Shown: in pieces, positions 1 through 64,000 of the stretch
Position numbering within the stretch: position 1 is the first letter of the stretch
Layout of the letters: each line of letters starts with the position of its first letter
Assembly: GCA_958296125.1 (NCBI GenBank)
Contig: OY282444.1
Span: forward strand, 62,001 to 126,000
Direction: 5' to 3'
Length of the DNA: 64,000 bases
From: an uncultured Poribacteria bacterium
Lineage (GTDB): Bacteria; Poribacteria; WGA-4E; PCPOR2b
The notes under the pieces: model-generated
What the model was told of the DNA's origin: nothing
The model's input: only the letters and a program-made list of their open reading frames with translations
Database searches by the model: none
Position numbers and translations under genes: made by a program

Positions 1-192
1 CGTGCATACGAAAAGTCGCGGTCGCTTAACCCGGAGGATACGGAAGTCTACTACCACCTTGCGCGGATGTATCAGAAGCAGGAGGATCGCCTCACGATGA
101 AACGCTATCTGGATCTTTTCCTAGAACGCGCAGCAGATCTGCCCCAGTTTCAAGATGAAATTGAGGTTGCTAAACAGATGTTGGCTCAATAG
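1..192 (+). CDS. C-terminal end of a TPR-like protein (5' partial)
   Basis: The reading frame is open from the first base and ends at TAG 190-192, giving 63 residues of a protein that begins outside the window. The visible part is helical and looks like the last tetratricopeptide unit and cap: a segment containing LNPEDTEVYYHLARMYQKQ is followed by an amphipathic helix. The role of the whole protein cannot be judged from this end. About 140 bp of non-coding sequence separates it from murQ. Confidence 0.6.
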   Translation, partial: RAYEKSRSLNPEDTEVYYHLARMYQKQEDRLTMKRYLDLFLERAADLPQFQDEIEVAKQMLAQ

Positions 193-332
193 CAGAGTCG
201 TCAGTTCATTCGGCGAACAGCGGCGAATGGCATCGTTGGTACTCTTGGGAGCTGTGAACGGTATGGTAGTGCCAAGGTGTTTACCGTCAGCTTGATTCTT
301 TTGATTATTACAGATATTTACAGGCAGGTAGG

Positions 333-1253
333 ATGTTAGACAACCTCTCCAAACTTATCACCGAGCAACGAAATCCAAACTCAATCGATATTGACATCAA
401 ATCAACGGAAGAGATTTTGCAGATTTTTCACGAAGAAGATCGGAAAGCCCTCGCGGCTGTAGAAGCCGAGTCCGTATCAATCGCGCAGGGGATAACGCTC
501 ATTACAGAAGCGTTTCGGCGGGGTGGAAGGCTCTTTTATATCGGTGCAGGGACAAGTGGCAGGCTTGGTGTCCTTGATGCCTCCGAATGCCCACCGACGT
601 TCAGCACCTCGCCGAGTATGGTCCAGGGAATCATCGCCGGTGGAGACCGGGCGTTGCGTCGCTCTGTTGAGACTGCCGAAGATAAGCCTGAGGTCGGCGC
701 ACAAGCCCTCCATGATCACGATGTCACCAATCAAGATGTGGTCGTTGGCATTGCCGGCAGTGGTCGCACCCCCTATGTCCTTGGCGCATTGGAGGAAGCC
801 CATCGAATCGGTGCCAAGACGATTTTCCTCTGCTGCACCCCGCCCGCTGATAGCTTGAGAGCGGTTGTGGATGTCTTTATCGTGCCGCTTGTGGGGCCAG
901 AAATTATCACGGGCTCGACGCGGTTGAAAACTGGGACCGCAACGAAACTGGTATTAAATATGCTGACCACTGTCTCGATGATCCAGATCGGGAAGGTTTA
1001 CAACAACTTGATGGTCGATATTCAGGTGTCGAATGCAAAGCTCATTAATCGGGGGACGCGTATCATTATGGAGGTCGCGGGGACCGATTATGCGACAGCA
1101 CAAACGACATTGGAATGCGCCGGTGGCAGCGTAAAAACCGCGATTGTCATGCTTGTGAAGCGGGTCAATCGGATGGAAGCCGTTACGTTATTGGAGAAAA
1201 ACGATGGCTTTCTACGGCGGGTGTTGGAAGATACCTCGTGCACCGGGGCGTAA
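333..1253 (+). CDS. murQ: N-acetylmuramic acid 6-phosphate etherase MurQ
   Basis: Cleaves the D-lactyl ether of N-acetylmuramate 6-phosphate to give GlcNAc 6-phosphate and lactate during peptidoglycan recycling in the cytoplasm. The 306-residue length is normal for the family. A SIS sugar-phosphate-binding loop (GAGTSGRLG, residues 71-79) is followed by the family signature around ASECPPTF, with the expected glutamate at 85. A second conserved block lies near the middle (GGDRALRRSVE and IAGSGRTPYV). The start ATG has a purine-rich site (ggtagg) just upstream. The next gene begins 23 nt downstream, so they are probably cotranscribed. No anhydro-MurNAc kinase or phosphotransferase gene is seen nearby. 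Confidence 0.95.
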   Translation: MLDNLSKLITEQRNPNSIDIDIKSTEEILQIFHEEDRKALAAVEAESVSIAQGITLITEAFRRGGRLFYIGAGTSGRLGVLDASECPPTFSTSPSMVQGIIAGGDRALRRSVETAEDKPEVGAQALHDHDVTNQDVVVGIAGSGRTPYVLGALEEAHRIGAKTIFLCCTPPADSLRAVVDVFIVPLVGPEIITGSTRLKTGTATKLVLNMLTTVSMIQIGKVYNNLMVDIQVSNAKLINRGTRIIMEVAGTDYATAQTTLECAGGSVKTAIVMLVKRVNRMEAVTLLEKNDGFLRRVLEDTSCTGA

Positions 1254-1276
1254 CTCTTTTATGGGGAGGCACAATA

Positions 1277-2041
1277 ATGGAAAATATTATCGCATGTAAT
1301 TTGAATAGCTATGGACAGTTTCGTGACGGGGCGTATCCGCATCTGGCGAAAATTGGGTTGACGAACGTCGAGATCGGCGCACCTGCATCGGGAGATGTCA
1401 ATAATGTGTTAGCTGAACTGAAATCCCACGGACTCACAGCGACTAGCGTCGCTGCTGCTTGCGATGTTCAGGATGAAAACATCGTCTCTGACTTTCAGGC
1501 TTGCTTGGACGCTGCAGACCGAGTCGGCGTGAAGACCATCTTTACTAGTGCCCATGCCGGCGACCACGATCGAAATATCATCTATGAACGGCTAAGACAG
1601 ATTGGCGAAAACGCAGCGCCGCTCGGAATCAAGGTCTGTTTGGAAACACATCTCGATCTCGCGCACAACGCCGATGTCGCTCTCGAAACCATGCAGGGGG
1701 TCAATCACCCGAACATCTGTATTAATTTTGACACCGGCAATATCTATTTCTACAATCATAACGTCACCGCTGTCGGGGAACTCAGGAAAATTATCAAGCA
1801 TGTTGGGGCCGTTCACCTCAAGGATACCAACGGTGGGTATCGGACGTGGCACTTTCCGGCACTCGGTGAAGGTGTGGTTGATTTCAAATCGGTTTTTCAA
1901 ATCTTGAACGACGCTGGCTTTTATGGTCCCTGCGCGATGGAATTGGAAGGGATTGAAGGCGAAGCTATAGATGAAGCAGGTATACAAGCACGAATAGAGC
2001 AATCTGTGGCTTATCTCAAGAGCATTGGGATAATGGATTAG
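1277..2041 (+). CDS. Xylose isomerase-like TIM-barrel sugar isomerase/epimerase
   Basis: A 254-residue protein of the AP-endonuclease-2/xylose-isomerase-like TIM-barrel family (sugar phosphate isomerase/epimerase, COG1082). Likely metal ligands and barrel motifs are visible in order: CLETHLDLAHN, INFDTGN, VHLKD, a GEGVVDF turn and AMELEG. The frame is open further upstream into murQ, but ATG 1277 is preceded by a strong ribosome site (ggggagg, 1262-1269) and starts directly at the first barrel strand, so it was chosen. It follows murQ by 23 nt. The exact substrate is unknown: enzymes of this fold isomerise or epimerise ketoses, inositols or hydroxypyruvate. Confidence 0.85.
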   Translation: MENIIACNLNSYGQFRDGAYPHLAKIGLTNVEIGAPASGDVNNVLAELKSHGLTATSVAAACDVQDENIVSDFQACLDAADRVGVKTIFTSAHAGDHDRNIIYERLRQIGENAAPLGIKVCLETHLDLAHNADVALETMQGVNHPNICINFDTGNIYFYNHNVTAVGELRKIIKHVGAVHLKDTNGGYRTWHFPALGEGVVDFKSVFQILNDAGFYGPCAMELEGIEGEAIDEAGIQARIEQSVAYLKSIGIMD

Positions 2042-2089
2042 AGCAGGTTTCAACATATAGACTTCGCTGCTATCCTTTTCAAAAAAGTG

Positions 2090-2118
2090 TTGACATAACA
2101 CGGCGGGATCGGTAAAAT
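2090..2118 (+). promoter_or_regulatory. Sigma-70-like promoter before the PhyH gene
   Basis: A TTGACA box (2090-2095) and a TAAAAT box (2113-2118) are separated by exactly 17 bp. Transcription would start near 2125 and leave a leader of about 180 nt before the ATG at 2303. The leader contains the hairpins at 2181-2208 and 2238-2264. Confidence 0.55.
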
Positions 2119-2180
2119 CAGCGGCAAGTTGTGGGCTGGCTTTGTTTATATTAACTAGCGACTTGGGTTAGGTTTTGACA

Positions 2181-2208
2181 GACTCCCAAACCTAAAGGAT
2201 TGGGAGTC
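2181..2208 (-). repeat. Solo IS200/IS605-type end hairpin (relic)
   Basis: A perfect 9-bp stem (GACTCCCAA / TTGGGAGTC) encloses a 10-nt loop. Read on the minus strand, its core TCCCAATCC-TTTA-GGTTTGGGA has the same stem layout and TTTA loop as the hairpin at the right end of the tnpB element (TCCCAATGC-TTTA-GCGTTGGGA, 34795-34816). Both are followed within a few bases by GTCAA. No transposase gene adjoins it, so it looks like a solitary element end. Confidence 0.5.
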
Positions 2209-2213
2209 TCACC

Positions 2214-2236
2214 CCTGGCCTGCCCTCGGCACGGAC
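2214..2236 (+). repeat. Degenerate copy of the CCTGGTCTCGGAACGGAC motif
   Basis: This site reads CCTGG, five extra bases, then 13 bases matching the rest of the 18-bp intergenic motif at 11 of 13 positions. It lies 5 bp from the solo element-end hairpin and just before a second imperfect hairpin (GGGCTTGG / CCAAAGCCC, 2238-2264). Confidence 0.35.
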
Positions 2237-2302
2237 CGGGCTTGGGTTTTACGGGCCAAAGCCCCATTTCATAAAAAACATGAGGATGGGAGGAATGAAT
2301 AG

Positions 2303-3103
2303 ATGGCTGACGTGCTACCACTTGTTGCATATCCAGATTTAGAAAGTCGAGTCAAAGCGATAGAGGAGGACGGCTTTGTCTACTTCCCTGGGGTTCTCAA
2401 CTCCGAAGAAATTGCTGAGCTGCGAGACACCATGGACCGGCTGACGCAGATGCCAGCCAGTTTCGATAAACACAGCACCCCTGAAAACGGCGGTTTTCTC
2501 AATAAACATATCAATAATGCCTTCAATCGGGATGTCGTTTTCCTGCAATATCTCGACAAGCCGGAGATTATTGAATTGGGGGAAGCCATTCACGGGGACG
2601 ATTGCCACGTGATTGGGATGACAGCATGGACGACGGGTCCTGGGCGTCCGGATCAGAACTTACATACCGATTGGCTGCCGATTAGCCTGCCGGCAGATGT
2701 GTTAGCGGACCCGCGAGTGACGGTTCCAATTTTTATCACCACCGCCCATTTTTATCTTGATAACCTGTATGAAGAATTGGGGCCGACAAAGTTTATTCCG
2801 GGGAGCCATCAAGCGGGACGCAGCCCAAACGGCGATGTTGAGTGGCAGGGGGTTGGCGATCACAGTATCCTATGTAATGCCGGCGATGTCGTTGTTTTCC
2901 GAAGCGAGGTGTGGCACCGCGGTTCGGCGAATACGAGCGATCAGAACCGTTATCTATTACAGGTGCATTACGCCAAACGGATGATTACACAGAAGTTCCC
3001 GCCCTATCTCAACAAGTTTCAGTTTGACGAAACGATTCTCGCGCAGGCGACACCGCGACAGCGACGGCTGCTTGGTGACCATGGGCCCAGTAATTATGAT
3101 TGA
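2303..3103 (+). CDS. Phytanoyl-CoA dioxygenase (PhyH) family oxygenase
   Basis: Predicted Fe(II)/2-oxoglutarate-dependent oxygenase of 266 residues. The cupin fold supplies the iron-binding triad: HTD at 121-123 and a distal histidine at 205 (VWHRGSAN). The family block GPTKFIPGSH sits at 160-169 and a candidate 2-oxoglutarate-binding arginine lies just after the distal histidine. Enzymes of this family hydroxylate fatty acyl-CoAs, ectoine or small metabolites; the substrate here is unknown. The ATG is preceded by gggagg at 2288-2293. The gene stands alone behind its own promoter (2090-2118) and a structured leader. Confidence 0.88.
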   Translation: MADVLPLVAYPDLESRVKAIEEDGFVYFPGVLNSEEIAELRDTMDRLTQMPASFDKHSTPENGGFLNKHINNAFNRDVVFLQYLDKPEIIELGEAIHGDDCHVIGMTAWTTGPGRPDQNLHTDWLPISLPADVLADPRVTVPIFITTAHFYLDNLYEELGPTKFIPGSHQAGRSPNGDVEWQGVGDHSILCNAGDVVVFRSEVWHRGSANTSDQNRYLLQVHYAKRMITQKFPPYLNKFQFDETILAQATPRQRRLLGDHGPSNYD

Positions 3104-3251
3104 GAAGTGTTCAGGTATTAGGTAAATAGGGGTTGGAAGGGAAGGATGGGAGCGTTCCTGCGATTCTGGGCTCCTTACGTTTTGCCGTAATGGGTTCAAC
3201 CTGATGGATATCTTAGAGCGTGAAACGTAGGGGAAAGAAGCGCGAGAAAAA

Positions 3252-4148
3252 ATGAGCGAAAAATCTGAAATCGCCGCGGACCAACCAAACGCTAGGGTCA
3301 TTGCGTTGGTGCTGTTGCTTGCCCTACTTTGGGGTGGGAACTCGGTTTCGATTAAGATTGGCTTACAAGGGGTTCCGCCCTTTGCGCTCGCGACGATGCG
3401 TTTTCTCTTAGGATTTACCGCGATTACGCTGTGGTCCTTACATCAGAGGGTTCGTCTCCGAATGCAGCCGGGCGAGTTGCTCCCACTGATTTTTGTGTCG
3501 GTGATTTTCACGCTGCAAATCACCACGCTGAACCTTGGAACGCAAATCACGGAGGCATCGCGTTCGACGATTTTCATCAGCACATACCCATTCTTTACTG
3601 CGTTATTCGCCCATTTCTGGGTGCCAGGCGATCGGCTTTCGGTCAGGAAAACAGTTGGGATTACCCTTGCATTGGGCGGTATATTGCTGACTTTCGGGGG
3701 CAACCTCAAATTTGGGGCGCACGATTACCTGCGTGGAGATCTCATCGTCTTGCTAAGTGGCTGCCTGTTAGGGCTTCGGACGGTGGTCACCAAACGCATC
3801 ATCCAATCCATCCACCCCTATCGTCTGCTATTCTGGTTGATGATTTTCAGCATCCCATGCTTTGTCATTTCGAGCTTGTTCTTGGAGAGGGGTGCCAGTT
3901 TTCACTTCTCAGCTGCCGGTGTGACCGCAATTCTCTATCAGGGCATCATTATTGCTGGATTTTGCTTTGTGACTTGGACATCGGTCCTTGAGAAGTACAG
4001 TCCGAGCAGGCTGGTTGTTCTGTTCTTTATGACACCGCTGTTCGGCGTGTTGTTAAGCTATCTGCTCTTGGGCGATGAGATTGGGTTCACTCTAATTGTC
4101 GGTGCCTGCTTGGTCGCTTATGGCATTTATCTTGTCAACAAAAATTGA
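3252..4148 (+). CDS. EamA/DMT-family membrane transporter
   Basis: A 298-residue integral inner-membrane protein with about ten hydrophobic segments in two repeated halves, as in EamA drug/metabolite exporters. The N-terminal segment has the typical LLALLWGGNSVSIKIGL motif, in which the WG and N-S residues are conserved in the family. The second half starts near residue 150. Family members export amino acids, nucleosides or other small solutes; the substrate cannot be read from sequence. It lies about 150 bp behind the PhyH gene, and about 280 bp without a clear feature, apart from a promoter, separate it from the next gene. Confidence 0.88.
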   Translation: MSEKSEIAADQPNARVIALVLLLALLWGGNSVSIKIGLQGVPPFALATMRFLLGFTAITLWSLHQRVRLRMQPGELLPLIFVSVIFTLQITTLNLGTQITEASRSTIFISTYPFFTALFAHFWVPGDRLSVRKTVGITLALGGILLTFGGNLKFGAHDYLRGDLIVLLSGCLLGLRTVVTKRIIQSIHPYRLLFWLMIFSIPCFVISSLFLERGASFHFSAAGVTAILYQGIIIAGFCFVTWTSVLEKYSPSRLVVLFFMTPLFGVLLSYLLLGDEIGFTLIVGACLVAYGIYLVNKN

Positions 4149-4351
4149 GCCTTGAATTTCAGTGGCTTGCCTTTGCCTTTTTCATTTCTCCTACCTTTCC
4201 ATTGTGTGCTTGAAGAAGCTATCAGAGAGCACGCTCTGTTCTCCTCCTGCCTTCCCCGCTCTCCAACTCTTGGTGAATTGATATTCTCTTTAAGCTTGCT
4301 ATACACTTGTCGCTCCGCTGGAGCGAAATTAGTGCATTGGCTCATTGAACG

Positions 4352-4380
4352 TTGACCTTTTTTCCACATCATGGTATGAT
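4352..4380 (+). promoter_or_regulatory. Sigma-70-like promoter before the Gfo/Idh/MocA gene
   Basis: TTGACC (4352-4357) and TATGAT (4375-4380) are 17 bp apart, a near-consensus arrangement. The predicted start near 4387 leaves a leader of about 40 nt that holds the ribosome site (aaaggga) of the gene at 4427. Confidence 0.6.
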
Positions 4381-4426
4381 TGAGAAATAACGATGGGGGT
4401 GCAAGATTCCAGAAAGGGAGCACTTT

Positions 4427-5632
4427 ATGCAAACAGACAAAGTCAGATTGGCTATTATTGGTTGCGGTGGAATGGCGGGGGCGCATCTGAACGCCTACAT
4501 TGGACTCAAGAGTAGTGGTATTGATATCTTTGATTTTGTGGCGATGTGTGACATCGATATAGATCGAGCGAAGGGCTTTGCTGCGAGAGCTGCCGAGGTA
4601 CAAACGGGTGTCGAACCCAAGGTCTATGCGGACATTGATAAGATGCTAGCACAGGAGACATTGACTGCCGCCGACATCTGTGGGCCCCATTTCCTACATC
4701 ACCCGCTTGCCATTACCTGCTTTGAAGCGGGGGTTGACGTAATAGTTGAGAAACCGCTTGGGGTGACGGTCCGTGCAGGGCACAAGATGATTGAGACCGC
4801 AGCAGCCCATAATCGTATCCTCGCCACCGCAGAGCAGGTGCGCCGATGGGTAAGTTCACGCACCGTTGAGTGGCTTATCAACAAAGAGAAACGGATTGGG
4901 GAGCCTCGCATGTTTTTCCGACAGAGTGTCAGTGGTGCGAACAAAGCCCCCGAAAATCTCTTGCGCGATGAGATGACGACATGGCGGAAAGACAAATTCA
5001 CCGGCGGCGGAAACGGAATCATTGATGGTGGGGTGCACTACATAGATCTCCTCATCTATTTCTACGGCGAACCTGATGAGATTTATGCCCGATCGGAGAA
5101 TCTGAATCAATACCAGTTCAAAGATTCGGATGGTAATTATGTGCCACAAACCGTCGAGGACACAGCACTCGCAACAATCACATTTAAGAACGGTGTCATC
5201 GGTCAATGGGTCAACACCGGGGCCGCCCCGGGACACGGTATCAGCTATAACAGCTATCACGGAAGCATCGGTTCCATCTACAGCACCGGCGGATACCCGC
5301 AATCGCCGGAGTTACAACTGTGGGACGGGAGTACTCAAGATCCCGACACCTTGCAAAGTACCTACATGGCAAACCTCAGTCCGGAGGAAAAAGAGCGGTT
5401 GTTCCCGCACGGCATCACGGAGGGGGTGATGCTTGAGGTCTACGATTTTCTGGACGCGGTTCGCACACGGCGTAGGCCTGAACTGGATGGCGTTGATGGC
5501 TTGAAAGCGCAAGCGGTTTGCAACGCGATCTACGAATCGGGTTGGATTGGTCAGGCGGTGAAGTTTGATGATGTCTACAACGAAAGAGTGACGGGGTATC
5601 AGGACGAGATCAATCAACGATGGGGGATCTAA
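4427..5632 (+). CDS. Gfo/Idh/MocA-family NAD(P)-dependent oxidoreductase
   Basis: A 401-residue dehydrogenase of the glucose-fructose oxidoreductase/inositol dehydrogenase family. The N-terminal Rossmann domain carries the dinucleotide loop GCGGMAG (12-18), followed by the family's EKP signature (108-110), whose lysine contributes to catalysis. The C-terminal half is the alpha/beta substrate domain with a GGNGIIDGGVHYIDLL segment holding the conserved D-G-x-H-x-x-D pattern. Members oxidise sugars, cyclitols or their glycosides. It has its own promoter and is followed by the NUDIX gene after about 50 bp. The substrate is unknown. Confidence 0.92.
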   Translation: MQTDKVRLAIIGCGGMAGAHLNAYIGLKSSGIDIFDFVAMCDIDIDRAKGFAARAAEVQTGVEPKVYADIDKMLAQETLTAADICGPHFLHHPLAITCFEAGVDVIVEKPLGVTVRAGHKMIETAAAHNRILATAEQVRRWVSSRTVEWLINKEKRIGEPRMFFRQSVSGANKAPENLLRDEMTTWRKDKFTGGGNGIIDGGVHYIDLLIYFYGEPDEIYARSENLNQYQFKDSDGNYVPQTVEDTALATITFKNGVIGQWVNTGAAPGHGISYNSYHGSIGSIYSTGGYPQSPELQLWDGSTQDPDTLQSTYMANLSPEEKERLFPHGITEGVMLEVYDFLDAVRTRRRPELDGVDGLKAQAVCNAIYESGWIGQAVKFDDVYNERVTGYQDEINQRWGI

Positions 5633-5683
5633 GCACTTATTCGAGAGTCTTATAGCCTGAGGTCGTTTGGAGAAGGGAAGGGT

Positions 5684-6157
5684 ATGGAGTGGCAATTTAC
5701 GCTCGGTGTTGGTGGGGCAGTCGTCCGTGATGGACAACTCCTCTTGGTTCATCATGCCTATGGTGCCAAAAAATGGCAGATTCCGGGGGGATATGTCAAA
5801 CCGGCGGAATGCGCCCATGAGGGAGTTGTGCGGGAGATTTACGAAGAAACAGGTATCCGCGCAGCAGTCGATGGGCTGCTTGGAGTGCGCCACCGCGTAA
5901 AGGAAGGCGATAACTCGACCTACCTTATTTTTAGACTAACGCCGGTTGAATCGCACGACCCCGTTCCCGATGGACGCGAGGTTGATGCTGCTGGATATTT
6001 CACCCTTGAGGAGATCGAGGCGTTCTCACCAGAAGCTATTCCTGCGCTCAATCGGTGGGTAGCTCGGTGTGTTTTGGGCGATATACCAAACATGCTGTTG
6101 GATCAGGGCGACCCTGATAGGCTTAATCGACCATATAACCTTTATATTCGTCCTTGA
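5684..6157 (+). CDS. NUDIX hydrolase
   Basis: A 157-residue NUDIX protein. The complete NUDIX box is at residues 36-58, following G-x5-E-x7-R-E-U-x-E-E-x-G-U, and ends in REIYEETGI. The box binds the catalytic divalent metal and hydrolyses a nucleoside diphosphate linked to another group. The fold begins at once with the beta-strand FTLGVGGAVV, which supports the ATG at 5684; this is preceded by a purine-rich ggagaagggaaggg stretch. Substrate class (ADP-ribose, oxidised dNTP, cap or other) cannot be told. Probably cotranscribed with the dehydrogenase upstream. Confidence 0.92.
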   Translation: MEWQFTLGVGGAVVRDGQLLLVHHAYGAKKWQIPGGYVKPAECAHEGVVREIYEETGIRAAVDGLLGVRHRVKEGDNSTYLIFRLTPVESHDPVPDGREVDAAGYFTLEEIEAFSPEAIPALNRWVARCVLGDIPNMLLDQGDPDRLNRPYNLYIRP

Positions 6158-6223
6158 ACCGTCATGTGTTCCTGAAAAGTTGTGAAATTAGGATAGGGTT
6201 CTATGTGAAAACTTTTTGTTTTA

Positions 6224-6254
6224 TTCACGCATCACGTTTTACGTTTCACGCATG
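6224..6254 (+). repeat. TCACG-type intergenic repeat, copy 1
   Basis: A run of degenerate TTTCACG/TTTTACG heptamers (cacgcatcacgttttacg core). Related short runs occur in other intergenic spaces at 8571-8595, 17127-17149, 35765-35795 and 49731-49770. Confidence 0.4.
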
Positions 6255-6292
6255 TTGCTTTGAATCCCGATCTTGTCGGGGAGGAGGTTAAG

Positions 6293-7357
6293 ATGAATCA
6301 ACGCGAACAGGAAACACTTGTCAACCCACATCAACTCCAACACGTCTGCAGCCAACTGTACCAAAAAGTCGGTGTCGCACGCGAGCACGCCGATACCATT
6401 GCTCAGATGCAGGTTTTAATGGATCTGCGAGGCGTTCCTTCACACGCCACCCGCGGGGTGCCGGGCTATGTGCGAGGAATGATGAACGGCGACACCAACT
6501 CCAACCCCGACATCAAGCTCCTTGAAGATAACCCCGCGTCCGCTCTACTTGACGGTGACCGGGGTTTGGGGCACCTTGTTGCTCTCCATGGAATGAACCT
6601 TGCCATCGAAAAAGCTAAGGCAACTTCGATCGGAATTGTGATTGTTCGCAACAGCAAACACTTTGGCGCTGCCTCCAGTCATGCGATGCGCGCCCTTGAA
6701 CACGACATGATTGGCTTTGCAACCACCAACGGAACCGGCGTGAATGTGGCAGTCTTTGGCGCGAAAACCAACTCCATCGGAAACCACGCGCTTGCTTTTG
6801 CTATCCCCGCCGGTGAAGAACCGCCGATCGTGTTGGATATGGCGTGTGGTGCTGCGGCTGCTGGCAGAATTGGGACTGCACGTATGTATGATCAGAAGAT
6901 TCCTTTCGGTTGGGGCCTCGACGAAAACGGGGAGGAGACTGATGATCCGTCAAAGGTGACGGCAATCCTGCCAGCTGCGGGCCCAAAAGGCTCCGCACTC
7001 GCAATTATCATGGATGTGCTGTGCGGACCCTTGGGCGGTGGACTCATGGGGATCAATAAAGCATACAATTCACGGAATGCACCGCCTGAGAAGATTGCGA
7101 CTGCCCACTTTTTCCTTGCCATCAACATTGCTAGCTTGACCTTGGTCGATCAATTTAAGGACGAAATGGACGAACAGATTCGCACGACCCGCAAAGCTAA
7201 ACCGCGGAGGGGATTTGATCGGGTCACCCTTCCCGGTGAAATCGAATGGGAACTCACCCAAGAACGTCGTGCGAACGGTATTCCGCTTCACAAGTCTCAA
7301 GTACAAGCCCTCGAAGAACTGGCAGACGAGCTCGGGGTGCCTATACCTTGGAAATAG
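6293..7357 (+). CDS. Malate/L-lactate dehydrogenase family (Ldh2/YlbC-type) oxidoreductase
   Basis: A 354-residue member of the Ldh2 family of NAD(P)-dependent 2-oxo/2-hydroxyacid dehydrogenases, whose cofactor fold differs from the Rossmann lactate dehydrogenases. Conserved blocks are visible: RGVPSHATRGVPGY with the family histidine, HFGAASSHAM, MIGFATTNG, and a late IMDVLCGPLGGGLMG. The frame opens earlier at a TTG, but ATG 6293 has a strong ribosome site (gaggagg, 6281-6287) and fits family length. Relatives reduce malate, lactate, ureidoglycolate, 2,3-diketogulonate or delta-1-piperideine-2-carboxylate. Its last codons overlap the start proposed for the next gene, suggesting translational coupling. 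Confidence 0.88.
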   Translation: MNQREQETLVNPHQLQHVCSQLYQKVGVAREHADTIAQMQVLMDLRGVPSHATRGVPGYVRGMMNGDTNSNPDIKLLEDNPASALLDGDRGLGHLVALHGMNLAIEKAKATSIGIVIVRNSKHFGAASSHAMRALEHDMIGFATTNGTGVNVAVFGAKTNSIGNHALAFAIPAGEEPPIVLDMACGAAAAGRIGTARMYDQKIPFGWGLDENGEETDDPSKVTAILPAAGPKGSALAIIMDVLCGPLGGGLMGINKAYNSRNAPPEKIATAHFFLAINIASLTLVDQFKDEMDEQIRTTRKAKPRRGFDRVTLPGEIEWELTQERRANGIPLHKSQVQALEELADELGVPIPWK

Positions 7358-8433
7358 ACCGGGTTGCTTACCTGAATCGCAAAGCACGGCAGATCGTCTT
7401 TGTGTTCGCTGTCGCCCTAGGTCTCACTGCCGTGTCAATGCTAGCACTTGCCGAAGAAGGCAGCCATGCAGCGGAATTTCTCAGCCACGGCATCGGAGCA
7501 CGCGCCTTGGGCATGGGGAGTAGCTTCGTGTCCATCGCGGACGATGCTACAGCGGCATACTGGAATCCCGCCGGACTTGTTCAGATCCCCAGACGTGCTT
7601 TTGCCACGATGTATTCCGACTCCTTTGGTGCAGTGCAGGGAGGCTTTCTCAGCAAGGGCTTGGTAGAATACAACTTTGTCAGTTATGTTCAGCAGATTGA
7701 GGACATCGGAAGCGTAGGTATCAGTTGGATTCGACTCGGTGTGGACGACATCCCACATACTACTTTTACGGATGTCAACGGCAATGGTCGCTTAGGAGAC
7801 TTCCACGATAAGGATGGCGATGGAATTAAAGATCCCGGTGAGTTATACATCGATCGGCCCGAAGTGGCGGGATATTTCAGTAACGTAGACAATGCGCTGT
7901 TAATCTCTTATGCGCGTCAGGTTCACCCAAATTTTTCAATCGGTGGCAACCTGAAGTTGCTCAGGCAATCACTCTTTGAAAATAGTGGGAACGGTTTCGG
8001 GCTTGATCTGGGGTTAATGCTCAAGCCGCTTGATGGACTTCATATTGGAGCCATGTTAGCGGATGCCACCGGCACACAGATCCGCTGGAATACCGCTGAC
8101 AAGCCGATATTCACCCGTGAGCGCCGATTCCGATTCGGTGTGTCTTACCGCATCTCATTTCCAGTGATCGGCAAGGGGACGTTTGGTGTAGACTTGGAAA
8201 CAGGTCGGAAAGACCTCCAAACGGATGGGGGGACTGAGCGGGTTTTTCGTTTTGGCGGGGAATACTGGCTGTTTGACGTGGTTGCCCTCCGCATCGGTGC
8301 GGAAGGGAGTAAATTCGCAGCCGGTGCGGGCATAGGCCTCCGTTTTGGTGAGACTGCCCTCTTTGCAGACTACGCTTTCAACGCACATGACCTCGGAAAT
8401 TCGCAACGGATCTCGATCTCAGGGTTGTTTTAA
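7348..8433 (+). CDS. PorV/PorQ-like outer-membrane beta-barrel protein
   Basis: A predicted outer-membrane protein of about 361 residues. A Sec-type signal peptide ends near the A-L-A-E site. The mature N-terminus has the hallmark of the PorV/PorQ (UPF0164) family: GARALGMGSSFVSIADDATA followed by AYWNPAGL. The remainder is amphipathic beta-strand sequence with a calcium-loop-like DVNGNGRLGDFHDKDGDG insertion and ends in the aromatic residue F. No ATG fits; TTG 7348 overlaps the previous stop by 10 nt and has ggggtg about 8 nt upstream, so it is preferred but not certain. In Bacteroidota PorV shuttles type IX secretion cargo; that function here is inference. Confidence 0.75.
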   Translation: MEIDRVAYLNRKARQIVFVFAVALGLTAVSMLALAEEGSHAAEFLSHGIGARALGMGSSFVSIADDATAAYWNPAGLVQIPRRAFATMYSDSFGAVQGGFLSKGLVEYNFVSYVQQIEDIGSVGISWIRLGVDDIPHTTFTDVNGNGRLGDFHDKDGDGIKDPGELYIDRPEVAGYFSNVDNALLISYARQVHPNFSIGGNLKLLRQSLFENSGNGFGLDLGLMLKPLDGLHIGAMLADATGTQIRWNTADKPIFTRERRFRFGVSYRISFPVIGKGTFGVDLETGRKDLQTDGGTERVFRFGGEYWLFDVVALRIGAEGSKFAAGAGIGLRFGETALFADYAFNAHDLGNSQRISISGLF

Positions 8434-8570
8434 TTGGCGTAAGAGTTACGCAGTTCAGTTTGTAGTCGCGCAATTCAACCCGCGGCACAACGGGCGATAA
8501 ACCACCCTACTACCAACCTATGGTCTTTGCAAGTTAGTGAGGCTGTCATTTCTACATCGTTCAAGAGTTC

Positions 8571-8595
8571 ATTTCACGCCTCACGTTTCACGTAG
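8571..8595 (+). repeat. TCACG-type intergenic repeat, copy 2
   Basis: The sequence tttcacgcctcacgtttcac lies immediately beyond the 3' end of metG and resembles the runs at 6224 and 17127. The rest of the gap (8434-8570) contains no gene. Confidence 0.4.
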
Positions 8596-10506
8596 TTATC
8601 GAACTTGTGCCCCCGATGGCATCCGTCTCTCAAAAGTTGCTACAGCTAACTCTTTCCCACCTTCAGCCGCGAGCAGCATCCCTTGCGATTCAATCCCTCT
8701 TATCTTGGCAGGCTGCAAATTGGCAACCAGAATAATCTGTTTCCCGATGAGGTCTTCGGGCGCGTAATGCGCCGCGATGCCGGCAACGACTTGACGCTTC
8801 TCACTCCCCAAATCAACCTGTAACTTCAGGAGACGATCCGCGTTGGGGACCTTCTCGGCAGCAATCACTTCGGCGACACGCAGATCCAATTCCTGAAACT
8901 GATCGAAGGAGATCAGATTATCATCGGCGGGCTGCTCCGCTTGGGCGGGCCTCCCTTTGCTTGTCCGCTTCGACTTCTTGGTATCCTTTCTTGGAAAGAT
9001 GGGTTCGGGCTTTCCAAGCACCAGGCCCGATGGTAAGCCTCCCCACTCAGCGACCGTATCCAATCCTTGATCGTTAAAGCTCTCATCAAGCCCAAGCTGT
9101 TGACGGATACGGTTGGCGGTATTGGGCATGAAGGGGGAAATCAGGACAGCCACAACCCGCAGCGCTTCCATGCTATTATAGAGAATTGTCCCCATACGTC
9201 CTTTTGTTTCTTCCGACTTCGCTAAGGCCCAAACCTGTGTTTGCTGAATATAGCGGTTAATTCGTCGAACAAACTCCCAGATCGTTTCCAACGCCATATC
9301 GAAGACCAGTTGATCCATCAGGGCATCGACCTTCTCAACCATTTCACGCGCCATCTGTTGAATCTCGGCATCGAATTCCCCCGCTGTCGTCGGTTCGGGG
9401 ATACCGCCGAAGTTTTTGGATACAAGACCGAGCGTACGGTTGAGCAGGTTTCCAAGATCGTTCGCGAGATCAGCGTTATAGCGGGCATCGAGGCGGCTCG
9501 GTCGATAGTCTCCGTCGTTTCCGAAACTGAATTCCCGCAATAGGTAGTATCGGAACGCATCCAACCCATACGTCCCGATGTCGGTGTCCATATCGATGAA
9601 GATACCGAGCGTTTTGCTCAAGGCTTCGCCATCTTTTGTCAGGAAGCCGTGTGCGACAACTTTTTTGGGAACCGGCAATTTGACCGCCATTAGCATAGCG
9701 GGCCATATCAGAGCGTGAAACCGCGCTATATCCTTTGCCATCAAGTGAACGTCGGCGGGCCAAAATTTACGAAACTTTTCCCCATCTTGGGCATAATCTA
9801 GGGCAGTAACATAGTTGCTCAAGGCTTCAATCCACACATAAGAGATGTGCTCCGTGTCGAACGGTAAAGGAATGCCCCACGATACCGAAGACCGTGAGAT
9901 GCTCACATCCTCCAACCCTGACTCCAACACGTTTAACATCTCGTTGCGGCGGCTCTCCGGTTGAATGAATTCAGGATTTTCATGAATGTGTTTAATCAAC
10001 GGATCTTGATATTTTGAAAGCGCGAAGAAGTAGTTATCTTCCTCGACCCATTCCAGCGGTAAATTGTGGATTGGGCAAATTCTATTCGTGCCCTGCTCCT
10101 TTTCGGTGAAAAAACGCTCGCACGGACGGCAGTAGTATCCCTCGTATTTACCCTTGTATATGTCCCCTGTTTTATAAAGCGTGTTAAGGAGTTTTCGGAC
10201 ACCGCTTTTGTGCAATTCGCTCGTTGTGCGCAGGAAGATGTCATAAGATACATTCAGTCTTTCCCAAAGCGTCGTGAACGTTGAAGCGATCTGATCGCAG
10301 TAAGCCTGTGGAGAGATGTTTTTCTGGTCCGCAATTTTTTGGATATTTTCCCCATGTTCGTCCACGCCGGTCAGAAAAAAAACGTCGTCCCCTTTGAGAC
10401 GATGGTATCTTGCGAGCACATCAGCGGCGATGGTTGTATAGGCGTGTCCGGCGTGCGGCTCGGCGTTGGTATAATATATCGGCGTTGTAATGTAGAATGT
10501 ACTCAT
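8596..10506 (-). CDS. metG: Methionyl-tRNA synthetase with C-terminal tRNA-binding domain
   Basis: Charges tRNA-Met with methionine in the cytoplasm. The protein has 636 residues. The class I HIGH signature is HAGH (18-21); the KMSKS loop is represented by the EALSKT segment after HGFLTKDG. A zinc knuckle is seen (CRPC near residue 146 and CPIH about 20 residues later). The helical anticodon domain follows, then a lysine-rich linker, then an OB-fold tRNA-binding domain (about 530-636, LDLRVAEVI through QPAKIRGIESQGMLLA). The ATG is preceded by aaggaa on the minus strand. The next gene in the same direction, the nuclease-like protein, ends about 40 bp upstream. Confidence 0.97.
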   Translation of the reverse strand: MSTFYITTPIYYTNAEPHAGHAYTTIAADVLARYHRLKGDDVFFLTGVDEHGENIQKIADQKNISPQAYCDQIASTFTTLWERLNVSYDIFLRTTSELHKSGVRKLLNTLYKTGDIYKGKYEGYYCRPCERFFTEKEQGTNRICPIHNLPLEWVEEDNYFFALSKYQDPLIKHIHENPEFIQPESRRNEMLNVLESGLEDVSISRSSVSWGIPLPFDTEHISYVWIEALSNYVTALDYAQDGEKFRKFWPADVHLMAKDIARFHALIWPAMLMAVKLPVPKKVVAHGFLTKDGEALSKTLGIFIDMDTDIGTYGLDAFRYYLLREFSFGNDGDYRPSRLDARYNADLANDLGNLLNRTLGLVSKNFGGIPEPTTAGEFDAEIQQMAREMVEKVDALMDQLVFDMALETIWEFVRRINRYIQQTQVWALAKSEETKGRMGTILYNSMEALRVVAVLISPFMPNTANRIRQQLGLDESFNDQGLDTVAEWGGLPSGLVLGKPEPIFPRKDTKKSKRTSKGRPAQAEQPADDNLISFDQFQELDLRVAEVIAAEKVPNADRLLKLQVDLGSEKRQVVAGIAAHYAPEDLIGKQIILVANLQPAKIRGIESQGMLLAAEGGKELAVATFERRMPSGAQVR

Positions 10507-10546
10507 GATTGTATTCCTTTTTGACTTGCTGCGTAGTGCGTAACTC

Positions 10547-11395
10547 CTATATCCATTTAGGGACTATTTCTATTTGTAGCTGTACCCCTAGTCTGCCGGC
10601 AACCTTTTCAAGGAATCGCTTTCTGTTCGCTGTATGGTTATATGCTTTTATATTGAACCTAGGAAAAACACCTCTCACCCGATCTATTCCTAGCTTTTCA
10701 ATTACCTCAGCAAAAGTGTCTGTTGCGTTGTGATGATCAATCCTTTCTCCATTAGGCATCGTTACGACAAGGCGTGTCTGTGGTTTTTTACCCTTTATCG
10801 GTCCCTTCCCTGTGTCTAAAGCCCCCCCTCCTGTTGGTGAGTCGTCGGACGGCTCACTATCAACAGTTGAACTGTCAAGAGTATCGCTGCCGATCAAGGA
10901 ATCGACTTTAGAAGTGAAGTTTGGTCGCCATAAAGTTAGACAGTGCATAACCAAATGCTCTGATACGTCGTTTCCAATGTCAAATTCAACCTTCGGTTCC
11001 ATTTCATCTGGATTTCTTCCTTGATTCAAGTCGTAGAGCATCCATTTCGCGCCATCAGTAAGCACGCATTGAGACACATCAGCATAGTCCGCATACTCTT
11101 TGGCTTGCCGTCGTTCGACCGGTCCCATATCGGTTCCTAGTTTTTTCGCTTCAACAATAGCAACTTTCGATTTGTCGTTCTTCAGTAAGTAGTCAGCGCG
11201 TTCATTCACGGATTGTGCAGTCCTGAACTCAATCTCCACACAATGGAAATCCTCCACATTCCATCCCAACATCCGCAATAACGGGTCAACAAGCAGAATC
11301 CGAGTCCGATACTCAGATTCTCGAAGATAATCACCGTGTTCGTCTATTCGCTGTTTCAATTCTTCAAAAAGTTTCATCGCTTTCGTCAAATCCAT
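10547..11395 (-). CDS. Orphan HsdR-N-like PD-(D/E)XK nuclease-domain protein
   Basis: A 282-residue protein whose first 150 residues resemble the N-terminal nuclease domain of type I restriction HsdR subunits. A conserved start (SEYRTRILLVDPLLRMLGW) is followed by the catalytic pattern E-(acidic)-ExK: ADYLLKND then VAIVEAKKLG. The helicase motor that normally follows is absent. A low-complexity linker (about 165-200) leads to a C-terminal domain of about 75 residues with RLVVTMPNGERI, of unknown role, which may bind DNA. No HsdM or HsdS gene lies nearby. The start ATG has gagagga upstream. It could be a stand-alone nuclease or restriction-like factor; activity is unproven. Confidence 0.7.
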   Translation of the reverse strand: MDLTKAMKLFEELKQRIDEHGDYLRESEYRTRILLVDPLLRMLGWNVEDFHCVEIEFRTAQSVNERADYLLKNDKSKVAIVEAKKLGTDMGPVERRQAKEYADYADVSQCVLTDGAKWMLYDLNQGRNPDEMEPKVEFDIGNDVSEHLVMHCLTLWRPNFTSKVDSLIGSDTLDSSTVDSEPSDDSPTGGGALDTGKGPIKGKKPQTRLVVTMPNGERIDHHNATDTFAEVIEKLGIDRVRGVFPRFNIKAYNHTANRKRFLEKVAGRLGVQLQIEIVPKWI

Positions 11396-11417
11396 TGCTA
11401 TCCTCTCACAAAATTCG

Positions 11418-12383
11418 CTACGGTCTACGTAATAGCTTCAAAGCCAAAACCTCTAGAGCCAATGTCGCGTTGACGTTGCGTTGAAGCATAGCTTTCGTTT
11501 CAAAAATCGCCTTGATTGCCGACTGCAATTGCAGCCGTGAGTAATGCGCTGTCAGTTGTTTGAGTTGTTCCGCGTGATGAACATGAGTGAGTAGATCTGC
11601 AGGAGCTCCTTGATGCAGCAGGGCCAAATCACGATACCATGTTACGAGATGGTCAAGTGCTTCCGGTTGTTGGGTCCATTTCTCAGCAATCCGAAAGGCA
11701 TCTAACCGATCGCTGGCAGTCATGATCTCAGGGATCTCTTCATTGAAATCCCCTCCCTCTTGAACCAGTGCCAACGCTTTGCCAACGGCCCCCCCGGCTG
11801 TCGTTGCGATTGAGAATGCCTGGGTTTCGTCAATGTTGAATCGCTCCATCAGATGCTCGGCAAGTTCAGAAATCACGAGCGGGTGGAAGGGGATAATTTG
11901 GCAACGGGACCGTAGAGTCGGTAACAGTGCATCGAGATTTGTGGTCAAGAGAATTAAAACCGAATCGGCGGGCGGCTCTTCAAGGGTTTTGAGCAGACAG
12001 TTTGCGGCTTCGAGATTCATCCGTTCCGCCTCGGTCAAGATGTAGACTTTTCGCACTCCCTCAAGGGGTCGGTAAATAATCCGTTTTTGCAATTCGCGAA
12101 TCTGGTCAATCTTGATCCAAGTCCCCGATGGTCGGATAATCTGAAGGTCGGGGTGATTCCCGGCATCGGCTTTGCGGCAGGATAAACAGGTGTCACATGC
12201 CCCCTCATCTGAGGTGCGGCAATTGATAGACTTCGCAAAATGCAGGGCGACAGTCTCTTTTCCGACATTGGCGACTCCAACGAATAGGTAGGCACCTGCC
12301 ACGCGGTTCGATGCGATCGCATGATACAACTGTTCGAGAATCTGGTGATGTCCGATGATAGCATTTTGCATAAAGCGGCTCAC
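11418..12383 (-). CDS. holB: DNA polymerase III delta-prime subunit
   Basis: Clamp-loader subunit that helps place the beta clamp at primed DNA. The 321-residue AAA+ protein shows a P-loop-like segment (GVANVGKET, about 37-45), a four-cysteine zinc knuckle (C-R-T-S then CDTCLSC), a HPDLQII strand, the sensor-region LEEPPADSVLILLTTN and the SRC motif (LRSRCQIIPF). The GTG start overlaps the tmk stop codon by 4 nt (GTGA), showing translational coupling; an ATG lies four codons later as an alternative. The tmk-holB pairing is common in bacteria. Confidence 0.92.
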   Translation of the reverse strand: MSRFMQNAIIGHHQILEQLYHAIASNRVAGAYLFVGVANVGKETVALHFAKSINCRTSDEGACDTCLSCRKADAGNHPDLQIIRPSGTWIKIDQIRELQKRIIYRPLEGVRKVYILTEAERMNLEAANCLLKTLEEPPADSVLILLTTNLDALLPTLRSRCQIIPFHPLVISELAEHLMERFNIDETQAFSIATTAGGAVGKALALVQEGGDFNEEIPEIMTASDRLDAFRIAEKWTQQPEALDHLVTWYRDLALLHQGAPADLLTHVHHAEQLKQLTAHYSRLQLQSAIKAIFETKAMLQRNVNATLALEVLALKLLRRP

Positions 12384-13012
12384 TGTCGCAGTAAGGGTTG
12401 GATTACCGCCTGAATCTGTGCATACACCTGCTCTGGGTTGACTTGGGCATCAATAAGCTTAAGGCGTTGTGGTTCCTGTTTTGCCAGAAGCTGATAGCCC
12501 TCCCGCAGCCGGCGGTGAAACTCAATTTTTTCTCTTTCCAAGCGGTCTAACCCCCCTCGGCTTTTTTGGACGCGCTGTAACCCAATCTCTACCGGCAGAT
12601 CCAATACAAAAGTCACATCCGGTGTAACGCCATCGGTCGCAATTCGATTCAGGTGATGTATCCTTTCCAGATCTAACCCACGCCCATAGCCTTGATAGAC
12701 AACCGTTGCGTCTGCGAAGCGAGAGGAGATGACAATTTTCCCCGCTTTCAGCGCGGGTTTGATGACTTCCGAGACATGCTGTGCCCGTGAGGCGGCGTAT
12801 AACAACACCTCCGTTGTCGCTGCCATCTCGCTGTGGTCTGGATTCAGCAGCATGTCACGAATCTGCTCGGAGACAGGGGTGCCACCCGGTTCGCGCGTCA
12901 GGCATACATCGTAGTTGGCTTGTCTCAGATCTACGGATAGACGTTGAATCTGTGTGGTTTTTCCCGTCCCGTCTGTGCCTTCAAATGTGATAAAAAGTCC
13001 CCGGCCTGCCAC
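12380..13012 (-). CDS. tmk: Thymidylate kinase
   Basis: Phosphorylates dTMP to dTDP for DNA synthesis. The P-loop FEGTDGTGKTTQ is close to the N-terminus, followed by the substrate motif TREPGGTPVSEQIR and the segment SSRFADATVVYQGYGRG. The C-terminal part has the LID-like region with RGGLDRLE. A GTG start at 13012 is preferred because gaggga lies 5 nt upstream and only a few residues precede the first strand; a TTG four codons earlier (13024) is possible. It gives about 210 residues, the usual family length. It overlaps holB by 4 nt. Confidence 0.94.
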   Translation of the reverse strand: MAGRGLFITFEGTDGTGKTTQIQRLSVDLRQANYDVCLTREPGGTPVSEQIRDMLLNPDHSEMAATTEVLLYAASRAQHVSEVIKPALKAGKIVISSRFADATVVYQGYGRGLDLERIHHLNRIATDGVTPDVTFVLDLPVEIGLQRVQKSRGGLDRLEREKIEFHRRLREGYQLLAKQEPQRLKLIDAQVNPEQVYAQIQAVIQPLLRQ

Positions 13013-13089
13013 AATTTCCCTCAATCTGGATGGGGTTCAGATTTATCTGTCTCACCCATCCCGTCTCTTGACGCTGTCTTTGCCTCAAC

Positions 13090-16000
13090 CTACTCTTGGG
13101 CGGATTCCACTTTTTTGGGGGGAAGCACTTCAAAATCCGTTGCTTCCATTAGATGTTTGTATTTGATGAAGATGATGTCTTTCTCCTCACGATACAACCA
13201 ACCGGATTCAGTCGTTGAGAGGCTATCGACAAGGGGCAGCTCCCCGCTTCCGGCACGAATCGCAGAGGGTGCTGAGGATTCCGTTTCGCCGAACCGACTG
13301 CCGTATCCCGCAATGATACAATAACTGGTCTCGTGTTGGACATAACGTAGCGTAACAGTCAACCGATCCGAATCGTCATGGTCCAACCCTTCAATTTTTG
13401 CGCCGGTGCTTACATGAATGCGACCTCCGTCAGCGCGAAAAATTCCAGTAGAAATATCCGGATCGAATCCACGTAAGGCGTAGAGGTTCACCATGATGTT
13501 TTCTGGATTGATATGGGGTCCACGCCCCTCCGTGCAGAAATCGTAGAGCCCATCGGGGTACGTTCCTTTCAATTCCCCTTCTGTCCACTGCTGGTACATC
13601 GCACTGACAGTAATCCCCTCCGCAACCTTGGACCAGAATTGGCTTTGATCTTCAGGTGTGTGTTGAGCGAGATGCTGGAGGGCGTAAGCGTAAACCAGGC
13701 CGTTCCACTGAACAGGAATGCCGAACCATGAGTGGGTATAGAAGGTTGTACCGAAAACAGGTATAGAACCAAAGCGCATACCGGGACGGTCTGGCAGATG
13801 CCAATGATACAGGAACGGGAGCCCCGCTTTTGCCCACTGTTCCGCCCCTTGGAGATAGTGCCTATCTCTGGTGACTTCGTAGGCTTCAACATAGGCACCG
13901 ACGGTATAGGCGGCAGCGAGCAGATCTGGTGCATAAATCGGACATTCCCACGTCTGGGCACCGCGCGGAATTTTGAAGTTTGCTATGAACTTTAGTCCCT
14001 TCAGGCCAGCCTCCAACGATTCTGAATCGCCGGTCACCCGAGCGTGTTTGAGCAGCATCCGAGCGGTGGACGCACAAGTTCCTAACACGGTATCTCCTTC
14101 ATTGCCTAACGTTTTCGCGCGATCTGTGATCGGATGAAAACGCCAACTGCCATCCTCCTCCTGCGTCTCGATCCATCGCCCCACAATCTCTTTGAGTCGG
14201 TCTAAGCCTGCTTCAACCTCCCCAAAATAGAATGGGGCCTCCCACTTCAAAATGTGGCAGGGGTCTGTCGAATTCAATCCGCCCGGTCCAGATTCTTGGA
14301 TGGTGCGTTTGACAATTTCAAGGGCCCGCTGCCTGACCAATTCATCTTTTATTGTGTCGTTTTTAGTTTGGATGAGGTAATCATACCACAGCAGCGTCGC
14401 GAAGCCGGGGGCATTCCCCGGTGTCCAGCCAACGCAGTGCTGCGATTTTCCTGCATCTTCATCCCATACGGTCTGCATGAAGCCGTGCCGCGACAGCAAA
14501 ATCTCCTCCGTATCGCTGCGGGGTGCTTTTAGGGGTTCGGGCACCCCGTAAGCATCCGTCCAGTGGGAAATAGCATCCAGAATAGAAGCGTTTCCATCGA
14601 TAATCATTTGTGCTCTGATCGTTATCGGTTGATTGGCTTTCAGCAGATACGGGGTTGAAGCTGCCAAGTGATTCTCTTCAACCCAATCGGGAATGGTGGG
14701 CACAAACAAGCCCATCAAGTGGTTCCTTTGATGTGTGTACCAATTCGGGGAGGCAAAAGCCGCCGATAGCATATTGTGTTCGCCATCCCAAGTTTCCAGC
14801 GGATCCCACGCCAGACCAACCAGCGTCTTTTTATGCTCGACAGCCATCAGCGGAATCGTGATTTTATAAGGATGGGGAGCAAGTCGGTTGTTATTCGGCG
14901 GAGCAACATCTCGCGAGCTCGACGAAGATTCATCACCTTCCAAGAACTCCAAGCCGGGGAAGAGGGCAGCGGTCTTACGCTCGCCAAACGCCCCATCTCC
15001 TGCATAAAGCACCGGTCCATTGAAAGCAGTTAATTCCCGTTCCTGATCCGTCGTTAAACTATATTCGACCTTGAGCCGCTTGGATTCTTCAGACAACGAA
15101 AAACGCCCCTCATAAGACCAAAGCACACCGTCATCGTCTCGCTCCTCAGAGGACAGCAAAACAATGGATTCGCCGCGATTACTTCCGGCGAGGCGGTAAA
15201 CAGTCGGGGTAATTTTGATGTGTTGAGGGTTTCCCGACGAGTCACGATAACGGATTTCTGAAATTGCATTACAGACTGCAACTTGGCGGTAACGCCCGTT
15301 TTTCGCTGCGAAAAGCAGACCGTATTCAAATCCGCCATTTCCTCTGACGAAAAGGGTGCGCAGGTACCGATTTTCGGTGATGACGTGCCCGTTCTGATCA
15401 TGCGTGCATAAATCCGAGGCTGTTTGATTAGAAACTCTAGGCATTGCTGGCAGCAGTCTGACGCTCTGCTCGACGGTCTGGCGAATTTCACCCGTCGGCA
15501 TTTGACACCGAAGGACCACAGATGCCCGCGCCACTGACTCACGTGAAAAACTGCGGATATTCCATGAAAACGTTGTTTCTTCACCGGGGTTCAGTCGTTT
15601 CAGCGGTTGTGTAGTTCGTCCACGGCGCAGCTTAATCCGATTGATTGTAACCGTCGCTTCGTGGATGGGTTCAAGTGGAACCAATCCGTTATTGCGAACC
15701 GTGCATTGCAGATCAAAATCCTCTCGCGCAGCAACAAGGGCAACAGCTGGTCCTGCGGTTACAATCTCTAGGATCGGTTGTTCCGTGTATAACGCCAGTT
15801 CAACAACCGATGCCTCTACTTTCGCTTCCATCTGCTGGCTCAGTTCGTCTGCAACTACCGAAGCCAGTGTAGAGACCTCCAAATCGAATTCGGTAACCGA
15901 GAGTTCTGGGGTTTCTCCCCCTAAAAGTCCCAGCGCAAGTCCGCGTCTGAGTCTAGGCTTATCTTCGTCTTTTTCAAGTGGTAGTGAGGTGCGGGTCAGC

Positions 16001-16977
16001 TTTAAGACGCGCGGATTTCCCCATAAAGCCCAGTCATAGTTGGTATTACCGGCACCGTTGCAATTGGTCAGGAAGGCAACTGGAACCGTGTTTCCAGCAA
16101 AATCGGAGAGATCAATAAGGTGTTCAGTCCATCGGCACGCCTCGGAGACCCCTTCAAAACGGCGCTCATCTGAAATCTCAATGGCAAACTGGACCCCGTC
16201 AGGCTTCGTGTGCGGCAGTTCAAAATCGACACCATCCCTCAAGCCGATGCTGAAATGCAAAATCAGATTCTCGTTGGATTCTACCTGCGGCAGCGGCACC
16301 TCATACTGGATTCGTGCATCGCCTTCGGTAGGGGGATGTTCAAAGAGGGCTGCTTTCTTTACCCCTCCGGCACTATCCTGAGTGTTGACGGAGGTCTGTT
16401 CGGCATGGCTCGATTGACTGTGCTGAAATTCATTGACGAAATTATACACCTCGTCAATGACCCCAAAACTGAGCGGCACCTCAGCATCTTCGATTGTTTC
16501 TGCATCCGAATCTGTTACGATTGCAGCCGCTGCTTCGTCTTCAATGGCTCCAACTTCTGCCTCATTGACTGTAACTGTGGCGGTTTCCTCCGTCTGTGCA
16601 TCTGTGAAGGCATCAATCGTAACATCATCAGGAGCTGTCTCTACTCCTGCTGTGTTCCCTGCTGTGGACTCGTCCATTTCCGTAACAGCGTCATCTTCAA
16701 TGTCATCAGAATGTGATTCTTCATCTATTTTCGCTGCTGCGGCTGGCTGCTGATCCGTTTCCGATATTTCTTCGGCACCCTGTTGATTTTCGATTGGTAT
16801 GACTACTGAATCTGAATCATCAGCTTCGTCTTGATCGGAATCTACCGCTGGCTCTTGCGCCTCTGCTGCTGATAGGTTTTCTTGAGTAGTATCGTCAGGT
16901 GGATTTTCTTCATCCCCCTCTGTTTCAGCGGCATGAATAAGCGTCCATGCCAAGAGCCCCTGAAAAGTTGTGAACAT
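13090..16977 (-). CDS. Very large acidic exported protein with a C-terminal alpha/alpha-toroid-like region
   Basis: A 1295-residue protein of unknown function. A short hydrophobic N-terminus ending in HAAE may be a signal peptide. It is followed by a strongly acidic, low-complexity stretch (about 18-160, rich in D, E, S, T and V) that looks like an extended linker. The middle has beta-sandwich-like sequence, including a CARDB-like segment (about 400-510). The last 500 residues are rich in helical W/Y/H motifs such as WECPIYAPDLLAAAYTVGAY and resemble alpha/alpha-toroid carbohydrate-active enzymes or epimerases. The ATG has gggaggag 6 nt upstream. Catalytic residues cannot be assigned. It ends about 65 bp before tmk. 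Confidence 0.6.
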   Translation of the reverse strand: MFTTFQGLLAWTLIHAAETEGDEENPPDDTTQENLSAAEAQEPAVDSDQDEADDSDSVVIPIENQQGAEEISETDQQPAAAAKIDEESHSDDIEDDAVTEMDESTAGNTAGVETAPDDVTIDAFTDAQTEETATVTVNEAEVGAIEDEAAAAIVTDSDAETIEDAEVPLSFGVIDEVYNFVNEFQHSQSSHAEQTSVNTQDSAGGVKKAALFEHPPTEGDARIQYEVPLPQVESNENLILHFSIGLRDGVDFELPHTKPDGVQFAIEISDERRFEGVSEACRWTEHLIDLSDFAGNTVPVAFLTNCNGAGNTNYDWALWGNPRVLKLTRTSLPLEKDEDKPRLRRGLALGLLGGETPELSVTEFDLEVSTLASVVADELSQQMEAKVEASVVELALYTEQPILEIVTAGPAVALVAAREDFDLQCTVRNNGLVPLEPIHEATVTINRIKLRRGRTTQPLKRLNPGEETTFSWNIRSFSRESVARASVVLRCQMPTGEIRQTVEQSVRLLPAMPRVSNQTASDLCTHDQNGHVITENRYLRTLFVRGNGGFEYGLLFAAKNGRYRQVAVCNAISEIRYRDSSGNPQHIKITPTVYRLAGSNRGESIVLLSSEERDDDGVLWSYEGRFSLSEESKRLKVEYSLTTDQERELTAFNGPVLYAGDGAFGERKTAALFPGLEFLEGDESSSSSRDVAPPNNNRLAPHPYKITIPLMAVEHKKTLVGLAWDPLETWDGEHNMLSAAFASPNWYTHQRNHLMGLFVPTIPDWVEENHLAASTPYLLKANQPITIRAQMIIDGNASILDAISHWTDAYGVPEPLKAPRSDTEEILLSRHGFMQTVWDEDAGKSQHCVGWTPGNAPGFATLLWYDYLIQTKNDTIKDELVRQRALEIVKRTIQESGPGGLNSTDPCHILKWEAPFYFGEVEAGLDRLKEIVGRWIETQEEDGSWRFHPITDRAKTLGNEGDTVLGTCASTARMLLKHARVTGDSESLEAGLKGLKFIANFKIPRGAQTWECPIYAPDLLAAAYTVGAYVEAYEVTRDRHYLQGAEQWAKAGLPFLYHWHLPDRPGMRFGSIPVFGTTFYTHSWFGIPVQWNGLVYAYALQHLAQHTPEDQSQFWSKVAEGITVSAMYQQWTEGELKGTYPDGLYDFCTEGRGPHINPENIMVNLYALRGFDPDISTGIFRADGGRIHVSTGAKIEGLDHDDSDRLTVTLRYVQHETSYCIIAGYGSRFGETESSAPSAIRAGSGELPLVDSLSTTESGWLYREEKDIIFIKYKHLMEATDFEVLPPKKVESAQE

Positions 16978-17126
16978 TCAACTCCTCCCAAAATTATAGC
17001 GAATAAATGGGTAAAATGAGTACATGAATCTATTTAACGCTGGATCTGTCTTTCACTATGAAATATACATTGACGGTTCCCGTAGCCCCTCGCTACGCTC
17101 AACCGACAGCACTGCTCTATCTCAGG

Positions 17127-17149
17127 TTTCACGCATCACGTTTCCCGTC
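17127..17149 (+). repeat. TCACG-type intergenic repeat, copy 3
   Basis: The sequence tttcacgcatcacgtttccc lies in the 236-bp gap between the large acidic-protein gene and the addB-like gene, and matches the runs at 6224 and 8571. Apart from a small GTAGC/GCTAC hairpin near 17083-17098, nothing else was recognised in this gap. Confidence 0.4.
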
Positions 17150-17213
17150 ATTATAGCATATCAACCGCTATTCTATCTACCTATAGCGATCGAGAGACAC
17201 AGGTTTGTCAAAT

Positions 17214-20200
17214 TTACGTATCTTCCGCAATAACGCCTACACGACAGATCCGTTTGAACGAGCAGTATCGGCAGACCTTCGCCTGCTCGTGGGGAGTCAG
17301 TCGAAAATCCCCGTCCGCAATCGAACGCAGGTATTGGTTCGCATATTCGACCGCCTCGTCAACGATAGACCTGAGCGCATTGAACTCTGAATCAGTGTGT
17401 GTATTCTCCATTGGATACCTTGAATTGGGTAATAGCTGACCGCTTCGTGAAACCTGAAATGCCTTTCTGTTGTATGCTTTGTCCCCAATACCGAGTTCCG
17501 CTTTGCTCTCCTCCTGCAAAACATAGTAGATGCCTCCCACCCCCTTAACCGATTCAGGTCCATCGCCGAAACCTTGGATTATGGATGGCTGGTTCCTCAA
17601 TAACTGTTCTACGACAGCGATATAGAGGGGCAATTGGAGACTACGTCCCTCAAGGATATCGTTCAACTTTGGAGTGATGCTACCTGTTTTGTAGTCGCCG
17701 ATAACGAACATCCCGTTTCCCAACTCAACTCTATCAATTTTTCCTGACAAGGAGACCTCCCCAACCGTTATCGCATCCGCACTGCCGAGGAACGGGTCGG
17801 TGGGTCCAAATTCATGCCTGAGCCCAAACCCAACTTCAAAATGACGGGGTTGAACCTCAAATTTTCGTTCTCTTTCTGCCTCAAGGAATGCGGGCAAGAC
17901 ACCGGTCCTACCGTGACCACCAATGAATCTTTCCACCTCAATATCCCAAAACAGTTTTTCCGCCCGTTTGTCCCCAATACCGAGTTCAGCCGCCCTCTCA
18001 TCCAAATGCTTTCTGGCGATCTGCTGGAGGTCTTTGACCACCTCCTCAAACGCCCCCGCATCCGTGCATTCGGAAATCGGTGGTTCGTCACGACGGCGAT
18101 TGTAAAGCTCAAACAAGATTTTGTGGGCTAAGCTTCCCTTCTCCTTACCTACTAACTCCTTTTCCTCATCTTCAATCGGCTTGAGTTCCAATACCTCACT
18201 AGAAAGATATCGGAATGGGCACTCGCCATAGGTTTCTAATTGGGTCACCGAATGGGTGCTTTCACGTCGTCGTTCGAGCGCGTGACGGCTTGTCGGAGAC
18301 AGTAAATTCGGGAGGAGCTGTCCTTCATACTGCGGAAGTTCATGCGTGACGGTCCGGCTCTTTTCCACACGGACATTGTGTGCAACCAAACGAAGTCTCT
18401 GTAACATTGTCGAAGAAACAGTGGGTGTCTCGACTTGCTCCGCTTCCGAGTGTTTCCAAACAAACGCCCCATAATCTTTGAGGAAATTCTCCGTGCTAAA
18501 AATCCTCCTGTCGTCATCCGTGAAGGTGTCAATTTCAGCGACGCGCTGCAGTTCGTCAATAAATGGCGAGGGAACCAACTCAATGTCGCCATCATATTGT
18601 GGACTTAACAGATACAGCTGTTTGCGATAGAGCGTGAGAGCTTGGTAGAAAAGGAAGCGATCTTCGCGCAGCTGTTCCGATTCCGTGCCCCTTCGCCTGG
18701 GAGGCAGAAAAGTATCAGAACGAAAAACTCCAGGGAATTCGCCATCAACCAAACCACCCAAGATAACGGTGTGAAAAGAAAGGTCCTTCGTCTGGATAAG
18801 CGGCAGAATCCAAACCCCTTTGTCGTTTGGATTTCCCCACTGATAGACGGATTGTGAAGTCATCAATCTGAGCCAACTGATATAGCTCTCAAGCGGATGA
18901 CATACTTCAGCTCCAGACTCCATTATCAGGAACTCAACCAATTCGTCAATGAGTCTGCGGAATTCGCGATAGGCGTTCATCTTGTGCGCGGCAAACCTCG
19001 TTTTGGATTCCCAACTGCCCTTTAGAATCTGCTGGCGGACCTTCAGGGTATCCATCAACCGATCTAACGATTCTCGAAAAGCCGCCGGTGCCAACTCCGT
19101 GTTTAAGCCGCAACTGTCAATCACTGCGTTCCAATCATCAGTTTGAAAATAGGGGCTCCGCAAAACCTCCTTTCGAGTTTGGGGAGATGCACCTCCTTGG
19201 ATTTGCTCCAGTAAGGAAAAAATTGACATAATAATCGTAGAATTTTCAAGCCTTTCAGCGCACTCTATGGTGTAGGGGACACCGTGAAGCGGAAAAATTT
19301 CACGAATGAGCGGGGCATAAGGGTCTAGTTTATTAAACGTGACGCATATCTGATCCAGTGGTAGTGAGGGCTGGCTCAATGCAAGCCGCTTGATTAACTT
19401 GGCAATTTCCTCTACTTCTTGGACTCGGTCGGGTATGTGTAACAGGGAAATCTGATCTGTAAGCGATAGTTTCTCAAGTGAAGCACCCCGATCGGTGCGA
19501 AACAGATTTCGGGCGAAGTGCGAATTGCGGGATGCATCAGGGGTGGCAATCTCCCCACTGGCTCGCTCAAATCCACAACTCAGGAAGCGGTCATAGTCCG
19601 TTTTGACATGCCCAAAGAGGGATTCGTTCTGTTCATCGAAGTCAAGAGCGATGCCCATTTTTATCGAAGGCAGGTTGGCAATGCCGGTCAGAATTGCAAA
19701 ATCGTGAGGGAAGAACACATCGAAACCGCTGACAACTACCAGATCAACGCCGGGGAAAATGGTCTGCATCAATCTATCCGCACGGTAGGGGCTCCGACTC
19801 AGGTATTCGGAAACGGCGCGATGGATGTCCGCGCGATCGACCCATCGCGACCCAAAGCGCGCCTCGTAAGCTTTATAAAACGTGATTAGGTCCGCAAGTT
19901 TATCAGGGACAACCCCATCTCTTGAAGTGGAATCTGCTTGTAGCTGCTGCCAATCGATTCCACTCGCCTTGAGTTGGTTAACTGCGTCTCTCAACTGTCT
20001 TGCGGTTCCTTGGGGGACGCGAGTTTCGGACTGAGGTTTCAAAAACGGAAGTTGCTCCTGCTCCATGATTTGGTGTGTCCACACCGCTTGGATGCCCACA
20101 CCGGTGTGTCTACGGCCCCTATTAAGATGTCTATAAAAAAATAGCCGGACCAGGTCATCAAGGGCGTAGATGTGCAAATCTGCAATCGCTCGGTTTGGGG

Positions 20201-20351
20201 CCTTCCTCAGATATTCGCGGCACCATTTGAGGCGGGCACGGTCGGTCGGGACGATATGCAGAAACGTATCCGCACAACCGGCCTCAAGGCGGGTGCGGAT
20301 CTCATCATCGATGGGGAGAGGAACTTGTCCTTTGGTCAGTGTAGTTATCAT
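17214..20351 (-). CDS. AddB/RexB-like PD-(D/E)XK exonuclease with Fe-S cluster cysteines
   Basis: A protein of about 1045 residues related to the nuclease subunit of AddAB-type recombination exonucleases. The N-terminal two thirds resemble an inactivated UvrD-like helicase: no P-loop lysine motif is seen, unlike classical AddB. The C-terminal 330 residues are a RecB-type nuclease: LAHKILFELYNRR, a LSGKIDRVEL strand, GDYKTG with the catalytic D and K, and a QLPLY segment. A lone cysteine before the nuclease (YGECPFRYL) and the final C-x2-C-x5-C (VCRYCSFKRIC) match the 4Fe-4S clasp of AddB. The frame opens at TTG 20369; ATG 20351 is preferred. No addA partner is in the window. Confidence 0.75.
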   Translation of the reverse strand: MITTLTKGQVPLPIDDEIRTRLEAGCADTFLHIVPTDRARLKWCREYLRKAPNRAIADLHIYALDDLVRLFFYRHLNRGRRHTGVGIQAVWTHQIMEQEQLPFLKPQSETRVPQGTARQLRDAVNQLKASGIDWQQLQADSTSRDGVVPDKLADLITFYKAYEARFGSRWVDRADIHRAVSEYLSRSPYRADRLMQTIFPGVDLVVVSGFDVFFPHDFAILTGIANLPSIKMGIALDFDEQNESLFGHVKTDYDRFLSCGFERASGEIATPDASRNSHFARNLFRTDRGASLEKLSLTDQISLLHIPDRVQEVEEIAKLIKRLALSQPSLPLDQICVTFNKLDPYAPLIREIFPLHGVPYTIECAERLENSTIIMSIFSLLEQIQGGASPQTRKEVLRSPYFQTDDWNAVIDSCGLNTELAPAAFRESLDRLMDTLKVRQQILKGSWESKTRFAAHKMNAYREFRRLIDELVEFLIMESGAEVCHPLESYISWLRLMTSQSVYQWGNPNDKGVWILPLIQTKDLSFHTVILGGLVDGEFPGVFRSDTFLPPRRRGTESEQLREDRFLFYQALTLYRKQLYLLSPQYDGDIELVPSPFIDELQRVAEIDTFTDDDRRIFSTENFLKDYGAFVWKHSEAEQVETPTVSSTMLQRLRLVAHNVRVEKSRTVTHELPQYEGQLLPNLLSPTSRHALERRRESTHSVTQLETYGECPFRYLSSEVLELKPIEDEEKELVGKEKGSLAHKILFELYNRRRDEPPISECTDAGAFEEVVKDLQQIARKHLDERAAELGIGDKRAEKLFWDIEVERFIGGHGRTGVLPAFLEAERERKFEVQPRHFEVGFGLRHEFGPTDPFLGSADAITVGEVSLSGKIDRVELGNGMFVIGDYKTGSITPKLNDILEGRSLQLPLYIAVVEQLLRNQPSIIQGFGDGPESVKGVGGIYYVLQEESKAELGIGDKAYNRKAFQVSRSGQLLPNSRYPMENTHTDSEFNALRSIVDEAVEYANQYLRSIADGDFRLTPHEQAKVCRYCSFKRICRVGVIAEDT

Positions 20352-20586
20352 AATTTTAATGGGCTGCAATGAAATATAGAGAACGGATTTTTATGGTTTC
20401 ATGAATTGGATTTGTATCTGATCTATTAACGTGTCCACATATTTGCAATCCAACTCGGTCAATATAATAGCATAATTCTTGTGGCGGATCAAGGGACAGG
20501 GACTCAGAAACTTGTATCATCTAAACTTGCGATATGTTATTATAATGCAAAAGGGTCAAGCTCCATTACAGATGATTTTGCAAGCG
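20352..20586. other. Divergent intergenic region
   Basis: This AT-rich gap separates the leftward addB-like gene from the rightward trypsin-TPR array. A TATAAT hexamer lies at 20541-20546 but has no convincing -35 box at normal spacing. No gene or stable hairpin was found. Confidence 0.4.
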
Positions 20587-20642
20587 GCGGTGTAAATCCT
20601 AAAATCCAGTAAATCCTGATTCTGACAGAAGGAGAAGGTTCA
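20587..20642 (+). repeat. Conserved leader of the trypsin-TPR array, copy 1
   Basis: A 56-bp segment starting gcggtgtaaatcctaaa and ending in the ribosome site agaaggagaaggttca is placed directly before the start codon. Near-identical copies stand before the other three array genes at 22672, 24920 and 26975. Confidence 0.85.
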
Positions 20643-22589
20643 ATGAAACATGAGAAAGAAATGTCAAGCGATGCCCTAACTGTGCCACAGATCGCCGAAA
20701 AAGCGTTAGCGGCTACCGTATCCTTAGAGATACAAGATAGCAACGGTCAAGCACTTGGAAGGGGCAGTGGCTTTTTTGTCCGGCCCAACCTTATTGTGAC
20801 GAACTACCACGTCATTGAAGGGGCGGCACAAGGCACTGCGAAGTTAGTCGGTAAGGACACGAAGTACACTGTTGAAGGGATAACGGCAACCGATAAAACA
20901 AACGATCTCGCACTTCTAAAGGTTTTAGCAGAGTATGGTGTCAAACTCCTTCCACTCGGCGACAGCGACACGGTTCGGGTTGGCGAGACGGTTTACGTGG
21001 CGGGCAACCCGTTGGGGTTAGAAGGCACCGTCTCAGATGGGATTATCAGCGGTCGCCGCAATAGAGATGCGCCAGAACAGCTCCAGATGACCGCGCCGAT
21101 TTCTCCGGGCAGCAGTGGGGGACCGGTGCTAAACGGCAAGGGTGAAGTGATTGGGGTGTCAGTCGCAGTCCATGGCGGGCTAGAAGCACAGAATCTCAAT
21201 TTTGCGATTCCCTCAAACTACCTCAAGACGCTGATTGCACGCTCGGAAACAGTCAAACCTTTTCCGCAGGAAAGCCAATCCATATCTGTCGAGACTTACT
21301 GCATTCGAGGTTATGAGAAGGGAGAATTAGGAGACTATGAGGGGGCAATTGTGGACTATACCCAAGCCATCAGCCTCCAACTCGATGATGCCTTTGCCGA
21401 CGAGGTCTTTACCTGCTTTGCCTACCTCAATCGGGGAGATGCGGCGGCAAAGTTAGGGCTATATGACACCGCCATTTCTGATTATGACAACGCTATCCGT
21501 CTCCACCCCGGTTATGCCCCTATCTACGTCAATCGAGGCGTTGCGAAGGCAAAGTTAGGGCTATATGACACCGCCATTTCTGATTATGACATCGCTATCC
21601 ATCTCCAACCCGATGATGCCCCTGCCTACTACTTTCGGGGCACTGCGAAGGGAGAATTAGGGGAACACTTCGCCGCTATTTCTGATTATGACACTGCTAT
21701 CCATCTCCAACCCGATTATGCCCCTGCCTACAACAATCGAGGCGTTGCGAGGGAAAACTTAGGGCAATATGCCGCCGCCATTTCTGATTATGACATCGCT
21801 ATCCATCTCCAACCCGATGATGCCCCTGCCTACTACAATCGGGGAGATGCGAAGGGAAACTTAGGGCAATATGCCGCCGCTATTTCTGATTATGACATCG
21901 CTATCCATCTCCAACCCGATTATACCCTTGCCTACCTCAATCGAAGCATTGCGAAGGAAAACTTAGGGCAATATGCCGCCGCTATTTCTGATTATGACAC
22001 TGCTATCCATCTCCAACCCGATTATGCCCCCGCCTACTACCTTCGGGGCACTGCGAAGGGAAACTTAGGGCAATATGCCGCCGCTATTTCTGATTATGAC
22101 ACTGCTATCCATCTCCAACCCGATTATGCCCCCGCCTACTACTTTCGAGGTATTGCGAAGGGAAACTTAGGGCAACATTCCGCCGCCATTTCTGATTATG
22201 ACACTGCTATCCATCTCCAACCCGATTATGCCCTTGCCTACTACTTTCGGGGCACTGCGAAGGACAACTTAGGGCAACATTCCGCCGCCATTTCTGATTT
22301 TGACACCGTTATCCATCTCCAACCCGATTATGCCCCTGCCTACTACTTTCGGGGCACTGCGAAGGGAAACTTAGGGCAATATGCCGCCGCCATTTCTGAT
22401 TTTGACACCGCTATCCGTCTCCAACCCGATTATGCCCTTGCCTACGCCGGTCGAGGCATTGCGAAGGTGTCGTTGGAACGCTTTTGGGCAGCGAAGCGGG
22501 ATCTCAGGACTGCCTATAAACTTGCAGACAAAGCCGGCGATGAAAGTCTCAAAGCCTCGATTGAGACGTTGCTTCAAAAGGTTGATTAG
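20643..22589 (+). CDS. Trypsin-like serine protease with 12 TPR units, no signal peptide (array gene 1)
   Basis: A 648-residue protein. Residues 14-205 form an HtrA/DegP-type trypsin domain with the catalytic triad visible: His56 (TNYHVIEG), Asp88 (TNDLALL) and Ser158 (SPGSSGGPV). No PDZ domain follows. Instead 12 tetratricopeptide units run to the C-terminus, most following NRGxAKxNLGQxxAAISDYD; the last is divergent (LERFWAAKRDL). The N-terminus (MKHEKEMSSDALTV) lacks a hydrophobic segment, so the protein should be cytoplasmic. Array gene 4 has the same type of N-terminus. A degenerate insertion in the first unit (FADEVFTCF) is unique to this copy. TPRs probably recruit partners or substrates. 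The target is unknown. Confidence 0.9.
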   Translation: MKHEKEMSSDALTVPQIAEKALAATVSLEIQDSNGQALGRGSGFFVRPNLIVTNYHVIEGAAQGTAKLVGKDTKYTVEGITATDKTNDLALLKVLAEYGVKLLPLGDSDTVRVGETVYVAGNPLGLEGTVSDGIISGRRNRDAPEQLQMTAPISPGSSGGPVLNGKGEVIGVSVAVHGGLEAQNLNFAIPSNYLKTLIARSETVKPFPQESQSISVETYCIRGYEKGELGDYEGAIVDYTQAISLQLDDAFADEVFTCFAYLNRGDAAAKLGLYDTAISDYDNAIRLHPGYAPIYVNRGVAKAKLGLYDTAISDYDIAIHLQPDDAPAYYFRGTAKGELGEHFAAISDYDTAIHLQPDYAPAYNNRGVARENLGQYAAAISDYDIAIHLQPDDAPAYYNRGDAKGNLGQYAAAISDYDIAIHLQPDYTLAYLNRSIAKENLGQYAAAISDYDTAIHLQPDYAPAYYLRGTAKGNLGQYAAAISDYDTAIHLQPDYAPAYYFRGIAKGNLGQHSAAISDYDTAIHLQPDYALAYYFRGTAKDNLGQHSAAISDFDTVIHLQPDYAPAYYFRGTAKGNLGQYAAAISDFDTAIRLQPDYALAYAGRGIAKVSLERFWAAKRDLRTAYKLADKAGDESLKASIETLLQKVD

Positions 22590-22671
22590 TGGAACTGAAC
22601 TCGTCGCAGAGAGGGAGAACTGATAGCCCATGCAGCAAAAAAACATTTACTAGCTCATACCAATAATGAAT

Positions 22672-22727
22672 GCGGTGTAAATCCTAAAGTCCAGTAAACC
22701 CTGATTCTGACAGAAGGAGAAGGTTCA
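22672..22727 (+). repeat. Conserved leader of the trypsin-TPR array, copy 2
   Basis: The same 56-bp leader as at 20587, with aaagtccagt in place of aaaatccagt. The 80 bp before it differ from those before the other copies. Confidence 0.85.
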
Positions 22728-24605
22728 ATGGAACATCAGAAAAAAATGTCATGGCAGCTGCCTCTAGTTACACTTGTGGGCGTGCTGCTATCCTCCACCC
22801 TGAACAACGCGCCTGCCCAGACCGTGCCACAGATTGCAGAAAAAGCGTTAGCGTCTACCGTATCCTTAGAGATGCAAGATAGAAACGGTATGCTCCTCGG
22901 ACGGGGCAGCGGCTTTTTCGTCCGCCACAACCTTATTGTGACGAACTACCACGTCATCGAAGGGGCAGCACAAGGCACTGCGAAGTTAGTCGGTAAGGAC
23001 ACGAAATACACTGTTGAAGGGATAACGGCAACTGATAAAACAAACGATCTCGCACTTCTAAAGGTTTTAGCAGGGTATGGTATCAAACTCCTGCCACTCG
23101 GCGACAGCGACACGGTTCAGGTTGGCGAGACGGTTTACGTGGCGGGCAACCCGTTGGGGTTAGAAGGCACCGTCTCAGATGGGATTATCAGCAGTCGCCG
23201 CAATAGAGATGCGACAGAACAGCTCCAGATGACTGCGCCGATTTCTCCGGGCAGCAGTGGGGGACCGGTGCTAAACAACAAGGGGAAAGTGATCGGGGTG
23301 TCAGTCGCAGTCTATGGCGGGCTAGAAGCACAGAATCTCAATTTTGCGATTCCCTCAAACTACCTCAAAACGCTGCTTGCACGCTCGGGAACGGTCAAAC
23401 CTTTTTCGCAGGAAAGCCAATCCATATCTGCCGAGACTTACTTCAATCGAGGTTATGAGAAGGGAAAATTAGGAGACCATAAAGGGGCAATTGCGGACTA
23501 TACCCAAGCCATCCGTCTCCAACCTGATGCCCGTGCCTACTTCAATCGAGGTTATGAGAAGGGAAAATTAGGAGACCATAAAGGGGCAATTGCGGACTAT
23601 ACCCAAGCCATCCGTCTCCAATCCGATTCTGCCTATGCCTACCTCAATCGGGGAAATGCGAAGCGAAAATTAGGGCAACATTTCGCCTCCATTTTCGATT
23701 ATGATACCGCTATCCGACTCCAACCCGATTATGCCCTTGCCTACAACAATCGAGGCGTTGCGAAGAGAAACTTAGGGCAACACTTCGCCGCCATTTCTGA
23801 CTTTGACACCGCTATCCGACTCCAACCCGATTATGTCCATGCCTACCTCAATCGAGGCGTTGCGAGGGAAAACTTAGGGCAACATTTCGCCGCCATTTCC
23901 GATTATGATACCGCTATCCGACTCCAACCCGATTATGCCCTTGCCTACCTCAGTCGAGGAGATGCGAAGGCAGACTTAGGGCAACACTTCGCCGCCATTT
24001 CTGATTATGACACCGCTATCCGCCTCCAACCCGATTATGCTCCTACCTACAACAATCGAGGTGGTGCGAAGGACAACTTAGGGCAACACTTCGCCGCCAT
24101 TTCTGATTATGACACCGCTATCCGCCTCCAACCCGATTATGCCCTTGCCTACTACAATCGAGGTGGTGCGAAGGCAGACTTAGGGGAATATGCCGCCGCC
24201 ATTTCTGATTATGACACCGCTATCCGACTCCAACCCGATTATGCTGATGCCTACGTCAATCGAGGCATTGCGAAGGAAGAATTAGGGCAACACTTCGCCG
24301 CCATTTCTGATTATGACACCGCTATCCGCCTCCAACCCGATTATGCTGATGCCTACGCCGGTCGAGGCGTTGCGAAGGTAAAATTAGGGGAATATGCCGC
24401 CGCCATTTCTGATTATGACACCGCTATCCGCCTCCAACCCGATTATGCCCTTGCCTACTACAATCGGGGAGTTGTGAAGGGATTGTTGGAACACTTTTGG
24501 GAAGCGAAGCAAGATCTCAGGACTGCCTATAAACTTGCGGAACAAGCCGGCGATGAAAGTCTCAAAGCCCGTATTAAGAAAACACTTCAAATCGTTGACA
24601 GGTGA
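22728..24605 (+). CDS. Secreted trypsin-like serine protease with 11 TPR units (array gene 2)
   Basis: A 625-residue paralog of the neighbouring array genes. Unlike genes 1 and 4 it has a Sec signal peptide: a K-rich start, a hydrophobic core (LPLVTLVGVLLSS) and a likely cut after A-P-A near residue 30. The protease triad is His75, Asp107 and Ser177, in the same motif contexts as in gene 1. Eleven TPR units follow; the first two are nearly identical copies (NRGYEKGKLGDHKGA), a recent duplication. The last unit ends in LEHFWEAKQDL. Expected location is the periplasm or exterior. It lies 138 bp behind gene 1 with the common leader. Confidence 0.9.
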   Translation: MEHQKKMSWQLPLVTLVGVLLSSTLNNAPAQTVPQIAEKALASTVSLEMQDRNGMLLGRGSGFFVRHNLIVTNYHVIEGAAQGTAKLVGKDTKYTVEGITATDKTNDLALLKVLAGYGIKLLPLGDSDTVQVGETVYVAGNPLGLEGTVSDGIISSRRNRDATEQLQMTAPISPGSSGGPVLNNKGKVIGVSVAVYGGLEAQNLNFAIPSNYLKTLLARSGTVKPFSQESQSISAETYFNRGYEKGKLGDHKGAIADYTQAIRLQPDARAYFNRGYEKGKLGDHKGAIADYTQAIRLQSDSAYAYLNRGNAKRKLGQHFASIFDYDTAIRLQPDYALAYNNRGVAKRNLGQHFAAISDFDTAIRLQPDYVHAYLNRGVARENLGQHFAAISDYDTAIRLQPDYALAYLSRGDAKADLGQHFAAISDYDTAIRLQPDYAPTYNNRGGAKDNLGQHFAAISDYDTAIRLQPDYALAYYNRGGAKADLGEYAAAISDYDTAIRLQPDYADAYVNRGIAKEELGQHFAAISDYDTAIRLQPDYADAYAGRGVAKVKLGEYAAAISDYDTAIRLQPDYALAYYNRGVVKGLLEHFWEAKQDLRTAYKLAEQAGDESLKARIKKTLQIVDR

Positions 24606-24919
24606 AACCGACCTCCCCTGAGCCCCCAAAGCAGATAGCCGATGGCTTGCACGACGGAGCGTGAAGACTTGTAGGCGGCTTCCTTATGGGATTCAGGCGT
24701 TGCGCGTTGTGGAAGTCGTTATACAGTCTTGGAAGGAGAAGCGGGAGGTCGCTGTTCAACGCGACGAATGACCCATCAGGGATGGGGGGGCGAGCATTGG
24801 TGTAAGCTGTTGCGATGCTTTTAGCGGATAGGGTATAATAGCGTAGAGAAGAAAACAAAAAAATGTGGGAATTACCGCAACATACCACCGAAACGAAAAA
24901 ACAGATGATTTTGCAAGCG
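24606..24919. repeat. Long intergenic repeat between array genes 2 and 3
   Basis: About 310 bp, near-identical to 26653-26974 between array genes 3 and 4; its first 75 bp recur again after gene 4 (28447-28518). It begins just past the stop codon with an agcagatagccgatggcttg segment. No reading frame in it has a recognisable product. It contains a promoter and runs directly into the 56-bp leader. Confidence 0.8.
24810..24839 (+). promoter_or_regulatory. Promoter of array gene 3
   Basis: TTGCGA (24810-24815) and TATAAT (24834-24839) are 18 bp apart. The predicted start near 24846 leaves a leader of about 130 nt that includes the conserved 56-bp segment. The equivalent sites are kept before gene 4. 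Confidence 0.55.
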
Positions 24920-24975
24920 GCGGTGTAACCCCTAAAATCCAGTAAACCCTGATTCTGACAGAAGGAGAAGGTTCA
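24920..24975 (+). repeat. Conserved leader of the trypsin-TPR array, copy 3
   Basis: The same 56-bp leader as at 20587, preceded by ttttgcaagcg as in copies 1 and 4. It ends in the agaaggagaaggttca ribosome site before ATG 24976. Confidence 0.85.
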
Positions 24976-26652
24976 ATGAAACATCAGAAAAAAATGTTAT
25001 GGCAGCTGCCTTTAGTTACACTTGTGGGCGTGCTGCTATCCTCCACCCTGAACAACGCGCCTGCCCAGACCGTGCCACAGATTGCAGAAAAAGCGTTAGC
25101 GTCTACCGTATCTTTAGAGATGCAAGATAGAAACGGTATGCTACTCGGACGGGGCAGCGGCTTTTTTGTCCGGCCCAACCTGATTGTGACGAACTACCAC
25201 GTCATTGAAGGGGCAGCACAAGGCACTGCGAAGTTAGTCGGTAAAGACACGAAATACACCGTTGAAGGGATAACGGCAACCAATAAAACAAACGATCTCG
25301 CACTTCTAAAGGTTTTAGCAGAGTATGGTATCAAACCCCTTCCACTCGGCGACAGCGACACGGTTCAGGTTGGCGAGACGGTTTACGTGGCAGGCAACCC
25401 GTTGGGGTTAGAAGGCACCATCTCAGATGGGATTATCAGCGGTCGCCGCAATGGAGATGCGAAAGAACGGCTCCAGATGACTGCGCCGATTTCTCCGGGC
25501 AGCAGTGGGGGGCCGGTGCTAAACAGCAAGGGTGAAGTGATCGGGGTGTCAGTCGCAGTCCATGGCGGGCGAGAAGCACAGAATCCCAATTTTGCGATCC
25601 CCTCAAACTACCTCAAGACGCTGCTTGCACGCTCGGGAACGGTCAAACCTTTTTCGCAGGAAAGCCAATCCATATCTGCCAATACTTATTTCATCCGAGG
25701 TAATGAGAAGGGAGTATTAGGGGACTATAAGGGGGCAATTGCGGACTATACCCAAGCCATCCGTCTCCAACCCGATAATGCCCATGCCTACGTCGGTCGA
25801 GGCATTGCGAGGGGAGGCTTAGGGCAATATGCCGCCGCCATTTCTGATTGTGACACCGCTATCCTTCTCCAACCCGATTATGCCTATGCCTACCACTTTC
25901 GAGGAAATGTGAAGGAAAACTTAGGGCAACATTCCGCCGCTATCTCTGATTATGACACCGCTATCCGTCTCCAACCCGATTATGCCCCTCCCTACGTCAA
26001 TCGAGGCATTGCGAGAGAAAACTTAGGGCAATATGCCGCCGCCATTTCTGATTATGACACCGCTATCCGTCTCCAACCCGATGATGCCGAGGCCTACTAC
26101 AATCGAGGAGATGCGAGAAGAAACTTAGGGCAATATGCCGCCGCCATTTCTGATTATGACACCGCTATCCGTCTCCAACCCGATTCTGCCCGTGCCTACG
26201 TCAATCGAGGCGGTGCGAAGGCAAACTTAGGGCAACACTTCGCCGCTATTTCTGATTATGACACCGCTATCCGTCTCCAACCCGATGATGCCATTGCCTA
26301 TTTCAATCGAGGCATTGCGAAGGGAAACTTAGGGCAACACTTCGCCGCCATTTCTGATTATGACACCGCTATCCGTCTCCAACCCGATGATGCCCGTGCC
26401 TATTTCAATCGAGGCATTGCGAAGGGAAAATTAGGGCAATATGCCGCCGCTATTTCTGATTTTGACACCGCCATCCGTCTCCAACCCGATTATGCTGATG
26501 CCTACAACAATCGAGGCATTGCGAAGGTGTTGTTGGAACGCTTTTGGGAAGCGAAGCAGGATCTCAGGACTGCCTATAAACTTGCGGAAAAAGCTGGCGA
26601 TGAAAGTCTCAAAGCCCGTATTAAGAAAACACTTCAAACCGTTGACAGGTGA
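24976..26652 (+). CDS. Secreted trypsin-like serine protease with 9 TPR units (array gene 3)
   Basis: A 558-residue paralog most similar to array gene 2. It has the same Sec signal peptide (hydrophobic LPLVTLVGVLLSS core, A-P-A cut site) and the same triad numbering, His75, Asp107 and Ser177. Nine TPR units follow, two fewer than in gene 2, and the length difference of 67 residues corresponds to two 34-residue units. One unit contains ISDCD in place of ISDYD. The final divergent unit is LERFWEAKQDL. The gene has its own promoter (24810-24839) inside a repeated intergenic block. Expected location is the periplasm or exterior. Confidence 0.9.
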   Translation: MKHQKKMLWQLPLVTLVGVLLSSTLNNAPAQTVPQIAEKALASTVSLEMQDRNGMLLGRGSGFFVRPNLIVTNYHVIEGAAQGTAKLVGKDTKYTVEGITATNKTNDLALLKVLAEYGIKPLPLGDSDTVQVGETVYVAGNPLGLEGTISDGIISGRRNGDAKERLQMTAPISPGSSGGPVLNSKGEVIGVSVAVHGGREAQNPNFAIPSNYLKTLLARSGTVKPFSQESQSISANTYFIRGNEKGVLGDYKGAIADYTQAIRLQPDNAHAYVGRGIARGGLGQYAAAISDCDTAILLQPDYAYAYHFRGNVKENLGQHSAAISDYDTAIRLQPDYAPPYVNRGIARENLGQYAAAISDYDTAIRLQPDDAEAYYNRGDARRNLGQYAAAISDYDTAIRLQPDSARAYVNRGGAKANLGQHFAAISDYDTAIRLQPDDAIAYFNRGIAKGNLGQHFAAISDYDTAIRLQPDDARAYFNRGIAKGKLGQYAAAISDFDTAIRLQPDYADAYNNRGIAKVLLERFWEAKQDLRTAYKLAEKAGDESLKARIKKTLQTVDR

Positions 26653-26974
26653 AATCGACCTCCCCTGAACGCCCAAAGCAGATAGCCGATGGCTTGCACG
26701 ACGGAGCGTGAAGACTTGTAGGCGGCTTCCTTATGGGATTCAGGCGTTGCGCGTTGTGGAAGTCGTTATACAGTCTTGGAAGGAGAAGCGGGAGGTCGCT
26801 GTTCAACGCGACGAATGACCCATTAGGGATGGGGGGGCGAGCATTGGTGTAAGCTGTTGCGATGCTTTTAGAGGATAGGGTATAATATAATAGCGTAGAG
26901 AAGAAAACCAAAAAAATGTGGGAATTACCGCAACATGCCACCTAAATGAAAAAAAACAGATGATTTTGCAAGCG
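26653..26974. repeat. Long intergenic repeat between array genes 3 and 4
   Basis: A near-identical copy of 24606-24919. A clear difference is a 5-bp duplication at the -10 box, giving tataatataatag here against tataatag in the other copy. No gene was found in it. Confidence 0.8.
26857..26886 (+). promoter_or_regulatory. Promoter of array gene 4
   Basis: TTGCGA (26857-26862) and TATAAT (26881-26886) are 18 bp apart, as before gene 3. The -10 region is duplicated (tataatataat), which provides a second overlapping -10 box five bases downstream. Confidence 0.55.
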
Positions 26975-27030
26975 GCGGTGTAAATCCTAAAGTCCAGTAA
27001 ACCCCGATTCTGACAGAAGGAGAAGATTCA
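26975..27030 (+). repeat. Conserved leader of the trypsin-TPR array, copy 4
   Basis: The same 56-bp leader as at 20587, with agaaggagaagattca as the ribosome site before ATG 27031. Confidence 0.85.
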
Positions 27031-28446
27031 ATGGAACATCAGAAAGAAATGTCAAGCAATGCCCTAACTGTGCGACAGATCGCCGAAAAAGCGTTAGCGG
27101 CTACTGTATCCTTAGAGATGCAAGATAGCAACGGTCAAACACTTGGAAGGGGCAGTGGCTTTTTCATCCGGCAGAACCTGATCGCCACCAACTACCACGT
27201 CATTGAAGGGGCAGCACAAGGCACTGCGAAGTTAGTCGGTAAGGACACGAAATACACTGTTGAAGGGATAACGGCAACTGATAAAACAAACGATCTCGCA
27301 CTTCTAAAGGTTTTAGCAGAGTCTGGTATCAAACCCCTTCCACTCGACGACAGCGACACGGTTCGGGTTGGCGAGACGGTTTACGTGGCGGGCAACCCGC
27401 TGGGGTTAGAATACACCGTCTCAGATGGGATTATCAGCGGTCGCCGCAATAAAGATGCGAAAGAACGGCTCCAGATGACCGCGCCGATTTCTCCGGGCAG
27501 CAGTGGGGGACCGGTGCTAAACGGCAAGGGTGAAGTGATCGGGGTGTCAGTTGCAGTCTATGGCGGGCTAGAAGCACAAAATCTCAATTTTGCGATCCCC
27601 TCAAACTATCTCAAGACGCTGATTGCACGCTTGGGAACGGTCAAACCTTTTTCGCAGGAAAGCCAATCCATATCTGCCAAGACGCACCTCATTCGAGGCT
27701 ATTTGAAGGCAGTGTTAGGGGATTATAAAGGAGCGATTGCGGACTATACCCAAGCCATCCGCCTCAAACCCGGTTTTGCCCTTGCCTACGCCGGTCGGGG
27801 ATATGCGAAGGAAAAATTAGGGCAACATTCCACCGCTATTTCTGATTTTGACACTGCTATCCGTCTCCAACCCGATTATGCCCCTGCCTACTTCAATCGA
27901 GGCGTTGCGAGGAGAAACTTAGGGCAACATGCCGCCGCTATTTCTGATTACGATACCACTATCCGGCTCCAACCCGATTATGCCCCTGCCTACTTCAATC
28001 GAGGCGTTGCGAGGAGAAACTTAGGACAACATTCCACCGCTATTTCTGATTACGATACCGCTATCCGTCTCCAACCCGATTATGCTGATGCCTACCTCAG
28101 TCGAGGCTTGGCGAAGACAAACTTAGGACAATATTCCGCCGCTATTTCTGATTATGACACCGCTATCCGTCTCCAACCCGATTATGCCCGTGCCTACGCC
28201 AGTCGAGGCTTGGCGAAGACAAACTTAGGACAATATTCCGCCGCTATTTCTGATTATGACACCGCTATCCGTCTCCAACCCGATTATCTCCCTGCCTACG
28301 CCAGTCGAGGCGTTGCGAAGGCGTTGTTGAAACACTTTTGGGAAGCGAAGCAGGATCTCAGGACTGCCTATAAACTTGCGGAAAAAGCTGGCGATGAAAG
28401 GCTCAAAGCCATTATTGAGGACGCACTTCAAACCGTTGACAGGTGA
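27031..28446 (+). CDS. Trypsin-like serine protease with 7 TPR units, no signal peptide (array gene 4)
   Basis: A 471-residue paralog with the gene-1 type N-terminus (MEHQKEMSSNALTV), so no signal peptide and presumably cytoplasmic. The triad is complete at His56, Asp88 and Ser158. The protease domain has small changes from the other three copies, for example LIATNYHV in place of LIVTNYHV and LGLEYTV in place of LGLEGTV. Seven TPR units follow; units 3 and 4 are near-identical to each other, as are units 5 and 6 (SRGLAKTNLGQYSA), which indicates recent unit duplication. It is the shortest and last member of the array. Confidence 0.9.
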   Translation: MEHQKEMSSNALTVRQIAEKALAATVSLEMQDSNGQTLGRGSGFFIRQNLIATNYHVIEGAAQGTAKLVGKDTKYTVEGITATDKTNDLALLKVLAESGIKPLPLDDSDTVRVGETVYVAGNPLGLEYTVSDGIISGRRNKDAKERLQMTAPISPGSSGGPVLNGKGEVIGVSVAVYGGLEAQNLNFAIPSNYLKTLIARLGTVKPFSQESQSISAKTHLIRGYLKAVLGDYKGAIADYTQAIRLKPGFALAYAGRGYAKEKLGQHSTAISDFDTAIRLQPDYAPAYFNRGVARRNLGQHAAAISDYDTTIRLQPDYAPAYFNRGVARRNLGQHSTAISDYDTAIRLQPDYADAYLSRGLAKTNLGQYSAAISDYDTAIRLQPDYARAYASRGLAKTNLGQYSAAISDYDTAIRLQPDYLPAYASRGVAKALLKHFWEAKQDLRTAYKLAEKAGDERLKAIIEDALQTVDR

Positions 28447-28625
28447 AACCGCCCTCCTCTGAACGCCCAAAGCAGATAGTCGATGGCTTGCACGACGGAG
28501 CGTGAAGAATTGAGCCAAGCAATATCACGCAACGTTTTCGGCATGTGCACAACTCACAACGCCCCAAAATTGGGATACTACAAACAGACAAGGGTTGCCC
28601 CTACACCCTGCCCAACGCGCCCTAG
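28447..28625. other. Array downstream flank
   Basis: The first 70 bp repeat the start of the intergenic blocks after array genes 2 and 3. Similarity stops around the gcgtgaaga point, which marks the right boundary of the duplicated unit. The remainder up to the ileS stop codon shows nothing recognisable. Confidence 0.55.
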
Positions 28626-31600
28626 TTACGTCACCTGTTCCACACCAATTGTTGCATCTTCGCCGTTGACTTTCTGCGACTTCAAAAAGGCGTTTGGACT
28701 TGACGACTCAACGACAATCGTCGTCAAGGTCTCGTGTGTAATGTAGGCCCGGTGGCGTTCAAACGCTTCGTGGACAGTTGGTGTCGATTCCAAACTGAGC
28801 GAAATCCGGTCAGAAACATTGAAGTCGGCTTCCTTCCGAATCTGCTGAATCTTATTGACCAACTCCCGCGCAAGGCCCTCAAGGATGAGCTCGTGCGTCA
28901 ATTCCGTTGAGAGGGCGACAAATTTGTAAGCGTCTGCTTCGACAGCATACCCCTCCCTGTTCGCCGACTGCACATCAATCTCGGCTCTGTCTAGCCTGTA
29001 GCTTACGCCATCCGCCTGAATCTCTAGTTCACCACTTCCATCGAGCTCCCGCTTGAGATCAAGGGCATCAGTCGCTGACATTGCTTTTGCAATGGCTTGG
29101 ACGTTTCTCCCGTATTTCGGTCCCAGCAGCTTGAAATTCGGCTTGATTGTGTAGGTCGCAAACTCGTCAATCCCCTCATGAAAAGAAATCTCCTTAACGT
29201 TCAATTCGTCCAAGACGAGCGCGGCCAGACCATTAACGGCGGCTTGTTGCTTTTCGGAGATACCACCGATTCCGATGCGTCCAATCGGTTGCCGTGTCTT
29301 AATCCCCGATTGATTGCGAGCGGCGCGTCCCAAACCGATTAGGTCACGAGCCAGCTTCATATCGTCTTCCAGCGATAGGTCAACGAGCCCCTCCTCCACA
29401 GCCGGGTAATCGGAGAGATGGACGCTTTCAGGGGCATCTGGATCAACCGAACACACCAAGTTTTGAAAGATTGACTCCGTAACGAATGGGACAAACGGTG
29501 CTAACAAGCGGCTAGTCGTCACCATAACTTGATACAGTGTCTGGTAGGCGGCTGCCTTATCGGTATCCGCTTCCGACTTCCAGAAACGCCGCCGACTTCG
29601 ACGCAGATACCAGTTCGACAGATTATCCAAAAAATCCTCAACGATACGGCAGGCACCATCGGGTGAAAAGGTCTCCAGACGCTCCGTTACCGAGCGAACT
29701 GTGCTTTGCAGACGAGATAGAATCCAACGGTCAAGCAGATTTTCAGACCTTTGTGGCGTATCCTTCCAGAGGGTCGCGGTTGGTCTCCAGCCATCAATGT
29801 TAGCGTAAGTGACCAGAAAGCTATACACATTCCAGAACGGGATGAGAACTTGGCGGCGGACCTCATCGGAATGCTTGTAGCCGAAGAGCAGATTCTGCTC
29901 CGGTTTGGCGGCGCAATACATCCAGCGCATCACGTCCACGCCCATCGTCTCAGCGGCATCATCAAACCAGATCGCGTTGCCCCAAGATTTATGCATTGCG
30001 CGTCCATCTTCCGCAAACAGCGTCGCATAGCTGAAATTATGCTTAAACGGGGCGCGTCGCTCCATCACCGTGCTCATTGCAATAAGCGAATAGAACCAGT
30101 TCCGAAATTGTCCCGGAAAACTTTCACTAATCAGATCAGCAGGGAACCATTGCCCCCAATAGTCGCGGTCGGTCCGATACTGCATCGTGCTGAAGCTGAC
30201 AATACCGGCATCTAACCAAGGATTTCCAACGTCCGGAATACGGGAAGCAGCGGCACCGCAACTTGGGCAGGCAATCTTCACCGCATCAATCCACGGGCGG
30301 TGTGGCGTATGCCCCTCAAATTTATCCCATCCTTCAACCGCGAGTTCCTTCAACTCCTCCAAACTTCCGACAACATGGAAATGGGCGCATTCATGGCATT
30401 CGTAGATGGGGAGTGCCAGTCCCCAGTAGCGTTTCTTAGAGATCATCCAGTCGTGCATATTCCGCAGCCAGTCGAGTTCGCGGGCGAGGCCGAATGAGGG
30501 ATACCACTTGGTTTCGTTGAGGACGACCTCCATCATCTGGTAGCGTAGGTTCTGTTCCTTCTCTGCCTCTGTTACCTGCTCATACGGTTTATCCAGTTGC
30601 TCGCCCATTGAGATGAACCATTCGTCCACAAGGCGGAAGACCAGCTCCTCTTCACAGCGCCAACACACCGGGTAGCGGTGGGTGTATTCTTCAAGGCGAT
30701 AGACAATCCCTTTCTGCTTCAGGTTCTCAAAAATGTCATCCGCGACGGTGTGGACCTGACGACCCGTTAGCCAGTCAAATCCGTCGAGATAAATCCCCTC
30801 CGCTCCCAACGGCGCGATGACGGGGAGGCCTTGCTCTTTACTTAATTCAAAGTCCTCGGCACCGCAGCCCGGGGCGGTGTGGACAATACCCGTCCCTTCT
30901 GCTTCACCAACTTCGTCCCACAGGATGACGCGATGCCCCTCAGCTGCTCCAGAAATCTGTTGGGCTGGCAGTTCATCGAAAGGACCATCATAGGCCCAAC
31001 CTTCCAATTCGCCGCCCGGTTTCTCCTCAAGAGTCCGATAATCCCCCCGAATAGCGTTCTCTAACGCTCCCTTACTCAACCAAAAGCGATCCGTGCCTTG
31101 TTCAACCAAAGCATAAGTCAAGTCTGGGTGCACCGCCGCTGCAACGTTGCTCGTCAACGTCCACGGTGTCGTCGTCCAGACCAACAAGCTCTCGCCGGGG
31201 CGGTTACGCAGCGGGAAACGTAGGAAGATGCTGGTATGCGTCAATTCTCGGTATCCGTCGGTGACAATCTCGTGCTGGCTGATGCCGGTATCGCACCGTG
31301 AACACCACGGCATCACATCGGTGCCTTTGTAGATCCAGCCACGATCGAAACATTTCTTCAGCATCGTCCAGATGGTGTAATTGTTCTCATTGGAAAACGT
31401 AAAATAAGATCCCCCCAATTCTGGCAATCCGAGTCTCCCGACAAGCTGTTCAACCGTATCCGTAACGGCACCATTCGGGCCCTCCACAGTGAGGGTCTGC
31501 GAGGGGTCCTGTGCCATTTTCGTTTCCAGCTCGCGCAAGAGATCCGGATCGTTCCAGTCCATCCAGTAGCCGAGCCGCACCGATTGTTCCGTCTGCGTGG

Positions 31601-31985
31601 CTGCATGGCGGAGCACCTGCCGCTTGCAGGCGTTGACAAATTCATCCAGTCCATAGGCTTCAATATCTTTTTTAGCTTTGAAACCCATGTCGCGCTCAAC
31701 GTTGACCTCAATCCAGAGCCCTTGGCAATCAAACCCATTCTGGTATCGCATCTGATAGCCTTGCATGGCTTTGAATCGCTGAAAGAGATCTTTGTACGTC
31801 CGTCCCCATGCGTGGTGAACACCCATTGGGTTATTGGCAGTGATTGGACCATCAATGAAACTCCAACGGGGTGCAGCCTGCCGCAGTGTTTTGAGTTTGT
31901 GAAAGACATTGCCATCGCGCCAGAAATCTAAAATTTGATGTTCTTGGGCGACGAAGTCTACGGTATTGGGTACATCCTTAAACAT
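28626..31985 (-). CDS. ileS: Isoleucyl-tRNA synthetase (divergent class I type)
   Basis: Charges tRNA-Ile. The 1119-residue protein has the overall IleS plan: catalytic Rossmann fold, a large CP1 editing insertion (WTTTPWTLTSNVAAAVHP, residues about 270-290), a zinc-ligand-like CWRCEEEL, a WLDAGIVSFSTMQY catalytic segment, and a helical anticodon domain. The HIGH motif is replaced by HHAWG (VHHAWGRTYKD), the usual GWDCHGLPIE is GFDCQGLWIE, and KMSKS reads AMHKSWGN. These deviations belong to a recognised divergent clade, as far as can be judged by memory. It has a promoter at 32057-32085. No T-box leader is visible. Confidence 0.88.
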   Translation of the reverse strand: MFKDVPNTVDFVAQEHQILDFWRDGNVFHKLKTLRQAAPRWSFIDGPITANNPMGVHHAWGRTYKDLFQRFKAMQGYQMRYQNGFDCQGLWIEVNVERDMGFKAKKDIEAYGLDEFVNACKRQVLRHAATQTEQSVRLGYWMDWNDPDLLRELETKMAQDPSQTLTVEGPNGAVTDTVEQLVGRLGLPELGGSYFTFSNENNYTIWTMLKKCFDRGWIYKGTDVMPWCSRCDTGISQHEIVTDGYRELTHTSIFLRFPLRNRPGESLLVWTTTPWTLTSNVAAAVHPDLTYALVEQGTDRFWLSKGALENAIRGDYRTLEEKPGGELEGWAYDGPFDELPAQQISGAAEGHRVILWDEVGEAEGTGIVHTAPGCGAEDFELSKEQGLPVIAPLGAEGIYLDGFDWLTGRQVHTVADDIFENLKQKGIVYRLEEYTHRYPVCWRCEEELVFRLVDEWFISMGEQLDKPYEQVTEAEKEQNLRYQMMEVVLNETKWYPSFGLARELDWLRNMHDWMISKKRYWGLALPIYECHECAHFHVVGSLEELKELAVEGWDKFEGHTPHRPWIDAVKIACPSCGAAASRIPDVGNPWLDAGIVSFSTMQYRTDRDYWGQWFPADLISESFPGQFRNWFYSLIAMSTVMERRAPFKHNFSYATLFAEDGRAMHKSWGNAIWFDDAAETMGVDVMRWMYCAAKPEQNLLFGYKHSDEVRRQVLIPFWNVYSFLVTYANIDGWRPTATLWKDTPQRSENLLDRWILSRLQSTVRSVTERLETFSPDGACRIVEDFLDNLSNWYLRRSRRRFWKSEADTDKAAAYQTLYQVMVTTSRLLAPFVPFVTESIFQNLVCSVDPDAPESVHLSDYPAVEEGLVDLSLEDDMKLARDLIGLGRAARNQSGIKTRQPIGRIGIGGISEKQQAAVNGLAALVLDELNVKEISFHEGIDEFATYTIKPNFKLLGPKYGRNVQAIAKAMSATDALDLKRELDGSGELEIQADGVSYRLDRAEIDVQSANREGYAVEADAYKFVALSTELTHELILEGLARELVNKIQQIRKEADFNVSDRISLSLESTPTVHEAFERHRAYITHETLTTIVVESSSPNAFLKSQKVNGEDATIGVEQVT

Positions 31986-32056
31986 GCTTTTCCATCTCTA
32001 TATAGGTGTAAAAATTGAAATAGTCTCACGTATTGATCTAGAGGTTAATGGCGAAT

Positions 32057-32085
32057 ATGGTAACAGACGTTTGAAGGGATGTCAA
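32057..32085 (-). promoter_or_regulatory. Promoter of ileS
   Basis: On the minus strand TTGACA (32085-32080) and TACCAT (32062-32057) are 17 bp apart. Transcription would begin near 32050, leaving a leader of about 65 nt with no riboswitch-like folding evident. Confidence 0.5.
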
Positions 32086-32145
32086 GATTTTTTGTCTTTT
32101 TAGGGCTATTGAGTTTTCCGTTTTTTGATCGATTTTGGCGGGTAG

Positions 32146-32174
32146 TCCGTTCCACCCCCTGGTCTCGGAACGGA
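32146..32174. repeat. Hairpin containing the CCTGGTCTCGGAACGGAC motif
   Basis: The motif copy (32158-32174, followed by G in place of the last C) pairs with an upstream TCCGTTCC (32146-32153): TCCGTTCC and GGAACGGA form a perfect 8-bp stem with a 13-nt loop. It sits between the divergent ileS and alcohol dehydrogenase promoters. The rest of the 343-bp gap holds only those promoters. Confidence 0.5.
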
Positions 32175-32218
32175 GGCACGGGCCGAAGAATTAAATGACC
32201 CTAGCCTTTTGTTTACGC

Positions 32219-32247
32219 TTGCAATGGCACCCCAATGTTGATATAAT
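32219..32247 (+). promoter_or_regulatory. Promoter of the alcohol dehydrogenase gene
   Basis: TTGCAA (32219-32224) and a perfect TATAAT (32242-32247) are 17 bp apart. The start near 32254 leaves a leader of about 75 nt. The dyad ATAATGCCG / CGGCATCAATTAT right at the -10 and start region could be an operator. Confidence 0.6.
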
Positions 32248-32328
32248 GCCGAACGGCATCAATTATAATTTTACGAACTTGCGAGACCAAATAAGTGAAC
32301 CACAAGTGAACACACTCAGGAGAATAGG

Positions 32329-33345
32329 ATGGAAAAAGCAGTCATACTCGGAGAACGCCAAGCGGGACTTGTTGAGGTTCCAGATCCGCAACCCAAAGAG
32401 GATTGGGTCGTCGTCAAAGTACATGCGGCACCCATGTGTACCGAATATAAGGGCTATGTGTCAGGCGGTAGATCGGAATTTCTCGGACACGAAGCAGCGG
32501 GGGAGGTCGTGGCGGTGGCACAACCGGGGCAGGTCAAAGCGGGAGACAGAGTGGTCGTGATGCCGCAGTATCCGTGCGGCAAATGCCACCTGTGCGTTGA
32601 CGGTGACTACATTCACTGCGAAAACGCTTACGATTTTACAGCGTTCACCGGTGCCCCTGAAGGACGGGCGACGATGGCGCAATATCTCCTGAAACCTTCT
32701 TGGATCCTGCCGAAAATTCCGGATGGAGTGCCCTATGAACATGCTGGTCTCGCCTGCTGTGCACTGGGCCCCTCGTTTGGTGCATTCCAGACGATGGGTT
32801 TGAGTGCCTATGATACTGTGCTAATCACGGGCATCGGTCCGGTTGGATTTGGGGCGGTTGTCAACGCACGTTTTCGCGGGGCGCGGGTCATCGCTGTGGA
32901 ATCCGTGCCGTGGCGTGTTGAGCGCGTGAAGCAGATGGGTGCCGCAGCAGTCCTCGATCCACGCGATCCCGAAATCGTTCAGAAAATTAAAGATTTGACA
33001 GATGGGATCGGTGTGGATTGTGCACTAGATTGCTCCGGGACGGTTCAAGCGGAGCGGCTCTGCATTGACGCAGCACGGCGCAAAGGGAAGGTCGCTTACG
33101 TCGGGGAATGTGGACAGGATTTGCCGATCCGCGTCAGTCCGGACCTTATCCGAAAGGGGCTCACCATCATCGGCAACTGGCACTACAACCTCAGCGATTT
33201 TCCGGGTATTATGAAAGTCATCCAAGAATCGCCGCTGATTAACCTGCTTGTCAGCCACATTATCCCGATGAGCGAGATCCAGAGGGCTTTTGAAATCTCG
33301 TCGTCTCACCAGAATAGTAAGATGATTCTGAAGCCGTGGGAGTGA
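32329..33345 (+). CDS. Zinc-dependent alcohol dehydrogenase family (MDR) oxidoreductase
   Basis: A 338-residue medium-chain dehydrogenase. The N-terminal GroES-like domain holds the catalytic-zinc residues (APMCTEYKG with Cys, then GHEAAGEV with the His-Glu pair). It also has two structural-zinc cysteines in CGKCHLC and a later Cys before ENAYDF. The Rossmann domain has ITGIGPVGFGAVV as the nucleotide loop. Family relatives include threonine, sorbitol and other polyol dehydrogenases. It starts at ATG 32329 after aggagaatagg and has its own promoter. It stands alone. The substrate is unknown. Confidence 0.9.
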   Translation: MEKAVILGERQAGLVEVPDPQPKEDWVVVKVHAAPMCTEYKGYVSGGRSEFLGHEAAGEVVAVAQPGQVKAGDRVVVMPQYPCGKCHLCVDGDYIHCENAYDFTAFTGAPEGRATMAQYLLKPSWILPKIPDGVPYEHAGLACCALGPSFGAFQTMGLSAYDTVLITGIGPVGFGAVVNARFRGARVIAVESVPWRVERVKQMGAAAVLDPRDPEIVQKIKDLTDGIGVDCALDCSGTVQAERLCIDAARRKGKVAYVGECGQDLPIRVSPDLIRKGLTIIGNWHYNLSDFPGIMKVIQESPLINLLVSHIIPMSEIQRAFEISSSHQNSKMILKPWE

Positions 33346-33422
33346 GGTCAGGTGCTTTACATTTTATGTGTCAATGTTTGCTCGTAGATAGTCGGCGATG
33401 TATTGACAGTAATTCTCACAAG

Positions 33423-33460
33423 CCCAATGTTTTCCTGGTCTCGGAACGGACAACATTGGG
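33423..33460. repeat. Hairpin with the 18-bp motif in its loop
   Basis: A perfect 9-bp stem CCCAATGTT (33423-33431) / AACATTGGG (33452-33460) encloses a full CCTGGTCTCGGAACGGAC motif (33434-33451). The stem bases CCCAAT/ATTGGG and the following GTCAA resemble the right-end hairpin of the adjacent tnpB element, so this may be a further element end or the outermost left end. Confidence 0.5.
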
Positions 33461-33518
33461 TCAAAATGCGTGATTTTCTCTTGTAGTAAGGATGTGTTAC
33501 AATATGATTATCTTTCAG

Positions 33519-33550
33519 TGGGAGCCCCTATCGAGCGATAGGGGCTCCCA
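33519..33550. repeat. Perfect hairpin at the left of the tnpB element
   Basis: TGGGAGCCCCTATCG and its exact reverse complement are separated by AG, a 15-bp stem. No U-run follows, so it is not a standard terminator. It lies 39 bp before the tnpB ATG and probably belongs to the element's left end or to control of tnpB. Confidence 0.7.
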
Positions 33551-33589
33551 TACCCTGTAAGATGGGCATGAAAGTTGAAAGAGACTCCC

Positions 33590-34792
33590 ATGTTAAAAAC
33601 ACACAAAATCGCATTAGACCCGAATAACAAGCAAGCGACCCAGTTTGCCCAGCATTGCGGTTACGCTCGGGTCGCCTACAATCATGCCTTAGCCGACTTC
33701 AAAACAGGGGTCGATGAAAATGTCTGGCGTTCGCATATAGAGCTTTGTCGCCGTTTCAATGCCATCAAGTATGATACATACGATTGGTGTCAAGCCATGT
33801 CTCAGAACGCCTCCAAGAATGCGATTTACACGAATCTTAACGATGCGGTCTCCCGATGGAAGTCAGGTCAAAACCGATTCCCTAAGTTTAAGAAACGGTC
33901 TCATAGGAAGAGTTATCAAGCAGATAGTGGTCGAGGCTCAATCAAAGTTGTAGGCAAGCGAATTCAACTCCCGAAAATCGGCGAGGTTCGTATGTTTGAA
34001 ACCCTACGCTACCCCGGCATTATCTGCAAGGTTGTTATTTCTAAGCAAGGGCATCGGTGGTTTGCGTCTGTTACCGTTGAGACATCCGTTGATGAGCCAG
34101 ACCCGAGGGGCAAACCTGTTGTCGGTGTAGACGTAGGCATTAAACATCTGGCTGTCACTTCGGAAGGACAGTATTTTGAGAATCCGAAGGCGTTGCGTCG
34201 GTATGAACGCAAGTTGAAGCGTCTCCAGCGTCAATTGAGCCGCAAGGTTAAAGGCAGTCGTAACTGGTATAAACTCAAGAACAAGATATCCAAACTGCAT
34301 TATCGGATAGTCTGCATTCGCAACGAGGCCCATCATAAGGCAACGACTGCTATTGTCAAAGGTGCCAGTCGTATCGGCATAGAATCGTTAAACGTTGCGG
34401 GTATGCTAAAGAATCATAAACTTGCTAAAGCATTATCCGACGCTTCGTTATCTGGTTTCCTTGAGATGCTGAGATATAAGGCAGAGGCTGCCGCTGTTAA
34501 AGTGGTCGAGGCAGACAGATTCTATCCATCAAGTAAAACTTGTTCTGCCTGTGGTGTAGTAGATAGTGATTTATCCTTATCTGATAGGACGTATAATTGT
34601 AGTGCTTGCGGGCATACACAAGACCGAGACCTGAACGCTGCAATAAACTTGAGAAATGTCGCGGTAGGGCATACCGAGACGCAAAACGCCTGTGGAGATT
34701 CTGTAAGACCCCAGCAGTTGGGGCACGAATCGTTGAGACAGGAAGATAGCATAGCAATAAGTGATCAACTATTGCTGTTTAGTCTATCATAG
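33590..34792 (+). CDS. tnpB: RNA-guided endonuclease TnpB
   Basis: A 400-residue TnpB/OrfB protein, the IS605 nuclease family ancestral to Cas12. All key residues are present: the helix-turn-helix-like N-terminus, the split RuvC site Asp181 (GVDVGIKHL), Glu265 (IGIESLNV) and Asp347 (DRDLNAAIN), and a zinc ribbon with Cys318, 321, 337 and 340. It should use an omega-RNA from the element's right end to cut DNA next to a short TAM, which helps keep the element in place. ATG 33590 matches the family N-terminus (MLKTHKIAL); a TTG five codons upstream is less likely. No tnpA is adjacent. Confidence 0.93.
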   Translation: MLKTHKIALDPNNKQATQFAQHCGYARVAYNHALADFKTGVDENVWRSHIELCRRFNAIKYDTYDWCQAMSQNASKNAIYTNLNDAVSRWKSGQNRFPKFKKRSHRKSYQADSGRGSIKVVGKRIQLPKIGEVRMFETLRYPGIICKVVISKQGHRWFASVTVETSVDEPDPRGKPVVGVDVGIKHLAVTSEGQYFENPKALRRYERKLKRLQRQLSRKVKGSRNWYKLKNKISKLHYRIVCIRNEAHHKATTAIVKGASRIGIESLNVAGMLKNHKLAKALSDASLSGFLEMLRYKAEAAAVKVVEADRFYPSSKTCSACGVVDSDLSLSDRTYNCSACGHTQDRDLNAAINLRNVAVGHTETQNACGDSVRPQQLGHESLRQEDSIAISDQLLLFSLS

Positions 34793-34794
34793 GA

Positions 34795-34825
34795 ATCCCA
34801 ATGCTTTAGCGTTGGGAGTAGTCAA
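34795..34825 (+). repeat. Right-end hairpin of the tnpB element
   Basis: TCCCAATGC and GCGTTGGGA pair (one G-T wobble) around a TTTA loop, then AGTAGTCAA follows. It begins just after the tnpB stop. Read on the other strand it supplies the last codons and the stop of the hepT gene. Confidence 0.65.
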
Positions 34826-35210
34826 TAAATGTCTCAAAATCGGTAACGCACCTTTGTAGGAATTGATAGATTAACTCATCGTCAACCGTCATATACCGAT
34901 GCACAATCACGCTTCTTAGCCCTGACATACCAGCCAGCTCCTGTGCAAAATCTTGAGGGAGGATGCTGTGTCTACCGAGTCCGAGTATTGCAGATCTGCT
35001 GTCCGACGGTTGTTCCAAGTCGCCACCGATAAGCAGATGATTCGCAATGTCAATCAAGCACTGAATCGCCGTTTGCAGCGCATAACGAATCATGGATTGA
35101 TAATTGCGGTCTGCTGCCTCATCACAGCTCAACTGCTGATAGGTGCGGAGATCTTCGGTATATTCCGAAACCGTGTGTAACAAGGCTTGGACAGTTTGTA
35201 GATCAATCAT
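34806..35210 (-). CDS. hepT: HepT-like HEPN-domain toxin
   Basis: A 134-residue HEPN ribonuclease-type toxin of the HepT/MntA (type VII) toxin-antitoxin family. The catalytic motif R-x4-H-x-Y is present and complete: Arg99, His104, Tyr106 (RSVIVHRY). The tyrosine is the residue AMPylated by MntA in studied systems. The ATG at 35208-35210 is 2 nt after the mntA stop; an in-frame start 22 codons earlier would overlap mntA and is less likely. The last five or six codons and the stop (…DYSQR) lie in the right end of the tnpB element, so the native C-terminus was replaced on insertion. Length stays close to normal. Confidence 0.85.
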   Translation of the reverse strand: MIDLQTVQALLHTVSEYTEDLRTYQQLSCDEAADRNYQSMIRYALQTAIQCLIDIANHLLIGGDLEQPSDSRSAILGLGRHSILPQDFAQELAGMSGLRSVIVHRYMTVDDELIYQFLQRCVTDFETFIDYSQR

Positions 35211-35212
35211 AC

Positions 35213-35650
35213 TTAATCGGGATCGTTTCGGGAGTTTTGGGATTTGGCTTGCTGTCTTTTGAGATAGTATTGCCATTGTAGGTCACGCAAAGGTTGGGTA
35301 TCGGCATAACGATTGAATGTGTCAATATAGAATGAAACATACCGCTGATCCGGGTCGTAGATGACCACACCGTGACGCACGACTTGAAAAGTTAGCAGCG
35401 GTGAGGCGTTGTTCAGCAGTGCAACATCGATTGCGTCCCGTTGGAAAATGCCAATGAGTTCGCTATTGAGATCTACCACCCGTTGACCGTATTCTACCTG
35501 TGGAATCCGATCGGATAACAAAACAGCGATGTCGATATCAGATTCACGGTGTGTGGTGCCTTTTGCCTCTGATCCAAAAAGATAGGCGAGGACAACATCG
35601 CTCGCATCAAAGAGAGATGTCAACTGTGGCTTGTATTGGTTAATATTCAC
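35213..35650 (-). CDS. mntA: MntA-like nucleotidyltransferase antitoxin
   Basis: A 145-residue minimal nucleotidyltransferase. The signature G-S-x-A-x-G-x(n)-S-D-x-D is clear: GSEAKG at 26-31 and SDIDIAVLL at 37-45, with catalytic aspartates 38 and 40. In type VII systems MntA neutralises HepT by transferring AMP groups to its tyrosine. The start is GTG 35650 with aagga about 8 nt upstream. It is the first gene of the pair, antitoxin before toxin, with a 2-nt gap. Confidence 0.88.
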   Translation of the reverse strand: MNINQYKPQLTSLFDASDVVLAYLFGSEAKGTTHRESDIDIAVLLSDRIPQVEYGQRVVDLNSELIGIFQRDAIDVALLNNASPLLTFQVVRHGVVIYDPDQRYVSFYIDTFNRYADTQPLRDLQWQYYLKRQQAKSQNSRNDPD

Positions 35651-35764
35651 AGGGTTGTTCCTTGTAGGACTTACGCAGTTAAACGCTCAAAGCCAACTCC
35701 CTTGCCCCCAATCCCTCTGAAATATAATAACACATCCAATAGCAAACTGGCAAATGAACAACTA

Positions 35765-35795
35765 TTTTCACGTGTCACACATCACGTTTTAGGTG
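35765..35795 (+). repeat. TCACG-type intergenic repeat, copy 4
   Basis: The sequence ttttcacgtgtcacacatca with cgttttagg after it lies directly before nadE and resembles the runs at 6224 and 17127. A tttttacgca-like word, cttacgcagtt (35673-35683), also recurs near 8450 as gttacgcagtt. Confidence 0.35.
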
Positions 35796-35802
35796 CAAAC
35801 TG

Positions 35803-37893
35803 ATGAAACTCACAACCTTAGCAACATGCAATCTCACCCAATGGGCACTCGATTTTGAGGGGAATTTGGGGCGGATTATCGAGTCAATTCAGATTGCCAA
35901 GGAAAACGGGGCACGCTATCGGCTTGGGCCTGAACTCGAAATACCGGGCTACGGCTGCGAAGACCATTTCTTGGAGGGGGATACCTTTCTCCATTCATGG
36001 GAGTGCCTTGCCGAAATCCTCAAGGGCGATCTGACAACCGATATTTTGTGCGATATCGGGATGCCGATCATGCACAAGAATGTGCGATACAACTGTCGGA
36101 TCTTCGCACTAAATGGAAAGATTCTCCTCAGTCGTCCCAAGCTGATTCTGGCTGCCGATGGCAACTATCGGGAAACTCGATGGTTTGCAGCGTGGCAACG
36201 CCCGCGACAGTTAGAGGAGCACTACCTGCCGCGAATGCTCCGAGAGATAACGGGACAGGAAACAGTTCCTTTCGGCGATGCAGCGATCGCCACGCGTGAC
36301 GCTGCCCTAGCCGCTGAAACCTGTGAGGAGCTTTTCGCACCGAATAGTCCACATATCTATCTCGGCTTGAACGGGATCGAAATTATCACAAATGGGTCAG
36401 GATCACATCACGAACTTCGCAAACTGAATACGCGGGTGGATCTCATCCGGAGTGCGACATCGAAAAGTGGCGGCGTTTACCTCTACGCGAATCAACAGGG
36501 GTGCGACGGCGGACGACTCTATTTCGATGGTTGTGCGCTGATCGCTGTCAATGGAGAGATTGTGGCGCAGGGGTCGCAATTTTCGCTGAACGATGTCGAA
36601 GTAGTAACAGCGACCGTTAATCTGGAGGATGTGCGCTCTAAACGTGGTGCAATTATCAGCCGAATGGTCCAAGCCAGCCAATCGGATCCGGTGCCTCGAA
36701 TCAGCGCGGATTTTGACCTGACCGCCGAAGATGCCGCTCATTCTCCCACCGTCCCAATTAATGTGACCTATCATAAACCGGAAGAAGAGATTGCCTATGG
36801 TCCCGCCTGCTGGCTCTGGGACTACCTGAGACGCTCCGGCATCGCGGGATATTTCTTACCAATCTCCGGTGGGGCGGATAGCTCGTCGGTTGCGACTATT
36901 GTTGGCTCAATGTGTCAGATGGTTGCAAAGGCGGCACAAGCGGGCAACCAACAGGTCATCCGAGATGCCCGTCGAATTACGGGAGAAAGCGAAGATAGCA
37001 CCTACCTCCCGATCGATGCGCGTGAATTTGCCAACCGAATCTTTTACACCTGTTACATGGCAACCCGGAACAGTTCAAAAGCGACACGGACTCGCGCAAA
37101 GACACTGACCGACCAAATTGGCTCTTACCACCTGAATGTGAATATCGATTCGGTCGTCGCCGCGCTCTACTCCCTTTTTGTGGGTATCACCGGGAAAACC
37201 CCGAAGTTTAAGGTGGAGGGGGGAACGGAGGAAGAGAATAACGCTTTGCAGAATATTCAGGCACGCATTCGTATGACCTTTGCTTATCTGATGGCGCAAC
37301 TGCTGCCATGGACGCGGGGCAAACGTGGAGCATTGCTGGTTTTAGGCAGTGCCAACGTGGATGAGAGCCTTCGAGGATACGTAACAAAATACGATTGCAG
37401 CAGTGCCGATCTGAATCCAATCGGTGGGCTCAGTAAGACGGATCTCCGCCGGTTTTTACAGTGGGCTGCAGAGCATCTGGGATACCACGCTCTCACTGAG
37501 GTGGTCGAAGCCCCACCGACAGCGGAACTCGAACCCATCACTGCAACATACACGCAAGAGGATGAGGCAGATATGGGAATGACCTATGATGAACTCAGTC
37601 GTTTCGGCAGGCTGCGGAAGATTGATCGATGCGGGCCCGTAAGCATGTTTGAGAAGCTAGTTCATGAGTGGAATCATCTCCCGCCTCAAGAGGTCGCCGA
37701 AAAGGTCAAACGCTTCTTTTACTACTATTCTGTGAACCGCCATAAGATGACGACACTGACACCGTCATATCACGCCGAGTCCTATTCTCCTGACGATAAC
37801 CGATTCGATCTCCGGCAGTTCCTTTACAATGTGCGGTGGGGGTGGCAGTTTCGCCAGATTGATCGACTTGTTGAAAAGATGAACGGCAAATAG
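35803..37893 (+). CDS. nadE: Glutamine-dependent NAD+ synthetase, eukaryotic-type
   Basis: Makes NAD+ from nicotinate adenine dinucleotide using glutamine as nitrogen donor. The 696-residue two-domain form has an N-terminal nitrilase-type glutaminase (catalytic triad Glu in [10 protein letters not shown], Lys in [11 protein letters not shown], Cys in ETCEELFAP) and a C-terminal synthetase with the PP-loop [10 protein letters not shown]. Length, the [10 protein letters not shown] block and the long insertions match human/yeast NADSYN1 rather than the usual shorter bacterial NadE. The ATG is preceded by aggtgcaaactg. It stands alone, with the M29 peptidase convergent 4 nt downstream. Confidence 0.93.
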
Positions 37894-37897
37894 AGGG

Positions 37898-39031
37898 TCA
37901 ATCCGCTCCTGATGCCGATAGCAAATTCTCAGGGTTAAGTCCCTCCAACTCAGGGAGGACAAACCGGCCATCCTTCCGAATCAGCTTCCCATCAAAAGAG
38001 ATTTCCCCGCCGCCCTGTTCAGGGGTTTGAATCATCACCATGTCCCAATGGACACTTGAGCGAACGCCATTGTCTGCGTCCTCATACGCCTGCCCGGGGG
38101 TGAAGTGGAACGACCCTGCAATCTTCTCGTCGAACAAAATATCGAGCATCGGGGTGTTGATGTAAGGATTAAATCCGATAGCAAACTCGCCGATATACCG
38201 TGCGCCCGGATCTGTATCGAGGATATCGTTGAGTTTTTCGCTGTTATTTGCAGACGCACTCACGATCTTACCGCCCTCAAAGTGGAGGCAAATATCGTTA
38301 AATACCGTTCCCTGATAGAGCGTCGGTGTATTAAAATGGATAACGCCGTTGATCGACTCACGAACGGGAGCGGTAAAACATTCGCCGTCGGGAATATTCC
38401 TTTCACCGGTGCAGGGGATCACGGGGATATCCTTGATGCTGAATTTCAAATCAGTGCCCGGTCCCACGATGTGAACTTCATCTGTCGCCTCCATTAGAGC
38501 TTTGAGCGGTGAGATTGCCTTTTCCATATAGCTGTAGTCGAGCGTGCACACGTCAAAATAGAAATCCTCGAATGCCTCGGTGCTCATCTTTGCACTCTGT
38601 GCCATTGACGGTGAGGGCCAACGCAGGACCACCCACTTCGTCTTGGAGACACGAATATCGAAGTGGACCGGGGTCAACCAGTGCTTTTCATAAGCCCGCA
38701 TTCCCTCTGTCGGCACATCGGACATCTCGGCGATATTCTGACTGCCACCAATGCCGATATACGCCTGTACCTGTTTCATCCGATAGCCTTCATATTCGCC
38801 AATCAGTCTTAGTCCTTCCTCATCGGCGTTTCGGAGCAGTTCGCGTTGGATGCGATTCTGCTTAATCTCGACGATCGGCACACCACCAGCCCCACGCACT
38901 GTGCGGATTAAGGCAATGATCATCTCTTGTGGAATATCGAACCCCTCAATCAGAACAAACTCACCGGGTTGTATCTTGGTTGAGTGGGTTGTGAGTACAT
39001 CTGCAAGTTTCTCCAACCGTGAATCGTGCAT
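37898..39031 (-). CDS. M29-family (aminopeptidase T-like) metallopeptidase
   Basis: A 377-residue cytoplasmic aminopeptidase of family M29. Typical blocks are GEFVLIEGFDIPQEM near the N-terminus, a central GERNIPDGE with metal-binding Glu, a later YIGEFAIGFNP with a second Glu, and C-terminal GSFHFTPGQAYEDAD plus SSVHWDMVMI, carrying the His and His-x-Asp ligands of the two-metal site. The frame opens 36 codons earlier, but ATG 39031 has cggaggact 6 nt upstream and begins at the family start. It converges with nadE; the stop codons are 4 nt apart. Confidence 0.9.
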   Translation of the reverse strand: MHDSRLEKLADVLTTHSTKIQPGEFVLIEGFDIPQEMIIALIRTVRGAGGVPIVEIKQNRIQRELLRNADEEGLRLIGEYEGYRMKQVQAYIGIGGSQNIAEMSDVPTEGMRAYEKHWLTPVHFDIRVSKTKWVVLRWPSPSMAQSAKMSTEAFEDFYFDVCTLDYSYMEKAISPLKALMEATDEVHIVGPGTDLKFSIKDIPVIPCTGERNIPDGECFTAPVRESINGVIHFNTPTLYQGTVFNDICLHFEGGKIVSASANNSEKLNDILDTDPGARYIGEFAIGFNPYINTPMLDILFDEKIAGSFHFTPGQAYEDADNGVRSSVHWDMVMIQTPEQGGGEISFDGKLIRKDGRFVLPELEGLNPENLLSASGAD

Positions 39032-39145
39032 ACAGTCCTCCGAATGCGTAAAATGTGTCGTGTTGGACGAGGGGTGGGGCAAGATACCCCACCCACAGAA
39101 GGGCTTTCTTCTGAATGCGATTCGCAAAACCTGAAGCACTCCATC

Positions 39146-39181
39146 CCTGGTCTCGGAACGGACCCTGGTCTCGGAACGGAC
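39146..39181 (+). repeat. Two tandem copies of CCTGGTCTCGGAACGGAC
   Basis: Two exact 18-bp copies abut head to tail (39146-39163 and 39164-39181) in the gap between the M29 peptidase and the SDR gene. Other copies lie at 32158 and 33434, and a degenerate one at 2214. Confidence 0.8.
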
Positions 39182-39290
39182 ATTCAGCCGAACATTTTTT
39201 TGAACTGGACATCAACTGAGGTTGATGATAGTATGGTTAAGGCACTGAAGTCATTGAAAAGTATCTAAACAGAAATGGGGAAAAAGTAAA

Positions 39291-40007
39291 ATGAAAAAGA
39301 CTGCTGTAATTTCAGGTGTTGGCCCCGGACTTGGCGCGTCGCTCGTGAAGAGGTTCGCATCTGAAGGGTATCAAGTGGGGCTACTTGCCCGTTCATCGGG
39401 TTACATCCAAACGCTCGCCACTGAACTACAGGTATCAGGTACAAAGGCACTCGCGCTACCCACCGACATCACCGATTCTCAAATCGTTGAAGCCAGTTTT
39501 AACACAATCCGTGAGGAATTAGGAGCGGTGGACGTTCTCATCAATCACGCGGGTAATGCGGCGTGGGGCGAGTTTGCCGAACTGACCGCCGAAGCCTTTC
39601 ATCGCTCGTGGCAAGTCTGTGCCCTCGGCTCGTTCCTCTGCGCCCAACAGGTTGTGCCGGATATGGTCGAAAGGGGAAGTGGCGCGATTCTCTTCACGGG
39701 AGCCACTTCAGCAATTCGCGGGAGAGCTGGCGCGATTGCCTTTTCCAGTGCGAAATTCGCGGTGCGAGGATTGGCATGGGCGTTGGCGCGGGAGGTCGGT
39801 CCAAAAGGGATTCACGTCGCACATATCATCATTGATGGCATCATCGACACACCAAGCGTCCGTGAGCGTTACCAGTTGTCGAAAGATGAACCGTTGTTGC
39901 TGCCTGATGACATCGCTGAAGCGTATTGGAGTCTGATACAACAGCCTAAGAGTGCATGGACGTTTGAGTTAGATTTACGTCCGCATGACGAGGAGTTTTT
40001 CACGTAG
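39291..40007 (+). CDS. Short-chain dehydrogenase/reductase
   Basis: A 238-residue SDR. The cofactor loop is GVGPGLGASL at the N-terminus, a variant of TGxxxGxG. The NHAG motif (INHAGNAAWGE) is in place. The catalytic Ser is expected in LFTGATSAIRG. The usual YxxxK is altered: the segment reads FSSAKFAVRG, with Phe or Ser where Tyr is normally found, although the Lys remains. This suggests a changed mechanism or a non-catalytic member. The ATG is preceded by atggggaaaaag. The substrate is unknown. Confidence 0.88.
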   Translation: MKKTAVISGVGPGLGASLVKRFASEGYQVGLLARSSGYIQTLATELQVSGTKALALPTDITDSQIVEASFNTIREELGAVDVLINHAGNAAWGEFAELTAEAFHRSWQVCALGSFLCAQQVVPDMVERGSGAILFTGATSAIRGRAGAIAFSSAKFAVRGLAWALAREVGPKGIHVAHIIIDGIIDTPSVRERYQLSKDEPLLLPDDIAEAYWSLIQQPKSAWTFELDLRPHDEEFFT

Positions 40008-40034
40008 GGTGGGGCGTTAAAGTGGCAACTTGGG

Positions 40035-41075
40035 TTAGATCTCTTCCCTAATAGCGGTCGGCTTATTGGGACGGGACTCTGACAGCAGAAACTCCCACAC
40101 CAAAAATAACAGAGCGAATGCCAGAAAATACTGAAATCGATCTTCATACTGCGTAAATTGTCGTTCCTCAATCTCGCGTTTTTCGATTGCAGCCAGTTCT
40201 GAGAACAAACGATCCATCTCTGCTTCCCCCGGTGTGGCTTGATAATAATTTCCACCTGTCAGTTGTGCAATTTCCTGTAACAGCGCATCCTCTAGTTTTG
40301 TTACGACAGGCTGACCATTTTGGTCGTGCTTGTAACCCCGGAATTCGCCATTCGGCTGACGGATCGGAATTGGCGTTCCCTGATTGGACAAACCGACACC
40401 GACACAGTAGATACGTATCCCTTGGTCGGCTGCCGTTCTCGCCGCTTCAATTGCCCGCTTCCCGTGGTCTTCACCATCTGTGAAGAACAGCAGAACTTTG
40501 TACTTATCCTCCTCTTGGTTAAAGCTGGATGCCGCGATCTCAATGGCTTGGCTAATCTCAGTGCCGCTTTGAGAGATTGTATCAACATTGAGGGCATCAA
40601 GCAGGAGTTTCGCCGCGGCGTAGTCGACAGTCAATGGACATTGGACGAAACTATCCCCTGCAAACGCAATCAGTCCCACCCGATCGCCCTCTAGTCGTTC
40701 AATGAACGAGGAGATGGCATGTTTTGCTTTGAGCAGCCGGTTCGGCTTGATGTCCTCCGCCAACATACTCGCCGAAATGTCTAACCCAATCATAATATCC
40801 AACCCACTCCGTTTGACTATTTCAAGGGTTGTTCCAATTTGGGGGCGCGAAAGAGCAAGGACGAGGAAAGTGTAGCTAAGGGACATTAAGATTACTTTTA
40901 CCTTCTGCCTCCCAAAGTGAACGGAGCCTGTCAGCCGTTGGAAAAAACGATGGCTGCTGAAGCGTTGGTATGCCTTCCGCTTTTGCCGAAATGCGTAGAT
41001 GTAGAGTAAGATAAAAACCGGCGTGCCCCATAGCAGATATAGGAAGTGGGGGTGTCCAAAACGTATCCAGTCCAT
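40035..41075 (-). CDS. BatA-like von Willebrand factor A domain membrane protein
   Basis: A 346-residue inner-membrane protein. Two hydrophobic segments near residues 10-30 and 60-80 and one near the C-terminus (about 315-332) flank a VWA domain. The metal-ion-dependent adhesion site is complete: DISAS (DxSxS), a Thr in SGTEIS and an Asp in FFTDGEDH. This layout matches BatA/BatB proteins of the Bat/aerotolerance operons, which usually sit with a MoxR ATPase; none is in the window. It lies 12 bp behind the PEGA gene in the same direction and is probably cotranscribed. Confidence 0.88.
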   Translation of the reverse strand: MDWIRFGHPHFLYLLWGTPVFILLYIYAFRQKRKAYQRFSSHRFFQRLTGSVHFGRQKVKVILMSLSYTFLVLALSRPQIGTTLEIVKRSGLDIMIGLDISASMLAEDIKPNRLLKAKHAISSFIERLEGDRVGLIAFAGDSFVQCPLTVDYAAAKLLLDALNVDTISQSGTEISQAIEIAASSFNQEEDKYKVLLFFTDGEDHGKRAIEAARTAADQGIRIYCVGVGLSNQGTPIPIRQPNGEFRGYKHDQNGQPVVTKLEDALLQEIAQLTGGNYYQATPGEAEMDRLFSELAAIEKREIEERQFTQYEDRFQYFLAFALLFLVWEFLLSESRPNKPTAIREEI

Positions 41076-41087
41076 ATCACTCAGTTA

Positions 41088-41486
41088 TTACCTAGGTCGC
41101 AAATAGATTTCCACGATTTGGGAGATTGTTTGCCCGGTTATCTCTACTGTCTCCGTCCGATCGGTATAACCCTGTTTCTTCAGTGTAATCTGATATGTTT
41201 TCGGTGCCAGGTTGAATAGCGTTGCTTTATGGTGTATATCAGAAACTACCGCTTTTTGCTGATCGTTTAGGTAAACCTCCGCTCCACTGACGTTGGAGCG
41301 AATAATGAGGTTGACTTTAGGTATTCGCGCTGCCGGTCCCACAGGTCGTGGAGGAGACTTGTCTTTTAGCGTGGAGTTGACAATAATTCCCACGAGCACG
41401 ATTAGTAGGCCGATACCGAGAACAATCCAAGGTAGGAAGCCTTGAGGGACTTTATCACTTTTAGCAGGTTGGTTCTGTTGTTGCAC
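41088..41486 (-). CDS. PEGA-domain protein with one membrane anchor
   Basis: A 132-residue protein. A hydrophilic N-terminus is followed by one transmembrane helix (about 17-37, LPWIVLGIGLLIVLVGIIV). Beyond it is a PEGA-type beta-sandwich (about 55-132): NLIIRSNVSGAEVYLNDQ and the repeated YQITLKKQGYTDRTETVEI. PEGA domains occur in surface-layer or envelope-associated proteins. It lies 12 bp upstream of the BatA-like gene in the same operon, which suggests a shared envelope role. Confidence 0.85.
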   Translation of the reverse strand: MQQQNQPAKSDKVPQGFLPWIVLGIGLLIVLVGIIVNSTLKDKSPPRPVGPAARIPKVNLIIRSNVSGAEVYLNDQQKAVVSDIHHKATLFNLAPKTYQITLKKQGYTDRTETVEITGQTISQIVEIYLRPR

Positions 41487-41650
41487 AATAATACCCTCCC
41501 TGTTTTGACATTATCCCATTATATCAGATTCTATGAGCCGTGTCCACATCTAAAGCGCAGATTTCACGCATTGTAGGGTGGATGTTCATCTTACAAAAAG
41601 AGGCTTGCCTTTTAGGAGCGAATGGGTTATATTTACACGTGGTTCGATAG
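41487..41650. other. Intergenic sequence before the radical-SAM remnant
   Basis: No functional gene is seen. The last 60 bases may encode more remnant of the radical-SAM enzyme (a frame reading LPFRSEWVIFTRGS), but the match is too weak to claim. Confidence 0.3.
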
Positions 41651-41974
41651 AATAAATACTGCGAAGTTGGAACGGATAACACCTCTGTCCCCACGCTTAT
41701 CCGTGCGGCGGAAATCGGCTACGATGCCGGACTACATTACGTATACGCAGGCAACCGCCCCGGTGCTGTTGGATACTACGAAAATACCTACTGCCCCGGT
41801 TGCGGCGAACTCCTCATTGAACGATGGGGATTCAGAATACTGAAGCACCGGGTGAAAGCTGGCGGCTGTCCGAAATGTAAAACAACAATCGCTGGTGTTT
41901 GGGAAGAAAAAGAGTTGGAGGCGATGCGCGCCGCGAAACACGCGGGACAGCCTCGGATGCATTCAACGGTGTAG
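41651..41974 (+). pseudogene. C-terminal remnant of an AmmeMemoRadiSam-type radical-SAM enzyme
   Basis: The frame from 41651 to TAG 41972-41974 reads through TLIRAAEIGYDAGLHYVYAG, then a YENTYCPGCGELLIER zinc-knuckle half and a GGCPKCKTTIAGVW half. This is the characteristic C-terminus of the AMMECR1-linked (PflA-like) radical-SAM protein. The radical-SAM core with its CxxxCxxC is missing: an in-frame TAG (41648-41650) stands just upstream and no matching 5' part is found in any frame. About 107 codons remain of a protein normally near 350 residues. It is therefore a truncated, presumably dead copy. Confidence 0.7.
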
Positions 41975-41998
41975 GGAACAACGATCGTTGTTCCCTAC
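41971..41998. repeat. Perfect 28-bp palindrome
   Basis: GTAGGGAACAACGA is followed directly by its exact reverse complement with no spacer. It overlaps the stop codon of the radical-SAM remnant. It could fold as a cruciform or terminator stem, but no T-run follows on either side. Confidence 0.85.
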
Positions 41999-42149
41999 AG
42001 AAGCCTAATTTTATCAGGGGGCCTTGCGCGTTTGGCTCTCGATTTCTCTTTACATGCACCAATGTAATAAACAGAGAAATAACACTATGATGGAACATGT
42101 TCAACAACTACTTACCGATGGAAATTCTTTATTAAGAAGGAGTCTGCAG

Positions 42150-42677
42150 ATGAACTTACATTTTCCTGAATCCGAGATTTTTCAATGGGCTGAAAAATAC
42201 AAAAAAGATAACATTCAACCTTACGAAACCGAATGCGAATTGATTGCGCTCAAACCCAAGGTGGAACAACGCGGCTACCTTGACAAAGACGAGTTGCGGT
42301 GCGTCGCGCGTTGGAAGTCGCCGAGGAGGTCCGGTGATATTGACAAAAACGATGATAACTACGTAAAAGAAATTACGTCGTGGGCATTTGCCGCCACGGA
42401 TGAACGTTCAAGAATAGAAGTTTTGACCCTGCTGGATGGCATCGGATGGCCAACCGCCTCCGCAATTCTTCATCTATTTCACAAAGACCTGTATCCAATC
42501 CTAGATGATCGTGCCTTGTGGTCTGTGGGGGCAGGGGCAGTGAAACTCTCCAAAAAATGTTCGTTTTCATTCTGGTGGTGTTACGTGCGCTTTTGTCGAG
42601 ACGTTGCATGTCGCAATCAAGTCGACATGCGAACCTTGGATCGGGCACTCTGGCAGTACTCAAAATCTAAACAGTAA
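42150..42677 (+). CDS. Small helix-hairpin-helix-like protein
   Basis: A 175-residue protein of unknown function. The middle has a segment LLDGIGWPTASAILHLFHKD followed by YPILDDRALWSVG, which resembles the helix-hairpin-helix and following catalytic-loop Asp of HhH-GPD DNA glycosylases (compare LPGVG-x-K-T-A and VDTHV), though without a proven catalytic Lys. ATG 42150 has aagaaggagt upstream; ATG 42087 and earlier starts are also open. The 3' end is followed within 56 bp by the transporter start. It may bind DNA; the biological role is unknown. Confidence 0.6.
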   Translation: MNLHFPESEIFQWAEKYKKDNIQPYETECELIALKPKVEQRGYLDKDELRCVARWKSPRRSGDIDKNDDNYVKEITSWAFAATDERSRIEVLTLLDGIGWPTASAILHLFHKDLYPILDDRALWSVGAGAVKLSKKCSFSFWWCYVRFCRDVACRNQVDMRTLDRALWQYSKSKQ

Positions 42678-42732
42678 GGGTATTAATGGCTCTCCACCGG
42701 ATCTCATCGCGGAAAAACTTGGAGTTGATACC

Positions 42733-43992
42733 GTGATAACAGAGACTTTCCCAAAACGAACGCTCCTCGCAGCCCTTTCGATTGCCTTGGCAGGCAGCTT
42801 TTTGTTGTGTGGCTACGAATTCATTCGGGCGGTATCAACCTCCTTGTTCATTGAGGCTTACGGTGCTAAAAACTTGCCTCGTGCGATGGTGGCGGTGCCG
42901 CCTAGCGTCTTCCTGCTGCTTTATCTCTACGGCAGGCTGTTGTCGTGGTTGGGGGCGAGAGATGCGTTGTTATTGACATCAATTTTGTCTGCGGGTCTGA
43001 TTGCAAGCTGCTACAATCTACTTTTCATGGGTTACGCTATTGCGACAGCGGTGATCTATGTCTTTCGTGAAGCATATATTGTGTTAATCATCGAGCAGTA
43101 TTGGTCGCTTGTTAATAGTACATTAACCCCTAAGCAGGCCCGTTGGATCAATGGACCTTTCTGCGCGATTGCGACAATCGGTTCAGTTACGGGCGGTTCG
43201 CTTGTTGCATACCTCGCTCCGTCCTTAGGTTCTGAGGTATTGCTGTTATTCGCCGCAGGTTCATTACTGCCCGCGGCCTTGCTTGCGATGTTCGCTTATG
43301 CTGCCGCCGGTGAGCCGCAACCCGCAGCCACAGAGCATGGGGGACGACAGGGACATACAGGGTTGAAGGTGCTGGCACGTTCCCGCTATCTGGTTTTCCT
43401 GTTTCTGCTCATTCTGACGACACAAGTGGTCTCGACAGTGTTAGATCTACGATTTAATGGACTGGTCGAAACTGACATTGTTGATAAAGATATGCGAACT
43501 GCTTTCTATGGACGGTTTTATGGGCAGTGGCTTGGTATCTCTGCTTTTGTTCTGCAACTCTGTGCGGGTTTTGTGTTGCGATCCATACCGATTCGTATTC
43601 TACATCCGGGGATTCCGCTGATTCATTTGATTGCGGGGGCGGCCCTGACTATAGCCCCATCCCTACGGAGTGGTGCAACCGCATTCCTGCTTTTCAAGGC
43701 ATTCGACTACTCTCTTTTCCGAGCTGCGAAAGAGATGTTTTATATCCCCTTGTCGTTCGATGCCCGCTATCGGGCGAAACAGGTCATAGATTCGTTCGGT
43801 TATCGATTTGCTAAAGGTGGCAGTGCCGGCGTGATTACCCTAATTAGTTTTGTTATAGCAATTCCGGGGGCAGCGTTTTCTATCACCGCGATGGTGATGG
43901 CAGTCCTCTGGTCAGGGATTGTGTCCAACTTGACAAAACAGTATCAGAATCTGGGGACACGTAATGATGGAAGGGAAGAAATAGATGAGTAA
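42733..43992 (+). CDS. Multi-pass transporter resembling TLC ATP/ADP translocases or MFS
   Basis: A membrane protein of about 419 residues with 11 or 12 hydrophobic segments. The segment FREAYIVLIIEQYWSLVNS, and the QARWINGPFCAIATIGSVTGG that follows, resemble the nucleotide transporters of Chlamydia and Rickettsia (TLC family) and related MFS-like proteins of uncultured bacteria. The frame overlaps the previous gene if read from its first TTG, but GTG 42733 has ggag 8 nt upstream and begins just before the first membrane helix. The transported substrate is unknown; ATP/ADP exchange should not be assumed. Confidence 0.7.
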   Translation: MITETFPKRTLLAALSIALAGSFLLCGYEFIRAVSTSLFIEAYGAKNLPRAMVAVPPSVFLLLYLYGRLLSWLGARDALLLTSILSAGLIASCYNLLFMGYAIATAVIYVFREAYIVLIIEQYWSLVNSTLTPKQARWINGPFCAIATIGSVTGGSLVAYLAPSLGSEVLLLFAAGSLLPAALLAMFAYAAAGEPQPAATEHGGRQGHTGLKVLARSRYLVFLFLLILTTQVVSTVLDLRFNGLVETDIVDKDMRTAFYGRFYGQWLGISAFVLQLCAGFVLRSIPIRILHPGIPLIHLIAGAALTIAPSLRSGATAFLLFKAFDYSLFRAAKEMFYIPLSFDARYRAKQVIDSFGYRFAKGGSAGVITLISFVIAIPGAAFSITAMVMAVLWSGIVSNLTKQYQNLGTRNDGREEIDE

Positions 43993-44078
43993 AGGCAATG
44001 GCGTATCCGTTCATTCCACTGTCGGAACGACTGACCCCTAGGGCCCATGTTTGATGTTTCAAGCTAAGGAGATTATTA

Positions 44079-44903
44079 ATGGCTATCGTTGATACACACG
44101 CACATATCTATTCCGAAGACACCGAAACGTATCCCCAAATCCCGGAACCCTACCTACCACCGCCCGGTCGAGGAACCATCGAAGACCTGAAAAACGAGGT
44201 TGAGGCAAACAGTATTGATCGCGTTGTCATCGTTCAAACCTTCACCGTTTACCAACACGATAATCGGCTCACGATTGATACCGTGCGGGAAAACCAAGAA
44301 TGGACAACCGGCGTTTTGAACCTCGATCCCTTTGACGATGGGTCCGTAAGTCTGATGGAGGAGGCATTTACAACAGGCATCCGCGGAAATCGGGTCTCTG
44401 CCAGTTGGCAAACGGATGGCTCCGTTCTCCCGGAACATCGGCGGCTATGGGAAGCAGCACAGCAGTTGGATGTGGTGCTCTGTGCTTTGCTTAGTCCCCC
44501 CAACTGTCGCTCACTGGCGAATCTGCTGGAAGCGTTTCCTGATGTCCCGGTTGTGCTTGATCACTGCGCCAATTTGAACGCCGCCAATTTTCCTGACTCT
44601 GACAATCTGGAAACGGTGCTGGCACTTGCAGAATTCGAGAATCTATACGCCAAACTGTCATTTATTGTCACCGGATCTGAGGAGGAATTTCCCTGCCGTG
44701 ATATGTTTGATGGGGTCCGGCAAATTATCGATGCTTACACGCCGGAAAGATGTATATGGGGCAGCGACTTCCCGACATCGCTCTGGATTCCCAAGGTAAC
44801 GTACCAACAGCATCTCGCAATTTTTCAGGAACATTTAGGGTTATCCGAAGCGGAAAAAGCTGCTATCTTAGGCGAAACTGCGATGAAACTCTGGTTTTCG
44901 TGA
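44079..44903 (+). CDS. COG3618-type amidohydrolase (metal-dependent TIM-barrel hydrolase)
   Basis: A 274-residue amidohydrolase-2 family protein. The N-terminal strand carries the HxH metal site (VDTHAHIYSED). Other conserved blocks are VVIVQTF, VPVVLDHCANL with the metal-site His, LYAKLSF, and the C-terminal CIWGSDFPTS with the catalytic Asp. Relatives hydrolyse lactones (for example 2-pyrone-4,6-dicarboxylate or L-fuconolactone) or decarboxylate aromatic acids. A second, different copy lies at 51842 in the catabolic cluster. The ATG follows aaggag about 10 nt upstream. Confidence 0.9.
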   Translation: MAIVDTHAHIYSEDTETYPQIPEPYLPPPGRGTIEDLKNEVEANSIDRVVIVQTFTVYQHDNRLTIDTVRENQEWTTGVLNLDPFDDGSVSLMEEAFTTGIRGNRVSASWQTDGSVLPEHRRLWEAAQQLDVVLCALLSPPNCRSLANLLEAFPDVPVVLDHCANLNAANFPDSDNLETVLALAEFENLYAKLSFIVTGSEEEFPCRDMFDGVRQIIDAYTPERCIWGSDFPTSLWIPKVTYQQHLAIFQEHLGLSEAEKAAILGETAMKLWFS

Positions 44904-44985
44904 CCCTGTCCCTTGAAGGCTTTGGAGGGTTGCTATACCGGCGAAAAAACGACGAAAGTGTAGCTTGATAAAGGTTGATAGAGCA

Positions 44986-46389
44986 ATGAATCCGAAAATT
45001 CCAACCGAAACACAATTACCATTATACAAAGCAGCACCACCGTCGGAGCCTGTCAATATCACTCAAGGACAGGCTGCCCGGCGGGTTTATATCGAAACCT
45101 ACGGCTGTCAGATGAATGTGAGTGATAGCGAGTTGATGTCGGGCATTTTAACCCGAAATGGCTACGAAATGGTGGATCGACTAGAAAATGCCAACGTTGT
45201 GCTGCTCAATACCTGTGCCATCCGCGAAAATGCTGAAGAGAAGGTGCTCAATCGCCTCAAACACCTAGATCATCGAAAACAGGTGCAATCGGATCTGGTT
45301 CTCGGCGTATGCGGTTGTATGGCGCAACACATGAAGACAAAACTGATCGATGCCGCACCGTATGTGGATTTCGTGCTGGGGCCCGATGCCTACCGGAATC
45401 TACCGATGGCAATCAATTCCGTGACAACAGGTGACCCATTCCTCGACTTGACGCTAGACAAAGGCGAGGATTATGCGGACCTCGCTCCCATTCGGGTGGA
45501 TGGTGTCCGGGCGTGGTTGACCATTCAACGGGGATGCGACAAAATGTGCACCTTCTGCATCGTGCCTTTTGTACGTGGACGCGAACGAAGCATCCCAATG
45601 CACCTGTTAGTTGATGATGTGAAACGGCTTGTCGATGAAGGCTTCAAAGAGGTTGTTCTCCTCGGTCAGACGGTGAACTCTTATAACGATGGGACGCATA
45701 ATTTTGGAGACCTCCTGTTTGCGATGAGCGAGGTTGAAGCTATCGAGCGAATACGTTTCACTTCGCCACATCCGAGCGATGCCACCGATGCCCTGATTGA
45801 GGCGATGGCGAGCTGCGATAAGGTCTGTAACCAGATCCATCTGCCACTGCAATCCGGATCGACGAAGGTGCTGAAAGCAATGCGACGCACCTACACCGCG
45901 GAGGCGTACCGAGAACTGGTCGCCAAAATGCGAGCGCGCATCCCGAATCTCTCAATCTCCACAGACGTGATTGTCGGCTTCTGTGGCGAAACAGAGACCG
46001 ACTTTATGGAGACGTATAACCTGATGGCTGAAATTCGCTACGATTCGGCGTTCATGTTCAAGTATTCGTCCCGCGAAGGCACACTCGCAGACAAAACGCT
46101 CGACGATGATGTGAGCGATAAAGAAAAGGGATGCCGTTTGAGGGAGATTATTGAGTTGCAAGAGGGCATCTCCCACGAAATCAATCAGGGCTTGATTGGT
46201 GAAACCGCAGCGGTTTTGGTCGAAGGGGAATCGCGGCGAGACCCGAACAGATACCAAGGAAAGACCGATGGTTTCAAAACAACCGTGTTTCCGAAGGAGA
46301 ATTCGCAGGTTGGCGATCTCGTGCGTGTGAAAGTTGAGTCTGTGACAGCGCATACGTTGATTGGATCGCTTGTTGCTGCGCCGCTGTAA
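44986..46389 (+). CDS. miaB: tRNA-2-methylthio-N6-dimethylallyladenosine synthase
   Basis: Methylthiolates i6A37 of tRNAs that read UNN codons. The protein has about 467 residues in three domains. The N-terminal UPF0004 domain binds one 4Fe-4S cluster through three cysteines (YGCQMNVSDSE, NTCAIRENAEEK, GVCGCMAQH). The radical-SAM domain has CDKMCTFC, and a C-terminal TRAM domain (about 395-467) binds tRNA. ATG 44986 is used; a TTG seven codons earlier is open. It lies about 80 bp behind the amidohydrolase and 39 bp before mqnB. Confidence 0.96.
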   Translation: MNPKIPTETQLPLYKAAPPSEPVNITQGQAARRVYIETYGCQMNVSDSELMSGILTRNGYEMVDRLENANVVLLNTCAIRENAEEKVLNRLKHLDHRKQVQSDLVLGVCGCMAQHMKTKLIDAAPYVDFVLGPDAYRNLPMAINSVTTGDPFLDLTLDKGEDYADLAPIRVDGVRAWLTIQRGCDKMCTFCIVPFVRGRERSIPMHLLVDDVKRLVDEGFKEVVLLGQTVNSYNDGTHNFGDLLFAMSEVEAIERIRFTSPHPSDATDALIEAMASCDKVCNQIHLPLQSGSTKVLKAMRRTYTAEAYRELVAKMRARIPNLSISTDVIVGFCGETETDFMETYNLMAEIRYDSAFMFKYSSREGTLADKTLDDDVSDKEKGCRLREIIELQEGISHEINQGLIGETAAVLVEGESRRDPNRYQGKTDGFKTTVFPKENSQVGDLVRVKVESVTAHTLIGSLVAAPL

Positions 46390-46428
46390 AGCAAACTATA
46401 ACGGATTGTGTGATTGAGGATCAACCAA

Positions 46429-47183
46429 ATGCCGAATTTGCTGCTGGTCAGTGCAACGGAGATCGAATCCGCTACTATCCAAACCGCTCTCGGAGATGCC
46501 AAAACCACCCGACACGCCGGCAAAACAGCGATTGTCGGAAATTTATGTGGATGGCGATGCACGCTGCTTCACACCGGTATCGGTGCCGTCAACGCGGCGC
46601 ACGCACTGACTTGTCAACTTGAGAGGCAACTACCTGACTTGGTGATCCAATTTGGGATCGGTGGTGCTTATGTGCCGACAGGCTTACCCATCCGATCTGT
46701 TGCTCTGGCGACAGAGGAGATTTACGGCGATGTCGGCGTGGTGACACCTGAAGGTTGGAAACCAGCGGACGAGATTGGCATCCCTTTGGTGCACGGTAGT
46801 CCACCTTACTTCAATCATTTTCCACTGGATTTGCAGCTGGTTTCAACCGCCGCTGAGATTTGCGGAGTGAGATACGGCCCGTTTGTCACCGTTTCGCAGT
46901 GCAGCGGCGTTCAGGCGGTCGGAGATGCACTCCACGCTCGCTTCAATGCGCTGTGTGAAAGTATGGAAGGTGCTGCAGCCTCCCATATTTGTAAGTTATA
47001 CGACGTTCCATTTCTGGAGGTGCGCGGCATCAGCAATCTGGTCGAAGATCGACAGGTCCAATCTCATCAAGACCCCCGATCCAGATCGGGACCCGCCCGG
47101 TGGGACATCCCGGGTGCAGCGGACGCCGCACAGTCCGCTCTCATAAAAATTATCAGCGATAAAAAAATTAAGCATTACAAATT

Positions 47184-47187
<4 letters not shown>
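46429..47187 (+). CDS. mqnB: Futalosine hydrolase MqnB
   Basis: Releases hypoxanthine from futalosine in the alternative (futalosine) route to menaquinone. A 252-residue nucleoside-phosphorylase-fold protein. Visible blocks are LLVSATEIES at the start, LHTGIGAVNAA, VIQFGIGGAY, LATEEIYGDVGVVTP, and ESMEGAAASHIC followed by VRGISNLVEDR. Between that and the final RWDIPGAADAA lie extra residues encoded by a 16-nt palindrome and its flanks (47060-47102), not expected in the family. ATG 46429 has tgagga 8 nt upstream. It overlaps map by 4 nt. Confidence 0.9.
47075..47090. repeat. Palindromic in-frame insertion inside mqnB
   Basis: CCCGATC and GATCGGG surround CA, a perfect 7-bp stem. It lies in the extra loop between the VEDR and RWDIP blocks of MqnB. 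A similar stem word, CCCGATCttgtCGGG, is found at 6267-6281. Confidence 0.5.
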
Positions 47188-49290
<2,103 letters not shown>

Positions 49291-49335
49291 ATATAGTAAA
49301 CTCCAACCGGCAGCAGAAGAAGGGAGTTTATTAGC

Positions 49336-49719
49336 GTGGGGAAAATACTCTGGGTCGGATTAGGGGGCTTCCTTGGCTCAATCGGCCGATACCTCTTAAG
49401 CGGGTATATTCAACACCTGGTGAGCGGCACCGGATTTCCCTACGGGACCTTGGCAGTCAATCTGACCGGCTGCTTGTTCATCGGATTTCTTTCCCAATGG
49501 GTAGGGACGCGCGGATTCTTGAATCCGGAGGCTCGCTTATTTGTTTTTATGGGACTGTTAGGCGGGTTCACAACGTTCTCAACATTTAGCAACGAAACCG
49601 TGAATCTGTGGCAAGCTGGCGAAAGTGCTGCTGCTCTTGCCAACGTCACTGTGCATGTGGGACTCGGTTTGGGAGCTGCTTGGCTTGGTCATGGGCTCGC
49701 CTACGGGATGTGGAGATGA
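49336..49719 (+). CDS. crcB: Fluoride exporter CrcB/Fluc
   Basis: A 127-residue inner-membrane fluoride channel that dimerises in antiparallel fashion. Four hydrophobic helices are visible. Conserved residues include GGFLGSIGRYLLSG near the start, GTLAVNLTGCLFIGF with the pore Asn, and GLLGGFTTFSTFSNET with the phenylalanine and Thr/Ser track. The start is GTG 49336 with gaagaaggga upstream. No fluoride riboswitch is seen in the 45-bp gap after eno, so it is likely read through from eno. Confidence 0.95.
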   Translation: MGKILWVGLGGFLGSIGRYLLSGYIQHLVSGTGFPYGTLAVNLTGCLFIGFLSQWVGTRGFLNPEARLFVFMGLLGGFTTFSTFSNETVNLWQAGESAAALANVTVHVGLGLGAAWLGHGLAYGMWR

Positions 49720-49730
49720 GAGGTTAATAC

Positions 49731-49770
49731 TTCCACGCTTCACGGCTTCTTTTTTTTTTACGTTTTACGC
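49731..49770 (+). repeat. TCACG-type intergenic repeat, copy 5
   Basis: A degenerate run (ttccacgcttcacggcttc, a T10 stretch, then acgttttacgctg) lies in the gap before the 2-hydroxyacid dehydrogenase. It resembles the runs at 6224, 8571, 17127 and 35765. The T10 stretch might add to termination after crcB. Confidence 0.35.
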
Positions 49771-49854
49771 TGCGAAGGGAGCAAGCGAACCCCAAAACAA
49801 TTTTGATCCGTTCTACATAAACTGAAACTTGTAACAACAGAAAGAGAGAAATTC

Positions 49855-50895
49855 ATGACGCACGAAAAATTCCGTGTTGGATTGACACCCGGTTTCCTTG
49901 GAGATGATGGCAAAGTTCGATTCAAGGATGTTGGATTAAATCTTTTAGACAGAGAGCCGCACATCGAATATACATTTATTGCACACGAGCGACCATTTGT
50001 GCCGCCGGATGAGATACGCGGCTTGGATGCCTTCATCGCCCTTGGAGGGAAGTATCCCCGCGAGACATTTGAAGGGGCAGATCGATTGACTCTGATCGCG
50101 AGGCACGGAGTTGGCTACGATAACGTTGACCTCCATGCAGCAACTGAAGCGGATGTGATGATCGCTATCGCACCAAGTGGTGTCCGTCGTCCCGTGGCAG
50201 AAGGTATTATTGGGCTTATGTTTGGACTCTCGAAAAACATTTTCAAATATGACCGTGCAACACGCGCCGGAACTTGGCGCGATGGGTTAGAAGTCGGCTT
50301 TGACCTAATTGGGCGCACACTGGGGTCGGTCGGGCTTGGAAATATTTCTACTGAACTGTTCCGCTTACTACAGCCGTTCGGTATGCGATTCCTGACGTTT
50401 GACCCGTATGTTTCGCCGGAGGTTGCGAAATCCCTGAACGTGGAGGTTGTGGATCTGCCCACCGTGATGCGGGAATCCGATTACGTGTGCGTTACCTGTC
50501 CGCTGACCGATGAGACGCGCGGATTGATCGGTGAAAAAGAGTTCGCACTCATGAAGCCGACAGCGTTTTTTATTAACACCGCTCGGGGTCCTATTGTTGA
50601 TCAACACGTCTTGACGCAGGTTTTGCAAGAAAAGCGCATCCGGGGTGCGGGCATTGATGTCTTTGAAGAAGAACCGGTAGACCCCAATGAACCGTTGTTA
50701 AAGTTGGATAACGTGATTGTGTCCCCTCACGCCATCGCTTTGACGGAGGAATGCTACCGAGACATCGGTAGGCTGAACTGTCAGAAGGCAATTCAGGTGT
50801 CACAGGGCAAAATTCCAGATAATGTGGTGAATCGCGAGGTTCTTGAGCGGAAGTCTTTTCAGGAAAAGCTGGCGAGATATCGGGGAGGAGCATAG
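49855..50895 (+). CDS. D-2-hydroxyacid dehydrogenase (phosphoglycerate dehydrogenase-like)
   Basis: A 346-residue NAD-dependent D-2-hydroxyacid dehydrogenase. The nucleotide loop is GSVGLGNIS in the second Rossmann half. The catalytic residues Arg (NTARGPIVD), Glu (DVFEEEPVDP) and His (SPHAIALTEE) are all present. No ACT domain follows, so it is probably not SerA. It is the first gene of a same-strand group with the DapA-family gene (gap 1 nt), an amidohydrolase and a PfkB kinase. A role in a sugar-acid or hydroxyacid breakdown route is inferred. Confidence 0.9.
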   Translation: MTHEKFRVGLTPGFLGDDGKVRFKDVGLNLLDREPHIEYTFIAHERPFVPPDEIRGLDAFIALGGKYPRETFEGADRLTLIARHGVGYDNVDLHAATEADVMIAIAPSGVRRPVAEGIIGLMFGLSKNIFKYDRATRAGTWRDGLEVGFDLIGRTLGSVGLGNISTELFRLLQPFGMRFLTFDPYVSPEVAKSLNVEVVDLPTVMRESDYVCVTCPLTDETRGLIGEKEFALMKPTAFFINTARGPIVDQHVLTQVLQEKRIRGAGIDVFEEEPVDPNEPLLKLDNVIVSPHAIALTEECYRDIGRLNCQKAIQVSQGKIPDNVVNREVLERKSFQEKLARYRGGA

Positions 50896-50896
50896 A

Positions 50897-51820
50897 ATGG
50901 GTAAGCAAAACTTGGATAGAGAAGCGTGCCGCAACGTCTTGGTGGTTGCCATTACGCCACGGCGGGAGGATCGGCAAGTCGATTTGGAAGGCGTGCGGAA
51001 AAATGTCCGTTACCTCATCCAGCACGGCGTGGACTTCATCATGCCGGAGTGCGGCACCGGCATGGTCTACGATGCCAGTCTGGAGGAGTATGAAGCCGTG
51101 GTTGCCACATTCCTTGACGAAGCTGGAGATGCAGCGTATATTGTGCCGGGTATCGGTCCAGGATTTGGGAGAGCTTTGGAGATGGGACACATCGCCCGAT
51201 CCCTCGGTGTCGCTGGCGTGATGATTATGCCGGTGGTTGGTCCTGCCTCCGCCAACGGAGTTTACAACGGGTTCCGAGAGATTACGAAGGTAGTGCAGTT
51301 ACCCACAGTCCTCTACCAACGGCGGCTAGATATTATGCCGGTGGACGATGTGATCGGCCTCTGTGCCCTAGACGAGGTGGTCGGGCTAAAGTATGCGGTG
51401 GAGGACTTAGACACCTTTGATCGAATTGTAGAGAGGGCAGGAGATCGCGCGGCGATGGTCTGTGGTATGGCAGAAGATCCCTGCATTGATTACATGGCAC
51501 ACGGCGCAGTAGGTTTCAGTTCGGGCATGGCGAATTTCGTGCCACGAATGAGCTTGACGCTGCTTCAAAAATTGGCAACAGGTGATAAGGCAGAAGCGGA
51601 ACGCCTCCGAGCACTGATGGTGCCGTTCGAGGATTTTCGAGGTGAAAATGGAGCGCGGTACAGTGGTTCGGCGTTACATGCCGCCATGGATTACGCGGGA
51701 TTGTCCGGTGGTCCAGTCATTCCTTTTGCTGAGGATGTGGGACCGCAGGAGTTGCCACGAGTTCATGCCATGATGGACGCATTGATGACAGAAGAGACGG
51801 GATTGCGAGCTAGCAATTAG
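50897..51820 (+). CDS. DapA/DHDPS-family Schiff-base aldolase or lyase
   Basis: A 307-residue TIM-barrel protein of the dihydrodipicolinate synthase/N-acetylneuraminate lyase superfamily. The Schiff-base Lys lies in VVGLKYAVED and the assisting Tyr in TVLYQRR. The first strand region (VVAITPRREDRQVD, then VDFIMPECGTGM) is family-like, although the usual GTTGE is ECGTGM. ATG 50897 has ggaggag upstream and follows the previous stop by one base; the frame opens 18 codons earlier. Family members cleave or form keto-deoxy-acids, so a 2-keto-3-deoxy sugar-acid aldolase is plausible; it is unlikely to be the lysine-pathway DapA. Confidence 0.87.
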   Translation: MGKQNLDREACRNVLVVAITPRREDRQVDLEGVRKNVRYLIQHGVDFIMPECGTGMVYDASLEEYEAVVATFLDEAGDAAYIVPGIGPGFGRALEMGHIARSLGVAGVMIMPVVGPASANGVYNGFREITKVVQLPTVLYQRRLDIMPVDDVIGLCALDEVVGLKYAVEDLDTFDRIVERAGDRAAMVCGMAEDPCIDYMAHGAVGFSSGMANFVPRMSLTLLQKLATGDKAEAERLRALMVPFEDFRGENGARYSGSALHAAMDYAGLSGGPVIPFAEDVGPQELPRVHAMMDALMTEETGLRASN

Positions 51821-51841
51821 GAATAGGGAAGGAGTTTTTTG

Positions 51842-52684
51842 ATGATTGTTGATACCCACGTCCACGTTTGGGAAATTGACCCACCCAAATATCCTGTCGG
51901 TCCGACTTCACCCAACTGGAATTCCTATCCGGACGAGCCAGGCACCGCCGACGAACTGTTGGCAGAGATGAACGCGCACGGAGTGGATTGGACGGTGCTA
52001 GTGCAGACCAGTTGGTCAACTTGGGATAACGGCTACATCGCTGATTCCGTAGCACGCTTTCCAAACCATTTCATCGGGCACGGCTTAATTGACCCTCAGG
52101 ACCCAAACAATGCGGAACAGGTGCGCTACTGGATAAAGGAACGGGGGCTGGCTGGCTTTCGTTTTCACCCAATGTACTATCCCAGCGAAAAGATCCTGCT
52201 GACCCGTCAGAATGAACCGATGTGGGAAGAGATTGCTTCGCTGGATACGGTTATCCAATTTCATCTGCGGGCGGAGTTTGCCGATCAGGTAGCAGCAATT
52301 GCAGATCGATACCCCTCCCTGACACTAATCCTCGACCACATGGGCTACCCCCAAGTTGATGCGGACGAAGCCGAATTTCAGCCAATTGTTGAGCTTGCCC
52401 GGCACGACAATGTGTATTTGAAGCTATCAGATGTCGCCGGTCGATCTAGCCAAGATTTTCCTTACACAGACGTGCAACCGTTCATCAAGAAACTACTAGA
52501 AGCCTTTGGAGCCGATCGGATGGTGTGGGGGACGGGATACCCAGGTCATCACCGTCTCAAGCACAAGTGGCCAACCCTGGATCAGGAGTTACGCCTTGTC
52601 CGAGAAGGTTTGCCTTTCCTGACAGATGCCCAGCGAGAACGCATTTTGGGCGGCACCGCGGCGGAGATTTGGGGACTAAAATAG
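51842..52684 (+). CDS. COG3618-type amidohydrolase, second copy
   Basis: A 280-residue amidohydrolase-2 protein. It has the HxH site (VDTHVHVWEID), a barrel segment GFRFHPMYYP, LILDHMGYPQ with a metal His, VYLKLSDV, and C-terminal MVWGTGYPG where the Asp of the usual WGSD/WGTD is Gly, an unusual change. The first copy at 44079 keeps the Asp. ATG 51842 is used, with aaggag 8 nt upstream; a TTG one codon earlier is open. It lies 21 bp behind the DapA-family gene and is likely to act on the same pathway, possibly a lactone. Confidence 0.88.
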   Translation: MIVDTHVHVWEIDPPKYPVGPTSPNWNSYPDEPGTADELLAEMNAHGVDWTVLVQTSWSTWDNGYIADSVARFPNHFIGHGLIDPQDPNNAEQVRYWIKERGLAGFRFHPMYYPSEKILLTRQNEPMWEEIASLDTVIQFHLRAEFADQVAAIADRYPSLTLILDHMGYPQVDADEAEFQPIVELARHDNVYLKLSDVAGRSSQDFPYTDVQPFIKKLLEAFGADRMVWGTGYPGHHRLKHKWPTLDQELRLVREGLPFLTDAQRERILGGTAAEIWGLK

Positions 52685-52831
52685 TGTCATGAGAATTGTG
52701 CAGAATAATAATTGTTCCCCATTTTCCCCGTCAATTGAAGTGGATTGAGGTCTGGGCATCAATTAACTGCCAAACTCATAAGAGTTCGGCTACAACATTG
52801 TCCTTCTAAGTTCTATTATCAGGAATTTCTC

Positions 52832-53761
52832 ATGAATCAAGACAATTTTCCAGATGTCATTGGAATTGGCACATGCACCGCCGATATGCTCTTTGTCGTT
52901 CCGCAACCACCGACGTATGGGAGATCGTGGCGTGCTTCTCAATATCTACGCCAGTCCGGTGGTCCGGTCGCAACAGCACTCGTTACCCTTGCCCGGTTGG
53001 GGGTTTCCACCCGCTTCATCGGGAGAGTCGGCGATGACCCCGAAGGCGTGTTCATCCGCGAAGAATTTGGGAAGGAAGGCGTAGATACTAGCCGATTGAT
53101 GCTTGAACCGAACGCCTTATCTCGCGCTGTTCTCGTTCTCGTTGATCAAGCTACAGGTGAACGTTGCTTCACTTCCCGTCGGGAGACTAACACTCCTTTA
53201 ACCGTGTCAGATTTGAATCGCCAAGAGATTACATCTGCCAAGGTCTTGCACCTAGACGATGCCGATGAAGCCTCGATCCAAGCGGCAAAATGGGCGAAAG
53301 CGGCGGGGGTTACTGTGGTGTTAGATGGCACGTGGCACAGTGAATTGATCACGGAGCTACTGCTGCCGTTGGTCGATATTCCTATCGTATCAGAAGTTTT
53401 TGCACAGGAATGGATGCCCGGGGCACCGCCCGAAGCAGTCGTGCAGCGACTTTGCGAATTTGGCGCACGCATCGCAGTCATAACGCTTGGCGAGCGGGGC
53501 TGTGTTGCACAATGGGAAGCGGGGCTCCTTACGTTTCCAGCCTTCCCCGTTGATGTGTTGGATACCACCGGTGCGGGGGATGCTTTTCACGGTGGGTTTA
53601 TCTATGGTGTTCTGCAGGACTGGAGCGTTGCGGAGATAATCCGGTTCGCTTCGGCTGTTGCTTCGCTCAACTGCTGTCAACTCGGTGGGCGCAGTGGCTT
53701 GCCAACCCTCGAAGAGGTTCATCAATTTTTGGAAGATTTTCCGGCACCGGATAGCCAATGA
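52832..53761 (+). CDS. PfkB-family sugar kinase
   Basis: A 309-residue ribokinase-fold kinase. The N-terminus (IGIGTCTADMLFVV) and the GGPVATALVTLARLG block are typical, and the ATP/anion-hole signature DTTGAGDAFHGGFIYG contains the catalytic Asp. Members phosphorylate ribose, fructose, 2-keto-3-deoxygluconate or nucleosides. Together with the upstream dehydrogenase and DapA-like aldolase, a 2-keto-3-deoxy-acid kinase is one reasonable guess. ATG 52832 begins at the family start; the frame is open 29 codons earlier. About 147 bp separate it from the amidohydrolase. Confidence 0.9.
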   Translation: MNQDNFPDVIGIGTCTADMLFVVPQPPTYGRSWRASQYLRQSGGPVATALVTLARLGVSTRFIGRVGDDPEGVFIREEFGKEGVDTSRLMLEPNALSRAVLVLVDQATGERCFTSRRETNTPLTVSDLNRQEITSAKVLHLDDADEASIQAAKWAKAAGVTVVLDGTWHSELITELLLPLVDIPIVSEVFAQEWMPGAPPEAVVQRLCEFGARIAVITLGERGCVAQWEAGLLTFPAFPVDVLDTTGAGDAFHGGFIYGVLQDWSVAEIIRFASAVASLNCCQLGGRSGLPTLEEVHQFLEDFPAPDSQ

Positions 53762-54077
53762 GCATCGAGGAACAAGATATTAAGCCCTGTTTTGTGGGAG
53801 CCCTTCTTTCGAGAGACCGCGTTGACATTTTGCTGTAGCGAATTCGGCAAACGCTGTAGTCATTGCGTCACCTCTGTGTCCTCTATGTCTCTGCACTCAT
53901 TCCGTTGCGAAATGCCACGTCCGAATTTACTCCCCGAATTTACTCATTAAAAAAAAGTGAAAAAAAGAGCTAAACTTTTTCAATTGAAACCGATATTAAT
54001 ATATAGAGATCGAAAACACTTGTTCATAAGAACTCGACTTTCAGGTGAAATTCCTCAAATGGGTATAGAAATAAATT
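53762..54077. other. Intergenic region, AT-rich, no gene recognised
   Basis: No reading frame in this 316-bp stretch has a plausible product. From about 53945 it is very A/T rich, with a TTTCAATTGAAA palindrome at 53978-53989. It may hold the promoter of the downstream sigma-like gene, but no box pair at proper spacing stands out. Confidence 0.3.
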
Positions 54078-54232
54078 AGTTGAGGGGGGCTCATAAATAA
54101 ATATTCTCTGTGGGAGTGGCATCCTTGCCACGATTCCCCTAGGCTTTCGGAAACTATCGCGATCGGGAGATCGCTCCCACAGGTGTTTGTATCTGCATCG
54201 GCTCTTGGCTGTATTATGAGCCCCCCTAAACT
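54078..54232. mobile_element. 155-bp palindromic MITE-like element
   Basis: Terminal inverted repeats of 19 bp (agttgaggggggctcataa at 54078-54096 and the reverse complement of agtttaggggggctcataa at 54214-54232) match at 18 positions. Inside, a second perfect 9-bp inverted repeat (CTGTGGGAG, 54108-54116; CTCCCACAG, 54174-54182) encloses two small hairpins: GTGGC/GCCAC (54116-54131) and GCGATC/GATCGC (54159-54174). The result is a nested, multi-branched fold. It contains no gene and no obvious target duplication. It sits 69 bp before the sigma-like gene. Confidence 0.7.
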
Positions 54233-54301
54233 CCCTTTCCTCAAGAATGCACCGCTCATTTGCAACCCAAATGAACTCGCCACTTAGAAGGAGGAAGAAT
54301 C

Positions 54302-54934
54302 ATGGCACGGCAACGAGGTCCCCATTACTCAAAAAAGTGTCCTTTCCATATTACCCCCAATCAACCCTTAAGTGCAGAGAAGTCGATTAACCGATGTGTG
54401 AGGTGCGTGACCTGTAACAGCCAACGGCTTCAATCCATGAAAGCCGATTTGCATCAAATCACACATCTGGCAATCGCTGAAAACTCGCCGAAGTACGACC
54501 CCGACCATCAATCGGGTGCAAGTTTCAGCACGTTTATTCGTTCCCGGGTTTGTGCCACGCTCTGGAACAAAAGCAAAAAGCTCCTCCAGTTAATTCCATT
54601 TCCTGCGGTTGATGGGGTTGGAGAACCTCAACAATTTACAGCCAACCCGTTGGTTGATGGGCTGGCAACGGAGGCATGTCAAAGTGAAACCGTTGATGAA
54701 ACTGTGGCTTTTGATGTCGACCTTGAACAATTCAAGACATTGTTGCCAAAACTTCTGTCATGTTTATCTGAGAAGGAAGGTAGGGTCTTGAAGTTGAGAT
54801 TTTTTGAGGGGCTTAAGACCGTTGAGATAGCCGAGGTCCTTGGTGTGACCAAGGGACGCGTGAGCCAACTGTCGCGCGCAGCTCTGACTAAATTGGAAAA
54901 GTTGTATCTTTCTGGGGTAGCTCAGCAAGGGTAG
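54302..54934 (+). CDS. Small sigma-70-family RNA polymerase sigma factor
   Basis: A 210-residue protein. The C-terminal 60 residues are sigma region 4: LSEKEGRVLKLRFFEGLKTVEIAEVLGV, then a recognition helix TKGRVSQLSRAALTKLEK. A segment near residues 65-90 (YDPDHQSGASFSTFIRSRV) resembles the end of region 2. The N-terminus is cysteine-rich (KKCPF then CVRCVTC), perhaps a zinc knuckle, which is not standard. Strong ribosome site aaggagg. It is probably an alternative sigma or sigma-like activator. The gene ends in a tandem 14-bp repeat (gggtagctcagcaa twice, 54915-54943). Confidence 0.75.
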   Translation: MARQRGPHYSKKCPFHITPNQPLSAEKSINRCVRCVTCNSQRLQSMKADLHQITHLAIAENSPKYDPDHQSGASFSTFIRSRVCATLWNKSKKLLQLIPFPAVDGVGEPQQFTANPLVDGLATEACQSETVDETVAFDVDLEQFKTLLPKLLSCLSEKEGRVLKLRFFEGLKTVEIAEVLGVTKGRVSQLSRAALTKLEKLYLSGVAQQG

Positions 54935-55029
54935 CTCAGCAATAGGGGATTCAAATGCTTTCTGCTTCTACATCAAGATTACCATTAGGGTAGTCTTGGT
55001 TAACCTATAACCTAAAGGAGGGTTAGATC

Positions 55030-55512
55030 ATGTTGACTTTACGGCGTTTCAAAGGAACAGTAGTTTTTGTCGCTCTGGCGGTTCTATTGATTGGCGCGGT
55101 GTGGACTTACGCTGATACGACTGGCGGATATATTGCTTCTCCGAGTCTCTATTGGTCGGTAGCAATCTACGATGTCTACTTTGCAGGGCTTAATTCTCAC
55201 AGCGGGCACAGTTATGCAATTGAGAACTATAGCGATTATCGGCTAGAGGTCGCATGGGAATATTCACATAAGGTCATGAGACCTAATGGAACCTTGTACG
55301 AAGATGATTCGACGCATGGAACATTCATTGTTAAGCCGGATCAGGATAAGTACGGAAGGGGCGAGAGGGGCGTTCGTGTAATGCCGGGTAGGTATTATCT
55401 TGATACCTACACGAGTATCGATATCCTCTACGAGAGAAAACGCCCTGATATTCCAAGAAGGATTAAATATAAAAAGCTCCCGATAGTGACCTCAGAGACT
55501 ACAGTTCAATAG
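55030..55512 (+). CDS. Exported protein of unknown function
   Basis: A 160-residue protein with a clear Sec signal peptide: basic start (LTLRRFKG), hydrophobic core (VVFVALAVLLIGAVW) and a likely cut after T-Y-A near residue 28. The mature part is rich in Tyr and Ser, with beta-strand-like segments such as HSYAIENYSDYRLEVAWEY. No known family is recognised. The start has aggagggtt 8 nt upstream. It lies 95 bp behind the sigma-like gene and could be under its control, but that is a guess. Confidence 0.65.
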   Translation: MLTLRRFKGTVVFVALAVLLIGAVWTYADTTGGYIASPSLYWSVAIYDVYFAGLNSHSGHSYAIENYSDYRLEVAWEYSHKVMRPNGTLYEDDSTHGTFIVKPDQDKYGRGERGVRVMPGRYYLDTYTSIDILYERKRPDIPRRIKYKKLPIVTSETTVQ

Positions 55513-55522
55513 AGGATAAACT

Positions 55523-55640
55523 ATGTGACTTGTTCTGCTCGTGGCTTGCCTCTGGCTCGTCACGAGCCCCCTTCAATCAAAAATTACCTTTTATTCCGGG
55601 CGGGATGGACTATCCGAAATCTGCCCCATCGCATACAAAC
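55523..55640 (+). pseudogene. Decayed 5' copy of the TolB-like gene
   Basis: The frame from 55535 reads LLVACLWLVTSPLQSKITFY then SGRDGLSEI, clearly similar to LVACLWAVTSSLHAKIVFY and SQRDGNWEI of the intact gene starting at 55656. The nucleotide match is high over about 100 bp. An ATG after a ribosome-like aggataa (55523) is followed at once by TGA in the wrong frame, and the similarity stops near 55625. It is a short duplicated 5' fragment that has lost its start. Confidence 0.65.
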
Positions 55641-55655
55641 GAGAAAGGAAATCTC

Positions 55656-56717
55656 ATGATTTTTCAATACCTATCTACAAGCCTTAGACAAATAACTCGT
55701 AATGGGGCCCCTTGCTCTGACAACTATCAAGGGTTGACCTTGCGTATATCAGTTCTCGTGGCTTGCCTTTGGGCAGTTACGAGTTCCCTTCACGCAAAAA
55801 TTGTCTTTTATTCTCAGCGGGACGGAAATTGGGAAATCTACACGATGAACTCGGACGGAAGTAACCAGACACGACTGACCTTCAACGATGCACCGGATAG
55901 TACTCCCGTTTGGTCCCCCAACGGCCGACAGATTGCATTCGAGAGCGATCGGGATGACGATAAGAATGCACATGGGGCGGAGCGGAACACAAACACAGAG
56001 GTGTATGTGATGGATTCCGATGGGAAGAACCAACGACGCCTGACGCATCACCCCGGTATTGATGGTTATCCTGACTGGTCGCCTGACGGCTCTCAGATTG
56101 CGTTTGATAGCAACCGAGATGCAAAGGAAGGAGAACGGAAATTTGAGATTTATGTGATGGATGCCGACGGGAGCAATGTCAAACAGGTCACAGATGTGGG
56201 GTTTGCCTCCCGACCAAGGTGGTCGCCGGATGGTGAGTGGATTCTCTTTGAGGGGGGCGAAATCTATGCGATTCGTCCTGATGGCACGGGGCTGTGGCAG
56301 GTTTCCCACCCACGGTTTGACGCGGAGCCATTTTTGGGTGGCTGGTCTCCCGACGGGAAACAGGTGCTGTATACGGAGGCAGTCAACTTCGATCCTCATA
56401 ATTCTTTCCCGGTCATTGCCACGCTTGCCTCAAATGGTCGTGCGGAGGTCATCTCTTGGAAGCCGGTGCCGGTGCCACGGATGGCTGTTCGTTCCCTTGC
56501 TTTCTCCGCTGATGGGGAGGCTATTCTCTTTTCTGACGAGCAGAATATCTATCGTTTTGAACTTATTGGTAAGCAGCTGACACGGTTGACCGACAATCCG
56601 GACGGGGCTGCTACTGCCCCAACTGCCCCAACTGCCCCACAGGAATGGGATTCGCGATTATCTGTCCCAACTCAAGATCTAACTCCAACGCACTGGGGGG
56701 AAGTCAAATCGGACTGA
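55656..56717 (+). CDS. TolB-like beta-propeller protein (exported)
   Basis: A protein of about 353 residues. A signal-like hydrophobic stretch (ISVLVACLWAVTSSLHA, about 30-46) precedes repeated WD40-like/PD40 units of the TolB type, each with a pattern such as IYTMNSDGSNQTRLT and PVWSPNGRQIAFESDRD; at least five units are visible. The C-terminal tail contains three tandem TAP units coded by repeated ACTGCCCCA. ATG 55656 has gaaagga upstream; the frame opens earlier across the decayed copy. TolB proper acts with Pal, but such propellers in this group are often stand-alone and of unknown role. Confidence 0.85.
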   Translation: MIFQYLSTSLRQITRNGAPCSDNYQGLTLRISVLVACLWAVTSSLHAKIVFYSQRDGNWEIYTMNSDGSNQTRLTFNDAPDSTPVWSPNGRQIAFESDRDDDKNAHGAERNTNTEVYVMDSDGKNQRRLTHHPGIDGYPDWSPDGSQIAFDSNRDAKEGERKFEIYVMDADGSNVKQVTDVGFASRPRWSPDGEWILFEGGEIYAIRPDGTGLWQVSHPRFDAEPFLGGWSPDGKQVLYTEAVNFDPHNSFPVIATLASNGRAEVISWKPVPVPRMAVRSLAFSADGEAILFSDEQNIYRFELIGKQLTRLTDNPDGAATAPTAPTAPQEWDSRLSVPTQDLTPTHWGEVKSD

Positions 56718-56783
56718 TATCTTGGGAGTCGCGGTTGTCAATTGATTGACTCAGCAACCCCTCACATCGTTCCCCGCTTCACT

Positions 56784-58274
56784 CTAAAGAATATATCTGC
56801 TGATATCCTCGTCCTTCACAATTTCGGATAACTGCTCGGTGACATAATCGGCATTGATTGTGATCGATGTCTCATCCAAATCTGGAGCGTTGAAGGACAG
56901 TTCATCAAATAGCTTCTCCATGATGGTGTGGAGCCGGCGCGCCCCGATATCTTCCACCGATTCATTCACCTGAAAGGCTAAGGCAGCGATTTGATCAATC
57001 GCATCGTCGGTGATGGTCACGTTGAGGCCTTCTGTTTTCAACATAGCGATATACTGCTTCTCTAGCGCGTTCTTCGGTTCGGTGAGGATACGTTTGAAGT
57101 CCGCCTCATTCAGGCTTTTCAGTTCGACGCGAATTGGGAAACGGCCTTGCAACTCTGGAATGAGATCTGATGGCTTAGAGACATGAAATGCGCCGGAGGC
57201 GATGAATAAGATGTGATCGGTGCGAACCATGCCGTGCTTTGTCATCACCGTGCTTCCTTCGATAATTGGTAAGATGTCGCGTTGGACCCCTTCTCGCGAA
57301 ACATCGGGGCCCGACTTCGATTCGCGTCCTGCGATCTTATCAATCTCATCTAAAAAAACAATACCTGAGTTTTCCACCCGCATAATGGCTTCGCTGATGA
57401 CATTGTCCATATCGATTAGCTTCTCAGCCTCTTCTTGTGCGAGGATTTGACGTGCTTCGGAGATAGGGACGCGGCGCTTCTTCTCCTGTTTGGGCAGAAT
57501 GCTCCCAAACATATCCTTCAAATTGATATCCATCTCCTCAATACCACTTGGAGAAAAGATTTCAACAAAAGGAATCGTTCGGTTGCTTACGTTGATTTCG
57601 ATTGGCTTATCTTCAAGCTTTCCATCTCTCAGTCGTTGACGAAACTTCTCCCGCGTCCGCTGGTATCTTTCCTGTTCCTGCTCGCTGATTTCTGACCGTT
57701 CAGTTGGATCAAACTGTTGCACTGCTAATGCCAATCGCTCCTCCCCGCTCAACTCCCCTTCATCCTTATCGGCGATTTCGACATTTTTTTCAACAGACTC
57801 AGGACCTATCGTTGACCGTGGCGGCGGTATCAAGAAATCTAAGAGCCGTTCTTCGGTGAGTTCAAGGGCTTTTTCCTTGACTATCTCCGCCTGTTCAGAC
57901 TTCACCATATTGACTGCTAGGTCTGCTAGATCTCGAATCATCGATTCTACATCGCGTCCAACATAGCCAATCTCCGTATATTTTGAGGCTTCCACTTTAA
58001 TAAATGGTGCTTCCACTAAGCGCGCCAATCGCCTCGCAATTTCGGTTTTGCCAACCCCTGTTGTTCCAATCATGATGATATTTTTAGGTGCGACTTCATC
58101 CCGCATGTCGTCCTCAAGCATCTGACGACGGGCTCGATTCCGAAGTGCAACGGCGACCGAACGTTTCGCATCCGCTTGGCCAATAATATATTTATCGAGT
58201 TCTTCAACAATCTGTCTGGGGGTCAGTGCATCCGCCAATGTTTTTGGGGTTGATGAAGAATTGAATGTTGCCAA
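56784..58274 (-). CDS. hslU: ATP-dependent protease ATPase subunit HslU
   Basis: The AAA+ unfoldase of the HslUV (ClpYQ) protease. 496 residues: Walker [10 protein letters not shown] (69-77), a large I-domain (about 110-245) for substrate entry, Walker [10 protein letters not shown], sensor [15 protein letters not shown], and a C-terminal segment ending in SRYIL, which inserts into HslV. It follows hslV in the same direction with a 50-bp gap, as is normal. The I-domain is slightly enlarged compared with E. coli (443 residues). Confidence 0.97.
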
Positions 58275-58324
58275 TGTGTACCTCCGTTTTCTACATTCGT
58301 TATTAAATAGCGATAATCCTAAAA

Positions 58325-58858
58325 TTAAATCTCAAGCGTTTCGATTTCAATACTGCTATTGGTATAAACGCAAATGTCGCTGGTTATTTGTAACGCCTCT
58401 TCGACAATTTCTTTGGCGGTGAGCGAAGAGTGTTTCAAGAGGGCTCTGGCGGCGGATAGTGCTATAGATCCACCGGATCCAATCCCTAAGACCCCATCAT
58501 CTGGTTCAAGCACATCGCCGCTCCCGGAGAGGAGATAGCCTCTGTCAGGATCTACTGCGATTAACAACGCCTCTGTCCGGCGGAGGACACGATCGCTGCG
58601 CCAATCTCTTGCAAACTCGACAGCCGCTCTTTGAAGATTTCCGCGATACTGATCCAACTTTTTCTCAAGATTCTCAAACAGAGCCAATGCGTCTGCGGCT
58701 GAACCGGCAAAGCCTAACAGTACCTGAGCGTTATAGGCACGACGAATTTTTTTCGCCCCATGTTTAATTGCGGTATCTCCTAAAGTGACTTGCCCATCGC
58801 CACCGATGGCGATTTGATTGTCACGCCGTACCGTAAGAATTGTTGTCGATCTGATCAT
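58325..58858 (-). CDS. hslV: ATP-dependent protease peptidase subunit HslV
   Basis: The threonine peptidase of HslUV. 177 residues: after MIRS the mature protein would start at the catalytic Thr of [20 protein letters not shown]. The conserved [22 protein letters not shown] and [16 protein letters not shown] blocks are present. The start ATG follows taaggagtcat. It leads the hslVU operon. Confidence 0.97.
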
Positions 58859-58909
58859 TATGACTCCTTATGCGTAAAACGTGCGACAAACACAACGACA
58901 GCTCCCTCC

Positions 58910-59581
58910 TCAATGCAATGGTCCAATGAAGTGAAACACCATAAAGCAGAGAAATTGCATAATCCCGATAAAGAGTCCACATCGAATACCTCCCACAACG
59001 ATATGGTATCTACGAAGGTAGTAAGGAGAAATTAAAAAGGTCAGAGCAAGTCCTATCGGGACGAAGACCGGAACGGAGCCGATATAAGGAAAATAGGAAA
59101 GGCGGATTGCATTCCAGTTCCATAAGCGCGCAGAGCCGAATTGGTCGAAAATAGTGCTGCCCACAAAAGCAATGCTGCCCACAATCACGGCGGAGATATA
59201 AGGCCGTTCCCAAATTGCGTTGAGGCGATGATAGATGTAGATGATTATCGTTATCGCAATCATCCAAGTTAGGAGCAAACTCAAGGGCACGGCGGCTATC
59301 CGAATATCACGCGGGCTTAAATAGGAGAGAAGCATCACCCGTCGAGAGAACAACCAATCCAGTGGAATATAGGTCATTGATGCAACCGCGCCAAAAATCG
59401 CGCTGCGCGATAGATGCGAGAGCTGATCCCAGGGTCGGCTCGCATAACCAAACACACCCACCACCACAAGAACGTTCAGATAAAGCAGCCAAATTGAACC
59501 GAGTTTGGCATTCATCAGAAATGTCAAAAAGGTGGTGATACTCGCAATAATGACAGCCTTATCGGTTTGAGTGATAGTCAT
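58910..59581 (-). CDS. Multi-pass membrane protein of unknown function
   Basis: A 223-residue protein with about seven hydrophobic segments, for example AVIIASITTFLTFLMNA, VVGVFGYAS, IAAVPLSLLLTWMIAITII and FIGIMQFLCFMVFHF. No conserved catalytic or transport motif was identified. It lies 51 bp upstream of hslV in the same direction; a 64-bp gap precedes it after the phosphoesterase. No family name can be given. Confidence 0.65.
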   Translation of the reverse strand: MTITQTDKAVIIASITTFLTFLMNAKLGSIWLLYLNVLVVVGVFGYASRPWDQLSHLSRSAIFGAVASMTYIPLDWLFSRRVMLLSYLSPRDIRIAAVPLSLLLTWMIAITIIIYIYHRLNAIWERPYISAVIVGSIAFVGSTIFDQFGSARLWNWNAIRLSYFPYIGSVPVFVPIGLALTFLISPYYLRRYHIVVGGIRCGLFIGIMQFLCFMVFHFIGPLH

Positions 59582-59644
59582 TGAAAATCAGGCATCAAAG
59601 GTCAAGGCTTAGCGGTTAGGGTTCGAGAGTCAGTATAATATTGA

Positions 59645-60382
59645 TTAGCGTCCAGCTGCCAATCGGTCGGCGTGCCATGTGGGTAGTCCAGCTTCGCGGA
59701 TTTTGCGCTGTGTAGCTCGAATGTCGTACCCAACCCGCTTTATACAAATAATCTTCTCGTCAGTATCAAGGATGGCAAAACTTGCCTTGGGATTGAGATC
59801 GCGTGGTTGGCCAACAGATCCAGGGTTAATGAGATACTGATTATCTTCTGAAAGTTTGTAGCAACATTCATCATCTTCTGGGTAATGCTGAGAGAATTTC
59901 GATTCTGTCGAATAAATCATCGGAAGATGGGTATGTCCATAAAACACGATCCAACTCTCGCTTCGATGTAAGATCTGTCGTGCATCCCAATGGTTCAGGA
60001 TGTAAAAATCCTCATCATGAGGACTCCCATGTGAAATTTGAATCTCCTGTTCTAACGTTATCGGCCCTTGAGGCATACACCGCAAATACGCTTTGTTGTC
60101 GGGTCGTATCTGAAGCCGCGACCACATCGCACTAGTGAGAGCAAGGTCTCGGAAGCCGCTGCCGTCCTCGATACCAGCAATCACTTTGTCGTGATTCCCC
60201 CGAATCATGGCATCGGGCTTGAGTTGTTTCAATCGGTCAACAACCTCATTGGGTTGGGCACCGTAGCCAACAATATCACCGAGAAAAATAATCCTATCAA
60301 CTTGCTTCTCAGCAATTGCCGATAAAACGGCATCAAAGGCTTCAAGGTTCGCATGAATATCGCTAAAAATAAAGTATCGCAT
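59645..60382 (-). CDS. YfcE/MJ0936-type metallophosphoesterase
   Basis: A 245-residue calcineurin-like phosphoesterase. The dimetal motifs are all present: FSDIHANLEAFD (D-x-H), FLGDIVGYG (G-D), IRGNHDKVI (G-N-H-D), a later ISHGSPHDED and VFYGHTHLPMI (G-H-T-H). Family members hydrolyse phosphodiesters or small nucleotides such as 2',3'-cAMP in the cytoplasm. ATG 60382 begins directly at the first strand. It heads the leftward group that includes the membrane protein and hslVU. Confidence 0.9.
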   Translation of the reverse strand: MRYFIFSDIHANLEAFDAVLSAIAEKQVDRIIFLGDIVGYGAQPNEVVDRLKQLKPDAMIRGNHDKVIAGIEDGSGFRDLALTSAMWSRLQIRPDNKAYLRCMPQGPITLEQEIQISHGSPHDEDFYILNHWDARQILHRSESWIVFYGHTHLPMIYSTESKFSQHYPEDDECCYKLSEDNQYLINPGSVGQPRDLNPKASFAILDTDEKIICIKRVGYDIRATQRKIREAGLPTWHADRLAAGR

Positions 60383-60755
60383 TAGGTTATTCCGAAGACG
60401 GATACATTATACCGCATCCCCTCTAGTGCCGCAAGATCAAAATGAGTCAATCACCAATCCACGATGCCTCTGTGAACCGAAGGGGGCTAGTTGCTATGAC
60501 GCAATTTGTAAAAATTCATATCAGAAAATTGTAAGCCGGAGATGAGTTGATTATAACAGGAATCTGAATTATCCGCAAGTGAAATTAGAGAAACGATAGG
60601 AGTATGAGTTTTTCGCTTCGCTCGGTCTGGATTGCCAAATCCAAACTCACCGCTATCGGTGGAACGCGAGGAATACATAAAAATGGATTTGTCGCAGGAC
60701 TTCACCCATCATATCTTACGCAACACGCAATATATTCTACGTTAGTCTGCCATCT
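60383..60755. other. Intergenic region with no recognised gene
   Basis: The 373-bp space between the subtilase and the phosphoesterase contains no frame with a convincing product. A hairpin word (GGATT gcca AATCC, about 60628-60641) follows a GC-rich cgcttcgctcgg stretch. The phosphoesterase promoter is presumably here but was not located with confidence. Confidence 0.3.
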
Positions 60756-63700
60756 TCACTTGATTATCGCAATTTTGCCAATCTTTTTCAGATTTTCAAA
60801 TTCCATCACATAGATATAAATTCCGCTTGTTACCTCCGTTGCGACATGATTGAGAAGCAACCACTCCTTACGACCGGAATCGGAGGCAGCGACAGTCAAT
60901 CTGTCAAGCCGTTCTCCATTCGTATTATAAATCTCAACTGTTGTGCCAGTAGGAAGGCGATCAAACGTGATAGCGCTCTTGTGAAACTCGCGGGGGCGAA
61001 CGGGATTTGGATAGGCTCTCGCTTTTGAAAAATCCTTAAAATCGGCGAAATCGGTTTCAGGAAGCACGTCAAACGTCTGAGTTGTCTCTAGCAGGTTTAT
61101 AGGATTCCGATCCGTATCTCGCACGTCCGAAACGGTAATTTCATAGGTGCGTCCGGGAACCAAATCTGCTGCTCGGAAAGTGAGGATGGCTCGCGTTCCC
61201 ATCCGATCCCGAATGACAGACACAGGATTAGTGCCAGCGAGTTGCTTGGGTTCCCGTAATAGATAGAGGCGTGGATTACCCGCGGAAGGCCCCATCTGTT
61301 TGTCATAAGTAACGGCGACTTGGTTGTATTGGATGTATACCGCAGCAATCAATTTGGGCGGGGTGCGGGGGGTGACGGAGACCGGTTCGGATTGAGCTGA
61401 TTCAACCCCAGCTTCATCCTTCGCGGAGACGGTGTACCAGTAGGTTACATCCTTCGTCACTTTCCGGTCAAGGAAGCCCACAAAATCCAAGTCCTTAGCA
61501 ATCATCTCAAAGTCGGAGGGGGCTGCATCTGGGCCACCAGTTGCTCGATAGACAGTATAAGATACCGCCTCCTCTGGTGTCTCCCAATCGATCCGAACTG
61601 CACGGACACTGATCGGCGTTGCGGATAACTCATACGGCTGGATGTTTACAACACTGTTTGGATTACTAGCACGGACGTGCGCGAATGTAAGCAGGTTCTC
61701 TTCATTGTTTAAATAGAGTTCGCTGAAGTTGTCCTGATTCAGATCGGCGAGGAATAGCCGCGGCGTGTCCCAAGTTTCGTGATGCCAGATTGGGACGAGG
61801 TTTGACGGGGCATCCATCCATTTGAACACATAAACGCTTGGATTCGCAAGTATCACCAGTTCATTCTGCAAGTCGCCATCAACATCGCCGATTGCGACAC
61901 TATTTCCTTTCAAACGGAACGGTGTAATTTCCTGTGACCATATTAATTGGTAGCGCGAGACACCCCCCCCCCCGGTTTGGGAGGGGGTGCCAGCAGGCGG
62001 GAAAGCGGTGAATACATGATATTTCCAACGCGGCAGCCTTGAAGGCAAATCTGGCTCCAATACCGTTCCGCCCACGACAAACTCAGGAATGCCATCCCCG
62101 GTGAGGTCGCCTGCCGCAAGCTGATGGGCATCCTTGATATCAAGTTTCATGCGCCATGTTTCAACTAGCAGATTGTCTCCAACGGATTCGTAGATGAAGA
62201 GTTCGCCCTCACTGTCTCCCACCATTAACTCCGGGCTCCCATTTCCATCGAAATCGCCGATTGCGAATTGTTCTCCGAAAACGTTGGAGCCTTCCGTCTC
62301 ATTCTTGATGACGAGCACCTCCTCATAGCTATCGTTCCCGCGGTTTTCAAAAATACGGATATTGTCGTTAAAATTGTCTGCCCCGACAATCTCTTTTCGG
62401 CCGTCGTTGTCCAGATCCACAATCTGCCCTGATGAGAGAAAAGGCGTTTCCCAAATAACCTTTCCCGGATAGCCGTTTTGCGTCATACTTTCGACAAGGA
62501 AGACCCGTTCTCTCGTGCCGGACAGAATCTCCAACAATCCATCACCGTCAGTATCGTCAACCGCCAACGGCTTAGAGTCAATAGTCCCAGTATGTTGAAG
62601 CTGATAAATACCAGCCGCACTCCGTTCATGGACTTCGATTCCTGAAATAGAGTCGCCGGTGATCGGAAGTCCGACAATTTCGAGACGACTGTTCCGGTTG
62701 AAATCTGCAGCGACGCTGCCCAAGTGCATGGGAGGGAGTGTGGTCAAGGTCTCAACAAATCCGTTTGGTGAGATAGATTCGCTGATAACCTCCGCACGAT
62801 AGAATTTTCCACCATTGTCGTCGACTGTTTCCAATCCTACATCGTTACGAGAGGTGACGAATAAATCGTAACTCCCTGTATTAAGCGAGAGTGAAAAGAA
62901 ATGTTCCCGGCTCGCGGAGTTTTCCTTAATTGGTGTGAACGGGGCAAGGGCTTCACGGGCCCGTTGACTCAATGTGTTGATTGTGAAATCATCCGTTGAC
63001 CAAGAGACGACGGTGGCAAAGTTGCCCTTTGTAATCTGATTGTGCACCTTGACATTTCGCACTTGAGGCGGCGTTCTGTCCACGGAGACGACCACTTCAT
63101 CACGCAAAACTTTTCCCTCTACGCTACTGACTTCGAGGCGAACGGTGTAAATGCCTTCTGCTACAACAGACGTTTCCCAAACGATTAGGGTTTCATTTGC
63201 CTTCTGTTGCCGAGAGGGCGCATTGATAGGTTGAAACGCTGTTGGGACTGCCGACTGCCCATAAAGTAACTGCCATGTGTCAAATTTAAATCCGCCAGCG
63301 GTGCCAACAATCTCGATCTGGTTTGAGCCGCCACTGTGAGTTTCTGGTGAAAGAATGTGTGCTTGTAAGGAACCGCTTGCCATCAAAGCTCGTGCTGCGT
63401 TCAGATTTCCTGCACCGACAAGTTCCGGGCTTTCCGTAATTGGGTCGGCGGTCGAGAGCAAAATCTGCCGGACCTCCTCATGCCTCAGGCTTGGACGCTT
63501 CGACATAATCAGAGCGGCAACTCCAGATACATGCGCCGTTGCCATTGATGTGCCAGAGAGGGGACGGTAGCGGTTATTGATATGTGTACTTAAAATGACA
63601 TTGCCCGGTGCACCGATGTCAATAGATGCGCCAAAGTTGGATTGATAAAACTTCTGCTTGTGTTGCTCGGTTGCAGCAACAGAGATGACCTTGCGATAAC

Positions 63701-64000
63701 CAGCGGGGAAAATGGACTCACCTTCCGACTCATTTCCTGATGCGGCGACCATCAGGACACCCCTCGCGTAGGCGTAATCCACAGCATCCCGAAGCACAAA
63801 GGAACGCCCGCGCCCGCCCCAACTCATGTTGATAACCCGTGCCCCGTTGTCCACGGCATAGACGATTGCGGCTGCCGAACGGTTGTCCCGTATTCCCGCG
63901 ACACCAGCACCTCGGATCGGCATCAATGTACAATTCCACGCGATACCAGCAATCCCCACATCGTTATCTACTGTCGCTCCCACTATTCCAGCGACATGGG
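60756..64000 (-). CDS. Large S8 subtilase with FG-GAP, Fn3 and T9SS-like C-terminal domains (5' partial)
   Basis: The frame continues beyond the window, so the N-terminus is missing. The first visible residues, HVAGI, are the catalytic-His motif (GTHVAGI). The oxyanion Asn (VAASGNES) and catalytic Ser (SGTSMATAHVSG, codon near 63547) follow. Downstream lie about seven FG-GAP/VCBS-like repeats, for example DTDGDGLLEILSG and DFDGNGSPELMVGD. Next come an Fn3 domain (RIDWETPEEAVSYTVYRA), an Ig-like domain and a final T9SS-type sorting-like domain (ARAYPNPVRP to KKIGKIAIIK). Over 1080 residues are visible. A run of 11 C (11 G in the coding strand) lies at 61963-61973. Expected to be surface-exposed or secreted. 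Confidence 0.9.
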   Translation of the reverse strand, partial: HVAGIVGATVDNDVGIAGIAWNCTLMPIRGAGVAGIRDNRSAAAIVYAVDNGARVINMSWGGRGRSFVLRDAVDYAYARGVLMVAASGNESEGESIFPAGYRKVISVAATEQHKQKFYQSNFGASIDIGAPGNVILSTHINNRYRPLSGTSMATAHVSGVAALIMSKRPSLRHEEVRQILLSTADPITESPELVGAGNLNAARALMASGSLQAHILSPETHSGGSNQIEIVGTAGGFKFDTWQLLYGQSAVPTAFQPINAPSRQQKANETLIVWETSVVAEGIYTVRLEVSSVEGKVLRDEVVVSVDRTPPQVRNVKVHNQITKGNFATVVSWSTDDFTINTLSQRAREALAPFTPIKENSASREHFFSLSLNTGSYDLFVTSRNDVGLETVDDNGGKFYRAEVISESISPNGFVETLTTLPPMHLGSVAADFNRNSRLEIVGLPITGDSISGIEVHERSAAGIYQLQHTGTIDSKPLAVDDTDGDGLLEILSGTRERVFLVESMTQNGYPGKVIWETPFLSSGQIVDLDNDGRKEIVGADNFNDNIRIFENRGNDSYEEVLVIKNETEGSNVFGEQFAIGDFDGNGSPELMVGDSEGELFIYESVGDNLLVETWRMKLDIKDAHQLAAGDLTGDGIPEFVVGGTVLEPDLPSRLPRWKYHVFTAFPPAGTPSQTGGGGVSRYQLIWSQEITPFRLKGNSVAIGDVDGDLQNELVILANPSVYVFKWMDAPSNLVPIWHHETWDTPRLFLADLNQDNFSELYLNNEENLLTFAHVRASNPNSVVNIQPYELSATPISVRAVRIDWETPEEAVSYTVYRATGGPDAAPSDFEMIAKDLDFVGFLDRKVTKDVTYWYTVSAKDEAGVESAQSEPVSVTPRTPPKLIAAVYIQYNQVAVTYDKQMGPSAGNPRLYLLREPKQLAGTNPVSVIRDRMGTRAILTFRAADLVPGRTYEITVSDVRDTDRNPINLLETTQTFDVLPETDFADFKDFSKARAYPNPVRPREFHKSAITFDRLPTGTTVEIYNTNGERLDRLTVAASDSGRKEWLLLNHVATEVTSGIYIYVMEFENLKKIGKIAIIK
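61963..61973. repeat. Eleven-base homopolymer within the subtilase gene
   Basis: Eleven C on the + strand (11 G in the coding strand) encode a GGGG loop between FG-GAP units. The tract is part of an inverted repeat, CACCCCC against GGGGGTG at 61983-61989. Slippage here would shift the frame. Confidence 0.8.

Follow-up and report, generated by a model that had tools for sequence, protein, structure and literature searches.

What becomes of a toxin when a transposon inserted antisense to its gene closes the reading frame, which of its residues then come from the host and which from the element, and would such a toxin still work with its antitoxin? This question is raised by a hepT–mntA pair of Candidatus Poribacteria, located in the window analysed here, a stretch of 64,000 bases that runs from base 62001 to base 126000 of the genome (G000), a single contig of 5.16 Mb. 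It is very probable that an ordinary tnpB-only insertion sequence, inserted beside TTGAC, has swapped the tail of hepT in a type VII toxin–antitoxin pair, and that the toxin is possibly attenuated by an Asn-to-Ser change. Truncation or extension of genes by insertion sequences is already a well-known process. Neither a prior report of such a case nor a paper on Poribacteria and TnpB was found in the literature searched, outside which most subscription journals lay, so that the absence is unproven.

Boundaries, copies and machinery of the element

The element is of the tnpB-only IS200/IS605 type, often named IS1341-type, and occupies 1,418 bases of the forward strand (33408 to 34825), as delimited by copies in the same genome and by the uninterrupted site in three relatives. 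From 54 matches in G000, ten long copies, counting that of the window, and numerous fragments were recognised. Right ends were located by pattern search at 16 sites in this genome (none with the reversed control), and all of them are alike through GTCAA, after which the aligned flanks diverge, placing the end at 34825. The left end was placed from the same copies at 33408, after the transposon-adjacent motif (TAM) TTGAC (33403 to 33407, forward strand); among the eight copies whose left ends were read, the motif is TTGAC in five, ATGAC in two and CTGAC in one, followed by AG(T/A)AATTC. Within the element, a strong palindrome (GGGAGCCCCTATCGAGCGATAGGGGCTCCC, 33520 to 33549) is found just upstream of tnpB. 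A left end at about 33496, at a TTAC upstream of this palindrome, was dropped, since the copies in G000 place it at 33408.

Three genomes of the same genus, recorded publicly as Candidatus Poribacteria (G004, G002 and G001; PYIZ01000044.1, JAJECO010000069.1 and JAJEAL010000098.1, respectively), carry the hepT–mntA pair without the element, and a pattern search for the right end of this element family found none in them. The host side of the junction (34826 to 35700) is 88, 87 and 86% identical to G002, G004 and G001, respectively, across the first 838 of its 875 bases. From these uninterrupted sites and from the native end of hepT that persists on the far side of the element, it follows that no target bases were duplicated or lost. 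The element thus has the terminal hairpin and lacks a target duplication, as is usual for IS200/IS605 elements with tnpB. No evidence against the insertion itself was found; the insertion, its boundaries, the exchanged and the displaced tail, and the empty sites in relatives are all read directly from the DNA, and the insertion and the tail exchange can be regarded as secure. Elsewhere in the genome, an isolated right-end piece (L087 / L011, G000:C1:4272728-4272839) is 99% identical to the window's end over 112 bases and is probably a deletion derivative; a LamG paralog lies at a distance of about 1.1 kb.

The tnpB gene (33590 to 34792, forward strand, ATG at 33590) encodes 400 residues and scores 277.6 bits against NF040570 (cut-off 100), remaining below the narrower IS200 model NF038281 (307.8 of 425). 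An alignment with the TnpB of ISDra2 (8bf8) over residues 6-386 shows that D191 is retained, as are the remaining acidic positions of RuvC; D191A in ISDra2 TnpB is reported to block cutting (PMC8612924). The right-end hairpin (34796 to 34817, forward strand) has nine stem pairs according to the comparison of the 16 copies, eight of them formed in every copy and one in 15, and three of the pairs are altered on both sides in six or seven copies. All 16 share a two-helix fold, consisting of this hairpin and a longer helix preceding it. RAGATH-18 was not accepted as the family of the putative omega-RNA, since the Rfam match of 25.5 bits falls short of the gathering score (44.9).

No Y1-like frame (tnpA) was found among the frames of at least 50 residues inside 33408-34825, and the only two Y1 matches in G000 (G000:C1:355745-356098 and 4411522-4411848), one an IS200-type tnpA (130.5 bits, cut-off 55) and the other a REP-type transposase, are both far from the element. 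Close to the IS200-type tnpA, a stretch of 23 bases is similar to the right-end hairpin (91%, with E 0.004 for that locus), which hints weakly that this tnpA serves the tnpB-only element in trans. The REP-associated tyrosine transposase (L062, G000:C1:4411522-4411848) sits amid many GGGAGAGGCATCCCTGCCTCGAC-like repeat copies.

The exchanged end of hepT

The hepT frame is read on the reverse strand from 35210, and its host part (34826 to 35210) matches the NCBIfam model NF047751 with 97.1 bits (cut-off 60) as well as PF01934 and is 81-87% identical to the three orthologs. The frame continues to a stop at 34806 to 34808, in and next to the hairpin loop, and the protein ends in ...FETF-IDYSQR. 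The I codon (34824 to 34826) straddles the junction, with two bases from the element and one from the host, and, since the right end is fixed at 34825, the codons of D, Y, S, Q and R (34809 to 34823) and the stop, that is, 34806 to 34823, are element DNA. The first-pass annotation had attributed DYSQR and the stop to the right-end hairpin. The origin in the element holds, all 16 right ends in the genome agreeing on 34825 rather than on a boundary mapped elsewhere, but the hairpin contains only S, Q, R and the stop, D and Y being encoded in the eight bases between it and the end.

To the left of the element, the reverse strand at 33364 to 33405 encodes QYIADYLRANIDT and a stop, which aligns with the 3' ends of the three orthologs and represents the displaced native end of hepT. 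The native proteins of these orthologs end in SQHIVxYL... (FETFSQHIVAYLQENCR, FETFSQHIVDYLRENC and FETFSQHIVVYLQANVGK), and the uninterrupted frames of G002, G004 and G001 continue to SQHIVDYLRENC, SQHIVAYLQENCR and SQHIVVYLQANVGK, respectively. Empty-site relatives had been proposed for comparison, and all three have C-termini different from that of the window; moreover, none of the 29 other HepT homologs read, out of 46 other matches listed, ends in DYSQR, an outcome in favour of the first-pass annotation. In exchange for the split-codon residue and 13 others, HepT has gained six new ones.

State of the HepT–MntA pair

The antitoxin gene mntA (35213 to 35650, reverse strand) has a GTG start, is located upstream of hepT, two bases before it, and scores 89.3 bits against NF047752 (cut-off 60). 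MntA has the same length and start as in the three orthologs and keeps the GSX10DXD motif as GSEAKGTTHRESDID, in line with the claim that the antitoxin is intact. The match of HepT to NF047751 stops at residue 128, where the model itself ends, and does not reach the exchanged tail. PADLOC gave no match for HepT and matched MntA to candidate systems only; no HepT was found in viral contigs, and plasmid relatives are distant (24-32% among 20 of the 40 records listed). Just upstream of mntA, at 35665 to 35700, there is a short repeat (GTAGGACTTACGCAG...) with many recurrences across the six searched genomes of the genus.

The R-x4-H-x-Y motif of HepT had also been called intact, which is correct for the pattern and misleading for the residue that follows the Arg. 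The motif reads RSVIVHRY (34893 to 34916, reverse strand, with numbering from the start codon, 35210), and its Ser100 is encoded by AGC at 34911 to 34913, whereas the three orthologs have AAC and read RNVIVHRY. Asn follows the motif Arg in 29 of the 29 other HepT homologs read, Ser being present in the window only. In a second set, which overlaps the first and comprises 21 family matches above the cut-off from nine genomes, Asn is found in 20 and the one Ser is that of the window; L109, among the 20 Asn carriers, has Gln instead of the motif His. This Asn is outside the published definition of the motif and its replacement does not bar membership of type VII, a class further characterised by RNase toxicity that AMP transfer neutralises. 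Moreover, as Ser is still polar, the wider HEPN rule that a polar residue typically follows the Arg is unbroken.

In the HepT of Shewanella, a mutant changed at positions 98 and 104 was non-toxic and Y104A was still toxic, from which its authors reasoned that Asn98 matters for toxicity; Ser at position 98 may not have been among the changes tested (PMC4621449). A survey of HEPN domains reports that a polar residue after the Arg seems helpful to catalysis in the KEN domain too (PMC3710099). For a Legionella HEPN protein, the authors argue against an active site made up of Arg and His (PMC11586414), and the weight of the Asn-to-Ser change may therefore vary by family.

With regard to the tail, the HepT of Shewanella, a proven toxin of 133 residues, has also been studied with C-terminal tags (His6) (PMC7641770), and its similarity to the window protein extends as far as residue 129 ('...DFEQFIDV'), four residues from its end. 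Because a working HepT stops at nearly the same residue, the short tail alone is probably tolerated and would not be disabling. Speaking against full function, structure models gave a mean pLDDT of 73.0 for the window HepT and 86.4 for the G002 HepT with its native tail, both being weak models from the same four sequences; the last helix ends at 133 in the former and at 140 in the latter, and the first ten structure matches of the window model include the HEPN toxins 7ae6, 6m6u, 7ae9 and 5yep.

The dN/dS values against the three orthologs are 0.08, 0.13 and 0.11 for hepT and 0.12, 0.16 and 0.17 for mntA. Codon changes found only in the window comprise eight synonymous and three non-synonymous ones in hepT, much like other lineages, and seven synonymous and five non-synonymous ones in mntA. 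As far as the sequences tell, such low dN/dS is no sign of decay; since the insertion cannot be dated, the values may mostly predate it and cannot prove current selection.

The chances are close to even that the pair is decaying, the Asn-to-Ser change having inactivated the toxin first and made the 3' end of hepT a harmless landing place. The uniqueness of Ser100 in both sets of homologs, a one-residue deletion in HepT relative to the three orthologs and the loss of the native tail would all fit such a course, but no frameshift or early stop is present in hepT or mntA, the window-only changes in hepT resemble those of other lineages, and the order of the substitution and the insertion cannot be told. 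A pair functional as it is, in which HepT with its new tail would be a working RNase checked by MntA and the insertion would be neutral, is a serious possibility that stays short of an even chance. It agrees with the open frame, the family scores over their cut-offs, the GSx10DxD of the antitoxin, the low dN/dS and the activity of the 133-residue Shewanella HepT, which lacks the longer tail and of which a form with His6 at its C-terminus has been examined (PMC7641770). It has to contend with the Ser at the position of the invariant Asn and with the loss of toxicity of Shewanella HepT upon the double change at 98 and 104, which Y104A alone did not cause (PMC4621449). The earlier statement that the pair may still work is thus somewhat less likely than first claimed, on account of the Ser. 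Among a working, an attenuated and a decaying pair, the attenuated one is slightly favoured: the Asn-to-Ser change in the active-site motif may have attenuated a toxin that would still be produced and retain residual toxicity.

Guide, donor end and known systems

By analogy with ISDra2, the omega-RNA is predicted to carry a 16-base guide (34826 to 34841, forward strand), antisense to the last native codons of hepT. The ISDra2 guide consists of about 16 flank bases, and its TnpB has been suggested to cleave the donor site once empty (PMC8612924); a preprint describes this donor-site action of TnpB as gene drive on plasmids (PMC11870625). A guide of hepT sequence is therefore expected, as in the first-pass prediction of one from about 34826. 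In a search of six genomes, G001, G002 and G004 each contain TTGAC plus the guide sequence with a single mismatch. Two weaker matches with three mismatches occur elsewhere in G004 and G001, the sole match in G000 is the junction itself with three mismatches, and no match was found in G003 and G005. The element would make an omega-RNA with this guide and send TnpB to the uninterrupted site, as ISDra2 does. A guide matching hepT is not special to this toxin, any TnpB element matching its own flank.

Regulation of hepT by the element, in which toxin output would be lowered by read-through or by the omega-RNA guide pairing antisense with the 3' end of the mRNA, is very unlikely; the guide strand is opposite hepT by position, but the same geometry occurs in any antisense insertion, and this one is present in one genome only. 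Yet more improbable is an entanglement of the element with the pair, in which precise excision would restore a longer HepT of perhaps greater toxicity, while exactly this uninterrupted allele would be the target cut by guided TnpB; were it true, cells losing the element would be penalised twice and a weakened toxin would be fixed together with the transposon.

Returning to the ordinary insertion with tail exchange, the right end has donated the same tail a second time. Opposite-strand frames of at least 60 codons enter the element at four of the 16 right ends, hepT being one of them. At another copy (L081 / L002, G000:C1:2138703), the IDYSQR tail is on a LamG-like protein, so labelled from reading of the sequence rather than from a profile search, whose relatives end in LATTWAILKQTR or LATTWAILKQSR; the other two frames are putative genes at most. 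Over 20 right ends (16 in G000 and four in G005 and G003), all opposite-strand frames close within 13 codons: the first at once, the second as xDxSQx or shorter and the third as LT.P...L, each in 20 of 20. Since all of them close early, the right end is a general stop donor, and hepT takes IDYSQR and the stop from the element because no opposite-strand frame stays open through that end. We infer that ordinary single-strand transposition brought the element, antisense to hepT, to a position beside the TTGAC that lies across the gene's 3' end; target bases were neither duplicated nor lost, and the native tail is stranded past the left end of the element. That DYSQR is native to HepT, with the element boundary elsewhere, can practically be dismissed. 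The distant homolog L035 reads FIDYIQ here, and a native IDY could thus arise by chance, but such similarity was discarded as the source of the tail: the 16 right ends have one common boundary, the three orthologs have SQHIV at that position and an unrelated protein ends in the same hexapeptide.

The locus shows cleanly, in nature, how a TnpB element rewrites the end of a host protein: three relatives lack the interruption, and the displaced tail has stayed in place. The same donor end gives one hexapeptide to two unrelated proteins. It is also a natural test of the need of HepT for its C-terminal tail and for the motif Asn.

Compared with known systems, the pair is like the type VII pair SO_3166/SO_3165 of Shewanella oneidensis in having MntA upstream of HepT and in the RX4HXY and GSX10DXD motifs, with a HepT of 134 residues versus 133, whereas it differs in the transposon-derived last residues and stop and in the Ser after the motif Arg, which is Asn in Shewanella. 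The element, in turn, is like ISDra2 in the RuvC acidic residues of TnpB, the TTGA-type TAM, the right-end hairpin, the insertion without target duplication and the guide position at the right flank. However, its TAM is TTGAC, in contrast to the TTGAT of ISDra2, and, unlike ISDra2, it has no internal tnpA, sits in a toxin gene and donates the last codons of that gene.
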